This document shows, piece after piece, positions 1 to 46,687 of a DNA stretch of 46,687 bases. A program made the translations under genes and the position numbers. Location of the stretch: IMG/VR virus record IMGVR_UViG_3300009008_000071, positions 1 through 46,687 of that record; one strand, given 5' to 3'. The notes beneath the pieces were generated by a model. That model was given only the letters and a program-made list of their open reading frames with translations. It was not told the origin of the DNA and ran no database searches. Origin of the DNA: a virus. Position 1 is the stretch's first letter. Each line of letters begins with the position of its first letter.

Positions 1-68
1 GTCCGTATATTATGATTTTCTTATTTTGTTACTCGAAAGTAGTGAATTATGGTTGTGATATATTTTTG

Positions 69-124
69 CACTACTGTAAAAATAATACACTACTGCATAT
101 AATATGCACTACTCTATCACTACT
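69..124 (+). repeat. CACTACT iteron-like direct repeats
   Basis: CACTACT begins at 69, 88, 107 and 118. The first three copies are spaced 19 bp apart, the last 11 bp. Inverse copies (AGTAGTG) sit at 38 and 268. Regular near-two-helical-turn spacing in AT-rich DNA resembles iterons of a replication origin or a repressor operator array. Role is inferred; the repeats are directly visible. Confidence 0.6.
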
Positions 125-256
125 ACTTAATGACTATGCTTATAAGATTTATGGAACTATGTTCTTGATTATGGTTTCATATCATTTATATAAAAATACT
201 ACTTCTTACTTAATATGATAACAACAAAACATATAACAGAACATATATACTATAAG

Positions 257-265
257 CTATATATT
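257..265 (+). promoter_or_regulatory. Possible archaeal TATA box for the early rightward arm
   Basis: CTATATATT lies about 130 bp upstream of the first credible gene and just before the inverted AGTAGTG copy at 268. It fits an archaeal TATA element, but AT-richness makes chance matches easy. Confidence 0.3.
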
Positions 266-324
266 GGAGTAGTGGTAATAGATTAATCACTAATAGGTAG
301 TTAATAGGATAATGGTCATTATGG

Positions 325-345
325 TAGCTATGCTAAGCGTAGCTA
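325..345 (+). promoter_or_regulatory. 9-bp hairpin in the early leader
   Basis: TAGCTATGC (325-333) pairs with GCGTAGCTA (337-345) around a TAA loop, with one G-U pair. It is placed right before the conserved leader motif of the first gene. It could be an RNA structure or a dyad operator. Confidence 0.4.
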
Positions 346-347
346 TC

Positions 348-399
348 TTTAAAGGCGAATATGCCGAATATGACAAACTACGGGGTAAATGCGAAAATG
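348..399 (+). promoter_or_regulatory. Leader element, copy 1
   Basis: TTTAAAGGC (348-356) and then AAACTACGGGGT ... GCGAAAATG lead into the start codon at 397. Nearly the same series recurs before the gene at 1205. Conservation up to and including the ATG supports 397 rather than the upstream ATG at 361 as the start, and suggests a shared translational or RNA control element. Confidence 0.5.
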
Positions 400-681
400 G
401 AAAATATAAACGAAATGGGAAAGAACTTCTTAAAGGCTAAGGCTTTAAGTCGTTATGGGAAGTTTTTAACTTCTAATAGAGGAAAAGAAATTAACCGACT
501 ACACCAAGAAGTCGGATACAGCGAGGACTTTATAGTAAATGCTGTTTCTTCAAAAGATAGTGGAGAAGTAGAGGCCTTAACCTTAGGCTTAGCGACTATC
601 ACAGAGGACAGCAAGAACAAAATCTTTAATATGTTAGAAAAAGCAACAGAACAGATTAAAGAAGAAGAGCAAGAGGAATAA
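397..681 (+). CDS. Hypothetical early protein (94 aa)
   Basis: Unrecognised, small, soluble, mostly helical-looking protein with a basic N-terminal half and a very acidic C-terminus (ends in a Glu/Gln run). No cysteines, signal peptide or membrane segment. An ATG at 361 in the same frame would add 12 residues, but the leader motif shared with the gene at 1205 ends exactly on the ATG at 397, so that start is preferred. First gene of the rightward arm, so probably expressed immediately after infection; function unknown. Confidence 0.6.
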   Translation: MENINEMGKNFLKAKALSRYGKFLTSNRGKEINRLHQEVGYSEDFIVNAVSSKDSGEVEALTLGLATITEDSKNKIFNMLEKATEQIKEEEQEE

Positions 682-687
682 GTCAAA

Positions 688-1062
688 ATGGTTTTTGTTT
701 TGGTAAGTAGAGAAATACGAAAAGTAGAGTATTCTCTACTTACTACTTTTTATTTTCAAGAATTAGTTTATAGATTTAAGAATTTCAAAATTAAACTAAG
801 GTTACAATTAAGCAAAAATCAAAAACAGAAATACCTTAAATATGGGACTATTCCACAATTACCAAAAGAGAAAAAGCTATTATCTACTTTTAATCAAACT
901 AACTTTAAAAGCAAAAAACACAACAAAAGACAAAAAGATGGGTGGTTTAAAATTCATATAGAAAATCAAGTTTATGCTGTTCAATTCTTAAACGATATAT
1001 TCATAAAAAAGCAAGATTATAAAATAATAGAAAATCTATTAATAAATACACTATTCGAATAG
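688..1062 (+). CDS. Hypothetical basic protein (up to 124 aa)
   Basis: Unrecognised Lys/Asn/Phe-rich frame in very AT-rich DNA, without a clear Shine-Dalgarno site at the first ATG. Its early codons are crossed by a perfect 8-bp hairpin (723-742), which could be the terminator of the previous gene; the true start may therefore lie further in, for example in the lysine-rich part. Length makes a chance frame unlikely, but composition differs from neighbours. No motif or domain visible. Confidence 0.4.
   Translation: MVFVLVSREIRKVEYSLLTTFYFQELVYRFKNFKIKLRLQLSKNQKQKYLKYGTIPQLPKEKKLLSTFNQTNFKSKKHNKRQKDGWFKIHIENQVYAVQFLNDIFIKKQDYKIIENLLINTLFE
723..742 (+). terminator. Hairpin followed by T-rich tract
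   Basis: AAGTAGAG (723-730), loop TATT, CTCTACTT (735-742), then a T-rich tract (to about 757). Looks like a terminator for the gene ending at 681, yet lies inside the frame starting at 688. A regulatory hairpin is the alternative. Confidence 0.45.
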
Positions 1063-1080
1063 GTTGAAAAACCGAAAGGT
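1062..1080 (+). promoter_or_regulatory. Two mutually exclusive GAAA-loop hairpins
   Basis: GGTT (1062-1065), GAAA, AACC (1070-1073), GAAA, GGT (1078-1080). AACC can pair with either flank, each time closing a GNRA tetraloop. Very short stems, so stability is doubtful; noted because GNRA loops recur in the leader near 3300. Confidence 0.2.
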
Positions 1081-1155
1081 AGTGAGTAACTAAAAGATAG
1101 TGCTATATTCTAATTTTTTTTATTGTCTTTATTTCTTATTGATAATTCTAAGAAA

Positions 1156-1207
1156 TTTAAAGGTTAATTTCCTTTAAAGGCAAAACTACGGGGTTAAAGC
1201 GAAAATG
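1156..1207 (+). promoter_or_regulatory. Leader element, copy 2, with 8-bp hairpin
   Basis: TTTAAAGG (1156-1163) pairs with CCTTTAAA (1171-1178) around a 7-nt loop; then AAAACTACGGGGTTAAAGCG precedes the ATG at 1205. The motif after the hairpin repeats the leader before 397 with few changes. A T8 run at about 1113-1121 just upstream may end the previous transcript. Confidence 0.5.
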
Positions 1208-1297
1208 AACGAATATAAACGAATTTCTAACTTATTGGTTAAATATGAAGAATTAACCGATTTTGAGAAAGAAAACGAATTAAATGGAGGTGATTAA
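1205..1297 (+). CDS. 30-aa leader peptide-like ORF
   Basis: Short acidic/basic peptide (begins MNEYKRISNLLVKYEEL) whose start is marked by the same leader motif as the gene at 397. Its last codons encode the GGAGGTGAT Shine-Dalgarno site (1286-1294) of the next gene and its stop codon lies in the spacer before the next GTG, so translation of the two is probably coupled. Could be a regulatory leader peptide or just a very small early protein; no homologue recognised. Confidence 0.45.
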   Translation: MNEYKRISNLLVKYEELTDFEKENELNGGD

Positions 1298-1298
1298 A

Positions 1299-1574
1299 GT
1301 GAAAATTGAACGAGATTGTTTAATCAAAGACAATAGGATTTTCCTTATTGTTAAAGGCAAAAAAGGGGCAGTAGTTATGTCCAGATGGTTTAATGACACC
1401 ACTTGGAGTTTAGATATTCACGCAGTTAAGCCACAACGAAAAGGACAAAGGCAAGAGGATTATATTTGTGAGTTTATTGATGGTAATTGCTATTGTGATG
1501 GAAGAACTTTATTTAATGGTGTTGAAGGAGAACCTTTCGATCTTTTAGAGATTGAATACAAATCATTAGATTAA
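1299..1574 (+). CDS. Hypothetical early protein (91 aa)
   Basis: Unrecognised single-domain protein, alternating short beta-like stretches (KIERDCLIKDNRIFLIVKG) with a conserved-looking Trp pair. The GTG at 1299 is chosen because it follows a near-perfect GGAGGTGAT by 4 nt; the ATG at 1284 lies inside that ribosome site and would be unusable. Ends before a hairpin terminator at 1587. Function unknown. Confidence 0.65.
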   Translation: MKIERDCLIKDNRIFLIVKGKKGAVVMSRWFNDTTWSLDIHAVKPQRKGQRQEDYICEFIDGNCYCDGRTLFNGVEGEPFDLLEIEYKSLD

Positions 1575-1586
1575 TTAATTCTTAAA

Positions 1587-1607
1587 TCCTCTATTTGAGG
1601 ACTTTTT
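1587..1607 (+). terminator. Hairpin plus T5 after the 91-aa gene
   Basis: TCCTC (1587-1591), loop TATTT, GAGGA (1597-1601), then C and five Ts. Followed immediately by the Shine-Dalgarno site of the next gene, so it may attenuate rather than stop transcription. Confidence 0.5.
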
Positions 1608-1623
1608 AAGGGAGGTTATCTAA

Positions 1624-1713
1624 ATGGAAAAAAACGATTTTGATCGTTGGTTTATTGAATTGTGTAACCAAGAATATTGTGGTAAGATTAACGAATTGTT
1701 AGAGGTGATTTAA
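1624..1713 (+). CDS. 29-aa mini-protein
   Basis: MEKNDFDRWFIELCNQEYC start, two cysteines, preceded by GGGAGG at proper distance. Its last codons carry the GAGGTGAT site for the following gene and its TAA directly abuts the next ATG, a typical coupled arrangement. Too short to assign; real translation is plausible because of the strong ribosome site. Confidence 0.5.
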   Translation: MEKNDFDRWFIELCNQEYCGKINELLEVI

Positions 1714-1923
1714 ATGGTAAATTCTGAAAGTTTAAGGTATCGTTTCAATTGTTATAACTTTATGACAAGTGAGACAGATAAGACAGAGTTAAAGCCGATT
1801 GGAAAGTCTTTTAGTCGGATTGTTGTTTGCGATGGTTGTCAAGAGGAAGTTTTAAGGCAAAACGCAAAGCATATTAACGGGCAATTAATTTGTTCGTGCT
1901 GTGCTGAGTATAACGTATTTTAA
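1714..1923 (+). CDS. Zinc-ribbon-like protein (69 aa)
   Basis: Two CxxC knuckles in the C-terminal half (CDGC around residue 39 and CSCC around residue 60) form a probable single zinc ribbon. A KSFSRI segment before the first knuckle resembles the KSFKRI end of the next protein, hinting at shared ancestry. Start is set by GAGGTGAT at the end of the preceding mini-gene. Could bind nucleic acid or a host protein; no specific function assigned. Confidence 0.65.
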   Translation: MVNSESLRYRFNCYNFMTSETDKTELKPIGKSFSRIVVCDGCQEEVLRQNAKHINGQLICSCCAEYNVF

Positions 1924-1936
1924 GGGGGTTTATAAA

Positions 1937-2113
1937 ATGACACAAAGTGAATTGATCGAAATGTGTCCTGTTTGCGAGCAGAACCGATTGTTTATGTTTA
2001 GTGGTTCAGGTAAAAAAGCCGTTTGTGAATGGTGTAAACAGGATTTTGAAGTAACAATAAGAAAAGTTGGCAAGAGTTTTAAGCGAATTGAGGACTATGA
2101 AAATGGTTCTTAG
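1937..2113 (+). CDS. Zinc-ribbon protein (58 aa)
   Basis: CPVC near residue 10 and CEWC near residue 33 make a compact zinc ribbon; the tail KVGKSFKRIEDYENGS is basic then acidic. The start at 1937 follows AAGGGGG with a 10-nt spacer; an in-frame upstream start inside the previous gene is less likely. Overlaps the next gene by a few codons. Unknown function; one of about twenty cysteine-rich mini-proteins in this genome. Confidence 0.65.
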   Translation: MTQSELIEMCPVCEQNRLFMFSGSGKKAVCEWCKQDFEVTIRKVGKSFKRIEDYENGS

Positions 2114-2321
2114 AAAAAAAATTAAGGTCTTTTCTTTTGACAGAGATTCAGATGAAGCTAATGCAGTTAGGAGATTATTAACATTTGACACAGAACAAGA
2201 ATGGTTTGAGTTAAACGAAGAAGAAATAGATTATGGTTGTTATCGGTGTATGTCGCAGTATGATGAAGCGGAAACAATCATAAAAACAAATTTCTATAAA
2301 TTAATAAAATTGGAGGACTAA
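2103..2321 (+). CDS. Hypothetical protein (72 aa)
   Basis: Unrecognised. N-terminus is basic (MVLRKKIKVFSF), the middle carries an acidic stretch, and a CYRC pair sits near residue 49, which is only half a zinc site. The ATG at 2103 lies 8 nt after GAGGA and is preferred to 2097. Overlaps the end of the previous gene by 11 nt and is followed one base later by the next ATG, so it belongs to the same operon. Confidence 0.55.
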   Translation: MVLRKKIKVFSFDRDSDEANAVRRLLTFDTEQEWFELNEEEIDYGCYRCMSQYDEAETIIKTNFYKLIKLED

Positions 2322-2322
2322 A

Positions 2323-2622
2323 ATGCCAAGAAGTTTTGATGAATTAAAGTGTCCTCAATGTGAATCAAACAATTTTGATGAGGACGATTGTAGCAATTAC
2401 GATTTAGACGGCTCTTGTGATGTCCGTTATGTTTGTTGTGATTGTGAATGTGTTTGGTTGGTTGGATTGTTCCAACAATACACTGATGATGAAGAAGTAA
2501 TTGAAGACGGCAAACCTAAGTTAAGCGAAGACCAAGCAGAAGAAATTGCTTTAGAGGCAGGTCGGGAAAGAGATTACGAAAGAAGCAAGGAGGTAAAATG
2601 GGAAGTGCAAAACGACAAATAG
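2323..2622 (+). CDS. Zinc-ribbon protein (99 aa)
   Basis: N-terminal zinc ribbon: CPQC at 10-13 and CCDC at about 38-41, separated by an acidic loop. C-terminal half is acidic and helical (DEEVIEDGKPKLSEDQAEE). GGAGGAC precedes the ATG. Similar small zinc ribbons with acidic tails are frequent in archaeal and phage genomes and can contact polymerase or nucleic acid, but nothing here fixes a role. Confidence 0.65.
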   Translation: MPRSFDELKCPQCESNNFDEDDCSNYDLDGSCDVRYVCCDCECVWLVGLFQQYTDDEEVIEDGKPKLSEDQAEEIALEAGRERDYERSKEVKWEVQNDK

Positions 2623-2843
2623 AGGACTATATTGAAGGTCACAGGGAAATGTTAGAAACTGATTTCTTAAAGGCAAACATGATTGACTTTATTGGTTTCT
2701 TAAATCTCTGTGATACTAATTTAAAGTTAGGCGAAGTGTTTGACAAATACTTTGACGAATTAAGGGCTCAGGAGTTTTGGGATTTCTGTGCGGAGGATCT
2801 AAATGGAAATTATCCAGACCCAGAACCTTATCAATGCTTATAA
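2598..2843 (+). CDS. Hypothetical helical protein (81 aa)
   Basis: Unrecognised, predicted mainly helical, acidic, with a Trp/Phe cluster near the end (QEFWDFCAEDL). AAGGAGGTAAA stands directly before the ATG, inside the 3' end of the previous gene (25-nt overlap). Closes the first small-gene cluster; the next 70 bp are an AT-only spacer that may hold a promoter. Confidence 0.6.
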   Translation: MGSAKRQIEDYIEGHREMLETDFLKANMIDFIGFLNLCDTNLKLGEVFDKYFDELRAQEFWDFCAEDLNGNYPDPEPYQCL

Positions 2844-2900
2844 TAATATAAAATATAAATTATTATATATTATATTATTATATGTAACTGTTATTAGAGC
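2844..2900 (+). promoter_or_regulatory. AT-only spacer, possible promoter
   Basis: About 45 bp of uninterrupted A/T with several TATATA-like strings lie before the DUF6876 gene. An archaeal TATA box could sit anywhere in it, around 25-60 bp upstream of the ATG at 2915. The exact box cannot be picked. Confidence 0.35.
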
Positions 2901-2914
2901 AGTTGGAGGATAAA

Positions 2915-3259
2915 ATGACAGAATTTGCTAAAAAGCTGGATTTATCCAGTTTTATTGGAACAACACAATACTATGAGGGTTGGTGTAGTGTTAAATACAC
3001 TGATGGGGTATTTTATTTAACCGAAAATGGATACTCTTGGTTTGTAACTGATGTTTGTAGTGTTTTGAAAGTTAGTTTTAGACACGAGGAGTTTGTTAGT
3101 ATTGATTTAAAGGTAAACGCTGACTCTTCAGCAGAAGCAATTTATACTGATGGCAACAATAAAATTCTACATGTTCAGAAGTATGAATATACTGATGCGA
3201 AACAGAATATTAAACTATTCTTTAGACACAACGTTTTAATGTTAAGCTCAGAGTATTGA
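2915..3259 (+). CDS. DUF6876-family protein (114 aa)
   Basis: Matches the remembered pattern of DUF6876 proteins: an N-terminal GTTQYYE, then YTDGVFYLTENGYSWFVTD (strong family hallmark), a middle beta region, an internal tyr-thr-asp (YTD) repeat, and a C-terminal leu-phe-phe ... LMLSSEY ending. Family function is unknown; members are scattered in phages and mobile elements. GGAGGAT precedes the ATG at 2915; an in-frame TTG at 2903 is inside this ribosome site. A terminator hairpin overlaps the stop codon. Confidence 0.75.
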   Translation: MTEFAKKLDLSSFIGTTQYYEGWCSVKYTDGVFYLTENGYSWFVTDVCSVLKVSFRHEEFVSIDLKVNADSSAEAIYTDGNNKILHVQKYEYTDAKQNIKLFFRHNVLMLSSEY

Positions 3260-3279
3260 GCTTTCTTTTCTTTTTTGTT
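3245..3279 (+). terminator. Strong hairpin/T-rich terminator after the DUF6876 gene
   Basis: AGCTCA (3245-3250), loop GAGTAT, TGAGCT (3257-3262), then TTTCTTTTCTTTTTTG. The stem overlaps the stop codon. One of the clearest intrinsic-type terminators in the window. Confidence 0.7.
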
Positions 3280-3297
3280 CTCAACAGGTTAAATTCC

Positions 3298-3321
3298 TAG
3301 CGAGAGCTACGCCGAAAGGGG
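3298..3321 (+). promoter_or_regulatory. Structured leader with GNRA tetraloops
   Basis: TAGC-GAGA-GCTA (3298-3309) is a 4-bp stem with a GNRA loop, followed by CC-GAAA-GG (3312-3319) next to the GGGGAGGAG ribosome site. This 5' leader lies between a terminator and the gene at 3335. It could sequester the ribosome site; short stems keep this uncertain. Confidence 0.3.
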
Positions 3322-3334
3322 AGGAGATTATAAA

Positions 3335-3892
3335 ATGTTAGAAATTGACGGATTACAGATAAAGGAAGTTCCGATTAAGGCCAAAGAAGTTGCTTTTGAC
3401 AAAGATGGTAAGAAAGTTATCAGCACTGACCACTCTGGAAAACGTGTTGATAAAATCAAAATTCAAGGGAGCGAATTCAAATGGGTTTATGAAGACGGAA
3501 CGGACTATGTTGGAGATCAATACAAATTGATTAAAGGCAGACCAGTGTTAGCCAAAGGATTTAGTAAAACTAAGATTGTTAAGTCTTATGACACAATTGA
3601 CATAAGTGACATAAACCACTTTGTTTCTAATGAATTGACATATTTGTTGGTAAACAAGCAGTTTAAAGAACGAATGGTTCAGTTAAAGGGCAAAGCACTT
3701 TCTTTTAAGTTCATCAATCGAGGATTTAAGGTTCATCGAGCAGTGGTCTATTATGATGAGCAGTTGCACAAAGTTTTAATGCGATGCTTTAGGGGAAACC
3801 TAAAAGAAATGGATTTACCAGAAGATGAAGAATTGAACGAGATTGAGGAAACTAAAGAAGTTGGAATTAGTTTAGATGATTTGGAGGTATAA
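3335..3892 (+). CDS. Unknown protein, possibly Ku-like (185 aa)
   Basis: Not securely recognised. Begins MLEIDGLQIKEVPIKAKEV, is beta-rich in the middle and ends in an acidic tail. By eye, residues ~50-150 follow the order of a bacterial/archaeal Ku core: a Y-x-x-x-x-G-x-x-V strand, then TIDISDINHFV, then a TYLLV strand, then a helix and a beta hairpin. An ATP-dependent DNA ligase lies 0.7 kb downstream in the same arm, which is why Ku is considered. The similarity is weak and could be chance. It has its own structured leader after a terminator, and GGGGAGGAG 9 nt before the ATG. Confidence 0.55.
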   Translation: MLEIDGLQIKEVPIKAKEVAFDKDGKKVISTDHSGKRVDKIKIQGSEFKWVYEDGTDYVGDQYKLIKGRPVLAKGFSKTKIVKSYDTIDISDINHFVSNELTYLLVNKQFKERMVQLKGKALSFKFINRGFKVHRAVVYYDEQLHKVLMRCFRGNLKEMDLPEDEELNEIEETKEVGISLDDLEV

Positions 3893-3897
3893 ATAAA

Positions 3898-4236
3898 ATG
3901 GGAGACAGAAGACAAGTAATTTTTAACAACAAATTGTGGTTTTATACACACTGGGGCGGAAGTAGTTTGCCTCATTTGTTAAAACACGCAATAAGTTCGG
4001 CAAAAGGTAGATGGGGCGATGATTCTTATTGTTTAAGGATTATTGTTTCTAAACTTAGTGAGCCAAACCTAAATTCAGAAACAGGCTCAGGTCTTTGGTT
4101 CAGTAATATGGATTCAGAATATAATAATTTTGAAGTGGATATTACTGGGCGGACTGTTAAACTTGGGATAGAACAATGGACTTTTGAAGAGTTTGTTGGT
4201 TTGCCTGAAGAACACCTTAACAGGATGAGTGAGTAA
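3898..4236 (+). CDS. Conserved phage protein of unknown function (112 aa)
   Basis: Opens MGDRRQVIF, then LWFYTHWGGSSLPHLLK and a RWGDDSYCLRII block. This layout (HWGGS...LP...; RW-DDSY--RII; a late WTFEEFV) is familiar from many tailed-phage early proteins that carry no functional name. Starts after GGAGGTATAAATAAA. No catalytic motif stands out; the conserved Trp, His and Asp residues suggest a small ligand- or protein-binding fold. Overlaps the next gene's upstream region. Confidence 0.7.
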   Translation: MGDRRQVIFNNKLWFYTHWGGSSLPHLLKHAISSAKGRWGDDSYCLRIIVSKLSEPNLNSETGSGLWFSNMDSEYNNFEVDITGRTVKLGIEQWTFEEFVGLPEEHLNRMSE

Positions 4237-4237
4237 A

Positions 4238-4588
4238 ATGGGATTTGATTTGTACGGAAATGGACTTGAAGGTGGTGAGTATTTCAGGAACAATTGTTGG
4301 TGGTGGAGAAGATTAGCCGACTTTTGTCTTGATCATGTGAAACTACCACCAACCCAAACAAAATATTGGCACTCTAATGATGGTCAGAAAGTATCAAAGG
4401 CATCAGCATTAAAGATTGCTAAGTTTTTAAGGTTGGCTTTAAGGAAAAAAGAGTTGTATCAAAAATGGATAAAGGAATCTGAGGAGAAATACATTTACAA
4501 AGGTGAATGTTCTCACCCTTTTGATTGGGAAAACGTAGAGAATTTTGCGAAGTTCTGTGAAGAATCAGAAGGATTTCAGATTTGTTAG
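4238..4588 (+). CDS. Conserved phage protein of unknown function (116 aa)
   Basis: Starts MGFDLYG, followed by GEYFRNNCWWWRRLADFC and a YWHSNDGQKVS block, ending FAKFCEESEGFQIC. The MGFDLYG...YFRNN-WWW...NDG...FC--S-GF-IC sequence is a recurrent unnamed phage family, often next to proteins like the preceding one. The start at 4238 overlaps nothing and is preferred to the in-frame GTG at 4229. Role unknown; the Trp/Asn/His conservation looks enzyme- or ligand-like. Confidence 0.7.
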   Translation: MGFDLYGNGLEGGEYFRNNCWWWRRLADFCLDHVKLPPTQTKYWHSNDGQKVSKASALKIAKFLRLALRKKELYQKWIKESEEKYIYKGECSHPFDWENVENFAKFCEESEGFQIC

Positions 4589-4597
4589 GAGGCTAAA

Positions 4598-5404
4598 ATG
4601 GTAATGCTATGTAATAAGGTGGACAAAGGTGAACTTGTTCAATTCTTAAGCGTAGTTGGATCCGATTGGGTCGCTGAAACTAAAGAGGACGGGGACAGAG
4701 TGAGGTTAATGTGTGAGAATGGGAACGTAAGGCTCTCAAACAGGCGTTACAGGGACGTGACGAGCACTTATCCTGAAATGCACACATTTGCCCACTCTCA
4801 ACAAGTCTTCTTAGACGGCGAAATGTGCGTGTTTAGGGATGGCATCTCTCAGTTCAATGAGGGAATTGCTTTCCGCTCACATTGTAAAAGCGAATCAACG
4901 GTTAACGCAGCTATGGCTAAGTATCCTGTCACATATGTCGTTTTTGACGTATTGGAGTTAGACGGGAAAGATTTGAGGAGTTTACCATATAGTGAAAGGC
5001 GGGAGATTTTATTGTCTTTGAATTTAACGCACCCAAACATTAAGGTTGCTGACCAATTCACTGACATTAAAGCCGCTTGGAATGAAGTTGAACGAACAGG
5101 TGCTGAGGGCTTAATTCTCAAACAGCTGAGTAGTTTGTATCGTGAGGGTTATCGAACATCAAACTGGCGTAAAGTTAAGAATGTTAAGGAAACGGACTTA
5201 GTCTTTACGAAGTATGAACAAAACCCACAAGGTATAACTGTTGAGAATGATGATGGAATCCGTTGTTTAGTTGGTGGAAAACATCAACACGAAGTTAAGA
5301 AGTTAATTGACTTGGGTGGTGAAGCCAACATAACAATTAGGCACTTAGGCAAAACGAAAGCTGGAAAGTATCGACAACCAGTTTACATGAAGGTGGTGGT
5401 TTGA
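4598..5404 (+). CDS. ATP-dependent DNA ligase, minimal type
   Basis: Nucleotidyltransferase that seals nicks through an enzyme-AMP intermediate. Motif I ETKEDGDR gives the adenylated lysine K29; motif III is FLDGEM (71-76), IIIa YVVFDVLELDG, IV EGLILK (170-175) and V WRKVK (190-194). After motif V only about 75 residues remain, enough for a small OB domain; there is no N-terminal DNA-binding domain. At 268 aa it is the size of minimal viral or accessory bacterial ligases, not the ~560-aa archaeal host enzyme. GGAGG lies 6 nt before the ATG. It may act in lagging-strand joining or end repair. Confidence 0.93.
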   Translation: MVMLCNKVDKGELVQFLSVVGSDWVAETKEDGDRVRLMCENGNVRLSNRRYRDVTSTYPEMHTFAHSQQVFLDGEMCVFRDGISQFNEGIAFRSHCKSESTVNAAMAKYPVTYVVFDVLELDGKDLRSLPYSERREILLSLNLTHPNIKVADQFTDIKAAWNEVERTGAEGLILKQLSSLYREGYRTSNWRKVKNVKETDLVFTKYEQNPQGITVENDDGIRCLVGGKHQHEVKKLIDLGGEANITIRHLGKTKAGKYRQPVYMKVVV

Positions 5405-5545
5405 ATGGAACTACAAGAAATGGAGAGAACATTACTTGAGTTTTCTGACAAACAAATAGCAGTCGAAGTTCTTGACTTTCTGTTTGAGAAAGGATTACTT
5501 GACGAGTTCGTTGCGTTAATGAAACACGCATACGGGAGGAATTAA
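5405..5545 (+). CDS. Small helical protein (46 aa)
   Basis: MELQEMERTLLEFSDKQIAV start, acidic, amphipathic helices throughout, no cysteine. Its ATG follows the ligase stop by one base or less and its last codons hold the GGGAGG site of the ATPase gene, so the three are translationally linked. May be a small partner of either neighbour; no family recognised. Confidence 0.55.
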   Translation: MELQEMERTLLEFSDKQIAVEVLDFLFEKGLLDEFVALMKHAYGRN

Positions 5546-5546
5546 G

Positions 5547-6380
5547 ATGATAGAACGATTTGAAGAAGCTAAAAAGTTCTTTGAATCAAAAGATTTTCTT
5601 ATTGAGGATGACAAGTTGAAAGCCATCTTGGTTTCTATCAAGAATGGTTATCCTCTTTTGGCAGTTGGTCCAACGGGTAGTGGTAAGACACAATTTTTTA
5701 GTTTATTGAGCGAGTTTTTAGGTGGTAGTTTTGACTACTCATCTTTAAACGGCTCAATCACTATCCACGACTTAACGCAAGAGAGAATACTTGGTAAGAA
5801 TGGGTCTTTTGAAGAAAAAGATATGATTTTAGCGAAATGGTTAAGGAATGCTCAGAAAGGAATGAGTGTTCTACAATTGGATGAAGTTAACGCAGCGAAG
5901 CCTGAAACTTTGTTAGCACTACATCCAATAATGGATTTAAAGGGCGAGTTGAAGTTACCTTACACTGACGAAGTGCTAAAAGTTAACAAGAACGCAGTGT
6001 TAGTAATGTCCTGTAACGAGGGAGATGAATATTCTGGGATTAACGCTATGAATATGGCTTTCCAGAATAGGTATGTAAAAATACATTTTCCCTACATTCA
6101 AGGCGAGGAGTTAGCAACGTTATTGACACGTAAGACAAAAGTGCCAATGGAGATGACAACGGCAATTGTTGATACTTGGACTAAGTATATGGCAAGTAAG
6201 GATCCAGAGCAGCCAGTGATTTCTATCCGTATGTTGGAATATTGGTGTGAAATGTCTAAGGACTTGGGTCTTAAAGTAGCGGGACGCTTTACTTTTGCAG
6301 GATTGATTGCGAAAGATGAAGATGAACTTAACGAGATTCTTGAAGGTGACTTCTTTGTGAACTTGCCAAACGGAGGTTAA
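5547..6380 (+). CDS. MoxR/CobS-like AAA+ ATPase
   Basis: AAA+ ATPase of the MoxR/dynein-related type. Walker A GPTGSGKT (41-48), Walker B VLQLDE (108-113), sensor-1 Asn in VMSCNEGD (~157), and an arginine-finger candidate in FQNRYVKI (R175). Such ATPases work with a VWA-domain partner to remodel proteins or load metal ions (CobS with CobT, MoxR with CoxE-like proteins). The VWA partner is present 2 kb downstream at 8135, with zinc mini-genes between. GGGAGG precedes the ATG. Phages do carry CobS/CobT-like pairs, whose role is unresolved. Confidence 0.85.
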   Translation: MIERFEEAKKFFESKDFLIEDDKLKAILVSIKNGYPLLAVGPTGSGKTQFFSLLSEFLGGSFDYSSLNGSITIHDLTQERILGKNGSFEEKDMILAKWLRNAQKGMSVLQLDEVNAAKPETLLALHPIMDLKGELKLPYTDEVLKVNKNAVLVMSCNEGDEYSGINAMNMAFQNRYVKIHFPYIQGEELATLLTRKTKVPMEMTTAIVDTWTKYMASKDPEQPVISIRMLEYWCEMSKDLGLKVAGRFTFAGLIAKDEDELNEILEGDFFVNLPNGG

Positions 6381-6381
6381 A

Positions 6382-6540
6382 ATGAAAGCTAAAGCAAAAT
6401 ATGTTAAAGTTATGTGTTGTCCAGACTGTGGATTTAACAAAGGAGTTGAGGATGACAATGACGGAATGCCTGACAGGGATGACTTTCGTTATATGAACGA
6501 TAAAGTTGTTTGTCCTTGCGGGTGTGTATTCGAGGAATAA
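6382..6540 (+). CDS. Zinc-ribbon mini-protein (52 aa)
   Basis: CCPDC near residue 14 and CPCGC near residue 46 form a zinc ribbon around an acidic loop (EDDNDGMPDRDD). CGGAGGTTAAA overlaps the end of the ATPase gene and sets the start. It lies between the two halves of a putative ATPase/VWA machine and could be a substrate adaptor, but this is only positional. Confidence 0.65.
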   Translation: MKAKAKYVKVMCCPDCGFNKGVEDDNDGMPDRDDFRYMNDKVVCPCGCVFEE

Positions 6541-6541
6541 A

Positions 6542-6691
6542 ATGGAATGTGATTGTTGCAATAAATCAGTTAAGACCTTGTATAAAGATTTCCGTTTCAT
6601 TGACGGACTTTTTCAAGGCAAATGTTTAATGTGTGAGGATTGTATCCACTTAAATGATGTAGGAGTTTACAAAAAAGCAACGGAGGAATGA
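6542..6691 (+). CDS. Zinc-binding mini-protein (49 aa)
   Basis: CDCC at the N-terminus and CLMCEDC in the middle give four to five cysteines suited to one zinc. The start at 6542 immediately follows the previous stop, after CGAGGAATAA; an in-frame upstream start would overlap the previous gene. Its end carries the CGGAGG site of the next ATPase gene. Confidence 0.6.
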   Translation: MECDCCNKSVKTLYKDFRFIDGLFQGKCLMCEDCIHLNDVGVYKKATEE

Positions 6692-6692
6692 A

Positions 6693-7631
6693 ATGGCAGA
6701 AACGAAAACAGTGCATATCAAGTTTAACAACCCATACGTTGAACGGGCAGAACACTACGTTCGTATGGTGGGAATGAATGATATGCTTGGTTGCACTTTG
6801 ATTGGGCCGCCGGGTATGGGAAAGACGCACTTAGTCCAACATGTGCTGGATGATATGGGTGTTGAGTACAATACTTACGGTGGACACATCACTTTGGCTG
6901 AGATTTATGAGTATCTGTTTGAAAATTCAGATGCTTTAATCTTTTTTGATGATGTCAGTCAAGTGATTAACAAAACAGAGATAATGGAGATGCTCAAACA
7001 AGCTCTGAACTTGAGCGGGAAAGATAGAGTTCTACATTATCGGAGTAAAGGCGGAGTGTTAAGTCCTGGAGTTCCAAACAATTTTGTCTTCACAGGTAGG
7101 ATAATCTTTGCGTTCAATGCGATGGACAGGAACAATCCTAACGTTAAGGCAGTTATGGACAGGGCACCAATGGTAGAATTGAAGTATAGTAGAAAAGAAG
7201 TTCTTGAAGCGTTCTACAAAATTGCTGAGAATGAAGGTGGCGGTTTGATGGAACATGAGAAGTTAATTGTTGTGCGAGAAATTGAAGATTACACCGACAG
7301 CTCAATGGAAGTAAGTTTGCGTAAGCTGTTCATAGCGTTCAACATTTACAGAAGTTTCAAGAAATCTTTCGGAGATGGAAATTCTATTTGGGAAGCACAA
7401 GTCAGAGCATTGTTTGGTAAAAAGAAACAAAGCTGGATGAGAGAAATCATTGAAGAGTTGGTTGGTCTTAAAGGTAGAATACCACGAAAGCAACTAGCTA
7501 AAGAGATAGCTCTTAAGAAAGATATGAGTCCACGCAATGCACACCGAAAGATTGCTGAGTTTCTTGAATTAGAAGAAATTCATCAAAACAAGTTGAAAGG
7601 CGGAGACATAAGTCTTGAGCCGTTTAAGTAG
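6693..7631 (+). CDS. AAA+ ATPase with C-terminal winged-helix-like region
   Basis: P-loop ATPase: Walker A GPPGMGKT (38-45), Walker B LIFFDD (82-87), sensor-1 in IIFAFNAMD (~142), arginine-finger candidate R157 in VMDRAP. The last 60 residues (RIPRKQLAKEIALKKDMS...) look like a helix-turn-helix. Distinct from the MoxR protein: it could be a DNA-binding loader or a partition-type ATPase used in replication. Starts after CGGAGGAATGAA. Length 312 aa. No family name can be given with confidence. Confidence 0.8.
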   Translation: MAETKTVHIKFNNPYVERAEHYVRMVGMNDMLGCTLIGPPGMGKTHLVQHVLDDMGVEYNTYGGHITLAEIYEYLFENSDALIFFDDVSQVINKTEIMEMLKQALNLSGKDRVLHYRSKGGVLSPGVPNNFVFTGRIIFAFNAMDRNNPNVKAVMDRAPMVELKYSRKEVLEAFYKIAENEGGGLMEHEKLIVVREIEDYTDSSMEVSLRKLFIAFNIYRSFKKSFGDGNSIWEAQVRALFGKKKQSWMREIIEELVGLKGRIPRKQLAKEIALKKDMSPRNAHRKIAEFLELEEIHQNKLKGGDISLEPFK

Positions 7632-7645
7632 GGAGGTAAAATAAA

Positions 7646-7729
7646 ATGAAATGTGCAAATCCAGAATGTAAAGCAATGATTAAAGAGTATGATGAAATTT
7701 GTTCCGAATGTGGAACACGGGGGTATTAA
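7646..7729 (+). CDS. Minimal zinc ribbon (27 aa)
   Basis: Just a CANPEC ... CSECG pair of knuckles, the smallest zinc ribbon possible, with GGGAGGTAAAATAAA before the ATG. The frame ends one base before the next ATG. Resembles the isolated zinc ribbon found at the N-terminus of larger archaeal proteins. Confidence 0.55.
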   Translation: MKCANPECKAMIKEYDEICSECGTRGY

Positions 7730-7730
7730 A

Positions 7731-8009
7731 ATGGGATGTGGATGGAGAATGGTAATTCACGCAGGTGATATTCCAGAAGGAGTAGATACAAAACCTTTAT
7801 GGGAGTTGTTAAGTGGAATTGATGACAGTGGTGCCGAATGGGACGAATGGACAGAGATTTACTTTAATGCCTCATATGGTTTTAGTGTGAAAGCTTGGGC
7901 GGAAGCCAACAAAGATGTACTGAAAAAGTATCCTGGGTTGTGTCTTGACTTGTTTTGTGATGAAAGAGACCCAGATGAAAGCTTTGAAGTAGAAGAGGGT
8001 TGGAAATGA
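7731..8009 (+). CDS. Hypothetical acidic protein (92 aa)
   Basis: Unrecognised. Rich in Trp and Asp/Glu (WDEWTEIYFN, CDERDPDESFEVEEGWK), with three scattered cysteines. The start at 7731 follows ACGGGGG and directly follows the previous stop. It overlaps the next mini-gene by the ATGA pattern. No motif or membrane segment; may be a DNA-mimic-like acidic protein, which is speculation from composition only. Confidence 0.6.
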   Translation: MGCGWRMVIHAGDIPEGVDTKPLWELLSGIDDSGAEWDEWTEIYFNASYGFSVKAWAEANKDVLKKYPGLCLDLFCDERDPDESFEVEEGWK

Positions 8010-8125
8010 CTAAGTTCAGCGTAGAATTACACAGAGCACTTGATGATTGGTTCGAGATTAAAAAACATTTAACAAAAGAAATGTACGAATTTATCAAGAA
8101 AAGATGCAACTTGATTAACAAATAG
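8006..8125 (+). CDS. Mini-protein (39 aa)
   Basis: MTKFSVELHRALDDWFEIKK start, helical, basic C-terminus. Coupled to the previous gene through an ATGA overlap; the AGGAGG site of the VWA gene begins right after its stop. No family recognised. Confidence 0.5.
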   Translation: MTKFSVELHRALDDWFEIKKHLTKEMYEFIKKRCNLINK

Positions 8126-8134
8126 GAGGTAACA

Positions 8135-9880
8135 ATGGCAAAGTACAACCAGAAAACACTCAACGGTATCTATAAAAGGGTAGTTGGTGCAATGTCTGGT
8201 TTAAGCGACATTAATGTTGAGATTAACCCGCAAGTTAGTCCGCACTGGGATCCACAGGCAAGAACGATTCGAATGCCTTTAACAATTTCTTTTGCTGAGA
8301 ACGATGAAGAAGATTTCACGTTAGGTAGAGGAATTTGTGTGCACGAATCATCACACGTTTTGTTCTGTCCAGATTACGATGCGAAAACTAAGGATCAAGC
8401 GGAATGGTTCAACGTGTTGGCAGATTGTAACAATGAGTATAAAGTTACGGAGTTGTGGCCACACTTAAAAGAGCCGTTAAGTAACAAAACTCACACGTTG
8501 GTTAAGAAAAGACCAGAAGTGCTTAAATCCGATAACCCTTTCATGCAGGTACTGATGAGATGTGATAAGTTGTCAAACCTCAAGCCTGAATTTCCCCCAA
8601 ATTACAGTCCTAACCTCGTAGAATTTGTGGAGTCTGTCTCGCAGCAGTTCCACAAACAGGACATATATAGGGCCACTGGTAAAAAACTTATGGAGTTCAC
8701 CGATTGGGTGAACTCCCAGTGGTCTTCCCTCAAAAAAGAAGTTGAGGAAGAAATGGGAAAGAATGGTAACGGCAAGGTGTGCAAATTACAGAAAGAACTA
8801 GGTGATTTGATTAAAAACCGTGCTGGTAAAGAGGAAGTTGACGCTAAAAAGCAAGAGATTGAAGAAGCAAACAAGAAACCTGAGTGGTTTAAGGATGAAG
8901 TTGACAGAAGGATGGTCCGAGAAGCTGCTGGTGGTGACAAAAACTACAACGAATATTCCCTTGAAGAACTGAAAGAGATGTTAAAGAAAACTGAAGGGAG
9001 TGTTAAGGATGGTTCAGAAGGTGGTTGGGGTTGCAGTAACGGAAGCATAGATGATAAGGGAGTTGAACAGGTTGACCCTTATGATAATGAATGTGGAAGT
9101 GTACCACCCATACCTGACAAGTCCGAAGCATACGAGAATGGTAAGAAAATTAACAGAGCGTTGAGAAGAAAGATTAAGTTGCAAGAGGATTTTGAGAAGA
9201 GGCACAGAAGTGGTAGGCTTGATATGGCCGAAGTTCGCAGACAAGTAGGACAAATGGGACAGATTTACAAAGAGAATGTGTTTGAGAGAACAAACGATTT
9301 CACCCGGGGAGGGCAATGGGCAGTGGAAGTACTGTGCGATTGTTCAGGTTCTATGGGAACACAGAAGATGGCAAGAGCTAAACAAGCGTTGGCAACACTG
9401 GCATATGCACTTGACGGATTACCAAACGTGAAGTATGCGCTGACAGGGTTCAGTGAACACGGTGGCCCAATTGACATACAAGTCAAGAAGTTCAGTGAGA
9501 AGAAGTTAAACATACGGAAGCTTGACCTGCTACACGCTGATGGTGGAAATTGCGATGGGTTCAACATAAGGAGTGCAAGTAAAAGACTGACTAAGTTCAA
9601 GAACATGAGGAAAGTGTTAGTAGTGATAAGTGATGGGCAACCAGCTTATTGTGACGGAATAGATGACACTAAGAAATCTGTGCAGTTGGCAGAACACTTT
9701 GGGATTGGTGTGCTTGGGATAGGAATTCCTGGGTGTACTGAGAAGTCTCTGGCAGAGATATATCCAAAGAGGTATATGTTTGAGAACACTAAAGATTTAC
9801 ACAGGGACTTAACTAACTTAATCTTAGCAGAGTTAGGACAGAAAGACAAGGTTAAGTTGGTGAAAAGGAGGTGGGAATGA
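8135..9880 (+). CDS. CobT-like VWA protein with an N-terminal HExxH motif
   Basis: 581 aa. The N-terminal part holds HESSH (70-74), an HExxH zinc-protease signature, with a candidate third ligand in DCNNEYK (~101). The middle is a charged, helical linker. The C-terminal third is a von Willebrand A domain with an intact metal site DCSGS (D402, S404, S406) and a later VVISDGQP strand. Expected to pair with the MoxR/CobS-like ATPase at 5547: ATPase rings plus VWA partners remodel or metallate target proteins. The combination with a metallopeptidase-like motif suggests a target-processing machine. TAGGAGG lies 8 nt before the ATG. Confidence 0.85.
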   Translation: MAKYNQKTLNGIYKRVVGAMSGLSDINVEINPQVSPHWDPQARTIRMPLTISFAENDEEDFTLGRGICVHESSHVLFCPDYDAKTKDQAEWFNVLADCNNEYKVTELWPHLKEPLSNKTHTLVKKRPEVLKSDNPFMQVLMRCDKLSNLKPEFPPNYSPNLVEFVESVSQQFHKQDIYRATGKKLMEFTDWVNSQWSSLKKEVEEEMGKNGNGKVCKLQKELGDLIKNRAGKEEVDAKKQEIEEANKKPEWFKDEVDRRMVREAAGGDKNYNEYSLEELKEMLKKTEGSVKDGSEGGWGCSNGSIDDKGVEQVDPYDNECGSVPPIPDKSEAYENGKKINRALRRKIKLQEDFEKRHRSGRLDMAEVRRQVGQMGQIYKENVFERTNDFTRGGQWAVEVLCDCSGSMGTQKMARAKQALATLAYALDGLPNVKYALTGFSEHGGPIDIQVKKFSEKKLNIRKLDLLHADGGNCDGFNIRSASKRLTKFKNMRKVLVVISDGQPAYCDGIDDTKKSVQLAEHFGIGVLGIGIPGCTEKSLAEIYPKRYMFENTKDLHRDLTNLILAELGQKDKVKLVKRRWE

Positions 9881-10380
9881 TGAATGACTTAGTACCAATA
9901 CCAAATTTCAGAACAGAGAAAGAATTGCTTTTCGTCCTTTCTTGGGAACCACACCCTAAATTTTCTGAAGTGATAAAAACAATCAAAATTAAAAAAGTGA
10001 AGGAATTTGACCAAATAGTTAATCGGTTTAAACCAAGAGGGACCAAACAAAGGTGGCTCGTTTCAGATTTAATCCATGACCACGTGGGAAGATTTGTAAA
10101 ACATGGTAATTTAAGAGTAGAAACAAAACACAAATATATGTTATTCAGGTCTGTGATAATCAAAGAATCTTTCCTGAACTACACAAAATCAATCAAGTGG
10201 ACATGGAAAGATGATGAAAAGAAACTAACAGATGAAAATCTCAAAGTTCTTGAGGAATTGTTTAATATGAGCCCCTCTAATGAGGAAGAGATTGATAAAT
10301 ATCTCACAGAGTGGGCAAGAAGGTTAATGAGAGAGCCAATAGACAGAATAAAATCAGAGAAAGGGAAGAAAAAGAGGTGA
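9877..10380 (+). CDS. Hypothetical protein (167 aa)
   Basis: Unrecognised. Mixed alpha/beta N-terminal half (IPNFRTEKELLFVLSWEPH), Trp-rich middle and a very basic C-terminus (KSEKGKKKR). Start overlaps the stop of the VWA gene (ATGA) and follows AAGGAGGTGG, so it is the third or last member of the ATPase/VWA operon. Its 3' end overlaps the convergent gene at 10354 by 27 bp. Could be a nucleic-acid-binding partner. Confidence 0.6.
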   Translation: MMNDLVPIPNFRTEKELLFVLSWEPHPKFSEVIKTIKIKKVKEFDQIVNRFKPRGTKQRWLVSDLIHDHVGRFVKHGNLRVETKHKYMLFRSVIIKESFLNYTKSIKWTWKDDEKKLTDENLKVLEELFNMSPSNEEEIDKYLTEWARRLMREPIDRIKSEKGKKKR

Positions 10381-10599
10381 ACTAAAACTTCCCCCCTCTG
10401 ATTGAGCATTAATGTCCCTATATTCTTCAAGTGGTCCGTATTTGGTGCAGATGGTTTTGTCTTCCCAGTAAAAATGACATTCTTTACCAAAAGCATCCCA
10501 TTTGTCGCACCCTTTACAGACAGGACTATCTGCCATCTTCAATTGGTTCATCCCCAAATTGTAACCAAAATAACAACAATTCTTGTTTAAGGCATTCAA
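10354..10599 (-). CDS. Cysteine-rich small protein (up to 81 aa)
   Basis: Four cysteines in CKGC ... C ... C spacing (CKGCDKWDAFGKEC, then TICTKYG), a pattern of small Zn or Fe-S proteins. Start is unclear: 10599 gives 81 aa, 10551 or 10536 would avoid most of the overlap with the upstream gene, and 10536 keeps the whole cysteine domain. Last gene of the leftward transcript; its tail overlaps the convergent plus-strand gene. Confidence 0.55.
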   Translation of the reverse strand: MNALNKNCCYFGYNLGMNQLKMADSPVCKGCDKWDAFGKECHFYWEDKTICTKYGPLEEYRDINAQSEGGSFSSPLFLPFL

Positions 10600-10708
10600 G
10601 TTCAGTGATGACGTGGGCTAACTCTCCACGCCCATCAATGTCCTTGTAATCCTTGTAAACAGCTATCGCATCTCCAACTCTAGTTATTTGCAGATTCAAC
10701 TTTTGCAC
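10526..10708 (-). CDS. Small helical protein (60 aa)
   Basis: Unrecognised; MQKLNLQITRVGDAIAVYKD start, mostly helical with an acidic end. It overlaps its upstream neighbour by 29 nt and its downstream neighbour, a packing typical of this arm. No motif. Confidence 0.5.
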   Translation of the reverse strand: MQKLNLQITRVGDAIAVYKDYKDIDGRGELAHVITELECLKQELLLFWLQFGDEPIEDGR

Positions 10709-10979
10709 CCTCTTCTTTAGCTATTTCTTCTTTAATCTCTTCTTTAGCTTTTTCTTCTTCAGCAGCACGGATTTTCTCAGCTTGTTCTTTAGCTCCACTA
10801 AACTTTTCTTTCATTTCTTTAATACTTTCAAGCTGTTTACTTTGCTGTTCTTCCTGCTGTCCCATTTGAAGCAGTCTTCTCAAATACTCTTCTGCGTCAA
10901 ATTCTTCTTCAATACTCCGAGCAACGATAATTTTATCGCCCTCAACCCTAATGTCTATTTCATCTTTTTTTAGTTCCAT
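10680..10979 (-). CDS. Coiled-coil protein (99 aa)
   Basis: After a short beta-like N-terminus (DIRVEGDKIIVARSIEEEF), residues 30-99 are an uninterrupted charged helix rich in Glu, Lys and Gln with heptad-like spacing, a clear coiled coil. No cysteine. Could be an oligomerising partner of the DNA-binding protein encoded just upstream. Confidence 0.6.
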   Translation of the reverse strand: MELKKDEIDIRVEGDKIIVARSIEEEFDAEEYLRRLLQMGQQEEQQSKQLESIKEMKEKFSGAKEQAEKIRAAEEEKAKEEIKEEIAKEEGAKVESANN

Positions 10980-11169
10980 CTTCTGGACCTCCGTTTTTTA
11001 ATTTCACAAGATGAGTTTTCCCATCTATGATTATGTATATTAAACCGTACTTGTGCATCTGGTTGATTCTACGGTTTACGTTGGTTCGGTTAACTCCCAA
11101 TTCTCTCGCAATGAGTTTAACTGGAACCCAGCCGTTTCTCTTTCTCAATATTGTTGTTATGTTTAACAT
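10960..11169 (-). CDS. Winged-helix DNA-binding protein (~69 aa)
   Basis: Contains WVPVKLIARELGVNRTNVNR, a textbook helix-turn-helix with recognition helix, followed by INQMHKYGLIYIII and a wing (DGKTHLVKL). The frame is open further upstream (to 11241), but that part lies inside the nuclease gene; the ATG at 11169 gives a compact MarR/Lrp-like wing domain. Probably a transcription regulator of this arm. Confidence 0.65.
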   Translation of the reverse strand: MLNITTILRKRNGWVPVKLIARELGVNRTNVNRRINQMHKYGLIYIIIDGKTHLVKLKNGGPEDGTKKR

Positions 11170-11590
11170 ATGCAGCCAACATTCCTCGTATCCTGGAAGC
11201 TGCTTCTTTTCTGCCGTTACAAAAGATGACATCAATCCCATACTTAAATTTAAGAGTGTTAAGGATTTTGATTACCACATCACCACGCATCTTTGTAAAG
11301 TGTGATCCTTCAAAGTCCTTGTTAAGTATCTCTGTATAACTTCGCTCTACAATGATAGCAAAGTAATCCATCTCCAGAGCTCTCTCTAACTCTTTCTTAA
11401 ACCTTTTGTGTCCTACTCCTAATGATGAAAACAGGTCGTTTGGATTCTTTCTTTCAAACGCAATTTTGTCCTCATATCCTAAGATTGAATAATCACCTGT
11501 TTTTAGCGTAACGTACCGAACATCTTCCACCACTTTTGAACGTCTAAAATCTAAAGGTAATTGTTCCCTATTATCAATTACTATTATCAT
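11117..11590 (-). CDS. ERCC4-domain (XPF/Mus81-type) nuclease
   Basis: Structure-specific DNA endonuclease fold. MIIVIDNREQLP is the first strand with catalytic D6/E9; GDY at 32-34 and FERKNPNDL (45-53) complete the GD-Xn-ERK-X3-D signature (D33, E46, R47, K48, D52). At 157 aa it is the bare nuclease domain without the helicase or the HhH2 domain of cellular XPF, as in other viral ERCC4 nucleases. Likely processes branched replication or recombination intermediates. Family is typical of archaea and eukaryotes and supports an archaeal host. Confidence 0.88.
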   Translation of the reverse strand: MIIVIDNREQLPLDFRRSKVVEDVRYVTLKTGDYSILGYEDKIAFERKNPNDLFSSLGVGHKRFKKELERALEMDYFAIIVERSYTEILNKDFEGSHFTKMRGDVVIKILNTLKFKYGIDVIFCNGRKEAASRIRGMLAAYVKHNNNIEKEKRLGSS

Positions 11591-11720
11591 ACTCTTTTAT
11601 CAATCTCTTTAACTCCTTCTTTTCTTGTTTAAGCCATCCCTTTACTTTTAATATAAATATATTGTATTGTTTTATTCTTTTCTGTTTCCTTCTAATTAAC
11701 CAAAGTTTAAAATCAAACAT
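11574..11720 (-). CDS. Basic mini-protein (48 aa)
   Basis: MFDFKLWLIRRKQKRIKQYN start: strongly basic with aromatic residues, no cysteine. AAGGAGGT stands 7 nt upstream of the ATG, and the end overlaps the nuclease start, indicating coupling. May bind nucleic acid by charge. Confidence 0.55.
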   Translation of the reverse strand: MFDFKLWLIRRKQKRIKQYNIFILKVKGWLKQEKKELKRLIKEYDNSN

Positions 11721-11847
11721 CTACAGTACCTCCTTTGCTCCTTCTGAGCAATTCTGCTATTTCCTCTTTTGTCCCTCTTCCAACAAACTCAATATTATAC
11801 ATATCTCCTTCTGAAGAAGGTTCAACTTTCTTGATAGACAAGTTCAT
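11713..11847 (-). CDS. Mini-protein (44 aa)
   Basis: MNLSIKKVEPSSEGDMYNIE start; beta strand then helix (GTKEEIAELLRRSK), short and soluble. Its end carries the AAGGAGGT site of the next gene, and it overlaps that gene. Unrecognised. Confidence 0.5.
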   Translation of the reverse strand: MNLSIKKVEPSSEGDMYNIEFVGRGTKEEIAELLRRSKGGTVDV

Positions 11848-11980
11848 CTTTAACACCCCACGGCATACCTTTTAAACAAAACGGACAATCTTTGTCTCTC
11901 CAATTGTGAATTGCTATGGTAATCCCACAAGACACACAATCTGGATAATACTTATCTTCCTTATTATTTTGTATTAACAT
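11822..11980 (-). CDS. Zinc-ribbon mini-protein (52 aa)
   Basis: CVSC (15-18) and CPFC (32-35) with an IHNWRDK loop form a zinc ribbon close to those of rubredoxin-like nucleic-acid-binding proteins. Overlaps both neighbours. The genes from 11713 to 12134 overlap stepwise in alternate frames. Confidence 0.6.
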   Translation of the reverse strand: MLIQNNKEDKYYPDCVSCGITIAIHNWRDKDCPFCLKGMPWGVKDELVYQES

Positions 11981-12134
11981 CTTCAATCGCTGACCACCCC
12001 GGTGGTAACCTCTTCTTTTTTTTAGCCATCTCTTTCACCCCATACTTCTTTCTACATTTTAAACAAAAGTAAAAGTCCCCATCAAAGCTGGGGACAATTA
12101 CGTGTTTGCACTTAGTCAAGTTTTCTGACTTCAT
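11964..12134 (-). CDS. Zinc-finger-like basic mini-protein (56 aa)
   Basis: CKH ... CLKC (residues 9-11 and 24-27) suggest a C-H-C-C site; the C-terminal half is basic (MAKKKKRLPPGW). Overlaps the gene for the OB-fold-like protein at its 5' end and the zinc ribbon at its 3' end. Unknown role. Confidence 0.55.
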   Translation of the reverse strand: MKSENLTKCKHVIVPSFDGDFYFCLKCRKKYGVKEMAKKKKRLPPGWSAIEDVNTK

Positions 12135-12438
12135 ATTGTGTGTTCTTTGCGGTACCTGTTCTCTTCACAAAGATTTTCACCTCGTGTTCTGCGTTTTCCA
12201 AAATCGGTCTTAAGCCGACCAAAGCTCTAATTGAAGTTACGGTCCAAGTTTTTGGCGGTGAACACGGCTCTGCATTAAGCTCTAAAACGTCCATCACAAG
12301 GCCTGGCCTAAACTCGCCATCATCTCCCTTGAACGTTTCTTGTGGTTTCCAATTTGCCACTACCATATTGTACTCTACACCTTCTTCAATCTTGACGAAC
12401 GATCCGCCAAGCATTCCATCCCAATTTATTTCTCCCAT
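12112..12438 (-). CDS. Probable OB-fold ssDNA-binding protein (108 aa)
   Basis: Single domain beginning with INWDGMLGGSFVKIEEG, then VEYNMVVANWKPQETF, a TWTVTS strand, LRPILENAEHEVKIFVKRTG and a QYEVRKL end. The series of strands with conserved Trp and a final R-T-G...Y-V matches small viral proteins that I recall annotated as single-stranded DNA-binding or replication-associated OB-fold proteins. The location among nuclease and primase genes agrees. Assignment is by pattern only. Confidence 0.55.
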   Translation of the reverse strand: MGEINWDGMLGGSFVKIEEGVEYNMVVANWKPQETFKGDDGEFRPGLVMDVLELNAEPCSPPKTWTVTSIRALVGLRPILENAEHEVKIFVKRTGTAKNTQYEVRKLD

Positions 12439-12453
12439 TGTTTTACCTCTGGC

Positions 12454-12600
12454 TCACTTCTTTGAGTTCGCCTTCTGTTTACATTCCGGACATATATCCT
12501 TGTGCCGAATGAACGTGAAATAGTCTTGATACTCTTTGACTGTTGCGTTTTTGAAATATCTCATACAGATGTTGCAATGGACATTAACAATTTTTTTCAT
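12454..12600 (-). CDS. Zinc-ribbon protein (48 aa)
   Basis: CNIC (9-12) and CPEC (~38-41) around a helical middle (KEYQDYFTFIRHKD). AGGTG lies 5 nt before the ATG at 12600. The in-frame upstream extension to 12636 would overlap the previous gene further. Confidence 0.6.
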   Translation of the reverse strand: MKKIVNVHCNICMRYFKNATVKEYQDYFTFIRHKDICPECKQKANSKK

Positions 12601-12784
12601 AATTGCACCTGTACATAAACAACACGTCCTTTTCAATTGCCAAATAGTTTTCTAAGTCCAAATGAGGACAATATGAATCTATTCCTTTCTTAATTAAAGG
12701 GCAATATTTATCTTTAAGCCCCATAGTTGTTGGTTCTTTGGCAAACTCACCATCACAAATCCCTACTAAACTTTTGTCTGACAT
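12584..12784 (-). CDS. Cysteine-rich protein (66 aa)
   Basis: Five cysteines: C10, then CPLI and CPHL mid-way and C59/C66 at the end, a spacing seen in small Zn or Fe-S proteins rather than a classic ribbon. GAGGTTAAAAA precedes the ATG. Overlaps the next gene by 17 nt. Function unknown. Confidence 0.55.
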   Translation of the reverse strand: MSDKSLVGICDGEFAKEPTTMGLKDKYCPLIKKGIDSYCPHLDLENYLAIEKDVLFMYRCNYEKNC

Positions 12785-12828
12785 TTTTTAACCTCACATT
12801 TACACTCCTCTCCTTTACACTTGCACAT
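12766..12828 (-). CDS. Possible 20-aa Cys/Lys peptide
   Basis: MCKCKGEECKCEVKKCQTKV: five cysteines in 20 residues, metallothionein-like in composition. No ribosome site is evident before it and its sequence covers the Shine-Dalgarno site of the next gene, so it may be a non-coding artefact of a G/A-rich region. Confidence 0.25.
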   Translation of the reverse strand: MCKCKGEECKCEVKKCQTKV

Positions 12829-12844
12829 AAAAGAGTAAAGTGAC

Positions 12845-13003
12845 CTACTTTTTATCATTGCTTCGTAACTTATCTTCTTTGCCATTTTCCATTTGGTAAT
12901 GAATAATGCAATATCCATCAATTATTGAAGGCATCTTGCACTTTCTTCCTTTGTTTTCAAGGAATTGTTTGCACCTCTCATCATTGTCAATATTAAACCT
13001 CAT
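12845..13003 (-). CDS. Small zinc-binding protein, C...C...CxxxH type (52 aa)
   Basis: ERCKQFLENKGRKCKMPSI then GYCIIHY: the RCK-x-n-G-x-x-CK...YC-x-x-H pattern is that of short cysteine/histidine modules common in phage and mobile-element proteins. The start at 13003 overlaps the stop of the upstream gene; the longer frame to 13072 lies within that gene. Unknown role. Confidence 0.6.
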   Translation of the reverse strand: MRFNIDNDERCKQFLENKGRKCKMPSIIDGYCIIHYQMENGKEDKLRSNDKK

Positions 13004-13337
13004 CGAATCTAACCCCACAGTAAGCACAAACCCAGTGAACATTCTCTTCTTCTCCACCAATGTACTCTTCACTCACTCTTATTTTATCAACGTGATTACA
13101 CCTTTTACCTTGTCCATAATCCACATATAACCTTCCTAAATGGTCAGCTTTAAGCCCAACCATATCATATTCAGCATAATGTAACTTAAACTCATTAATG
13201 TCCCAGTCTTGAACTAAGCTCATTTTAGTGTCATCCCTGTACTCTAACACCCGGTCTGGTCCTTGAAATGTACATTTAGTTAAAAGATGACACTCTTTCA
13301 CCTTTTTCCTGCTTTCAATATATTCTTTTAAGTCCAT
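12993..13337 (-). CDS. Hypothetical protein with C-terminal zinc site (114 aa)
   Basis: N-terminal half MDLKEYIESRKKVKECHLLT, a beta-rich middle with LKADHLGRLYVDYG, and a C-terminal CNH ... CAYC that likely binds zinc. The frame stays open to 13463 but that part crosses the GTATACAC repeats and lacks a start with a ribosome site, so the ATG at 13337 is preferred. The repeats lie immediately upstream and may control it. Confidence 0.6.
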   Translation of the reverse strand: MDLKEYIESRKKVKECHLLTKCTFQGPDRVLEYRDDTKMSLVQDWDINEFKLHYAEYDMVGLKADHLGRLYVDYGQGKRCNHVDKIRVSEEYIGGEEENVHWVCAYCGVRFDEV

Positions 13338-13359
13338 CTTAATATCTCTCAACTTATTT

Positions 13360-13501
13360 GTATACACATAGGGTGAGCCCCAATAGATTCTGACAGAGCT
13401 GGACCAACGTCCATCCTCCGTATACACAGAACGTATACACGCAGGTTCGACGTTGCTATACACCGTTTCAAAGTATATTACCCCTCACCCTCCGTGTATA
13501 C
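13360..13501. repeat. GTATACAC repeat cluster
   Basis: GTATACAC is found at 13360, 13420 and 13433, with a 7/8 copy (CTATACAC) at 13456 and an inverted copy (GTGTATAC) at 13494. The core GTATAC is palindromic. The region is more GC-rich than its surroundings and lies between the primase-helicase stop and the next gene. Either an operator array or part of a replication origin beside the replication gene. Confidence 0.6.
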
Positions 13502-15754
13502 CTTTGTGTTATTTTGTATCCATTTGTCTATTTTTGCCTCTTGATTTTGGGCCTTTTCTGCACAAAAACCAGTTACATCACCCATATATTGAGGACTTAT
13601 CTTAGTTTTTACATAAGTTGCTTTCATTGGTGGCTTCACAATATTTTCAAAAAAACCAGCTTCACAAAGGTTAATCATAGTTTTTCCTGCACCACTCTTA
13701 CTAATATTACACCATTTACACACATCATCAATTTGGAAACTTGACACATGAGTTAATTGTCTTACAATAAGTTCATAAAATTCTAAATCTCTTTGCCCAA
13801 TGCCTTGAGAGGAAGCGTTAATAATGTCTCCACCATACTTATAAGTTATAAAAGCATCTCTCCAATCAGCAATAAGTACTCTCTGCCCATCAATATCAAC
13901 CAAATACCTATTCTTTTGGTGGAAATAAGCAGAAGATTTAATCAATGATATAACTTTTTTAACATCTCTTCTACCCCTCACAGTTTCATAACTCATAAAA
14001 TCCATTAATTCTTCAGCAAAAGGGAACACTACCCTATCTGGTTTCTTCAATACTTTGATTGCTGCTGTGATTTCCCTATGATTTGGAACTTCTTTGGCTG
14101 TAATATTATTAAATGATTTGAGATAATGTTTCATTACTTGTTTGGTTTGATCTTTAGTTTGGTCAGTGTTAAGAATCCAGGCTCGTGATTTCAGTTGTTC
14201 ACCTTCATCAAACTCCTCAGCGTTACAAGTTACAAATAACACATCTTTAAATGAAATTTCTTTAGCACCCGTAACATGTTCTTTAACTCCCTTATTCATA
14301 ACTTCTTGTGCTTCAAGTAATGTTAATTTTCCTTCACTTATGGCAACTCTTAACTGCTCAACAACGTTCTTTGCACCTTGCAGTTCTTCAATGATAACAA
14401 TTTTCCCCGCCCATTTCTTAGCTAACACATCCATATGGTTAAGGCTTGCCTGAGTAAACCGAGAATATGTAAAGTATTCCTCGCCCTCTTCACCAAACAA
14501 TTGAGCAACGGCTTTCATAACGTGTGATTTGCCACTCGCTGCTGGCCCGTCAAGCATAATACACCATTCTGGGTCAAACTCTTTGGTTAAATAAAGTAAG
14601 AATAGTACTACTTTAACAGACTCTTCACCAATAACCATTGCATTTAATGCGTCTTTAATTTTATCTAACGGATAGTCTCCATCAAAGAAGGATAATTCAT
14701 CTTTAAATTTCTCTTGATTATAAGGACAATCAGTATCATCACACACACCAATACTTCTTGCGTGCCCACAGTTCCAATAAGGATTAGGTTGAGAATAAAT
14801 CCAATCTGCCCACATATCTGCTTCATCTTGTTTAAAGGGTTGAGGAAGTTGGGGACAGGATTGGACATATCTTGAGAGTACCTCTTTTGTGACAGGAAGT
14901 TCCAAGTTGTCCATTCTTGATGCTATGGCCAGAATCTTCGCCCCAACGTTCCTCTTCCCTATTTTCAAACCCTCTTCTAAAAGTTTTTGAACACAAGGAA
15001 CATTCATAAATTTACCGTCATAATCAATGGCTTTTAATTCTTTTTTATGTTGAGGAGTTAATTTTTCAAAATATTCTTCTACAATTTCAGCAACAAAACC
15101 TTCAGAAATTTTATAAGTTTCAATCTCTTTAGGATATTCAACGTCATCAAACGTAGAAACTTTTGGTTGTGGTTTGTTTTTTGGTAACACATCATAATAA
15201 GTTTTCCAAGCAGTTTTCATCTCATAAGTGTCTGGGTCCACTTTGATGTTAGCGCCACCACAACAACGGATAAGACTCGTCTTACCACCAACCCCATCCC
15301 ATTTAAGTTTGGCTAAGTCAACAACTTTCCCGTGACCTATTAAATTAGTGTTAAGGCCACACTCATTAAGAATTTCTTTAGCAAACTTCATTCTTATAAG
15401 TTGATAAATGTCTCCTCCGTGGTCTATGACTTTATCAACCATCTCAAATATCTCTTTAGATTTAATATTTTCAAGACTTAAGAAATAATGTAAATGGACG
15501 GACTTATTCCCCGACCAAAATTTGTAAACAGGTATTTTTGAACTATCACTATAAGATACAATAGGAGTAGAATATTTGAGGTTCTGAGCATATGATTTGG
15601 CATCAAGCTCCATTACGACCTCTAAAGGATAAATGGTCCTGTGATCAAGTGGTGGAACAACCTTTCCGTATTCCCACCTTTTTCCTGGCCTATAATCACC
15701 CGATTCTGTCCGTCTATTTCTTGTGAAATAAACCGGAGCTTTCATCACATCCAT
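13478..15754 (-). CDS. Primase-helicase: PriS-like core, PriL-like FeS domain, AAA+ helicase
   Basis: Frame open to 15877 (799 codons; numbering here from that point). An archaeo-eukaryotic primase core: VVMELD (motif I, E90/D92), WSGNKSVHLH (motif II, 121-130), VVDLAKLKWDG with D187 and LIR (motif III). Residues ~290-390 carry VPC (C295), CGHARSIGVC (C370, C379) and C384 in the order of the four cysteines of the PriL 4Fe-4S domain. Then an AAA+/SF3-like helicase: Walker A GPAASGKS (444-451), Walker B VIIEE (494-498), sensor LFVTCN. A winged-helix end follows. The first 30 codons overlap the RHH gene, so the start is taken as ATG 15754; a TTG at 15793 is possible. Confidence 0.85.
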   Translation of the reverse strand: MDVMKAPVYFTRNRRTESGDYRPGKRWEYGKVVPPLDHRTIYPLEVVMELDAKSYAQNLKYSTPIVSYSDSSKIPVYKFWSGNKSVHLHYFLSLENIKSKEIFEMVDKVIDHGGDIYQLIRMKFAKEILNECGLNTNLIGHGKVVDLAKLKWDGVGGKTSLIRCCGGANIKVDPDTYEMKTAWKTYYDVLPKNKPQPKVSTFDDVEYPKEIETYKISEGFVAEIVEEYFEKLTPQHKKELKAIDYDGKFMNVPCVQKLLEEGLKIGKRNVGAKILAIASRMDNLELPVTKEVLSRYVQSCPQLPQPFKQDEADMWADWIYSQPNPYWNCGHARSIGVCDDTDCPYNQEKFKDELSFFDGDYPLDKIKDALNAMVIGEESVKVVLFLLYLTKEFDPEWCIMLDGPAASGKSHVMKAVAQLFGEEGEEYFTYSRFTQASLNHMDVLAKKWAGKIVIIEELQGAKNVVEQLRVAISEGKLTLLEAQEVMNKGVKEHVTGAKEISFKDVLFVTCNAEEFDEGEQLKSRAWILNTDQTKDQTKQVMKHYLKSFNNITAKEVPNHREITAAIKVLKKPDRVVFPFAEELMDFMSYETVRGRRDVKKVISLIKSSAYFHQKNRYLVDIDGQRVLIADWRDAFITYKYGGDIINASSQGIGQRDLEFYELIVRQLTHVSSFQIDDVCKWCNISKSGAGKTMINLCEAGFFENIVKPPMKATYVKTKISPQYMGDVTGFCAEKAQNQEAKIDKWIQNNTKVYTEGEG

Positions 15755-15782
15755 CAATCTTTTAAGGTACTCTTGTTGTTTT

Positions 15783-15929
15783 TTAATTCCTGTCAATATA
15801 AGTTTTGATATATGAGTTAATGAAATTTCTGATTTGTTCTGAAGCAGTAGAATCATTGTCTCTACAAAGACTAACAAACTCGTCCCACTTCACATCAGAA
15901 ATCTTGAAATTTACGTTTTTTACTACCAT
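15783..15929 (-). CDS. Ribbon-helix-helix regulator (48 aa)
   Basis: VNFKISDVKWDEFVSLCRDN gives the beta strand and first helix, then TASEQIRNFINSYIKTYI the second helix: a CopG/Arc-type repressor fold. TATA box TTTATATA is centred 27 bp upstream of the ATG with no Shine-Dalgarno site, so the mRNA is probably leaderless, an archaeal habit. It overlaps the primase frame and probably regulates its own operon. Confidence 0.7.
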   Translation of the reverse strand: MVVKNVNFKISDVKWDEFVSLCRDNDSTASEQIRNFINSYIKTYIDRN

Positions 15930-15950
15930 AACATTCTTAGAAAACTAACT

Positions 15951-15960
15951 TGTATATAAA
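15951..15960 (-). promoter_or_regulatory. Archaeal TATA box before the RHH-primase operon
   Basis: Leftward TTTATATA, centred near 15956, is 27 bp from the ATG at 15929. That is the standard archaeal TATA-to-start distance, so transcription would begin at or next to the start codon. Confidence 0.6.
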
Positions 15961-16011
15961 TGTTTTGTTTTTTATGTAAGTATTGCTTAGTGGTAAACGT
16001 ATATATAACTA

Positions 16012-16041
16012 TACATACGACACTTATGACAAATATGACAG
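16012..16041. repeat. TGACA repeats near the replication promoter
   Basis: ACGACACTTATGACAAATATGACAG contains three GACA units 9 bp apart; leftward it reads as TGTCATA repeats. A similar string is at 31722-31742. It overlaps the end of the upstream gene and lies 55 bp above the TATA box. Confidence 0.4.
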
Positions 16042-16164
16042 AAGGTTACCACAGTAATGGCAACAAGGAGTAATGAATTTGGATGGTTTCATCACTCTCA
16101 CATTAAATCCGCAGAATTTACACTTGGTTAAAACAGTGATTGACAATCCATATAAGCTTACCAT
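16024..16164 (-). CDS. Zinc-ribbon mini-protein (46 aa)
   Basis: CKFC (15-18) and CCHYC (34-38) form a zinc ribbon, with a TMS-free hydrophobic N-terminus (MVSLYGLSITVL). Starts through a TGATG overlap with the upstream gene. Last gene before the RHH promoter. Confidence 0.6.
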   Translation of the reverse strand: MVSLYGLSITVLTKCKFCGFNVRVMKPSKFITPCCHYCGNLLSYLS

Positions 16165-16421
16165 CAGAACTTTTTCCTACATTTATAGAAGTTAACGTAA
16201 TGTCTCATTAATGGATCTTCACTGGCACCCATCAATATCATCACTCTCAAACCCAAATAACCGCACATGATGGGTTCTCTAATAGAAGTAGTTGGTTGGT
16301 GATAAGTACAATAAGAACAGGTTCCACCACGATATTCTGAACCCACTCTCCTATTCTTGGAGTTCTTAATACAAATAAGAATATCACGTTTCATCCTTTC
16401 TTCTAACGTTTCCTTACTCAT
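16164..16421 (-). CDS. Cysteine-rich hypothetical protein (85 aa)
   Basis: CSYC near residue 36, plus Cys in EPIMCGYLGLRV and at the C-terminal YKCRKKF. The order C-x2-C, C, C suggests one metal site. The start at 16421 overlaps the previous stop by 8 nt; the longer frame to 16454 is inside the upstream gene. Unrecognised. Confidence 0.55.
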   Translation of the reverse strand: MSKETLEERMKRDILICIKNSKNRRVGSEYRGGTCSYCTYHQPTTSIREPIMCGYLGLRVMILMGASEDPLMRHYVNFYKCRKKF

Positions 16422-16638
16422 TTTTGTTATCTTCCAACCAACCGATATAAGCAAACGTTAATCTTGGTTTGTAATCGCACTGAACATACGTTTTGTTTAA
16501 GAAAGTAATTTCAAATTGTTCGTTCTTATAAGGACAAACAGCGTTCTCATTAGTACACATAGAAGTTCCTACCTGTATTAACGCAGAATCCTTAGCACCA
16601 CTTAACAAACATTCCAACACTTTCTTATCCACACTCAC
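16414..16638 (-). CDS. Cysteine-containing hypothetical protein (74 aa)
   Basis: GTG start after GAGGTGTTATAA. Cysteines at C10, in MCTNENAVCPY and in VQCDYKPR; the spacing looks like the companion proteins at 16164 and 12584. Possibly a related family of small metal-binding proteins. Follows the lipoprotein gene with a 4-nt overlap. Confidence 0.5.
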   Translation of the reverse strand: MSVDKKVLECLLSGAKDSALIQVGTSMCTNENAVCPYKNEQFEITFLNKTYVQCDYKPRLTFAYIGWLEDNKNE

Positions 16639-17024
16639 TTATAACACCTCGGCCAATTAACTTCATAGAGTTGAGCAAAAATCTCGTTATTAATTCCTGC
16701 CTTGTCCAATATGTTCTTAGTCTCTGGACTTAACTTAAAGTATTCGTGATGTCCAACTTCGTGACAGAGTACTTTTGCAATGGGTTCATTAAACTTCTGT
16801 TCACTGTACCTGTCAATGAAAATGAATCCAGGTGGAAAGTAAGCTCCACAAAAATCTCCTGGCAGTTCATCAACAAAATTTACAGAAATCAGTCCATCAG
16901 ATAAATGGTCTTTCAAATTGTGAACTATTCTTTCCTCAACTTTCTTTGGAGTATCGTCTCCTTGACAAGTGATAGTCATCATTCCTGCAACTACACACGC
17001 AGCAATTATTTTTTTTAAGCTCAT
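16635..17024 (-). CDS. Lipoprotein with HExxH metallopeptidase motif (129 aa)
   Basis: N-terminus MSLKKIIAACVVAGMMTITC is a signal sequence ending in a lipobox cysteine (C20), so the protein should be exported and lipid-anchored. LCHEVGHHEYF (H88, E89, H92) is an HExxH zinc-peptidase motif of the HEVGHH type. Acting outside the membrane, it may degrade envelope or S-layer protein, or protect the infected cell from other viruses. It precedes the holin-like and metallophosphoesterase genes by position in the same arm. About 110 mature residues is small for a complete protease. Confidence 0.75.
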   Translation of the reverse strand: MSLKKIIAACVVAGMMTITCQGDDTPKKVEERIVHNLKDHLSDGLISVNFVDELPGDFCGAYFPPGFIFIDRYSEQKFNEPIAKVLCHEVGHHEYFKLSPETKNILDKAGINNEIFAQLYEVNWPRCYK

Positions 17025-17836
17025 AACGACACCCTTATTTGATGCTTATCCCCGGCCAATTTTATCTTAGGAGCACCTTTTCGCATTGGTTCATAAGCTT
17101 TCATATGCCCATAACTGCCCCAATGGTTCAAAAACGACCCAGTACAAAGGAAATGTTTCTGTGCTTCAACCACTTTCTTAGCTTTCAAATCTGCTCGATA
17201 GAAGTTTCTCACGTGATGACTTAATTGATGAACATGAGCATGGCAGTATATCTCTGCATCAACAACGTCAGCTAACCTTAAAGCAGCTTTAATCTTCGTG
17301 TGTGGCATTACTGCTCCACTTGCCCCGTGAGTAGTGTACATTAAATAGTTCTCTTTACCCACTCTTAATTGGTGCAATTTACCCCACCCCAAATACTTTG
17401 TACCCAACATCTGAGACATTAGCTTGGTAATGTCAACACCCGAATGCTTAAACACCCTGTACTCGTGATTGCCTGGATGCATTCCAAGAAGTAATCCTTT
17501 CTCAGTTAATGGTTTATACAATTCTACCGCCTCTTCAATTTGTCCTTGTAAAATATCTTCCTGTTCAAATACTCCTGCACCAACAGAATCTTTGGTAGCA
17601 GTTTCAAGTAAATCGCCCATATCAATGACATACGCACCATTTTCTACACACCAACTTACAATTTCCCTATGTAATTCTCTATCATAATATTTACTGCCCA
17701 CGTGTGGATCACCCATCGGCACAATAACTGCCCTCTCCCCAGGTATAACTACTCTGTTTAATGTAGGTTTAAGTTCACTTTTAGAAGCAGCGTGATGAAG
17801 TGTGTCCCACTCATCCATTTTATTTTCTAAACTCAT
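17021..17836 (-). CDS. Calcineurin-like metallophosphoesterase (271 aa)
   Basis: Two-metal phosphoesterase: GDPHVG (42-47), GDLLE (74-78), GNHEYR (122-127), a THG strand (~169) and HAHVHQ (~200) are all five metal-ligand motifs in order. Similar stand-alone enzymes are common in phage genomes near small zinc genes and may act on nucleotides or DNA ends. Starts after AGGAGGGAC with an ATGA overlap to the upstream gene. Substrate cannot be told from the sequence. Confidence 0.88.
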   Translation of the reverse strand: MSLENKMDEWDTLHHAASKSELKPTLNRVVIPGERAVIVPMGDPHVGSKYYDRELHREIVSWCVENGAYVIDMGDLLETATKDSVGAGVFEQEDILQGQIEEAVELYKPLTEKGLLLGMHPGNHEYRVFKHSGVDITKLMSQMLGTKYLGWGKLHQLRVGKENYLMYTTHGASGAVMPHTKIKAALRLADVVDAEIYCHAHVHQLSHHVRNFYRADLKAKKVVEAQKHFLCTGSFLNHWGSYGHMKAYEPMRKGAPKIKLAGDKHQIRVSL

Positions 17837-18048
17837 TTGTCCCTCCTATTGTTATATGAATGAATATCAAAGTATTGAAATTCGTTTTTACAATCAGAAC
17901 AACAATAGATAATAGACTCTTTCTTTTCATACTTTAAAGGTGGCATAAGTGTCCACTTAGAAGGAGTTTCACAATCAGGACAGTCATACTCACGCCTATT
18001 GATAAGCTTCTCTAATAATTTTTCTAAGTTCCTTTTGTCTATTCCCAT
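17833..18048 (-). CDS. Zinc-ribbon protein (71 aa)
   Basis: CPDC (~23) and CCSDC (~49) with a basic, helical N-terminus (MGIDKRNLEKLLEKLINRRE). The end encodes the ribosome site of the phosphoesterase gene. Overlaps the membrane protein gene by 10 nt. Possibly nucleic-acid binding. Confidence 0.6.
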   Translation of the reverse strand: MGIDKRNLEKLLEKLINRREYDCPDCETPSKWTLMPPLKYEKKESIIYCCSDCKNEFQYFDIHSYNNRRDK

Positions 18049-18236
18049 ACTATTTGTTCTTTAGTAATCATCCTCAACCCAAACAGAATCATCATTAAGA
18101 TAACTCCCTGCAATTCTGGTTCAAGGACGAATCCAGTGAACCCTTGGATTAAGAAGGCTAAAAAACCGATAGTGGAAACCCACAATGTTTTACTCTTAAG
18201 AAACTTTTTACTACCATTTATATTAACACGGACCAT
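18039..18236 (-). CDS. Holin-like membrane protein (65 aa)
   Basis: Basic start (MVRVNINGSKKFLKSK), two hydrophobic segments (TLWVSTIGFLAFLIQGF and LQGVILMMILFGLRM) and a short polar tail with a TKEQI motif. The SKT-W...ITKEP/Q-I pattern is that of small phage holin-like or cell-envelope proteins. It may permeabilise the membrane at the end of infection. No lysin of known type is adjacent, but a transglutaminase-like enzyme lies 0.7 kb upstream. Confidence 0.6.
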   Translation of the reverse strand: MVRVNINGSKKFLKSKTLWVSTIGFLAFLIQGFTGFVLEPELQGVILMMILFGLRMITKEQIVWE

Positions 18237-18272
18237 ATTCTACAGAAATCACCCATTATTTTTAAACTAAAC

Positions 18273-18301
18273 GGGGATTTTACTCCCCTAATTTAAAAAA
18301 T
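18273..18301 (-). terminator. T6 tract and GGGGA/TCCCC hairpin
   Basis: After the stalk-protein gene the leftward strand reads T6, then a 5-bp GC-rich hairpin (18273-18288). Separates the stalk gene from the holin-like gene. The T-run before the hairpin fits archaeal poly-U termination better than the bacterial order. Confidence 0.45.
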
Positions 18302-18859
18302 TTAGTACAACTTAACGTTTTTAAGTTCAGCGTCTCCGTCTTCAACGTGTACTAAGAATTCAACTTTCTTCTTAATGTCCCGTTTAAAGTCTTCTACTTT
18401 AGCTACTAACTTAAATTTATACTCTTCATCATCAAAGTCTGATTTAAGAACTTTCACGTCTTCAAAGTCATCATAGAACTTAACAAACTCTAAGTCATCT
18501 TCGTCTTTGAACAAGTTTTTGTCCTCAAGCATATCGAAACCTTCTGCTTCTAATTCTGCCCAAGCTAATGCAAGTGCTTCATCTTCTGCAAGAACCTCTT
18601 CTTTACAGTCTTCAAGGTCTTCGTATACTAACCGATCACACGCAATCTTTAAGAAAGCGTTGTCTTCTACTTCGACAATTTTCTCAACTTCCACTTCAAC
18701 TGGTACTTCTACTTCCTTTAGTACCTCAACTTCAACTTCTTCCACAACTTTAACTACTTGTGGCTCTGGTTGTAAAGCGAATCCGATTCCTCCGCCTAGT
18801 AATCCCGCTGCAACTACTGCTGCTGCGCCCCAACCTAAAACTTTTTTCATTTTTTTCAT
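18302..18859 (-). CDS. Membrane-anchored Val/Glu-rich stalk protein (185 aa)
   Basis: The start at 18859 (not 18907) is fixed by GGAGGAGACTAAA. The N-terminus MKKMKKVLGWGAAAVVAAGL gives a signal anchor rich in Ala and Gly. Then a run of alternating Val and Glu with Lys (about 30 residues) that should form an extended beta or rigid stalk, and an acidic C-terminal domain of ~100 residues with many Asp/Glu. Exposed outside the membrane, it could be a cell-surface or virion-associated protein, for example for exclusion or adsorption. Unrecognised family, though similar designs occur in phages. Confidence 0.65.
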   Translation of the reverse strand: MKKMKKVLGWGAAAVVAAGLLGGGIGFALQPEPQVVKVVEEVEVEVLKEVEVPVEVEVEKIVEVEDNAFLKIACDRLVYEDLEDCKEEVLAEDEALALAWAELEAEGFDMLEDKNLFKDEDDLEFVKFYDDFEDVKVLKSDFDDEEYKFKLVAKVEDFKRDIKKKVEFLVHVEDGDAELKNVKLY

Positions 18860-18909
18860 TTTAGTCTCCTCCATTTTACTGGATTTAGTCTTAGAATATT
18901 TCATCATTT

Positions 18910-19737
18910 TTAAACATTTTCCTTATCCTTTATAAAGGATTTTTTGGTCACAGTTATGCTTTTTTGTGCCCAACTATGCTCATCGTTAAAGGAAAACCAT
19001 ATCGTTCCGTATTGTGGGTTGTACTTCTGTGGTAACTTGCCCCAATTCTTTATTGCGTTGTCAAGATAGAAAGTGGTTTCTTGGGTGTACCAATGCCCGT
19101 CACTGTGTAACCAAGTTAAATAGAAATGTCCACCTAATCCAAAAGGTATTGACCCTCTGTGATTAACATTCCCACAAATACACTTTAACCTGTGCTTAAC
19201 GTGATGCCAACAATTTAACTCTTTGAATATTTGTCTAAGAACGTAATACATTAAAATTCCAATATCATCACAATCGTTACCTTTGTCTCTGTCGTCAAGT
19301 ATTTGCTCTGGACACTTCCACAACTCACTCGGTTCTTTTGCGTACTTGAACTTGTTTGATTTAACCCACTTCATTACAGCTAACGGAACGCCATCCAAAT
19401 CGTCAATACTAAGGCTGTAAGCATTAACAATCTCACGAGCAATGTTTTTAATACTTGGAAAATCGTACTCTTTAACATATTGTGTGACCCACCTCCTGTT
19501 CGGAGCTTTATAGAATATTTTTGATTTAACCCATTTAGAATTCCAAAAATCCTTGTCATTTACGTCCACCTTCCTTGTTAAGTTACCCAACTTGATAGAT
19601 AACTCTTGGTTTCGTTGCACTAATTCATCTAACCTGTTACAAAGTTCATCTCTTTCTTGGTCAATGATAGCGAACTCTTTGATGATGTTGGGATAGTGGT
19701 TGATTCTGTACCACCATTCTTTAATCGTTGAAATCAT
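18910..19737 (-). CDS. Transglutaminase-like cysteine enzyme (275 aa)
   Basis: N-terminal ~55 residues form a coiled coil (IIDQERDELCNRLDELVQRN). The rest has the transglutaminase-like order: DKGNDCDDIGI with Cys156, GGHFYLTWL with His204, and HWYTQETT with an acidic residue (E220) as the third member. This fold is used by cell-wall and protein-modifying cysteine proteases; archaeal virus pseudomurein endoisopeptidases use a comparable Cys-His-Asp set. Next to tail fibres and a holin-like gene, so it may be the lysin or a tail-tip peptidase. Confidence 0.7.
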   Translation of the reverse strand: MISTIKEWWYRINHYPNIIKEFAIIDQERDELCNRLDELVQRNQELSIKLGNLTRKVDVNDKDFWNSKWVKSKIFYKAPNRRWVTQYVKEYDFPSIKNIAREIVNAYSLSIDDLDGVPLAVMKWVKSNKFKYAKEPSELWKCPEQILDDRDKGNDCDDIGILMYYVLRQIFKELNCWHHVKHRLKCICGNVNHRGSIPFGLGGHFYLTWLHSDGHWYTQETTFYLDNAIKNWGKLPQKYNPQYGTIWFSFNDEHSWAQKSITVTKKSFIKDKENV

Positions 19738-20549
19738 TTTATTTTCATTATGAATACTACATCCATTGCCGGTGGTATGTGACTTGCAGTTCCTGTGTTT
19801 CCACCATCAGTCCAATAAACAGTACCTGGACCCGAACCACCATTATTGCCACCGTCACTCCAATTTTGTGTATGGGAGTGTGAATTAGATGAAGTTATTG
19901 TATCTCCAGTTCCTACGTCTGAAGTACTTGCTCCCCTAAGGAATTTACTTGTGGTATCTGAGTTCCCATTTAAATTGGGTATTGTCCCTCCATTTAAAGG
20001 GCTCTCTGGGTCAGCACTTCCACCAGTTAAAGCCGTCCCATCACATAAATGCCAAAATGCACTAAGTGTTCCTGATATTAATGCAGGCATATTTGCGTGG
20101 TCGGGTAACCAAGCCTTAATAGTCCCGATTACATCCTTATCGTCCTGATTAATATCTAACATTAATTGGCCTGTTCCATTAGCTATCCCAATCCTAACTG
20201 CACTAATTGTTGTAGATAATGCCCCGGGTGTGGTGTCCAAGTAATAGGTTTCCTTATCAGTAAATGCTGCAGCTTCGTAATATACCCCTCTTGTTTGAAG
20301 TGTAACATCATTACCCGCTGTTGCTGTATCTGCTGCTATCCCAGTAACTCTATTCAATGCGTGAACATTAGCGTCAGAAAGGTAAGCTTTACCTTCATTT
20401 GTTGCATCTTTTAAATAAATGAAACACGCCTCACCAGCAGAGATATTCTCTCCTGCTTCTACTGTGATAAAGTTACCACTTTGATGATTTTGTTCTGAAC
20501 CAAAGTGTACATCTCCATCAATTTTTGGATATTCATTTTCGTTTGCCAT
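19734..20549 (-). CDS. Tail fibre with collar-type C-terminal domain, copy A (271 aa)
   Basis: N-terminal beta-rich region (FITVEAGENISAGEACF ... RGVYYEAAAFTDK) shared with the fibre at 21106. C-terminal half shows the tail-collar signature: FWHLCDGTALTGGS, SPLNGGTIPNLNG, FLRGAST, SHSHTQNW and a final IMKIK. Such domains knot at the tips of phage fibres and bind the host. Overlaps the lysin-like gene by 4 nt. Probably a receptor-binding protein. Confidence 0.82.
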   Translation of the reverse strand: MANENEYPKIDGDVHFGSEQNHQSGNFITVEAGENISAGEACFIYLKDATNEGKAYLSDANVHALNRVTGIAADTATAGNDVTLQTRGVYYEAAAFTDKETYYLDTTPGALSTTISAVRIGIANGTGQLMLDINQDDKDVIGTIKAWLPDHANMPALISGTLSAFWHLCDGTALTGGSADPESPLNGGTIPNLNGNSDTTSKFLRGASTSDVGTGDTITSSNSHSHTQNWSDGGNNGGSGPGTVYWTDGGNTGTASHIPPAMDVVFIMKIK

Positions 20550-20551
20550 TT

Positions 20552-21091
20552 TTAATCCTCCACAAATCCATCAACATATAATATGTCTAATGTTACATTT
20601 TGTATTGATACTGTTCTTGCCCCATCGTTTGTACTAATTCTAACATCAATAGTAGTTGATGCGTCTGGCGTAGTTAAAGGTGGCATTGTTGCGGCCATAT
20701 TTACAAAGCTCGTATCATCTGTTGTTAATAATCCACTCTCTGCTGTGTGCCAAGTTTCAGCATAAGTGTTGAAAGTACCAGTAGTGTCAAATAACAATTG
20801 ATTATCTCCATACGTATCAGTTATAGTTGCACCCGTAATTTTCAAAGTTGCATAAGCAGTAGCCGCACCATCGATTTTCATCTGACATTTTAAGTGCATA
20901 CTAAGAATCATTGCACCGGCAGTTGCCGTAAATGTGAAAGAAGTTCCACTATCTGTCCAATTAGTATCACCCGTATGTGTTCTTAAAGTGGCATCACTAA
21001 ATTGTTTCCTTGATATTACACCCAAAAAATTAGCATTAACTTCTGTTGCATCTGCCAATGTCCCGTTTGTAAATGTATTTAATATTGTCAT
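20552..21091 (-). CDS. Tail-tip/fibre protein (179 aa)
   Basis: Thr/Ser/Ala-rich beta protein beginning FTNGTLADATEVNANF, a short N-terminal motif typical of fibre and tail-spike attachment regions, then a jelly-roll-like series of strands. Lies between the two collar-type fibres and likely assembles with them at the tail end. No catalytic motif. Confidence 0.6.
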   Translation of the reverse strand: MTILNTFTNGTLADATEVNANFLGVISRKQFSDATLRTHTGDTNWTDSGTSFTFTATAGAMILSMHLKCQMKIDGAATAYATLKITGATITDTYGDNQLLFDTTGTFNTYAETWHTAESGLLTTDDTSFVNMAATMPPLTTPDASTTIDVRISTNDGARTVSIQNVTLDILYVDGFVED

Positions 21092-21105
21092 TTTTTATTT
21101 TCCTC

Positions 21106-21852
21106 CTATTTAATCTTAATTATCGCTACCATTGTAATGTTTATTGGGTCTCCCGCTGGCCCAGAAGCAATACTTCCTGCCGGTGCTAATGCTGCTGAAC
21201 TTCCACCTGCTTGAACAACTTGAGAACCAGTACCGTGTGAATGATTAGCTGCAGCTGTTTCAGTATCACTTGTGTCTCCGCATTTAATGAATCTACCATC
21301 ACCATTCATATCTTTAATTACCTGTCCGTCAAGAGGACTTTCTGCATCATTTATTGTAGTTCCATCACAAAGTTGCCAAAAAGCAGTAAGTCCAAAAACA
21401 CCAGCTAAATCGGCGTTATTAAATTTCACAGTTCCAACTGCGTCTCTATCATCTTGCACAATGTCAACATAAAGCTCATTAACACTTAAAGCCGTTCCTA
21501 TTCTAACAGCACTTGCCGTTGTTGAAAGCCCATTAGTCACTCCTTCAGTGCCCAAATAATAATCTTCTTTATCAGTAAAAGCAGCCGCTTCGTAATAAAC
21601 CCCTCTAACTCTTAAAGTTACATCTGCTCCCGATGCTGCCGCACCATAAGCAATACCATCTGCCCTATAATCATCTTGTGTTGAAGCATCTGAAACGTAT
21701 GCCTTTCCATCTGTCTTATGAATATAACAAACTTCTCCTGCAGAAATAATTTCTCCTGCTTCAACCGTTACTACTCCTCCTACTTGACTATTACCTTCTG
21801 ATGCAAAGTCAATATCGCCGTCTGATTTCGGCCATTCGTGTTCATTTGCCAT
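21106..21852 (-). CDS. Tail fibre with collar-type C-terminal domain, copy B (248 aa)
   Basis: Paralogue of the protein at 19734: same MANE(N/H)E start, GDID-FASE, VTVEAGEIISAGE, RGVYYEAAAFTDKE block and a FWQLCDGTTI collar region ending IIKIK. Between these ends the two differ, mostly in the Gly/Ser/His loop that would be receptor-facing. Two such fibres suggest either a heteromeric tip or alternative host receptors. Confidence 0.8.
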   Translation of the reverse strand: MANEHEWPKSDGDIDFASEGNSQVGGVVTVEAGEIISAGEVCYIHKTDGKAYVSDASTQDDYRADGIAYGAAASGADVTLRVRGVYYEAAAFTDKEDYYLGTEGVTNGLSTTASAVRIGTALSVNELYVDIVQDDRDAVGTVKFNNADLAGVFGLTAFWQLCDGTTINDAESPLDGQVIKDMNGDGRFIKCGDTSDTETAAANHSHGTGSQVVQAGGSSAALAPAGSIASGPAGDPINITMVAIIKIK

Positions 21853-21868
21853 TTTATTATTATCCTCC

Positions 21869-22261
21869 TTATGATAGCACTACTCCGCTATTTGTAATTA
21901 TTAACCATCTGTCATTAGACACTGCCACAATCTCAAAGTAATCTTCTGCGTCTGCCAAAGTCCCAATGGTGTTTGATCCATCAAGAGTGTCAGCACCTGC
22001 ACAAGTTACTGTTACGTTGTTACCACCATCAGTCTCTAAGAAAACTAAATACTTTTTCCCTAATGAACTTGCCGCCTCAGGTAATGTTATTGCAATTACA
22101 TTTGCTGTTGTGTCACAAACAATAATTTCCTGTGTTAAATCTAAAGTAATAGGGGTTGTTGTCTGTGCTTTCACATTCCTCTGTCTAATGAACGTAACCA
22201 TATTATTCCATTCCGTATGGGTGACCGTGTCAGTCCCCGTTTGTGTATCATACCACGCCAT
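21869..22261 (-). CDS. Tail/baseplate accessory protein (130 aa)
   Basis: A short N-terminal segment (MAWYDTQTGTDTVTHTEWN) followed by a beta-rich domain with VIAITLPEAASSLGKKYLVF and GADTLDGSNTI. This domain is recurrent in fibre and structural proteins of tailed phages of many hosts. Probably a small tip component. Confidence 0.6.
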   Translation of the reverse strand: MAWYDTQTGTDTVTHTEWNNMVTFIRQRNVKAQTTTPITLDLTQEIIVCDTTANVIAITLPEAASSLGKKYLVFLETDGGNNVTVTCAGADTLDGSNTIGTLADAEDYFEIVAVSNDRWLIITNSGVVLS

Positions 22262-22272
22262 TTTATTTACCT

Positions 22273-23043
22273 CTAACTATATTCTATTTTTATTAATCTT
22301 ATATCTGTCCCAGCAAAACTTATTGGGAAACTTAAAGCGAACTTGTTACTGTGTGATGTCCCTGCTGTTGCTCTGAATTTAATCCCACTTGTACTTGCGT
22401 TTGAACTGGTGAACTCAACATTGTTAGTAACACTTTCCCAATTAGTCCCGTCAAATTGAAGTTCTAATGTTAAGTTATCTATCGCTGAACCAGTAAGTGC
22501 AACCTTCCCTGTTGAATACGTTTCTTCATTTAATGCAAAAATCTCCGTTTCGAGTACTTCGCTGTCACCAAAATAAGCTAAATAATTTGTAGTGTCCCAC
22601 GTTGCAGTGGTGTTGGAATGTTCAAAGTCGTTGTCCCTAAACCTCTCCCTAAATGTGTTGGAGGGATTAAGTACCCTTAACAACACAGGGTCCACACCCG
22701 TAGTGCCTAATCTTGAAGAACCTAATATCCCAAAAGAAGTGTTGCCCAAAATAAACGTTCCAGAAATTATACCATAAGTGTCTGTACCATAACGACCAAA
22801 AGAAACGTGTCCATAAATCCTTGATGAAGATGCAGTCCCGCCCCACTTATAACTATTCCAAATACCATAAATAGCGTGATTCCAAATTAAAACTTCCCCT
22901 GCAATATTTGTGGAAGTTATTTTAGTCGTTCCTTCTTCTACCCAAATGTCTTCAAGATATTCCCACACACCAACAGTTAATTCTTCAGGCGGTTTACCCA
23001 CCTGCCTTTTCATCTGTGCAATGTCCTTGTTTAAATCAGCCAT
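22273..23043 (-). CDS. Tail-tip protein (256 aa)
   Basis: N-terminus with a coiled-coil start (MADLNKDIAQMKRQVG), then a beta-rich region with many Gly, Tyr and Ser repeats in IYG-x5-GRYGTDTYGIISG style and a jelly-roll-like C-terminal domain. Lies between baseplate and fibre genes; probably a fibre-anchor protein. Confidence 0.55.
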   Translation of the reverse strand: MADLNKDIAQMKRQVGKPPEELTVGVWEYLEDIWVEEGTTKITSTNIAGEVLIWNHAIYGIWNSYKWGGTASSSRIYGHVSFGRYGTDTYGIISGTFILGNTSFGILGSSRLGTTGVDPVLLRVLNPSNTFRERFRDNDFEHSNTTATWDTTNYLAYFGDSEVLETEIFALNEETYSTGKVALTGSAIDNLTLELQFDGTNWESVTNNVEFTSSNASTSGIKFRATAGTSHSNKFALSFPISFAGTDIRLIKIEYS

Positions 23044-23391
23044 CTATGTTCCTCTGTAAAAATACTTTTTAGTAATTGCTATGTTCTCTGATCCGTTAGC
23101 TGTCCAACTAATACCACTAAACACCGTCCTGTCAAAATCAGCAGTTGCACCATAAAATTTCATCTCTCGGTAAGTCCCGGTCGCCCCTTCTGTACTAAGC
23201 AATTCATAATCTGCTTGTAATTGTCGGTCAGTAGTTGTCTTGGCCACTGTCTTAATTGAGTTAGCTTCTGCCGCACCCAAACCCGTATCATCAATTGTCG
23301 CAGCAGTCCCATCTGTCCCAAGTTCTGCACTTGTCATATCTGCAGACATTAAGTCTCGTACCCTGTTTAATCCTTCTGAAGTCATAACCAT
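23044..23391 (-). CDS. Small tail protein (115 aa)
   Basis: Pattern TSEGLNRVRDLMSADMTSAELGTDGTAA is that of a small conserved tail protein found after baseplate genes in archaeal and some bacterial tailed viruses. The C-terminal half forms strands. Its ribosome site AGGTGAT precedes the ATG. Function in the virion unproven. Confidence 0.6.
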   Translation of the reverse strand: MVMTSEGLNRVRDLMSADMTSAELGTDGTAATIDDTGLGAAEANSIKTVAKTTTDRQLQADYELLSTEGATGTYREMKFYGATADFDRTVFSGISWTANGSENIAITKKYFYRGT

Positions 23392-23402
23392 TTTATAATC
23401 AC

Positions 23403-24860
23403 CTATTGTTCCTTTGAATCATTTTCTAAAGAGAGAGTAGTAAACCACCCACTCTTACCAATATTATGTTGAACTTGCATAACTCTTAATTTTTCAGCAT
23501 TAATTCCTATTTCTGCGTCTGTTAATTCGATTAAATCTCCGGGGGAATGAGTAAGTGTCCCGTGAAGTTCCACTGTTCCTTTCCACCTTGCAATAGCCAA
23601 CCCAGATAAAATAGATTGTGCTCTTGCCTTTCCTTCTTTAATTGCCCTTTCTCTTAATGCGTCATTATATTTTGTATCGGTTGTTATATCTGAAGCTGCC
23701 GCATAAGTTGTAGTTGGTACAAATGCACAGGCAGTAAGGGGATAATTACCTCCTGCTGGAAACTGTGGGATTGGATAACCTGCACCTTTACCTGTATCCC
23801 CCTCATCTCTGTCCGCTGGAGGATTAAAGTCAAGCCCATAATCTTTTTGTAACAAAGATTCAGTTATATCTACCATTGGAACTACTCGCATTTTTAATGT
23901 TCTTACGGTGGAAGTAGTATCAACAACATAGTTCCAAATACCAGTCCCGTACATTGTTGTTCCAGCATTGAAGATAACCATGTTCACAACATCAAATACT
24001 TTCTTAACCAATTTAACATTAACAACCACATCGGTTCCTACAGTTAAGGTGTTAGTAACAACGTCTGTTGGATAAACCCAATGGAACTGATTGTTCTCAT
24101 CAACCCAAAATATCATTGCTCTTGCTTGAACCAAAGCGTTGGTAGAAACTTCTGAATCAGTATTAGTCTTTTCAATCTGGCTCATATCCTTGACCCATTC
24201 ATAAATTGGTTTCCACACTTTAGAAACAGCAGTTGTTGGAAACGCAGAACTATCTGTCCTACCCGTTTCAATATAGCCACCTTCATAATCTAACCTGGCA
24301 TCAATATCATAAAACACTCCCGCATTTTCTCCTGTACCTTGATATTGTCCAAACTGGTTCTGGCAACTAAACCTCACCACATCTTGCACAATCTCTGGGG
24401 CACTTAAACTTTGAGAAGCTAAATAGTTTTTAGCGTATAACTTATTAAAAAGAACATAAGTCTTATCTGCACAATTTAATTTGATTGAAGTTTTGCTGGT
24501 GTCGTGATTAACGCCAAACTCAATGACATAGAACACTCCAACTAAATCAGAAGAAGAAGGTTCTGTAGTGTTATCTGCGTCCCAAGCAGTAGTAACATCG
24601 TCATTATCATCTGTATATTTTAAGTAAACTTTAATTTGGTCTTGCTCTTCAAACTTAATGTCACCATCTTCCACATAATTACTGTGTGCATTTTTAAGAG
24701 TTAAACTCAAAACGTTGTTTTTAATATCTAACCCCTTCCCACTTGTCCAAGCAACATCATCAGTAATATCGATTGGATCCTGATAAACATTATCACTAAC
24801 CAATTCTGTTGCTTTATCTTTAAGCCTATACCATAATATTCTTTTAAGTAAAACCGTCAT
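23403..24860 (-). CDS. Baseplate/tail hub-like protein (485 aa)
   Basis: 485 aa, beta-rich. N-terminal DITDDVAWTSGKGLDIKNNV and later VYLKY, VGVFYVIEFGVNH, then LTHSPGDLIELTD near the C-terminus. The combination of a strand-rich N-terminal domain, a central TSL region and a C-terminal hub domain (GDLIELTD) fits tail-hub proteins of the gp27/GpD type that hold the tail tip. Downstream of the distal-tail candidate, as in other siphoviruses. Confidence 0.65.
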   Translation of the reverse strand: MTVLLKRILWYRLKDKATELVSDNVYQDPIDITDDVAWTSGKGLDIKNNVLSLTLKNAHSNYVEDGDIKFEEQDQIKVYLKYTDDNDDVTTAWDADNTTEPSSSDLVGVFYVIEFGVNHDTSKTSIKLNCADKTYVLFNKLYAKNYLASQSLSAPEIVQDVVRFSCQNQFGQYQGTGENAGVFYDIDARLDYEGGYIETGRTDSSAFPTTAVSKVWKPIYEWVKDMSQIEKTNTDSEVSTNALVQARAMIFWVDENNQFHWVYPTDVVTNTLTVGTDVVVNVKLVKKVFDVVNMVIFNAGTTMYGTGIWNYVVDTTSTVRTLKMRVVPMVDITESLLQKDYGLDFNPPADRDEGDTGKGAGYPIPQFPAGGNYPLTACAFVPTTTYAAASDITTDTKYNDALRERAIKEGKARAQSILSGLAIARWKGTVELHGTLTHSPGDLIELTDAEIGINAEKLRVMQVQHNIGKSGWFTTLSLENDSKEQ

Positions 24861-25408
24861 ATTGTACTTGTCTCTCCTTTTGTTACAAATCCAACAATGT
24901 TATACATTACTTTTGGATGTTCTCCCGCACTGTGAGTCCACTGAACCGACTTAATCATCACGTGTAAATGTGGCCAAGCACCAGATAAACCAAACTCTGT
25001 CTGTTCCCCAGCGGTAAAAGCATCATCTCCTAACTGATAAATCAATTGTTCAGTGTCTGCAGAATCATAGTAAAGAAGTTTGTACCATCTTGTTCTTGGT
25101 AATTGAGTGATAGGTACGACTAATGCTTTATCAGCAGTAACACTCATATCTAACATTCCTCTTATTGTAAATCCAATATTCTCAACACTTGCAAGGTGGA
25201 TTGTTGCACCACCATCTCCAGTATCTGTTCCAGTACCATACACCCCAATCGTTGGAGAAGCATCAAAATTGGCAGAAGTTTTTGGTTTAAACTCAACCCC
25301 GTGCAACGCAATCTTCGTACCAGAGTTTGCCATATTGGCTGCACCCGTTCTTGTCCCTGTATTTGTTGGGCTTAAAAACCCACTGTCTTGTAAACATAAA
25401 TCTGCCAT
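24857..25408 (-). CDS. Distal tail-like protein (183 aa)
   Basis: Beta-rich, with a conserved DSGFLSPTNTG start and a WPHLHVMIKSVQWTH strand. Lies directly after the tape measure and before the hub, the usual place of distal tail protein (Dit). Overlaps the hub start by 4 nt. Family not recognised from sequence. Confidence 0.55.
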   Translation of the reverse strand: MADLCLQDSGFLSPTNTGTRTGAANMANSGTKIALHGVEFKPKTSANFDASPTIGVYGTGTDTGDGGATIHLASVENIGFTIRGMLDMSVTADKALVVPITQLPRTRWYKLLYYDSADTEQLIYQLGDDAFTAGEQTEFGLSGAWPHLHVMIKSVQWTHSAGEHPKVMYNIVGFVTKGETSTI

Positions 25409-25419
25409 TCTTTTATCAC

Positions 25420-26922
25420 CTACTCTATATTATCTGATGCTGAACCAAATGCTCCACTATCTGCCAATTCCTGTCTAGCGGCAGCTAGTTCTCTTTCTGC
25501 TGCTGCCAAATTCCTCTTAGCCTCAGCTTCTGCATTAACTGCATCTGCATTATCATTATGTGCAGCAGTTTCTATTGGTAACTTTTCTGCTAACTTCACA
25601 CTATTGTCTGTTTCTATTTTAGTCATTTTACCTAACGTATCCATTGACACACCGGCACCGTCTGTTGCTGGAGTTAATGATTCATTAACAATAGGAACCA
25701 TCGTGTTTTTCACATGATCAACCCACCTTTTGTCATTAATTTCTCCTGTCTTAAAACTCTCTGCAAAATTATCCCACGCATGTCCTAAAAAATCTAAGGG
25801 GTTTAACAATGCGTCTAATCCTCCGAACAATCCTTCTGATAATTGAGCCCCAAAACCAGGCATTTCTCCAGAATCAATTGTCTCTTGATTTTTCTGTAAC
25901 CTCTTTTCTAATTTGTTCCTTACAAAAGGTTTAACATCAAACACTAACCAAATAATAAATGCTGCCAACCCGCCGGGGACACCACCCAAGTAACCCGCAA
26001 TTCCTACAAGCCCCAAATTTTTAGCTAATTCTAAAGCCGTTGGGACATATCCTTCTTCTCTACCCATATACGAATTAAACATATATAGCGCAATCCCCAA
26101 TCCTGCTAACGTCCTCATAGTGCCCAAAAATTTAGAAAATTTTGTTGCAGTTGATGCCATCCCAACTGCGGCCTGGCTAGCAAATACGCCACCAGCCCCA
26201 AACATTGCTTGCCATCCTAAAGCAAACTGGCCAAGTATCATTAATATAGCTCCGCCCGCCGCAAACAGACCAAACACTTGCAATATGGTTTGGCCTAGGA
26301 CAGGATATTTGTTTATTAAATCTGAAACCCAATTAATCGCAGAAGCTAAACCCTGTATCATATTAAGAAACCCTGGTTGATCCAATGCATTAAATATACT
26401 AAACTTTAAGAACTCCCACGCCGCACTTAAACCCATAGTTGTCTGTGAAAGTTGACTGGTGTTATCTTCTGCTTTTTTAAATGTATTATGAATAGAACGG
26501 AGTGCACCACCAAATGCACGTTGAAGTGCCATACCTGCAAACATAATACTTAACATTCGCATATCGAAACGCCTTGCAGATCTAACGGTCCTTTCCATAG
26601 TGACTGTTGCATTTTTAAGTGCTTTGTCCATTCCAGTAATCTTCTCTGTACTTTTTCCAATTGTGGGTGGCAAACCCTGAAATTGTGCATTAAAATCAGA
26701 TATAAAATTATTGCCCCTTACCCCCAAAGACTCATTGAGTGCATCAGTTATTGTTCTAATCTTATCAATTGATTTTGCAGGGAGTGGATTTATCGCATTT
26801 CTATTTGCACTACTCACTGTTGTCTTTAATCTGTTAACACTGGCCGCTACTTTGTTAACTGTTGCACTTGCTTTATCATCAGCAACAATTTTAAGCATAA
26901 TTTGTCTTAAGGTATCCGTCAT
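25420..26922 (-). CDS. Tape measure protein (500 aa)
   Basis: Helix-rich with hydrophobic transmembrane-like segments (FLAFMAGM type stretch around residues 130-150, and GQTILQVFGLFAAGGAILMI near 210-240), alanine-rich coiled ends and MTDTLRQIMLKIVADDKASA at the start. Location after two small tail chaperones and before Dit/hub is decisive. By the usual ratio of about 0.15 nm per residue the tail would be near 75 nm long (inference). Large enough to exclude a chance frame; no muralytic motif seen. Confidence 0.85.
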   Translation of the reverse strand: MTDTLRQIMLKIVADDKASATVNKVAASVNRLKTTVSSANRNAINPLPAKSIDKIRTITDALNESLGVRGNNFISDFNAQFQGLPPTIGKSTEKITGMDKALKNATVTMERTVRSARRFDMRMLSIMFAGMALQRAFGGALRSIHNTFKKAEDNTSQLSQTTMGLSAAWEFLKFSIFNALDQPGFLNMIQGLASAINWVSDLINKYPVLGQTILQVFGLFAAGGAILMILGQFALGWQAMFGAGGVFASQAAVGMASTATKFSKFLGTMRTLAGLGIALYMFNSYMGREEGYVPTALELAKNLGLVGIAGYLGGVPGGLAAFIIWLVFDVKPFVRNKLEKRLQKNQETIDSGEMPGFGAQLSEGLFGGLDALLNPLDFLGHAWDNFAESFKTGEINDKRWVDHVKNTMVPIVNESLTPATDGAGVSMDTLGKMTKIETDNSVKLAEKLPIETAAHNDNADAVNAEAEAKRNLAAAERELAAARQELADSGAFGSASDNIE

Positions 26923-27155
26923 TTTTTCATTCTCTTGTTCTTATTTTTATCCATCTCCTTCTTTTCCTTCTCTGCCCTCTCATTTAAAATAGCAACAACC
27001 ACATTGTAAGTTGGGATTGGACACTCCATCATTTGTGGATATGACCACCCCATCTCTTTCATAACGACCACCATTGCTTCAGCAAGTTGGTCTTCAGTAC
27101 AGCGTTTACCGCCTTGCTTATTCTTTAACGACTGAACTCTTTTGCTTATCATCAT
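26919..27155 (-). CDS. Tail assembly chaperone, second reading frame (78 aa)
   Basis: EAMVVVMKEMGWSYPQMMECPIPTYNVVVAI followed by a Glu/Lys-rich tail: the GWSYPQ...IP-Y pattern is that of the T-extension type chaperone. It overlaps the first chaperone by 38 nt in the +1/-2 frame. Whether it is made as a fusion by frameshift or by restart at the ATG (27155) is open. It should help load the tape measure protein. Confidence 0.7.
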   Translation of the reverse strand: MMISKRVQSLKNKQGGKRCTEDQLAEAMVVVMKEMGWSYPQMMECPIPTYNVVVAILNERAEKEKKEMDKNKNKRMKK

Positions 27156-27426
27156 CCATTCCGTTAACTTTCATGATTGCTTCTGATAATGCCTTAAAGT
27201 GCATAACTCCCACATTGTCAATGTCTTCATCAGTTGCGTCAGAGACAGCTTCTTTTAACGTCTTACGGATAATCTTAATCATAGCTTCTGTTTGTTGTTC
27301 AACGTCTTGCCCTGTTAATTTCATAAGTAAAGGCAAATCTTTAACTTTTAATGGTTTGATTTCTAACTCTTCCCCACCAATTTTAATCTTCATTGGCGCT
27401 CCAATCAATTTACTTAGTCTTGACAT
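27118..27426 (-). CDS. Tail assembly chaperone (102 aa)
   Basis: MKIKIGGEELEIKPLKVKDL followed by a helical acidic region (TDEDIDNVGVMHFKALSEAI) matches tail-chaperone proteins (GpG-like) that coat the tape measure before tail-tube polymerisation. Position right before the tape measure gene agrees. Its end overlaps the second chaperone frame. Confidence 0.7.
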   Translation of the reverse strand: MSRLSKLIGAPMKIKIGGEELEIKPLKVKDLPLLMKLTGQDVEQQTEAMIKIIRKTLKEAVSDATDEDIDNVGVMHFKALSEAIMKVNGMDDDKQKSSVVKE

Positions 27427-27718
27427 TTTTCATTCCTCCCGAACCCAATACTTTAGGCCCTTTCTTTTCTTCAACCTTGTCTTCTTTACTTTCTAATGCT
27501 ACAATCCTATCCTTCAACTCACAGTATTGTTCATAAAGTACAACTTCTTTCACATTCACTTCTCTAGAATCTAACAGCATTTTTAAACCAAACGCATAAT
27601 TGTCGTTAGTTTCACTTTTACAAAACTCACTGAACGCTTTAAACACTTTCAATGGACATTTTGTAATACTAAAATTTATCGTAGTCAAATCTTCAACCTT
27701 ATCTTTCACGCTACTCAT
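27410..27718 (-). CDS. Small conserved protein with RHH-like middle (102 aa)
   Basis: FSITKCPLKVFKAFSEFCKS and DNYAFGLKMLLD resemble ribbon-helix-helix or small phage proteins seen between tail genes; the C-terminal part is a coiled coil (QYCELKDRIVALESKED). Could be a regulator of tail genes or a minor tail protein. No stronger call. Confidence 0.5.
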   Translation of the reverse strand: MSSVKDKVEDLTTINFSITKCPLKVFKAFSEFCKSETNDNYAFGLKMLLDSREVNVKEVVLYEQYCELKDRIVALESKEDKVEEKKGPKVLGSGGMKNVKTK

Positions 27719-28383
27719 TTTATCGCCTCCAATGCAAATAACATTCTTTCTTTCTCTGCCGTACCACTTTTGTAAATTCTACAAATCTTGAACTCTTCAA
27801 TGAATGGTTCAAACAATTCTCCTAATGAATAAAAACCAAAGTATCTCAAATGTTGTGGACAGTCAAAAGCTTTCTGAATAGGCACAGTCACTAACAACTT
27901 TCCACCTGGCTTAAGAACCCTTAACATTTCAGCAACCATCTTATCTGGGTTCTTCACATGTTCCAATACTTCTAAACTTGTAACAACATCAAAAAAGTTA
28001 CTTTCAAAAGGAATTTCTTCATCTGCGTGTGCTTTAACGAATTTCCCACTCGGTACGTTTTTTAGACAGTTCTCAAGCAGTTTATCACCCACTTCTATTC
28101 CGTGAGCAGTAAAGCCTTTACAACCCATCAGATAAACGAGGGCACCGTTATTACACCCCACATCTAATGAGTTTCCTTTCATTCCTTCAACTTTCTCAAG
28201 GATCCACCTGTACCTGTAAGGTGGTTCCTTAATCTGTTTTTCAAATGGTGCATACTTCTCTAAACTTAACATTCCATTATCATACATAGTTTCCCACTGT
28301 TCATTATTCATACTTTTAATTCCTTCAACATCTTTAATCCCAGCCATCGCTTTCAACTCTGCCATACTTCTTTTTTCTGTCAT
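27715..28383 (-). CDS. SAM-dependent methyltransferase, class I (222 aa)
   Basis: Rossmann-fold methyltransferase: motif I NSLDVGCNNGALVYL, motif II-like HGIEVGDKL, VVTSLEVLEHVKNPDK and LRVLKPGGKLLVTVP. This is the Methyltransf_11 type that acts on small molecules, sugars or lipids. Start at 28383 is chosen because the longer frame to 28437 lies in the upstream gene and this ATG follows GGTTGAA. Sits between tail and glycosyl genes, so it may methylate virion or envelope sugars. Confidence 0.85.
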   Translation of the reverse strand: MTEKRSMAELKAMAGIKDVEGIKSMNNEQWETMYDNGMLSLEKYAPFEKQIKEPPYRYRWILEKVEGMKGNSLDVGCNNGALVYLMGCKGFTAHGIEVGDKLLENCLKNVPSGKFVKAHADEEIPFESNFFDVVTSLEVLEHVKNPDKMVAEMLRVLKPGGKLLVTVPIQKAFDCPQHLRYFGFYSLGELFEPFIEEFKICRIYKSGTAEKERMLFALEAIK

Positions 28384-28979
28384 TTCAACCACCACACATT
28401 TCCAAACACGTGGAACAAAATAGCGTACTTTCTGCAATGTTCAATCACTGCTTCTCTTACTGAATGTTCCTTGTTTCTATCTTCCCATAACCAATCATCC
28501 CCTATCACTTTGGCGTTAGGGAAATAGTTTTTGATTGCAAGTAAATCTTCTGTGACCCCATCATAATCGTGGGCTGCATCAACGTAAATAACGTCTGGTT
28601 TAACTCCATTTTCATAACACTTCATTAAACCCTGTTTAGTCGTCATTCTAAGAGGTTTTATTCTGTCCTTAAACTCCCACAGATTCACTAAGAAAGTCTC
28701 GTAGAGCGTAGGTAACTTGTCTTTAACGTCATCTCTACCTTGGTGTTCAGGACTGCCTTTCCAATGGTCAATAGCGTAGATGGTTGCGTTAGGTGCTTGT
28801 TCAGCAATAAACTTAGTTGACTTCCCTAACCAGCTGCCCAACTCAATTATACATTCCATTTTATCATTAATCAAATTCTTAACTACTAATTGATTTGAAG
28901 ATTGGAACCACCCGTGGTCATCAGCAGGTACGTCTGGTTTCTGTTCAGGCCAATTATCTACCCATTCTTCCTGTACCAT
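28380..28979 (-). CDS. SAM-dependent methyltransferase, class I, CmcI/Mtf24-type (199 aa)
   Basis: IIELGSWLGKSTKFIAEQAP (motif I), then ATIYAIDHWKG and DVIYVDAAHDYDGVTEDL: this Asp/His arrangement belongs to the Methyltransf_24 family, often found next to glycosyltransferases. Overlaps the glycosyltransferase gene upstream and the second methyltransferase downstream. It may modify sugars attached to the virion or host surface. Confidence 0.82.
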   Translation of the reverse strand: MVQEEWVDNWPEQKPDVPADDHGWFQSSNQLVVKNLINDKMECIIELGSWLGKSTKFIAEQAPNATIYAIDHWKGSPEHQGRDDVKDKLPTLYETFLVNLWEFKDRIKPLRMTTKQGLMKCYENGVKPDVIYVDAAHDYDGVTEDLLAIKNYFPNAKVIGDDWLWEDRNKEHSVREAVIEHCRKYAILFHVFGNVWWLK

Positions 28980-29959
28980 TCTACACCTCCACGTTTAACA
29001 GCAATATCTAATGCTTCTAAAAACCTCTTCCTACTATTTTCGTAGTTGAACCATTCCACTTCTTCATATGCCCTGTCAAGAATCTTTTGCACTTCTTTTG
29101 GATTGTTCATAATAAAATCAAACACTTTCATAGTAGCGTTAAAGTCGTAAGGATCACAACAGAACTCAGGAAACAGTTTCTTATAAGAAAACACTCTATC
29201 ACTCCCAACAATTGGCATTCTCCAACAAGCAGCTTCAACCCCGTTCCTCCCATACGTGTGGTAGGGGTTTGGGTCGTAAACAATCCTCTCTCCCATTACT
29301 CTCTCTGCATAATTTGAGAAATTGTCAAGAGGCATAACTTTATCCCAAGTCATCCCGTTAAGTTTGCCCATCTTATCATATTGTGGTTTGTACCCATAAA
29401 CATGAGATCTGTCAATACCATACTTTTCTTTAACTTTCTCAGTTGTTCTGTAAGGTAAATAAGTTCCACCTTCCCACCAATGAAAAACATATCCGATAGA
29501 ATTAGACTTAGTGTCAGTGGTCATCCGTTTAAGCCACTTAGTGTTGGTTGGGTGAGGTATACAAAAAGCACCATTAACCATATTGCTTACTTGGTGCGGT
29601 TCAGTTCCAAACACCATATCTCCCATTCTTTGAATAGAATCATACAGTCCAGGATGAACGTCCCACTCTTTCCAACACTCACAAACATAATCATTGTTAA
29701 TAACTAGCTTGGTGTGTGTGTTCCCTGTGCGAGTTAATTCCTCTCTCACATCAATCACTGTTTGAAAATCTAATGGTGACATATTAACTTGTACCACATC
29801 AAACTCGTGCAATCTATGTTTAACACTTTTCCAAGTATTAACTTCTCCTTTAAATGCAAATATCCAATTATACATTCCGCTTCTTGCTGGTTGCTCTTCT
29901 AAACAGTCCTTAATATATTCTGGGATTTCATTTGCTCCCATTATGTGACTAAATTTCAT
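28958..29959 (-). CDS. Glycosyltransferase, GT-B like (333 aa)
   Basis: N-terminal nucleotide-sugar Rossmann part and a C-terminal part with RIVYDPNPYHTYGRNGVEAA, then CWRMPIVGSDRVF: a GT-B donor-binding signature resembling E-x7-E/G-rich motifs of family 1/4 glycosyltransferases. Upstream of two methyltransferases in an overlapping cassette; such clusters decorate capsid or tail proteins or alter the host surface. Donor and acceptor unknown. The region is placed between tail tube and tail chaperone genes, an insertion in an otherwise conserved order. Confidence 0.75.
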   Translation of the reverse strand: MKFSHIMGANEIPEYIKDCLEEQPARSGMYNWIFAFKGEVNTWKSVKHRLHEFDVVQVNMSPLDFQTVIDVREELTRTGNTHTKLVINNDYVCECWKEWDVHPGLYDSIQRMGDMVFGTEPHQVSNMVNGAFCIPHPTNTKWLKRMTTDTKSNSIGYVFHWWEGGTYLPYRTTEKVKEKYGIDRSHVYGYKPQYDKMGKLNGMTWDKVMPLDNFSNYAERVMGERIVYDPNPYHTYGRNGVEAACWRMPIVGSDRVFSYKKLFPEFCCDPYDFNATMKVFDFIMNNPKEVQKILDRAYEEVEWFNYENSRKRFLEALDIAVKRGGVEWYRKNG

Positions 29960-29987
29960 TTCTATCTTCCTCCTCGTCTTTCAAATC

Positions 29988-30020
29988 AAAAAAAAAAAAA
30001 AATAAAAGTGGGCTTAGCCC
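29988..30020 (-). terminator. GGGC/GCCC hairpin plus T15 after the tail-tube gene
   Basis: Leftward, GGGC-TAA-GCCC (30010-30020) is followed by CACTTTTA and then fifteen Ts. It overlaps the tail-tube stop codon. The longest T tract in the window and an excellent terminator for both archaeal and bacterial polymerases. Confidence 0.8.
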
Positions 30021-30730
30021 GTATATCTGTATGTAGTCCCAGCCGTTCCACTGTCCCAACTTCGAGTAGTGGTAACTGACCAGTCTAAGTAACCTTTCGC
30101 TTCTCTTAACAATCCCTTACCTGCTGTGGTAGTTAAAGTTGCTAAAGTAGTTCCTGCTGCGGTTCCAATTCCAAGTCCTTCTTCTTCAAAGTAGTTAGCA
30201 AACCCATCAGAATCTGTAGCTGAGAATTCAAAAGATAACGTTCCTTTGAAATACTCATCAGAGCTAAACTCCTTATCAAAAGTTACTGCTTTACAATCAC
30301 AGAAAATCATCCTGTATGCACTGACAGTTTTGTCTGGTACAATGATTGTTGCGTCAGTTGGATCTCTTAAATGACTTGCTGCTGCTTGGAAAAAGAAAAT
30401 TATTCTCCATCTACTTGGTACTTGGTCTGATTTAATAACCATTCCTGCTGTAGTTCCAAATATTGCACCGCTAGTATCTGAACCGAACTGTACATAATCA
30501 AAGTCGCTGTTGTTAATCATCACGTCAAAAGATAACGTAAACTTTTCTCTTGGTTTTTGAAAGTTGAAAGTTTTACCTCCAAATGCAAAAACCTCATCTG
30601 TTGAAGATGCTCCACCGCTTACGTTCCAACTCATAACCCGTCCTTCCATATTCTGGATGTTGTCAAGGTCACCTTCTTCCTGTAAAACAATAATTACATC
30701 TTCACCTTCAAAATGGTCTGGTAATGCCAT
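30014..30730 (-). CDS. Major tail tube protein (238 aa)
   Basis: Single beta-rich domain: MALPDHFEGEDVIIVLQEEG start, KFTLSFDVMINNSDFDYVQ, WRIIFFFQA, AYRMIFCDCKAV and a last YFKGTLSFEFSATD. The order of an N-terminal attachment, long beta strands and a final loop matches HK97/lambda-type tail tube proteins. Its position (after neck proteins, before tail chaperones) and the strong terminator following it support abundant expression. Confidence 0.8.
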   Translation of the reverse strand: MALPDHFEGEDVIIVLQEEGDLDNIQNMEGRVMSWNVSGGASSTDEVFAFGGKTFNFQKPREKFTLSFDVMINNSDFDYVQFGSDTSGAIFGTTAGMVIKSDQVPSRWRIIFFFQAAASHLRDPTDATIIVPDKTVSAYRMIFCDCKAVTFDKEFSSDEYFKGTLSFEFSATDSDGFANYFEEEGLGIGTAAGTTLATLTTTAGKGLLREAKGYLDWSVTTTRSWDSGTAGTTYRYTG

Positions 30731-30766
30731 ATTATATTTCCTCCGTTTGTTTTAATTTATTTATTC

Positions 30767-31258
30767 TCATCTTCCAACAATCTTCGATGCTCCCTTATTC
30801 ACAATCATCGTCATATCTTGTGCTTTAAAGTCTTCAATTGAATGTGACCAAAAGTAAGTTGGCCTTGTTCCTGGATGACTTACTCTTCTTGCAAACCTTT
30901 TTCCCCCAATATCTTCCCATCTCATCTTCCTAACATTTTTAGGAAGGATAATGTGTGGTTTTGTCCCATACTCTACTGCTTCAGGCAATCCTGGGAAATC
31001 TCCGGACCTATTAAATCCAACGGTATGACCACCTTTTGTTTTCCTTACTGAGTTTAACCTTTGTAATAAAGGTGTAGGAGAACTATGTCCAGGACTTATC
31101 CGAGACTTTCTCCTTGGCATCCTGCTTTTTACTCTCTTCCTAAACGCACTTGCCATTTCCAAAGTCATTTTATTGGGAACCCCTTTGGTTCTCCTTGAAA
31201 CACCATTCAAAAATTTAATGGTATCATTCACTCCAACAAACTCAACCCTTAATACCAT
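30767..31258 (-). CDS. Neck/tail-completion protein, HK97 gp10-like (163 aa)
   Basis: Basic protein with MRWEDIGGKRFARRVSHPG and EYGTKPHIILPKN, then HPGTRPTYFWSHSIE. The V-H-P-G-T...P pattern is typical of HK97 gp10-like proteins that close the tail or join it to the head. Right before the tail tube in transcription order. Confidence 0.75.
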   Translation of the reverse strand: MVLRVEFVGVNDTIKFLNGVSRRTKGVPNKMTLEMASAFRKRVKSRMPRRKSRISPGHSSPTPLLQRLNSVRKTKGGHTVGFNRSGDFPGLPEAVEYGTKPHIILPKNVRKMRWEDIGGKRFARRVSHPGTRPTYFWSHSIEDFKAQDMTMIVNKGASKIVGR

Positions 31259-31686
31259 TATACCTCAGCATACATAAAAGACACGGTAAATCCACATCTG
31301 TGCCTTTTCTTTTTGCCTTCCTCCCAAGTGTCCACATCTCCACCTTCCATATTCATCCGTTTAAGTCCAACTGAAGATAACGCTCTCCGAGCTGATAATA
31401 ATGATGAAACAATTTGATCTTTGATTACTTTAAGATTTTCTGCAGAATTGTGATAAACTTCAATAAGTATGTTAACTTCTGATTGAATAAAATCACCAGT
31501 CACGTTAAGTTTTTCAACTGAAGCCTCTGGTGGATGAATAATTACAAGAGGATAACCTTTAGAAGTTGCTAATGTAGAATTCCAAGCAGAAAAAATGTTG
31601 TTAGTACTAATAGGATTAGTTGTTTGTAAATGAGTATATATTTCGTCCCAGATATTTGTAGTTAAAGTATCTTTACTTATTGCCAT
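31258..31686 (-). CDS. Tail terminator/neck protein (142 aa)
   Basis: Alpha/beta protein with DEIYTHLQTTNPISTNNIF and PLVIIHPPEASVEKL, then VNILIEVYHNSAENLKVI and a final RHRCGFTVSFMY strand. Length and fold pattern fit tail terminators, which stop tail tube polymerisation. Overlaps the gp10-like gene by one base. Confidence 0.65.
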   Translation of the reverse strand: MAISKDTLTTNIWDEIYTHLQTTNPISTNNIFSAWNSTLATSKGYPLVIIHPPEASVEKLNVTGDFIQSEVNILIEVYHNSAENLKVIKDQIVSSLLSARRALSSVGLKRMNMEGGDVDTWEEGKKKRHRCGFTVSFMYAEV

Positions 31687-31721
31687 AGGTTAGTCCCCGT
31701 GCCTGTCGTGAGTTGTCCCAC

Positions 31722-31742
31722 GTGACACATATGACACATACG
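31722..31742. repeat. GACACAT direct repeat upstream of the neck gene
   Basis: GTGACACATATGACACATACG has GACACAT twice, 9 bp apart, in a 61-bp non-coding gap. The same kind of repeat (GACA every 9 bp) is at 16012-16041. May be a binding site for a shared regulator. Confidence 0.35.
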
Positions 31743-31747
31743 CCAGT

Positions 31748-32143
31748 TTACCACTGCGTTGTTATGTCTTCTCTTGCTACTTTGATTATTTGTACTACTG
31801 TTACGGATTGAGTTACGATTGGTCTCAGTTCCACCACTCGATATGTTGTTGCTGGTGATGTTACGTCAAGCCTATCATTAACAGCGATTGTCACATCATC
31901 TCGAACAATCTTTTCATCTTCACCCAACGTTTCCATCGCTTGATTTCCTTGTGAAAGTTCTTGAGTAACATTATCTCCGTCAACTACTAACACTGCACTT
32001 CCTGCACCCCAACTACTAACAGCAACATCTCCTTCACTGTTCTCCGTTTTTGTTGCACTTGAATAAGGATACAATACTCCTGCATTCCCAAACGTATCAA
32101 TAAGTGTCCGTGCTGCTCCTCTTAATGAAGTTGATAGTGTCAT
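31748..32143 (-). CDS. Head-tail connector/stopper-like protein (131 aa)
   Basis: MTLSTSLRGAARTLIDTFGN helical start, then a small beta barrel (VRDDVTIAVNDRLDVTSPATTYRVVELRPIV). This helix-then-barrel form and its place between the head and neck genes match head closure or stopper proteins. Overlaps the upstream gene by 4 nt. Confidence 0.65.
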   Translation of the reverse strand: MTLSTSLRGAARTLIDTFGNAGVLYPYSSATKTENSEGDVAVSSWGAGSAVLVVDGDNVTQELSQGNQAMETLGEDEKIVRDDVTIAVNDRLDVTSPATTYRVVELRPIVTQSVTVVQIIKVAREDITTQW

Positions 32144-32487
32144 TGTTCTGAATCTTTAAAGATAATTGTAAGTCCGTCAATTGAGTATCCAGCAATCACT
32201 GCTGCTCTTTTAGCTTCTTCTTTAAAGTAATCACGCATTGAACGTAAATCTTTAGCCCCAACTGAAAGGGAACCAATAGTTTTGTTAACTGGATCAATCC
32301 CACCCATTACTTGGTTAACTACCATTGCGTCAGCTAAAGGTCTAACGATAGTGTCATCTGATGAACCCATCGCCCCTGCAAATGCTGTTGCTCTTGCTAA
32401 TATTGCAGTTACTGCGGTTGTTCCACCATCTACTGCATCGTACACCTCACCTGTGTCGGCTGATATTTGTGCAAGTGTTACTGTCAT
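32140..32487 (-). CDS. Head-tail adaptor-like protein (115 aa)
   Basis: Small protein, mostly helical with an acidic middle, ending GLTIIFKDSEQ. Between the connector and fibre genes, where adaptor proteins lie. No recognised family; a coupled TAATG joins it to the upstream mini-gene. Confidence 0.5.
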   Translation of the reverse strand: MTVTLAQISADTGEVYDAVDGGTTAVTAILARATAFAGAMGSSDDTIVRPLADAMVVNQVMGGIDPVNKTIGSLSVGAKDLRSMRDYFKEEAKRAAVIAGYSIDGLTIIFKDSEQ

Positions 32488-32654
32488 TATTCTTCCTCGT
32501 TTTGTTTAACTTCATCAAACACAATTAAATTAATAATGTGTTTAAGTTGGTTAGCTTGTTCATCAGTTACTGGATAAGCAACTCCACCCTTGAGTTTGCC
32601 CACAGTTGGATGATTCACCGTGCTACCCTTTTGTTTATTTAATACCCATTTCAT
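32487..32654 (-). CDS. Small conserved virion-type protein (55 aa)
   Basis: MKWVLNKQKGSTVNHPTVGK then GGVAYPVTDEQANQLKHI: small protein with a beta start and a helix, similar in form to minor phage proteins encoded near head-tail connectors. TAATG coupling to the next gene and GGAGGAC upstream support it. Too short for the six-frame cut-off usually applied. Confidence 0.55.
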   Translation of the reverse strand: MKWVLNKQKGSTVNHPTVGKLKGGVAYPVTDEQANQLKHIINLIVFDEVKQNEEE

Positions 32655-32672
32655 ACTAATCAGTCCTCCTAT

Positions 32673-32873
32673 TTAAACTAAACCTTTCATTGCATTATGG
32701 AACTTTGCAAGTTTAGCTCTTAACTCTCCACACTCTGCTTCCTTAATCGCCTTCTGCTTGTTTGCTTCTTTAGCTTCTTCCTTCAAAGAAACAATCATAT
32801 TTTTCTGCTGTTCAATGACACCTTTAAGTTCATCAAACGCATTGTTCAATTTGTTAAGTAATTCATCTACCAT
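32673..32873 (-). CDS. Coiled-coil protein (66 aa)
   Basis: Almost entirely one helix with heptads of Leu, Glu and Lys (LLNKLNNAFDELKGVIEQQK). Likely oligomerises with the neighbouring fibre protein or acts as a small scaffold. No cysteines or membrane segment. Confidence 0.55.
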   Translation of the reverse strand: MVDELLNKLNNAFDELKGVIEQQKNMIVSLKEEAKEANKQKAIKEAECGELRAKLAKFHNAMKGLV

Positions 32874-32885
32874 TTCAATCTCCTC

Positions 32886-34619
32886 CTATTCATAATATAT
32901 CTGAAAACTTCCAACTACTGGTACGCTTGTTCCTGCACTTAACTTCCTTGCAGATATTTTAATATCACATCCCTCTGGAAATACTAAGGGCTCGTCAAAT
33001 ATAATCTCCGTACTATTATTTTCTAATAAAACATTATCTTGAAATTGAAACACACCTTTGGTTAATTTTCTATTATCCCAGTCACAGGTTGCTCTTAACA
33101 ATATCTCAACGTCGTTATCTCCTGCACTTCCAGCTGACCATCTCTTGATATAACCTGTTTTCCCATTAGGTACTGTAAAAATTCCAGTCTGGGACATATT
33201 ACCATTGGCAGCGAGTCTTGCATAAATAGGTGTATCTGAAGTGTGTCTTATATCAATATCTCCAGCAGCAACCCCTCCACTACCAACCATCATTGAGTGA
33301 ATATTGTTTATTCGATAATAGCTGTTAGCTGTTGCCACTTCTGTCGTCCCGTTCAGTTGTACAAACTCAGATTGTTCATCATAATTACCATCCAACCCGT
33401 GAACCTCTACAACCTTAACGCCAGTATCACCAGCACTATCATCATCAATAACATAGTAAGTATCACCAGCATCATTTGCTCCTTCAGACATTCCTGCTGC
33501 AATTGTTAATGTAGTTGCACCAACTGCCGTGATTACCCCAATTGAATTGTCTGTTGTGTTAAACAAACAATCGCCAGCAACTACCCCATTAACCACAAAG
33601 TTTCCAGCTGCATCTTCCAAGACTGTAGAAGAACCTCCTGCATCAGCAGTTCCATTAACTAATTCTACTGAATCGTCTGCCGCATCACTTGAAACAATTT
33701 CCATAGCTATTGCTGTTGGAACTCCACCAACTAAAGGTGGTACTGAAATTCTTACACCTGCCGCAACTTGTGGGGCAATATCTGTATATGTTGCTGCGTT
33801 ACTAACATTATCACAAAAAGCTAAAATGTTTCTTGATTCGTGGTCAGCGACTAATCCGTGTGATATTGCTTCCCCGTGACTAAAAGTATGTACTGTCGTT
33901 GGATTACTTTCAGTTCCAGTTTCAGTTCCAGAACTATTGTATAAAGTTGTCCTCGTATAAACCCCTCTTGCTAAAGTATCTCCACTTGGCATAGTGTTAG
34001 TTCCATCTGGTTTAACACGGGTTACATCCACATCTACCCCATAAGTGGTATCCCCTTTCATTCTATCCCAGCTGGTGCCGTTAGACATAAAATTATGACA
34101 CATAACATCTAAAACTCCTTGATTGTGATTTGTTAATCCGTCTGCGTTAACAGGGGAAGACCTTATTCTTTCCCATTCACTGGCACCAGGATTCCAACCA
34201 AGGAGATGACTTCCCACTAAAGGGATTGTAGGATTACTCATATTATCTGCAAGTGATACTTCTGTTAAGGCCGTATCTACATTAGAAAGCGTGGCCTCTG
34301 TCGCCGCACCCGTAGGTAATGCTGAACTTAACACATCAACTTGAACATGCCCTTCCCCATCAATCAATGCATAAGCTGCATCAGCTGTTGCTCTTGGTGC
34401 TTCCGCATAAGTGAACACATTATCAATAGTTACACCACTCACAGTAAGTTCAGTATCAACAACAAGGGGATTAGCATTAGTTCCTAACGGATCACCACTC
34501 GTATCTCTAAGAATAGTATCGAACAAATTTTTAGTCCCAGCAGTAGTAACTGTAACTCCTGCCCGACTGGTCATAGAAGTTTGTGCGTTATTATCATATC
34601 CACCAATTTCTGTACTCAT
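32886..34619 (-). CDS. Large virion structural/fibre protein (577 aa)
   Basis: Thr/Ala/Gly/Asp-rich, low-charge and beta-predicted, like phage fibres. The stretch VVEVHGLDGNYDEQSEFVQL with NSYYRINNIH is shared with a well-spread family of phage structural proteins of unclear placement. The C-terminus has TGYIKRWSAG and LEGCD-type strands. Between neck and head genes; may be a head fibre or decoration protein. Confidence 0.65.
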   Translation of the reverse strand: MSTEIGGYDNNAQTSMTSRAGVTVTTAGTKNLFDTILRDTSGDPLGTNANPLVVDTELTVSGVTIDNVFTYAEAPRATADAAYALIDGEGHVQVDVLSSALPTGAATEATLSNVDTALTEVSLADNMSNPTIPLVGSHLLGWNPGASEWERIRSSPVNADGLTNHNQGVLDVMCHNFMSNGTSWDRMKGDTTYGVDVDVTRVKPDGTNTMPSGDTLARGVYTRTTLYNSSGTETGTESNPTTVHTFSHGEAISHGLVADHESRNILAFCDNVSNAATYTDIAPQVAAGVRISVPPLVGGVPTAIAMEIVSSDAADDSVELVNGTADAGGSSTVLEDAAGNFVVNGVVAGDCLFNTTDNSIGVITAVGATTLTIAAGMSEGANDAGDTYYVIDDDSAGDTGVKVVEVHGLDGNYDEQSEFVQLNGTTEVATANSYYRINNIHSMMVGSGGVAAGDIDIRHTSDTPIYARLAANGNMSQTGIFTVPNGKTGYIKRWSAGSAGDNDVEILLRATCDWDNRKLTKGVFQFQDNVLLENNSTEIIFDEPLVFPEGCDIKISARKLSAGTSVPVVGSFQIYYE

Positions 34620-34624
34620 CTATC

Positions 34625-34828
34625 TTATCCTCCAAATAATATTTTACCACAAATTCCAATGAAAGCCACAACCATCGTCAATGCGGTCGTTGCAATCCAT
34701 CTGTTAAGTTTAACTTTCCCATTCGTTTCCTTTGCATGTAATTCAATTGATTCTAACCTTTCATCCATCTTTTCTAATTTGTCAAATATGTCTCTGTTAG
34801 TGATTTTGAGGAAAGTTCTTTCTGGCAT
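34625..34828 (-). CDS. Membrane protein with coiled coil, XhlA/holin-like (67 aa)
   Basis: N-terminal helix with heptads (FDKLEKMDERLESIELHAKE), then WIATTALTMVVAFIGICGKI as one membrane segment. The coiled coil-plus-one-TM layout is that of XhlA-type phage proteins. A second candidate for a host-lysis helper beside the one at 18039. Confidence 0.55.
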   Translation of the reverse strand: MPERTFLKITNRDIFDKLEKMDERLESIELHAKETNGKVKLNRWIATTALTMVVAFIGICGKILFGG

Positions 34829-35268
34829 CAGTCATCGCCCCCCGTTCCGTTAACGGTCAGGTAAGACAATGAATTTCCACCCCATTCAATGTACTTATCT
34901 TGTGCGTCCATAAAATCGTCAGTGTGATAATATTCAAAAGAAGCTTTATCTTTCAATAAGAACTTTGCCTTCTTCATCTTCTCACTATCTTTCTTGGCCC
35001 TTTTCCAATAAGCACTATAATCTTTAACTTTCGATTTTAACTTATCGTGAGTGTCAGATTCCCACCATTGAACTTTCTTACCGTCAACTTCTTTCCAAAC
35101 AGGTAAATACTGGTCATTCTCTTTCTTATACCTAACAACCAGATATTTTTTAAGTTTGCTTGGGTCATCAATCCACTTATCATCAATGAAAGGAGAAGTA
35201 GTTAAAAGTCTAACGACTTTGCTACTACCCATCTTCTGTCTTAAACTTTCAACTTTTTTAGCTTTCAT
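34828..35268 (-). CDS. Hypothetical protein (146 aa)
   Basis: Unrecognised. Basic, Lys-rich; WKEVDGKKVQWWESDTHDKL and a helical middle; ends TVNGTGGDD. Position in the fibre cluster suggests a virion or assembly role, not proven. Overlaps the holin-like gene by one base. Confidence 0.55.
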   Translation of the reverse strand: MKAKKVESLRQKMGSSKVVRLLTTSPFIDDKWIDDPSKLKKYLVVRYKKENDQYLPVWKEVDGKKVQWWESDTHDKLKSKVKDYSAYWKRAKKDSEKMKKAKFLLKDKASFEYYHTDDFMDAQDKYIEWGGNSLSYLTVNGTGGDD

Positions 35269-35269
35269 T

Positions 35270-36715
35270 TTATACTGCCTTTGTCATAGATTGGTGCCAC
35301 CAATTTGTCCCATCAGAAGCAATAAGGTACACTGCTGTCCCTGCACCATTGTCATCAAGTATGGCTGTAAATCCAGGCCCAACTGTTGCTGGAGTTCCAA
35401 ACTCTGAATCTAACTCTGCATCTGTTGGTGGACTTGAAACATTTGCTACCGAAATTTTACTATTAATTCCTGAAATCGAAGCGTCCATTTTACCAGAGTT
35501 ATCAATTAAGACAACTCCCGGATTTGCTGCAACTCCTGTAACTGCCCCACCTAAGGTACCTGCCCCGTCAATGGTTGCAGTATCTAAAGTAGTTGTAAAC
35601 ACAATAGAGTTTCCTGCTGTTCCTTTTGTTAGCCATTCTACTGTAACTGTATCTACGCCATTATCATAAGCGTGTGCGTTTGCTGATTCTGCACCAGTGT
35701 TAATTTCTGCAACAATAGCTGCTAATGTTGCTGCTAAATCTACTCCTAAACTCCATTCTGCTCCTTCAGTAAATGTAGTTGCATTGACTACAAAATTGTC
35801 TCCTGCAGATGGTTGTCCAGAAAAGACCATAGTTCCTCTTGCTGGTTGAACATCAATATCAAATGCAAATCCCCCCAATCCTGTAGAAAAAGTAGAATTG
35901 GATTTATCGTGTTCAAATGAAACATATTCGCTGTTAGAATTGTCTGGGTCAGTTGCTGAATGAATAAATAATGTAGGGTCTGTACTTATTGTGTCGTGGT
36001 CGTGGTCAGAATCTTTATTGGAAAGTTTTGTAAAGATTAAATTCATATTATCCAATCCATCATTTCCAAGAATAGACATTCTTACACCATCATCAGTACC
36101 AGAATCAAATCGAAGTAAAGTAGTATTTGCTGAATTAATACCCATACCAGCTTTCATTTCTGCAAAGTCAACCATAGTGATAACTGTTTTTCCACTCTCA
36201 ATATTGAACCGAGTACCATCGTGACTCAAACTTCCCCATTCATTTGTTGTCGCATTTACTGAATGTATGAATAATGTTGGGCCTGGACTCAGTGTGTCGT
36301 GGCCATGGTCAAATGCCGCATTTGCTGTATCTGTTATAATGATGTTTCTGTTTGAGTTAGTATCTGTTCCTGCGGTTAATAACAAACCATCATCAGCACT
36401 TGCTCTAAACTGTCCATAAACTCCAGATTTAAAGGATAACAATGCACCTGATGCTGGGTTAACATTTATTGCAGATGTGGTGCTTATTAATGGAGCTATT
36501 GTATCAACAGTAAATATATCTCCTGCATCACCATCTTTCCTTACTAATAATGCTTCTGTGTTATCCAGGTCAATAGTAACTGCTCCACTTGTTGTTGCTG
36601 ACACTAACGTAGTTGAACCTGCAACATCCAAATTACCTGAAATAGTTGCATCTCCAGAAAGTGTCAATGAATCTAATACTAAATTTCCGCTATCCGTTGG
36701 GTGTGTTCTTGCCAT
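35270..36715 (-). CDS. Fibre-like virion protein with internal repeats (481 aa)
   Basis: Starts with a phage fibre-type LTLSGDATISGNLDVAGSTTL repeat region (beta-helix-like triplet repeats). Two internal repeats each read HDT(L/I)S...PTLFIHS followed by about 12 residues and a ...FEHD/LSHD, near residues 140-165 and 238-265. Beta-rich throughout. Probably a trimeric fibre or surface spike. Confidence 0.7.
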   Translation of the reverse strand: MARTHPTDSGNLVLDSLTLSGDATISGNLDVAGSTTLVSATTSGAVTIDLDNTEALLVRKDGDAGDIFTVDTIAPLISTTSAINVNPASGALLSFKSGVYGQFRASADDGLLLTAGTDTNSNRNIIITDTANAAFDHGHDTLSPGPTLFIHSVNATTNEWGSLSHDGTRFNIESGKTVITMVDFAEMKAGMGINSANTTLLRFDSGTDDGVRMSILGNDGLDNMNLIFTKLSNKDSDHDHDTISTDPTLFIHSATDPDNSNSEYVSFEHDKSNSTFSTGLGGFAFDIDVQPARGTMVFSGQPSAGDNFVVNATTFTEGAEWSLGVDLAATLAAIVAEINTGAESANAHAYDNGVDTVTVEWLTKGTAGNSIVFTTTLDTATIDGAGTLGGAVTGVAANPGVVLIDNSGKMDASISGINSKISVANVSSPPTDAELDSEFGTPATVGPGFTAILDDNGAGTAVYLIASDGTNWWHQSMTKAV

Positions 36716-36724
36716 TTAAATCAC

Positions 36725-37171
36725 CTAGTTAGATATTGGAGATATAATCATATAAATGTCAAAAACACTTGCATTAACTGCGTCAGTGTTAACAATCTCT
36801 ATATGAAGTTCGTTGGTCAAATCAGTATCAATATAAAACAATCCACCAAGAGGCTTATCATTCATTACTAAATTATTATTCTCATTCTTGTAAAGATGAG
36901 TGTTAGCAGTGAAATTATCATCTGGATAAATTTCAATATCAAAATCAAGACTTGCCGCAGCTTTAACAATAATTTGATGAATTCTTACTGCATCCCATAA
37001 CCAATTACTTGTACTGGTTAAATCTAATGATGAACTTGTTGCAGCATTAATACTATCTGAAGTGTAATGCCATAATCTTAAATCACCGCCTAATGACCGT
37101 GATGATCTCCATTTAATGTCTGCTCTTCCTGAGCCGCCCTCTATAGGGTTAAATACTTCTGATGTTGCCAT
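36725..37171 (-). CDS. Small virion protein (148 aa)
   Basis: Beta-sandwich-like (WLWDAVRIHQIIVKAAASLD, ELHIEIVNTDAVNASVFDIY). Resembles the single-domain capsid or fibre-base proteins of phages with carbohydrate-like fold. Between two fibre genes; likely minor virion component. Confidence 0.55.
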   Translation of the reverse strand: MATSEVFNPIEGGSGRADIKWRSSRSLGGDLRLWHYTSDSINAATSSSLDLTSTSNWLWDAVRIHQIIVKAAASLDFDIEIYPDDNFTANTHLYKNENNNLVMNDKPLGGLFYIDTDLTNELHIEIVNTDAVNASVFDIYMIISPISN

Positions 37172-37248
37172 TTTGTTTCCTCCGTTTGTTTCTAAGGCCT
37201 GAAATTGAGGTTATCAGCCTGTGAAACTAATCAGTTTAGATTTTTAAA

Positions 37249-37623
37249 CTAATCTTTTTTAACCTTCTTTGGTTTAGGTTTTTCTTCTTCGTGAACATTC
37301 AAAGTAGGTTTATCCTCTTCAACCCAATTTGGAACTCCTTTCTTACTCCTTGAGTAAACAGTCCTTCCATCAGTTGTTTTCCCACTTGCTTCCAACTTCT
37401 CACATTGAGCTAACATTGTTTTATATTTTGCTGCAACGTGTTTGTTTTGTGAACCCGCCCACAACTTAATTTTCTTTTGTACCCCTTCCTTAGTTAATCT
37501 TCCAGGGTTTTCTCTAATCTGTTTCCATTCCAATTCTTGAAATACAAACATTGTTTTCTTTTTTCCCATCCCTAACGGGTCAATATTATTAGGGGTTATA
37601 TCTACATAGTCGGTTTCCACCAT
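37249..37623 (-). CDS. Hypothetical protein with basic tail (124 aa)
   Basis: Mixed, Lys-rich, with FVFQELEWKQIRENPGRLT and a proline/glutamate/lysine tail (EEEKPKPKKVKKD). A short AGTTTA/TAAACT hairpin (37233-37250) overlaps its stop. Location between a fibre and a virion gene suggests assembly; unrecognised. Confidence 0.5.
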   Translation of the reverse strand: MVETDYVDITPNNIDPLGMGKKKTMFVFQELEWKQIRENPGRLTKEGVQKKIKLWAGSQNKHVAAKYKTMLAQCEKLEASGKTTDGRTVYSRSKKGVPNWVEEDKPTLNVHEEEKPKPKKVKKD

Positions 37624-37654
37624 TTCAATTCATCTCCATTCAGTTTATTTGTTT

Positions 37655-37683
37655 AAAAAAATAAAAAAAAAGACCGTTAGGTC
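37655..37683 (-). terminator. GACC/GGTC hairpin with T9-T6 after the repeat fibre gene
   Basis: Leftward, GACC-TAAC-GGTC (37672-37683) overlaps the stop codon and is followed by T9, A, T6. Good intrinsic terminator. Confidence 0.7.
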
Positions 37684-38762
37684 TAATCCGGTGTTAATGC
37701 TCCGTTAGTTGCCCCTAATGCCGTAAAGCTACGAGCAATCCAACCATCAGCGTTACTTACCTTAACAACTTGTACCATTTCGGTATCAATCATTAACAAC
37801 TCTGCGGTACCATCGCTATCTACAGTATTGATCTTCTCGTTACTCCCTGAAGGAGTTCTTAACTCAAAGTTCCCTGCTGCGTTACAAGCAATATGTATCA
37901 TATGTCCTATTGGGACAGTTGATAATGCTGGTAAAGTAATCCAATCGTTTACATCGTTAGTTACTGCACCCACGTCAACTGCGGTTACTCCTACATTGAT
38001 TGTACTTGCTGCACCATCATCGTTGTTTGGTGTTACGCTTTGAGCTGCCACAGTAAATCCAGTTGAAGTTGTATCTCCTACTGCTATGTGGTCGCCTGCT
38101 GTTAAAGCGTTAATGTCCAACGTATCAGTACCATCAAACTCAACTTTAAATCCGTCTGCTGTACTTTCGTCTCCACCTAACTGTAACCCTACTGCATCTG
38201 CTAAGATCAAATCATCTGCTGATTCGTCCCAAACCATAAACTTACTTGCTGTTGCACCGAAAAACTTTACATCGTATCCAGTATTGTCAACACCCACAGT
38301 AACTGCTGCTGAAAAAGTAGCTGCACCATCTTGAGTTAATGTTCCTGCGATAACTGTATTTCCTGTTGCACCTGCAACTGTAAATTTGTCAGTGTTGATT
38401 GTAATGTCAGATGTTGCTGAACCCAACAAATCAAATCCTGCTGATAAACTTAAGTTTCCATTACAAGTCAAAGTTCCACCAACTACTGTGTTACCTGTAG
38501 CCCCTGCAACTGTAAATTTGTCAGTGTTTATGGTAATATCAGATGTAGCCGAACCGATTAGGTCATCTCCTGCACCTAAAGTAACATTACCATTGCTAGT
38601 AATCCCACTTGTAAACACAGCAGTTTCAGCAAAAGTTGCTGTACCTGTAACAGTAATTGCATCTCCAGCTGCATCTCCTAACGTAACTGCTCCAGAAAAA
38701 GTACCAGTAGTGTAATCTACACCTCCGCCTCCTCCGGAAATTCCGTCATTTAATCCTGCCAT
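37683..38762 (-). CDS. Virion protein with 44-aa tandem repeat (359 aa)
   Basis: Gly/Thr/Ala-rich. Residues ~55-150 hold two 44-aa units that share the block GSATSDITINTDKFTVAGAT and the following GNTV, preceded by a variable GNxxLxAGxDL piece. Both are beta strand-turn units of a solenoid or trimeric fibre. The C-terminal half has a DWITLPALSTVPIGHMIHI strand set like other structural proteins here. Follows capsid in the leftward operon; followed by a terminator. Confidence 0.7.
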   Translation of the reverse strand: MAGLNDGISGGGGGVDYTTGTFSGAVTLGDAAGDAITVTGTATFAETAVFTSGITSNGNVTLGAGDDLIGSATSDITINTDKFTVAGATGNTVVGGTLTCNGNLSLSAGFDLLGSATSDITINTDKFTVAGATGNTVIAGTLTQDGAATFSAAVTVGVDNTGYDVKFFGATASKFMVWDESADDLILADAVGLQLGGDESTADGFKVEFDGTDTLDINALTAGDHIAVGDTTSTGFTVAAQSVTPNNDDGAASTINVGVTAVDVGAVTNDVNDWITLPALSTVPIGHMIHIACNAAGNFELRTPSGSNEKINTVDSDGTAELLMIDTEMVQVVKVSNADGWIARSFTALGATNGALTPD

Positions 38763-38781
38763 TTTATTGTTCCTCCATTGT

Positions 38782-38807
38782 AAAAAATAAAAATAAAAAG
38801 AAAAAAA
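38782..38807 (-). terminator. Poly-T termination tract after the capsid gene
   Basis: Leftward T7, T5, T5 and T6 stretches separated by single other bases immediately after the capsid stop. Fits archaeal poly-U termination. Confidence 0.6.
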
Positions 38808-38819
38808 TTCTTTCTAAGT

Positions 38820-39701
38820 TTATGTTGTGGTAATCTCACTAACAGCTTCCGCTCTTAAGTAGTTAGCTGCAAATCTTTGAGTGATTACAACAAATCCACT
38901 GTCTCTTGCTACGTCAGAGTATCTCTCAACAGTTAATGGTCGCTTTTCAGCAATCACAAATGCGTGAGATGCGTCAATGATGTAAGCTAAAGTTGCAGTA
39001 ATGTTGTTACTTACCATAACTTGCATTCCAAAGATTCTACCAATCAAAGGCATGGTTGGATCCATTGAACCGCCAGTTTTATCTGCTTCAACGAAAGTAT
39101 CGATGTTTCTCAAATCGTTAGCAACTTCTGCACCAATCAACATGTGAGTTGGTCTGTAATTAGATTCCTCAAGTTGTTGCATTGCTGCAGTAATGTCACT
39201 TACAGGTAAAGTTGCGTTACCATTTGCTACAGTGTTTGAAGAAGCAGTTGCTGCTGCGTCTAACTGAGCTACGATTAAAGATTCTTCATTGTCTGCAAAT
39301 TCGTATCCTGCAAGTTCTGCGTGATATGAAAGTAAGTCAACGATTCCATCTTCCATCATTTCTTTAGTTACTCCTACTCTTGCACCGTACTTAACTGGTG
39401 TTAAAGTTAAACTTTCCCACTCGCTCTGTACTAATGGAATTTCTCCACCTTCGCCTACTCTGTTAACTGCTAAAGCGGTGTTAGTTCCAATCTCAGTCTG
39501 CATTGGGATTACTAAGGTTCTTCCAGGAATACTGGATGGACCAAAAATTCTTGCTGCTAATCCACGTAAGAATAGTTTCTTCCGAACTGCGTTCATAACT
39601 TCAGGAAGAAGTGTTCTTGGGATTAAATAAGAAGTTGTTGCTGTGTTTGCGCTTGAACTCGCAAAGTCTGAACTTCCTGTTCCTAATAATTGTGTTGGCA
39701 T
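38820..39701 (-). CDS. Major capsid protein, HK97 fold (293 aa)
   Basis: Typical order: N-terminal arm, then LIPRTLLPEVMNAVRKKLFL, GRTLVIPMQTEIG (E-loop), a spine helix with EEGGEIPLVQSEWE, LTLTPVKYGARVGVTKEMME (P-domain), then ALAAVTV... style A-domain with PTHMLIGAEV and FVVITQRFAANYLRAEAV. No long N-terminal scaffold (delta) domain; a separate scaffold is encoded by the protease gene. Terminator follows. Abundant virion shell protein. Confidence 0.88.
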   Translation of the reverse strand: MPTQLLGTGSSDFASSSANTATTSYLIPRTLLPEVMNAVRKKLFLRGLAARIFGPSSIPGRTLVIPMQTEIGTNTALAVNRVGEGGEIPLVQSEWESLTLTPVKYGARVGVTKEMMEDGIVDLLSYHAELAGYEFADNEESLIVAQLDAAATASSNTVANGNATLPVSDITAAMQQLEESNYRPTHMLIGAEVANDLRNIDTFVEADKTGGSMDPTMPLIGRIFGMQVMVSNNITATLAYIIDASHAFVIAEKRPLTVERYSDVARDSGFVVITQRFAANYLRAEAVSEITTT

Positions 39702-39715
39702 TTTCTATTTCCTCC

Positions 39716-40198
39716 TTATAAAGTTAATTTCCACGCAATGTACTTACCATCTGCGCTTCCGCCAGTTAGTGCTTTTCCACAACTGTAAAGTTGGTTGTTA
39801 ACAACAGCCGCTGCATAAGTTGCAGTTCCTGCTACTAAAGGTACTAACTTGTTACTAGCTGCTGCTGATCCTCTAACACGCTCACCAGCTTCAGTGTCTG
39901 CTTGAACGGAATGTAAAAATACTCCTTCCATAGCAATTGATCCATATCCATCTGCTGGGATGTCTTCTTGAGCTACGCCCAATAAAGTTTGATACCCACT
40001 AGCAGAGTCAGTCATGGACTTTCCTTTAATATCATTTGCTGCATAAGAATTTCTTACTGCTGCAACAGTGTCTGAAAATTGGTCATCATTAGCAATTGAA
40101 AAAACTAAGTCTCCAGCTTCAATAGCTGTAGTACCGCTGTCATTCAAGATAGTAATGGAACGACCTTCATCAGATAAAACAAATCCTGTTTGTGCCAT
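39716..40198 (-). CDS. Capsid decoration protein, DUF2190-like (160 aa)
   Basis: Small beta-barrel pattern: ITILNDSGTTAIEAGDLVFS, then a GVAQEDIPADGYGSIAMEGVFL strand pair, matching the D-protein or DUF2190 group that caps capsid trimers. Lies just upstream of the capsid gene in the transcription order. Confidence 0.7.
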   Translation of the reverse strand: MAQTGFVLSDEGRSITILNDSGTTAIEAGDLVFSIANDDQFSDTVAAVRNSYAANDIKGKSMTDSASGYQTLLGVAQEDIPADGYGSIAMEGVFLHSVQADTEAGERVRGSAAASNKLVPLVAGTATYAAAVVNNQLYSCGKALTGGSADGKYIAWKLTL

Positions 40199-40205
40199 TT
40201 TTTAT

Positions 40206-40649
40206 TTACCTCACTCTCTCCTTAAGTTCTTTGTTAAATTTTGCATACATTTCCTTAGTCATTGTGTACGACCCATCGTCAGCAACTCCAAATTCTTTGG
40301 TTTCTTCCTTAACTTCTTCTTCTACTACACCAACAGACTCATTCTTCTGTGCTAATTTAGTTTCATACTCTAAAACTAACTTTAGTTTCTCATCAGTTTC
40401 CTTCATTAGTTCTTCTTTCTTCAAGTCCTTATTAATACTAATAATAGACTCTACCATTTCATTCTTTTTAGCATTTTTTAAAGTTGCTAATTCTTCTTTA
40501 AGCATCCTAATTTCCTCAACAGATAAGCTCTCTTGTGCGGGTTCTTCCTTTTTTGGTTCTTCTTCTTTCGGTTCTTCCGCTACAGGCTCTTCCTGCTTAG
40601 GCTCTTCTTTAGGTTGCTCTTCTGGTACATTTTGTTCTTCTTCAGCCAT
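40206..40649 (-). CDS. Internal-start scaffold protein (147 aa)
   Basis: In-frame ATG at codon 177 of the protease gene, preceded by GGAGG (40658-40662) with an 8-nt spacer, GGAGGAAACTAAA. The product is the PKEEP coiled coil, as lambda makes Nu3 from within C. Not yet shown; the ribosome site is as strong as those of true starts in this genome. Confidence 0.65.
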   Translation of the reverse strand: MAEEEQNVPEEQPKEEPKQEEPVAEEPKEEEPKKEEPAQESLSVEEIRMLKEELATLKNAKKNEMVESIISINKDLKKEELMKETDEKLKLVLEYETKLAQKNESVGVVEEEVKEETKEFGVADDGSYTMTKEMYAKFNKELKERVR

Positions 40650-41177
40650 TTTAGTTTCCTCCATAGTTTCTGTAACGTCTTCTTTAGAAGACTCCGCCTT
40701 TTCGAACGATTCTGCGAGGGCATAATCTATACTTGCACTTTTTACACCTTGAAATGCTACAAGTCCCACACCTTCAATCTCTAATCCTTTTACACTGTAA
40801 ACTCCTTCTTCAAAACTAACTTCTTTCGCACTTGCGTGGATTGAAGGCCCTAAAAACCCGTCTCTTACCATTTCAACTACGTCTGGGTGTCGTGCAGTGT
40901 TTCTTATTTTTCCTTCGTGAAGTAATTTACCTTCTTGTAAAGATAATTTTCCTAATCCTACAATGTGTTCTTCTGCATCGTGGTCAGGGTGTCCAAATAA
41001 CCATTTAAACTCTCTACCATCATTTTCTTTCAAATTTTCAATAGTATATTTGTTATTGTTCCTACTAACTCCTTCTTCTAAAGCCATTCCACCGATAGCT
41101 AACCAACTTCCGTTAGCACCTTCCTTAAGCTCAAATGAAGGGTTAAACTTAAACGACATATTTTCAACGATTTTCAT
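40206..41177 (-). CDS. Prohead maturation protease fused to scaffold (323 aa)
   Basis: Residues 1-160 form a serine protease of the prohead type: HPDHD with H63, then VGLGKLSLQEGKLLHEG, and GPSIHA with S112, which give the His-Ser pair. Residues ~160-323 are a charged coiled coil with PKEEP repeats, a scaffold region. It should cleave itself and the scaffold during capsid maturation. A second in-frame start (ATG 40649) inside the gene, with its own ribosome site, gives the scaffold alone. Third catalytic residue not identified. Confidence 0.82.
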   Translation of the reverse strand: MKIVENMSFKFNPSFELKEGANGSWLAIGGMALEEGVSRNNNKYTIENLKENDGREFKWLFGHPDHDAEEHIVGLGKLSLQEGKLLHEGKIRNTARHPDVVEMVRDGFLGPSIHASAKEVSFEEGVYSVKGLEIEGVGLVAFQGVKSASIDYALAESFEKAESSKEDVTETMEETKMAEEEQNVPEEQPKEEPKQEEPVAEEPKEEEPKKEEPAQESLSVEEIRMLKEELATLKNAKKNEMVESIISINKDLKKEELMKETDEKLKLVLEYETKLAQKNESVGVVEEEVKEETKEFGVADDGSYTMTKEMYAKFNKELKERVR

Positions 41178-41186
41178 TTTATCACC

Positions 41187-41456
41187 TTAATAATTCTTTT
41201 CTAATCGACCAATCTTTTCTCCCGTTGGTCTGTAATCTGGTCCACCCACAAGAACTGTTGCTGGTCTTTGCACGTCACTCTTTGTGCTTGACCTGTTCAT
41301 AAGTGGTTCATTTCTACTAAGCAAATCTTCAGGTTTCATGTTCTGAAATGTTTTCCTTCCTGCTCTGCTTGGCCCATTCTGACAAATAAATTCTGTGTTG
41401 TCATAATTATCTGGTACGCTATGGTTTGCTTTACAAACGGGGCACCTAAACAGCAT
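41187..41456 (-). CDS. Zinc-binding small protein (89 aa)
   Basis: CPVC at 5-8 then C25 in FICQNGPSRA; one zinc ribbon half is evident, the rest is basic and disordered (PSRAGRKTFQ). Lies between portal-side genes and protease. Similar small proteins accompany packaging genes; role unknown. Confidence 0.55.
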   Translation of the reverse strand: MLFRCPVCKANHSVPDNYDNTEFICQNGPSRAGRKTFQNMKPEDLLSRNEPLMNRSSTKSDVQRPATVLVGGPDYRPTGEKIGRLEKNY

Positions 41457-41601
41457 TTACGTACCTCTCTTGTAAAATGTGATATTGTCTCTTCTTTTTC
41501 TTTGGTCCGCCTTCAACATAATCTGCTACTTTCTGACCATCTTCACCAATAACTTCCATAATAACTTTCTTTTCATGTCCAACGTGAATTATTGGTTTCA
41601 T
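41446..41601 (-). CDS. Mini-protein (51 aa)
   Basis: MKPIIHVGHEKKVIMEVIGE, basic PKKKKR segment after a short beta domain. Coupled with the portal gene upstream by an ATGA overlap, so it probably is translated. Unrecognised. Confidence 0.5.
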   Translation of the reverse strand: MKPIIHVGHEKKVIMEVIGEDGQKVADYVEGGPKKKKRQYHILQERYVNAV

Positions 41602-42959
41602 TTAACAGGAACCTCTCGGTCGGTCTTGTTAACTCTCTTCCCCAACGTTTTCTTGTCTTTAGTAGTCTGTGTTGGGTCTTTAGGATTATCTTTAACCTTA
41701 TCATTTTTCATTTGATTAGGTCTTGGTTTTTGTAATCCCGTTTCTGGGTCTTCTTGTTGCCCATTAAGTAATGCTGCTTTTTCTTCTGGGGTTGGGAGTT
41801 CTTCCCTAAAGCGCGGTGGTAGGAGGTCGTTAGCTTTCTGAGGAGTCAAAATTCCGTCAGTGACTAATCCCCTTAACATATCTATCTCTATCTCTCTTTC
41901 CCTCTCTTCAGCTTGTGCCCAAATAAGTTTATCTTTCTCATTACCAGCTTCCTGGCCAACAAGAATTTGGTCTTCAAACTCATTTTTCAATTCACGCTGA
42001 ATAGCTTTAATGTGTCTTCCGAAAGAACGAAGTTGAACCTCGGCAGAGGCTTTATCTACACCACTCGCTCTGCCGAGAAGAATAGGCGGAACTTGTCCAC
42101 CCGTTATGATCTGTGACTCCATATGGTCAATGGGGGTCTTAATGTCCATACCTTTTGCGTTAAAGTCCAGAACACTTAAATCAACGAGGTGTGATGTAGT
42201 TACTTCACTTTCTGCCTGTAAGTCTTGTAACGTGTTACTTATTGTGCTAACAATACTATCATTAGCTGGAAACGAGTCATTCCCGACTTTCGCCCAAATT
42301 AACGGAGCCACATACTTGAATAGAACTTTTTTCAGGTTATTTTCCATATCAAGCTTAATATTAATTGATTCTACTAAAGAACTTAGTACACTAAGCCCAT
42401 ATTTCTTACTTCCAATAACATTATGCTTAAAATGAACGATTGAATCAAATTTTGATATTTTTTTCTCAAATTTTTCATCTTTTCTACTATCTCCTGTAGT
42501 TCCCCAAAGAACTAAGTGTTTATCTCCCATAATTTGCGAATAACCAGTAACTTCTCCTGTTTTCTTCCTATAAACATCAATCCATACTGGATCAAGGATT
42601 TTCATCTCTTCAATTTCACTATTTTTAATAATCTCTACGAAAGCATTTCCATAAAGTAACATTGATTTGGTCACACGGTGAAAGAATTGCATTAAATTGA
42701 CCTTATCTGCCCAATCTTCAAGCTTTTCAGAATTAGGACCCTCAAAAAAGAACTCTTGAGCTGTCTGGTCTGCTTGAACATCAATGATTGCTGTTACTAA
42801 AGGTACTCTCTCATAAGCATCTTTGTAAATTTTGTACCTTTTCTCTCTCCCTTCATCACCTTCATCTGCTGTTAAACCAAAAGAAGAACGGGACGAAAGC
42901 TTAACAAGGGCTTTTCCACCCTCTTGAATTTTATTTCTAAATCTATCTAAAAGAGCCAT
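41598..42959 (-). CDS. Portal protein (453 aa)
   Basis: Dodecameric DNA-gate of the head. YERVPLVTAIIDVQADQTA, YGNAFVEIIKN, SKKYGLSVLSSLVESINIKL and VPPILLGRASGVDKASAEVQ are the recurring segments of portals; the C-terminal part is a helical barrel and acidic tail. Follows the terminase in transcription order and precedes the protease, as is typical. Length fits. Confidence 0.88.
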   Translation of the reverse strand: MALLDRFRNKIQEGGKALVKLSSRSSFGLTADEGDEGREKRYKIYKDAYERVPLVTAIIDVQADQTAQEFFFEGPNSEKLEDWADKVNLMQFFHRVTKSMLLYGNAFVEIIKNSEIEEMKILDPVWIDVYRKKTGEVTGYSQIMGDKHLVLWGTTGDSRKDEKFEKKISKFDSIVHFKHNVIGSKKYGLSVLSSLVESINIKLDMENNLKKVLFKYVAPLIWAKVGNDSFPANDSIVSTISNTLQDLQAESEVTTSHLVDLSVLDFNAKGMDIKTPIDHMESQIITGGQVPPILLGRASGVDKASAEVQLRSFGRHIKAIQRELKNEFEDQILVGQEAGNEKDKLIWAQAEEREREIEIDMLRGLVTDGILTPQKANDLLPPRFREELPTPEEKAALLNGQQEDPETGLQKPRPNQMKNDKVKDNPKDPTQTTKDKKTLGKRVNKTDREVPVK

Positions 42960-42992
42960 TATATAGTATCCATAGAATAACTTATATTTAAA

Positions 42993-44489
42993 CTAATTTG
43001 TTTTCGCCACCGCGAAAGGATTAATTTGGGACTTATTGCTACCTTTCACCGCTGAGAAGATGCCCATCGTTACGTGCCGTGCAATGTAATTGGCCAGGCC
43101 TAAAGAAATAACCATATCATCATGTTTGCCTGTCCCTTCAAACTTCACAACTTTTGTTCGCATATCAAACACTATTCCAAACTTGCTCAGTTCATCAAGC
43201 AACGTGTTAACCATCGTAACAGTTTTCGGGTCTCTCCCCCTTTCATAAGGGATAATAAACCCTTTTTTCTCAAATTGGTCACGTAATGCCTTAATTATGT
43301 CTTCTTTACTCTTATTTGAAGAAGAAAACTTAAATCCATCAATTGGGATGCCTTCTCGCTTCAAATCATAGATAAAAACCTTCCCAAACGTGTTTTCGTC
43401 ACCTAATGCCTTAACAATGTCATACTTTTTGGCCAATTCAATGATTCTTTCCTTTTGAAGCGTGTAATCTCGCCCTCTAAACCTTTCAATGTAAACAATC
43501 TTAAGTAATTTACTGCCTGGGTTCTTTTCAAGAATAGTAATGACTGTGAAGTCACTTCCTGCTTGGGCAGACATTGCAAAATCAATTCCCATAAAATATT
43601 GGTGAAGAACTTTTGGGCTTTCTTGGAAAGAGCAAGAATCATCAAGGCAAGCTTCAATCATTGAGGAAGGAAATAATTTATCTTTACTGCTAACTGGTTT
43701 AAGCAGAAACTCCTGTGACCAAGTTAGGTTATTGTATGTCTCAAGTGTCTTACTTGTCTCTTTGTCCGCAATTGTTACTGCTCCTGGGCCATGAATTATC
43801 TTCGTATCTGGGTACCTTATTTCAAAAAGGTTGCCTTTTGGCCCTTCTGCTGGATAACGGTCAAAATAAATGGATTTGAACCCCGGGTCACGTTCAATTT
43901 CGTGTAAAAGGTCTAATTCACTCTTTGGAGTACCAACCCCAACGAAAAAACCCCGTTTTGCTCTAATTGTTGGTAAAACCGCTTTCTTAAGGATTTCGTG
44001 GTCTTGGTACTCCCCCAACTCGTCACACCCAAGTCCATTTACATGCAATCCTCTTACGTTATCGTTGTATGCCTTAGAAAGTATCCGGGAATGGTTAGCA
44101 AACTCCAACTCTGTCCGTGACCAAGATTGTGATCGGTTGGAAGGAACCATCGTTTTTAAAAGAGGATTAGTTAATATGGTAATCCTAATATCTTTAAGAA
44201 CCTCTATTGCTTGTGGAAGTGTCTTAGAAATGATAAGGTATTGGTGGGCCTTGTTAGTTAACGCCTTCCAAAGAAAATAATGGACAAATAGCTGCCGAGT
44301 CTTACCACTACTCCGAAACGCCATAAAACAAACCCGGTGATGTTTTTCAATCAATTCCAACCATTCTTTTTGGAAATCAGTTAACTTCCAACCAGTTCCG
44401 TGATAAATGACGTTTTCTATAAAGTAAACGGGACATTTCTTCACCCGTTCCATATCTATCTTACTTTTTTTCTTCTTTGACATACTCAA
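42993..44489 (-). CDS. Terminase large subunit (498 aa)
   Basis: DNA-packaging motor with ATPase and nuclease. Walker A-like AFRSSGKT (57-64), Walker B GLGCDELGEY with D156/E157. RNase H-type nuclease: FMGIDFAMS with D303, LGDENTFGK with D364/E365 and KHDDMVISLG with D461-D462. An adenine-binding segment (WKLTDFQKEWLEL) lies at the N-terminus. ATPase activity powers filling of the prohead; the nuclease cuts concatemers. Preceded by a small-subunit candidate. Confidence 0.92.
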   Translation of the reverse strand: MSMSKKKKSKIDMERVKKCPVYFIENVIYHGTGWKLTDFQKEWLELIEKHHRVCFMAFRSSGKTRQLFVHYFLWKALTNKAHQYLIISKTLPQAIEVLKDIRITILTNPLLKTMVPSNRSQSWSRTELEFANHSRILSKAYNDNVRGLHVNGLGCDELGEYQDHEILKKAVLPTIRAKRGFFVGVGTPKSELDLLHEIERDPGFKSIYFDRYPAEGPKGNLFEIRYPDTKIIHGPGAVTIADKETSKTLETYNNLTWSQEFLLKPVSSKDKLFPSSMIEACLDDSCSFQESPKVLHQYFMGIDFAMSAQAGSDFTVITILEKNPGSKLLKIVYIERFRGRDYTLQKERIIELAKKYDIVKALGDENTFGKVFIYDLKREGIPIDGFKFSSSNKSKEDIIKALRDQFEKKGFIIPYERGRDPKTVTMVNTLLDELSKFGIVFDMRTKVVKFEGTGKHDDMVISLGLANYIARHVTMGIFSAVKGSNKSQINPFAVAKTN

Positions 44490-44652
44490 TCCAATAATTT
44501 AAACTATTTTTACCTTTGGGTTTAAACTGAGGGAACTCTTTGTAAAACAGTACCTGTTCTTCTAACCAAAAGGCATTTTCATCAAATATCATATTTTCGC
44601 CCAGCCAACCAAATCCATTTTTCGGTCTCCTTTTCCTACATCTTAAATACAT
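44461..44652 (-). CDS. Hypothetical protein (63 aa)
   Basis: Aromatic and basic (MYLRCRKRRPKNGFGWLGEN start, ends NYWIEYVKEEKK). The ATG at 44652 follows CGAGGTTATAAT; the longer frame starts with TTG. Overlaps the start of the terminase gene. May be a small packaging helper; no family recognised. Confidence 0.5.
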   Translation of the reverse strand: MYLRCRKRRPKNGFGWLGENMIFDENAFWLEEQVLFYKEFPQFKPKGKNSLNYWIEYVKEEKK

Positions 44653-44698
44653 ATTATAACCTCGCAACGAATTGGTTAAGCATGACTTAATCTTATTT

Positions 44699-44720
44699 CC
44701 AACCGAAGCGATTTAGTTAT
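44699..44720. repeat. 22-bp direct repeat, copy 1
   Basis: CCAACCGAAGCGATTTAGTTAT; identical to 45258-45279. Directly downstream of the zinc mini-gene in the leftward direction. Together the two copies bracket a module of about 540 bp. Confidence 0.75.
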
Positions 44721-44729
44721 CATTTTTGT

Positions 44730-44831
44730 TTATTTTTGCGAAGATTTGTGTTCCTTTAAACAATCATCACATATACTAATCTTATAATCATATTTAAATT
44801 CAATTTCACAATCATTACATTTACATTTCAT
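44730..44831 (-). CDS. Zinc-ribbon mini-protein (33 aa)
   Basis: CKCNDC at the start and CDDC in the second half: one small zinc ribbon. No strong ribosome site visible. Lies inside the module bracketed by the 22-bp repeats. Unknown role. Confidence 0.45.
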   Translation of the reverse strand: MKCKCNDCEIEFKYDYKISICDDCLKEHKSSQK

Positions 44832-44949
44832 TGTTCATTTAATTTAGATTATATGAAGGAAATCTTGCGAGGAGTTATGATAAAAAACCTTAAAGGACAA
44901 GTGATTCCTAAAGTATTTTTCTCCTTTCGCATTCCCTTCATCATTTACT

Positions 44950-45201
44950 TCATTTGTGCGCTTTTTTAATCGGAACGTTTAAGTATTCGTTGCCATCCTC
45001 ACAAAAGCTAAGCATCGTATTTCCCCAGCTTGCTTCTGCTTCTAAACATTTAACTCTTGTTGGGGCTTCATAATAATCTCCCACTGAATTAAACAAGTTT
45101 TTAATTAATACTTCTGTTTCTTCTTGAGTCTTGGCCGTGTGTATCTCACATCCCGATACAATTAACAGCAATACCAACATTATTCCAATTATTGTTTTCA
45201 T
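44950..45201 (-). CDS. Putative lipoprotein (83 aa)
   Basis: MKTIIGIMLVLLLIVSGC is a signal peptide with lipobox LIVSGC, so C18 would be lipidated after export. The mature part is acidic with two further cysteines. Similar small lipoproteins often block superinfection or signal at the envelope. Inside the repeat-bracketed module, unlike its packaging neighbours. Confidence 0.65.
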   Translation of the reverse strand: MKTIIGIMLVLLLIVSGCEIHTAKTQEETEVLIKNLFNSVGDYYEAPTRVKCLEAEASWGNTMLSFCEDGNEYLNVPIKKAHK

Positions 45202-45257
45202 TCTGTTTTGCCCGTCTGCATTATTTCAATGTCTTAAGCCATCTTCACACCAGTTTA

Positions 45258-45279
45258 CCAACCGAAGCGATTTAGTTAT
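45258..45279. repeat. 22-bp direct repeat, copy 2
   Basis: Same 22 bp as 44699-44720. Overlaps the stop codon of the terminase-small-like gene by 3 bp. Possible recombination site that let the lipoprotein/zinc module enter. Confidence 0.75.
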
Positions 45280-45665
45280 TTATCTTTATCCAACATATCC
45301 ATGAAATTCATGGGAGTAACATCATCTTTCTTATTACTTGTATTCAACAATCTATAATAGGAACGAAAGTCTGCTTCCAGCTGTTTAAGGTAATAGGCAA
45401 ACTCGTTTATCCTCACCCTTGTAACTTTACCCTCATCGTCCAAATCTTCAAAGTGTAACCCATACTTCTCCAACGCACCTTCAGCTACTCGCAACTTCAT
45501 CCAAGTAGAAACCATCCTGTTGGCAATCATAATGTCAACTGGCCGTTCAAGTCCCCATTGAGCAATTATCGCTTCAACTATTCTTCCGAACTCTTTTTGG
45601 TTTTCTGCTGGAAGTTTTCCTTTTCCTTGTACCAGTTCGCTTTTTAACTTTTTCTTCTTTGCCAA
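45276..45665 (-). CDS. Probable terminase small subunit (129 aa)
   Basis: Basic N-terminus (MAKKKKLKSELVQGKGK), a helical middle with FGRIVEAIIAQWGLERPVDI, and coiled C-terminal residues (LKQLEADFRSYYRLL). Size, helical content and position upstream of TerL fit small subunits such as P27-type. The only start near the basic end is TTG (45665), lacking a good ribosome site and overlapping the upstream gene by 92 nt. Confidence 0.6.
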   Translation of the reverse strand: MAKKKKLKSELVQGKGKLPAENQKEFGRIVEAIIAQWGLERPVDIMIANRMVSTWMKLRVAEGALEKYGLHFEDLDDEGKVTRVRINEFAYYLKQLEADFRSYYRLLNTSNKKDDVTPMNFMDMLDKDK

Positions 45666-45939
45666 GTTGTATACCTATACATTTCAAACATGTCCAATCT
45701 CCACGTCCCCGCATACTCTCTGGATATTCTTCTGCCTTACCCAGAATTAATAAACAACGTGAACATTTAATAACTGCAATTTTTCTAACTTTGTTCCAGT
45801 CCCATTTAACCATTCCTTTTGTGGCAACAATAGCTTTCAAGTGGTTCCACCTTGCTGCGTCCAAATCTCCACACTCACCTGGTTTCATCTTAAATCTACT
45901 AAGCAACCATTTTGCTGCCAAATATTTTATCCATTTCAT
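45574..45939 (-). CDS. Zinc-ribbon protein with basic tail (121 aa)
   Basis: CSRC (~59) and CLKC (~84) frame one zinc site; N-terminus helical (MKWIKYLAAKWLLSRFKM), C-terminus very basic (KKRTGTRKRKTSSRKPKR). The basic tail is encoded in the 92-nt overlap with the terminase-small-like gene. Possibly DNA-binding, perhaps in packaging initiation (inferred from position). Confidence 0.6.
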   Translation of the reverse strand: MKWIKYLAAKWLLSRFKMKPGECGDLDAARWNHLKAIVATKGMVKWDWNKVRKIAVIKCSRCLLILGKAEEYPESMRGRGDWTCLKCIGIQLGKEEKVKKRTGTRKRKTSSRKPKRVRKNS

Positions 45940-46028
45940 ATTAATAACCCCTCAAAACAGTTTGGACATTCACCCCGTCCCACTTCCACATTCTTAACTT
46001 TAATCTTACAAACATCACAAGTTTTCAT
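45936..46028 (-). CDS. Zinc-ribbon mini-protein (30 aa)
   Basis: CDVC (4-7) and CPNC (~21-24) in 30 residues. Starts at an ATGA overlap with the previous gene and ends at an ATGA overlap with the next. A complete zinc ribbon with no extra domain. Confidence 0.55.
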   Translation of the reverse strand: MKTCDVCKIKVKNVEVGRGECPNCFEGLLI

Positions 46029-46159
46029 TGCAAACTCCATTTCACCGTTTGCGGTGGAAATTGTTGCCTTTTTACTTCCTTATTATTATAAACAATAAAA
46101 GTGTAATCTGGAAAATCTTTCTTCAATTGTTTTAATATTGCATCGATTGTATCTTTCAC
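46025..46159 (-). CDS. Mini-protein (44 aa)
   Basis: GTG start after GAGGTGATTGGAGA. MKDTIDAILKQLKKDFPDYT helical start, then FIVYNNKEVKRQQFPP. A small alpha/beta protein; unrecognised. Confidence 0.5.
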   Translation of the reverse strand: MKDTIDAILKQLKKDFPDYTFIVYNNKEVKRQQFPPQTVKWSLQ

Positions 46160-46347
46160 TCTCCAATCACCTCAATCTTAAACCTAATCCGTTTACCTAA
46201 ATATTTTTGGGGAAGGCTGATTGTTCCCAGCTTAACGCCTTTACCTTTAATTAACCACCAGTTCCGCCAATTCTCCCGCACATCATTTGCGCCTGATCTC
46301 CCAACAGTCTTCCGTTCAATATATCCAGTCAATCCAATTCTTGCCAT
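46156..46347 (-). CDS. Small basic protein, AbrB-like strand pattern (63 aa)
   Basis: VKLGTISLPQKYLGKRIRFKI resembles the G-x-V-x-LP-x5-GkrVrvk swapped-hairpin pattern of AbrB/SpoVT or archaeal transition regulators, but half a domain is missing. Trp-rich N-terminal part (ENWRNWWLIKG). May be a DNA-binding protein; weak. Confidence 0.5.
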   Translation of the reverse strand: MARIGLTGYIERKTVGRSGANDVRENWRNWWLIKGKGVKLGTISLPQKYLGKRIRFKIEVIGE

Positions 46348-46607
46348 TTTTTTAACTCCCTCTTTATTTTTTTTTCCTTGAAAAAATTTTCCGAAATATT
46401 TTTTTTGTTTTTGTCTTTTGCTCTTTTTTTCATGTACTCTCTTATGAAATCTTCTTGTTGTTCTTTAAAGATAAGTTTTTGATTAATTTGTAATTTCATA
46501 AAATTTTCAAGTTCTCTTGAAACCACAGTGTCATTTTCTAAACAGAATAATTTAAATCGCTTATACAACTTGGGGTCAAAGAACAAAGTGACAGTTTTTC
46601 TTTCCAT
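46329..46607 (-). CDS. Ribbon-helix-helix regulator with coiled tail (92 aa)
   Basis: TVTLFFDPKLYKRFKLFCLEN then TVVSRELENFMKLQI is a CopG-type strand-helix-helix. The remaining 50 residues are highly charged and helical. No ribosome site; a TATA box 24 bp upstream suggests a leaderless transcript. First gene of the leftward structural arm, so a likely regulator of the right-end promoter. Confidence 0.7.
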   Translation of the reverse strand: MERKTVTLFFDPKLYKRFKLFCLENDTVVSRELENFMKLQINQKLIFKEQQEDFIREYMKKRAKDKNKKNISENFFKEKKIKRELKKWQELD

Positions 46608-46625
46608 AAATGCACAAATGTATAC

Positions 46626-46636
46626 TTATATAAATA
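46626..46636 (-). promoter_or_regulatory. Archaeal TATA box for the right-end operon
   Basis: Leftward TATTTATATAA, centred near 46631, sits 24 bp before the ATG at 46607 and after a purine-rich CGAAAAG that could be the BRE. Same architecture as the RHH gene at 15929. Confidence 0.6.
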
Positions 46637-46687
46637 CTTTTCGGTTTTAACCCCCCAAAATTTTCAAAAAATTATGTTTGAGGTGTC

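Follow-up and report, generated by a model that had tools for sequence, protein, structure and literature searches.

A viral protein with an AEP primase core, a PriL/PriCT-type four-cysteine domain, and an AAA+ ATPase in a single chain

A probable single-chain primase-helicase and its family

The protein encoded on the minus strand at 13478-15877 of the window, i.e., of the whole stretch of 46,687 nucleotides of viral DNA analyzed here, is quite probably a viral replication protein composed of an AEP primase of the TOTE/CAPP branch, a PriL/PriCT-type domain with four cysteines, an AAA+ replicative helicase, and a winged helix. The presence of an AEP core, a PriL-like domain, and a P-loop ATPase in one chain, as proposed in the initial annotation, is borne out. 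The overall design had been described before, in other viruses and on plasmids, and its novelty is limited; new is the combination of a TOTE/CAPP-branch AEP with a four-cysteine PriL-type domain and an un-named AAA+ family. The most interesting remainder is that the family links PriCT-1 to PriL by sequence with all four cysteines kept, one member passing the curated cut-offs for both in one stretch. In addition, the one un-named AAA+ family is paired with AEP, PriS-PriL, and DnaG-type primases, and the proteins offer compact single-chain models in which a PriL-type domain with its four cysteines can be studied together with priming and unwinding.

The region 13478-15877 is indeed one uninterrupted minus-strand frame of 799 codons, and its plus strand carries stop codons throughout. 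The TTG at 15877, with which the ORF is listed, is probably too early as a start. The likelier one is the TTG at 15796, giving a protein of about 772 aa, because the N-terminus of the ortholog described below corresponds to residue ~29 and because the first 27 codons overlap a small minus-strand ORF (15929-15783). The latter consists of 48 codons (MVVKNVNFKISDVKWDEF...), resembles by eye a small ribbon-helix-helix DNA-binding protein, has no Pfam match, and, provided that the primase begins at 15796, shares 14 bases with the beginning of its gene.

Neither single-sequence patterns for close relatives, searched in viral and genome contigs, nor a cysteine-motif pattern retrieved any relatives. 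The family was opened by a degenerate pattern, which found L005, whose N-terminus is cut off by the contig end, and L006; alignment-based scans then gave further relatives. Among these is L007, an ortholog of 779 aa with 52% identity over residues 29-789, spanning all domain junctions, and rescans with other patterns yielded this one close ortholog only. A more distant family (L008, L017, L018, L033-L052) comprises viral proteins of about 850-900 aa. Full-length relatives share the order AEP, four-cysteine domain, AAA+, and C-terminal domain. The observed architecture is not due to chance, because a full-length ortholog with 52% identity exists and exactly the four cysteines named at the outset are invariant in the family.

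The primase probably belongs to the TOTE/CAPP branch of AEPs

The AEP domain covers residues ~29-235 (15173-15793) and is delimited by its motifs and by profile matches of the ortholog and relatives. All three motifs that had been pointed out initially were found. In motif I, E90-L-D92 (15602-15610), the acidic pair is kept in all family members aligned there, and in motif II, S122-G-N-K-S-V-H128 (15494-15514), which is followed by L-H, residues S122, K125, and H128 are conserved. The features expected of the AEP superfamily, an acidic pair in motif I and S-x-x-K-x-x-H in motif II, are thus conserved across the family. The putative motif III, V186-D187-L-A-K-L-K-W-D-G (15293-15322), is identical in L007 except for one residue; no acid is aligned with D187 in the distant relatives, and an acid is conserved at this position only in the close pair.

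The window protein by itself matches no AEP, PriL, or PriCT profile, and the links run through its relatives. L007 matches AEP-TOTE with E=0.002, which is below the cut-off, and distant relatives match it with E values of 1e-28 to 1e-32; the latter also match the NCBIfam model of the CRISPR-associated primase-polymerase. The only PDB matches of L007 are 7nqd and 7nqf (E=0.02), which carry the file name TPR-region protein and which we take to be structures of CRISPR-associated Prim-Pol (CAPP). A PDB search with the pair of window protein and L007 gave no primase match. DNA_primase_S (PF01896), which detects the controls, has no match in the window or in 10 related records. Judged by these profile matches, the primase is better placed in the TOTE/CAPP branch of AEPs than with PriS proper, because relatives match AEP-TOTE and the CRISPR-associated Prim-Pol and none matches DNA_primase_S. 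The initial description as a PriS core therefore holds for the AEP core, but not for PriS in the strict sense. A candidate annotated as DNA primase (vir335) was discarded, its match being partial with E=1.

The AEP branch is common to TOTE and CAPP, and one distant relative is recognized by PrimPol models of PADLOC, so one might think of a defence or DNA-capture factor similar to TOTE or CRISPR-associated Prim-Pols instead of a replication enzyme. Such a role is highly improbable for a gene located on a tailed-virus contig near conserved small ORFs and the gene of an ERCC4 nuclease, the other arm encoding a ligase; furthermore, the window ORFs that were scanned include no recognizable cas or TOTE partner gene, and among CAPP homologs outside CRISPR the fusion of primase and helicase is the most frequent architecture and typically occurs in mobile elements (PMC8211822).

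The middle domain carries four invariant cysteines in a PriL-like layout

Alignments, profiles, and a model define residues 288-392 (14702-15016) as a PriL/PriCT-type helical domain. Its predicted cluster ligands are C295 (14993-14995), C370 (14768-14770), C379 (14741-14743), and C384 (14726-14728), in V-P-C, N-C-G-H, G-V-C, and D-C-P contexts, respectively. All four are invariant in the 12 of 12 sequences covering the domain, and the spacing of the last three, C-x8-C-x4-C, is constant in the 12. In the six-sequence family alignment, exactly these 4 of the 14 cysteines of the window protein are invariant. One cysteine precedes the helical core and three follow it, as in the Fe-S layout of PriL. 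The cysteine spacing in the window protein is tighter than in eukaryotic PriL.

The relative L049 (L049/G009) passes the cut-off of DNA_primase_lrg (PF04104) with 23.1 bits in frame versus 22.4, and the match spans residues 195-316, which hold all four cysteines (223, 300, 309, and 314). Among the controls this profile matches only the four archaeal ones; P0006 matches it at 0.041, and the window protein does not match it. PriCT_1 (PF08708) has no match in the window protein or the close ortholog, and its cut-off is passed in the four-cysteine stretch by six relatives, including L049, so that L049 passes the Pfam cut-offs of PriL and PriCT_1 in one stretch. For the L049 fragment the best PDB matches are chains of the eukaryotic DNA primase large subunit (PriL), with marginal E values of ~0.02. 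The model of the window domain is all-helical with a core pLDDT of 75-92. Searched against a viral library it matches primases, including an ‘Archaeal/eukaryotic-type DNA primase large subunit’ (E 0.039, probability 0.97), and also an unnamed viral protein of 764 aa (34% identity, E 3e-7). Against the PDB this model gave nothing significant (best E 1.5); PriX chains (4wyh and 5of3_C) are among the weak matches, 4wyh with a TMt of 0.59, an rmsd of 3.1, and E 3.8. PDB profile searches gave no PriL match with the 12-sequence domain alignment and, with a 7-sequence alignment, an archaeal PriL at E=1.3, which we do not count as proof.

PriCT-1, PriCT-2, PriX, and the Fe-S_N subdomain of PriL are reported to be homologous (PMC5862659), so a match to PriCT does not argue against PriL. 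Such a match had been named initially as speaking against a PriL-like domain; it was obtained, in that six relatives pass PriCT_1, but it is not a clean one, for L049 passes PriL and PriCT_1 alike. Could the domain nevertheless be a zinc-binding PriCT-like module, with structural zinc on the four cysteines, in an ordinary PrimQH/CAPP-type primase-helicase? Beyond the PriCT_1 matches of the six relatives, it is common for Prim-Pols to carry a PriCT or Zn-binding domain between their AEP and ATPase parts (PMC5862659), and the C-terminal domains of CAPP have conserved cysteines and are termed PriCT-like (PMC8211822). We consider this quite unlikely, as a single cysteine ahead of a helical domain of ~70 residues and a cluster of three behind it correspond to the layout of the PriL cluster and not to a CxxC zinc ribbon, one relative passes the PriL cut-off over all four cysteines, and a fusion protein of plasmid pTN2 with four such cysteines is brown when purified, consistent with a cluster (PMC3973330). 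That the middle domain is of the PriL/PriCT type with a predicted cluster-binding set of cysteines is therefore well supported, and the PriL-like assignment made initially stands. By analogy with the brown pTN2 protein a cluster, probably 4Fe-4S, is predicted; Fe-S and Zn are not separable by sequence.

The published comparison of PriCT and PriL was based mainly on structure models and, by sequence, on two of the four cysteines of PriCT-2 (PMC5862659). Tentatively, the viral family might be an intermediate between PriCT-1 and PriL, having a PriCT-1 fold with all four cluster cysteines of PriL; viral primase-helicases might then retain, or might have seeded, the PriL arrangement, and PriCT-1 might be a PriL-type domain minus its cluster.

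The AAA+ ATPase and the C-terminal domain

Residues 404-690 (13808-14668) form an AAA+ ATPase, a putative helicase, which is recognized by homology to gp063 of HRTV-27, to plasmid CHC2/Toprim proteins, and to the relatives. The P-loop seen initially is present as a Walker A motif, G444-P-A-A-S-G-K-S451 (14525-14548), whose G and K are invariant. In the Walker B motif KIVIIEE (14384-14404) E498 is invariant, as are R565 of a putative arginine finger LKSR (14183-14194) and R634, R636, R637, and D638 of a putative sensor 2, RGRRD (13964-13978). Membership in the AAA+ class is thus indicated by Walker A, Walker B, and arginine finger motifs that are invariant or conserved in the family; curated AAA profiles give sub-cut-off matches only with the window protein. 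The homology to HRTV-27 gp063 was obtained with an hhalign probability of 97 (E 1e-10), and the plasmid CHC2/Toprim-ATPase proteins show 29% identity.

The helicase could not be assigned to MCM: PF00493 has no match in the window or in 10 related records, and 14 of 14 controls match. The lack of an MCM match is compatible with an ATPase that melts origins or acts as a loader, like ORC/Cdc6 or a clamp loader, in which case a host helicase would unwind the DNA; there are also weak matches to a clamp loader PHROG and to Hda/DnaA-like profiles, and ORC1 and OCCM chains are among the top fold matches of the poor full-length model. This function is unlikely, since the ATPase family is fused to, or located beside, unrelated primases, where a replicative helicase is usually found. 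For this same reason we infer that the AAA+ ATPase is a putative replicative helicase.

On bacterial plasmids, members of the AAA+ family are fused to CHC2/Toprim (DnaG-type) primases (L004, 722-3811, and plasmid matches), and we regard it as one ATPase family with interchangeable primase types. SSV7_B471 and its fusellovirus relatives (L032, 2260-3675) have an ATPase related to that of L005 beside a gene annotated as DNA helicase.

Model and fold matches indicate a winged-helix-like domain at the C-terminus (residues ~695-760, 13598-13795). Within a full-length model that is poor as a whole (pLDDT 52) and was used only for the C-terminal part and the middle domain, residues 700-760 are predicted best (pLDDT 65-85). 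MarR-type winged-helix structures are among the fold matches of the model (E 0.009-0.06), and the winged helix postulated initially is plausible.

Comparison with known single-chain and split systems

The implied uniqueness of the protein was not confirmed, as it is preceded by the primase of Nanoarchaeum equitans, PolpTN2 of pTN2, BcMCM of phBC6A51, proteins of Hafunaviridae, and CAPP-helicase and PrimQH proteins. A class of replication proteins of the type AEP-PriCT/Zn-ATPase-WH has been described (PMC5862659), as has one of CAPP-helicase proteins encoded by mobile elements (PMC8211822). CAPP_A/AEP-TOTE proteins with a helicase (PMC8211822) and the distant relatives share with the window protein the AEP branch, the four cysteines, the AAA+ part, the C-terminal part, and their order. 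Unlike the window protein, the distant relatives (L008, L017, L018, L033-L050), which are of ~880 aa and ~22% identical to it, have an inserted region between the cysteine domain and the ATPase, and PriCT_1 and AEP-TOTE profiles match clearly in them but not in the window protein.

BcMCM from the Bacillus cereus prophage phBC6A51 is described as a PriS-PriL-like N-terminus fused to MCM (PMC3973330, PMC4538821), the N-terminus being weakly homologous to AEPs, and helicase, primase, and polymerase activities are reported (PMC4538821). Like the window protein it combines primase and helicase in a single chain; its helicase is an MCM, a family whose profile finds no match in the window protein. 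PolpTN2, from the Thermococcus plasmid pTN2, likewise unites AEP, a PriL-like four-cysteine domain, and a WH in one chain, but it lacks an ATPase domain, a separate SF1 helicase being present, and the His of motif II is replaced by Gln (PMC3973330, PMC5862659). The primase of N. equitans also has an N-terminal PriS and a C-terminal PriL region in one chain (PMC2643942); in contrast, it is cellular and is described as a primase only, without a helicase domain.

In Hafunaviridae (HRTV-27 gp062/gp063, HF1/HF2, and others) the primase is annotated as a PriS-PriL fusion and an ERCC4 nuclease is encoded nearby. HRTV-27 gp063, which adjoins the primase gp062, is homologous to the AAA+ domain of the window protein; primase and helicase-like protein are encoded there by two genes, the helicase-like one first, as opposed to one chain in the window. 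A direct profile comparison of halovirus primases with the pair of window protein and L007 was not significant, and we therefore claim homology for the ATPases only and not for the primase halves. The HRTV-27 PriS-PriL primase (L003, 7374-8615) is without the last three cysteines and its Hafunaviridae relatives L028-L031 keep them, which suggests that HRTV-27 is a natural case of possible cluster loss. The plasmid CHC2/Toprim-ATPases, e.g., WP_247322184.1, again have the homologous AAA+ part (29% identity) fused to a primase, which is DnaG-type with a CHC2 zinc finger and Toprim, unlike the AEP of the window protein.

Genome context and a proposed mode of action

With its HK97-type capsid, portal, and terminase the contig is that of a tailed virus; searches with the terminase and the ligase gave mixed matches from bacterial and archaeal viruses. 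Downstream of the primase, on the minus strand, follow a small cysteine-rich (CxxC) protein (12993-13463), a small ORF (12112-12438) with 43% identity to L021, and an ERCC4-type nuclease (11117-11590; Pfam 8e-12, PHROG 5e-21, 33% identity to HRTV-27), all three of which are also conserved beside the ortholog. An ATP-dependent DNA ligase (4598-5404, Pfam 3.8e-33) is encoded on the plus strand in the divergent arm. No match to a family A or B DNA polymerase (PolA/PolB) was obtained in the window, which may be a fragment of the genome. To call the protein a self-sufficient replisome starter, as had been suggested, is thus an overstatement, and since no such polymerase was found, a hand-off of the primer to a host polymerase seems likely.

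In the mode of action that we propose, the winged helix and a predicted AAA+ ring would load onto the viral origin or fork, where ATP hydrolysis by the ring would unwind DNA. On the strand thus exposed the AEP core would make primers; the domain with the four cysteines, probably of the 4Fe-4S kind, would hold the template and the initiating nucleotide as the C-terminal domain of PriL does, and the primer would be passed to a host DNA polymerase.

The plus-strand arm also encodes a MoxR-like AAA ATPase (5547-6380), a second AAA ATPase (6693-7631), and a VWA (CobT-like) protein (8135-9880), the latter being conserved (59%) beside the ortholog. The GC skew switches sign at about 10000, at the junction of the plus- and minus-strand arms. 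In the protein encoded at 18302-18907 a membrane-like N-terminal segment is followed by a valine-glutamate repeat (VEVEVLKEVEVPVEVEVEKIVEVE). Two tail-type proteins encoded next to each other, at 19734-20549 and 21106-21852 (MANENEYPKIDGD and MANEHEWPKSDGD), are paralogs that resemble each other in their N-terminal halves and have diverged at the C-terminus.
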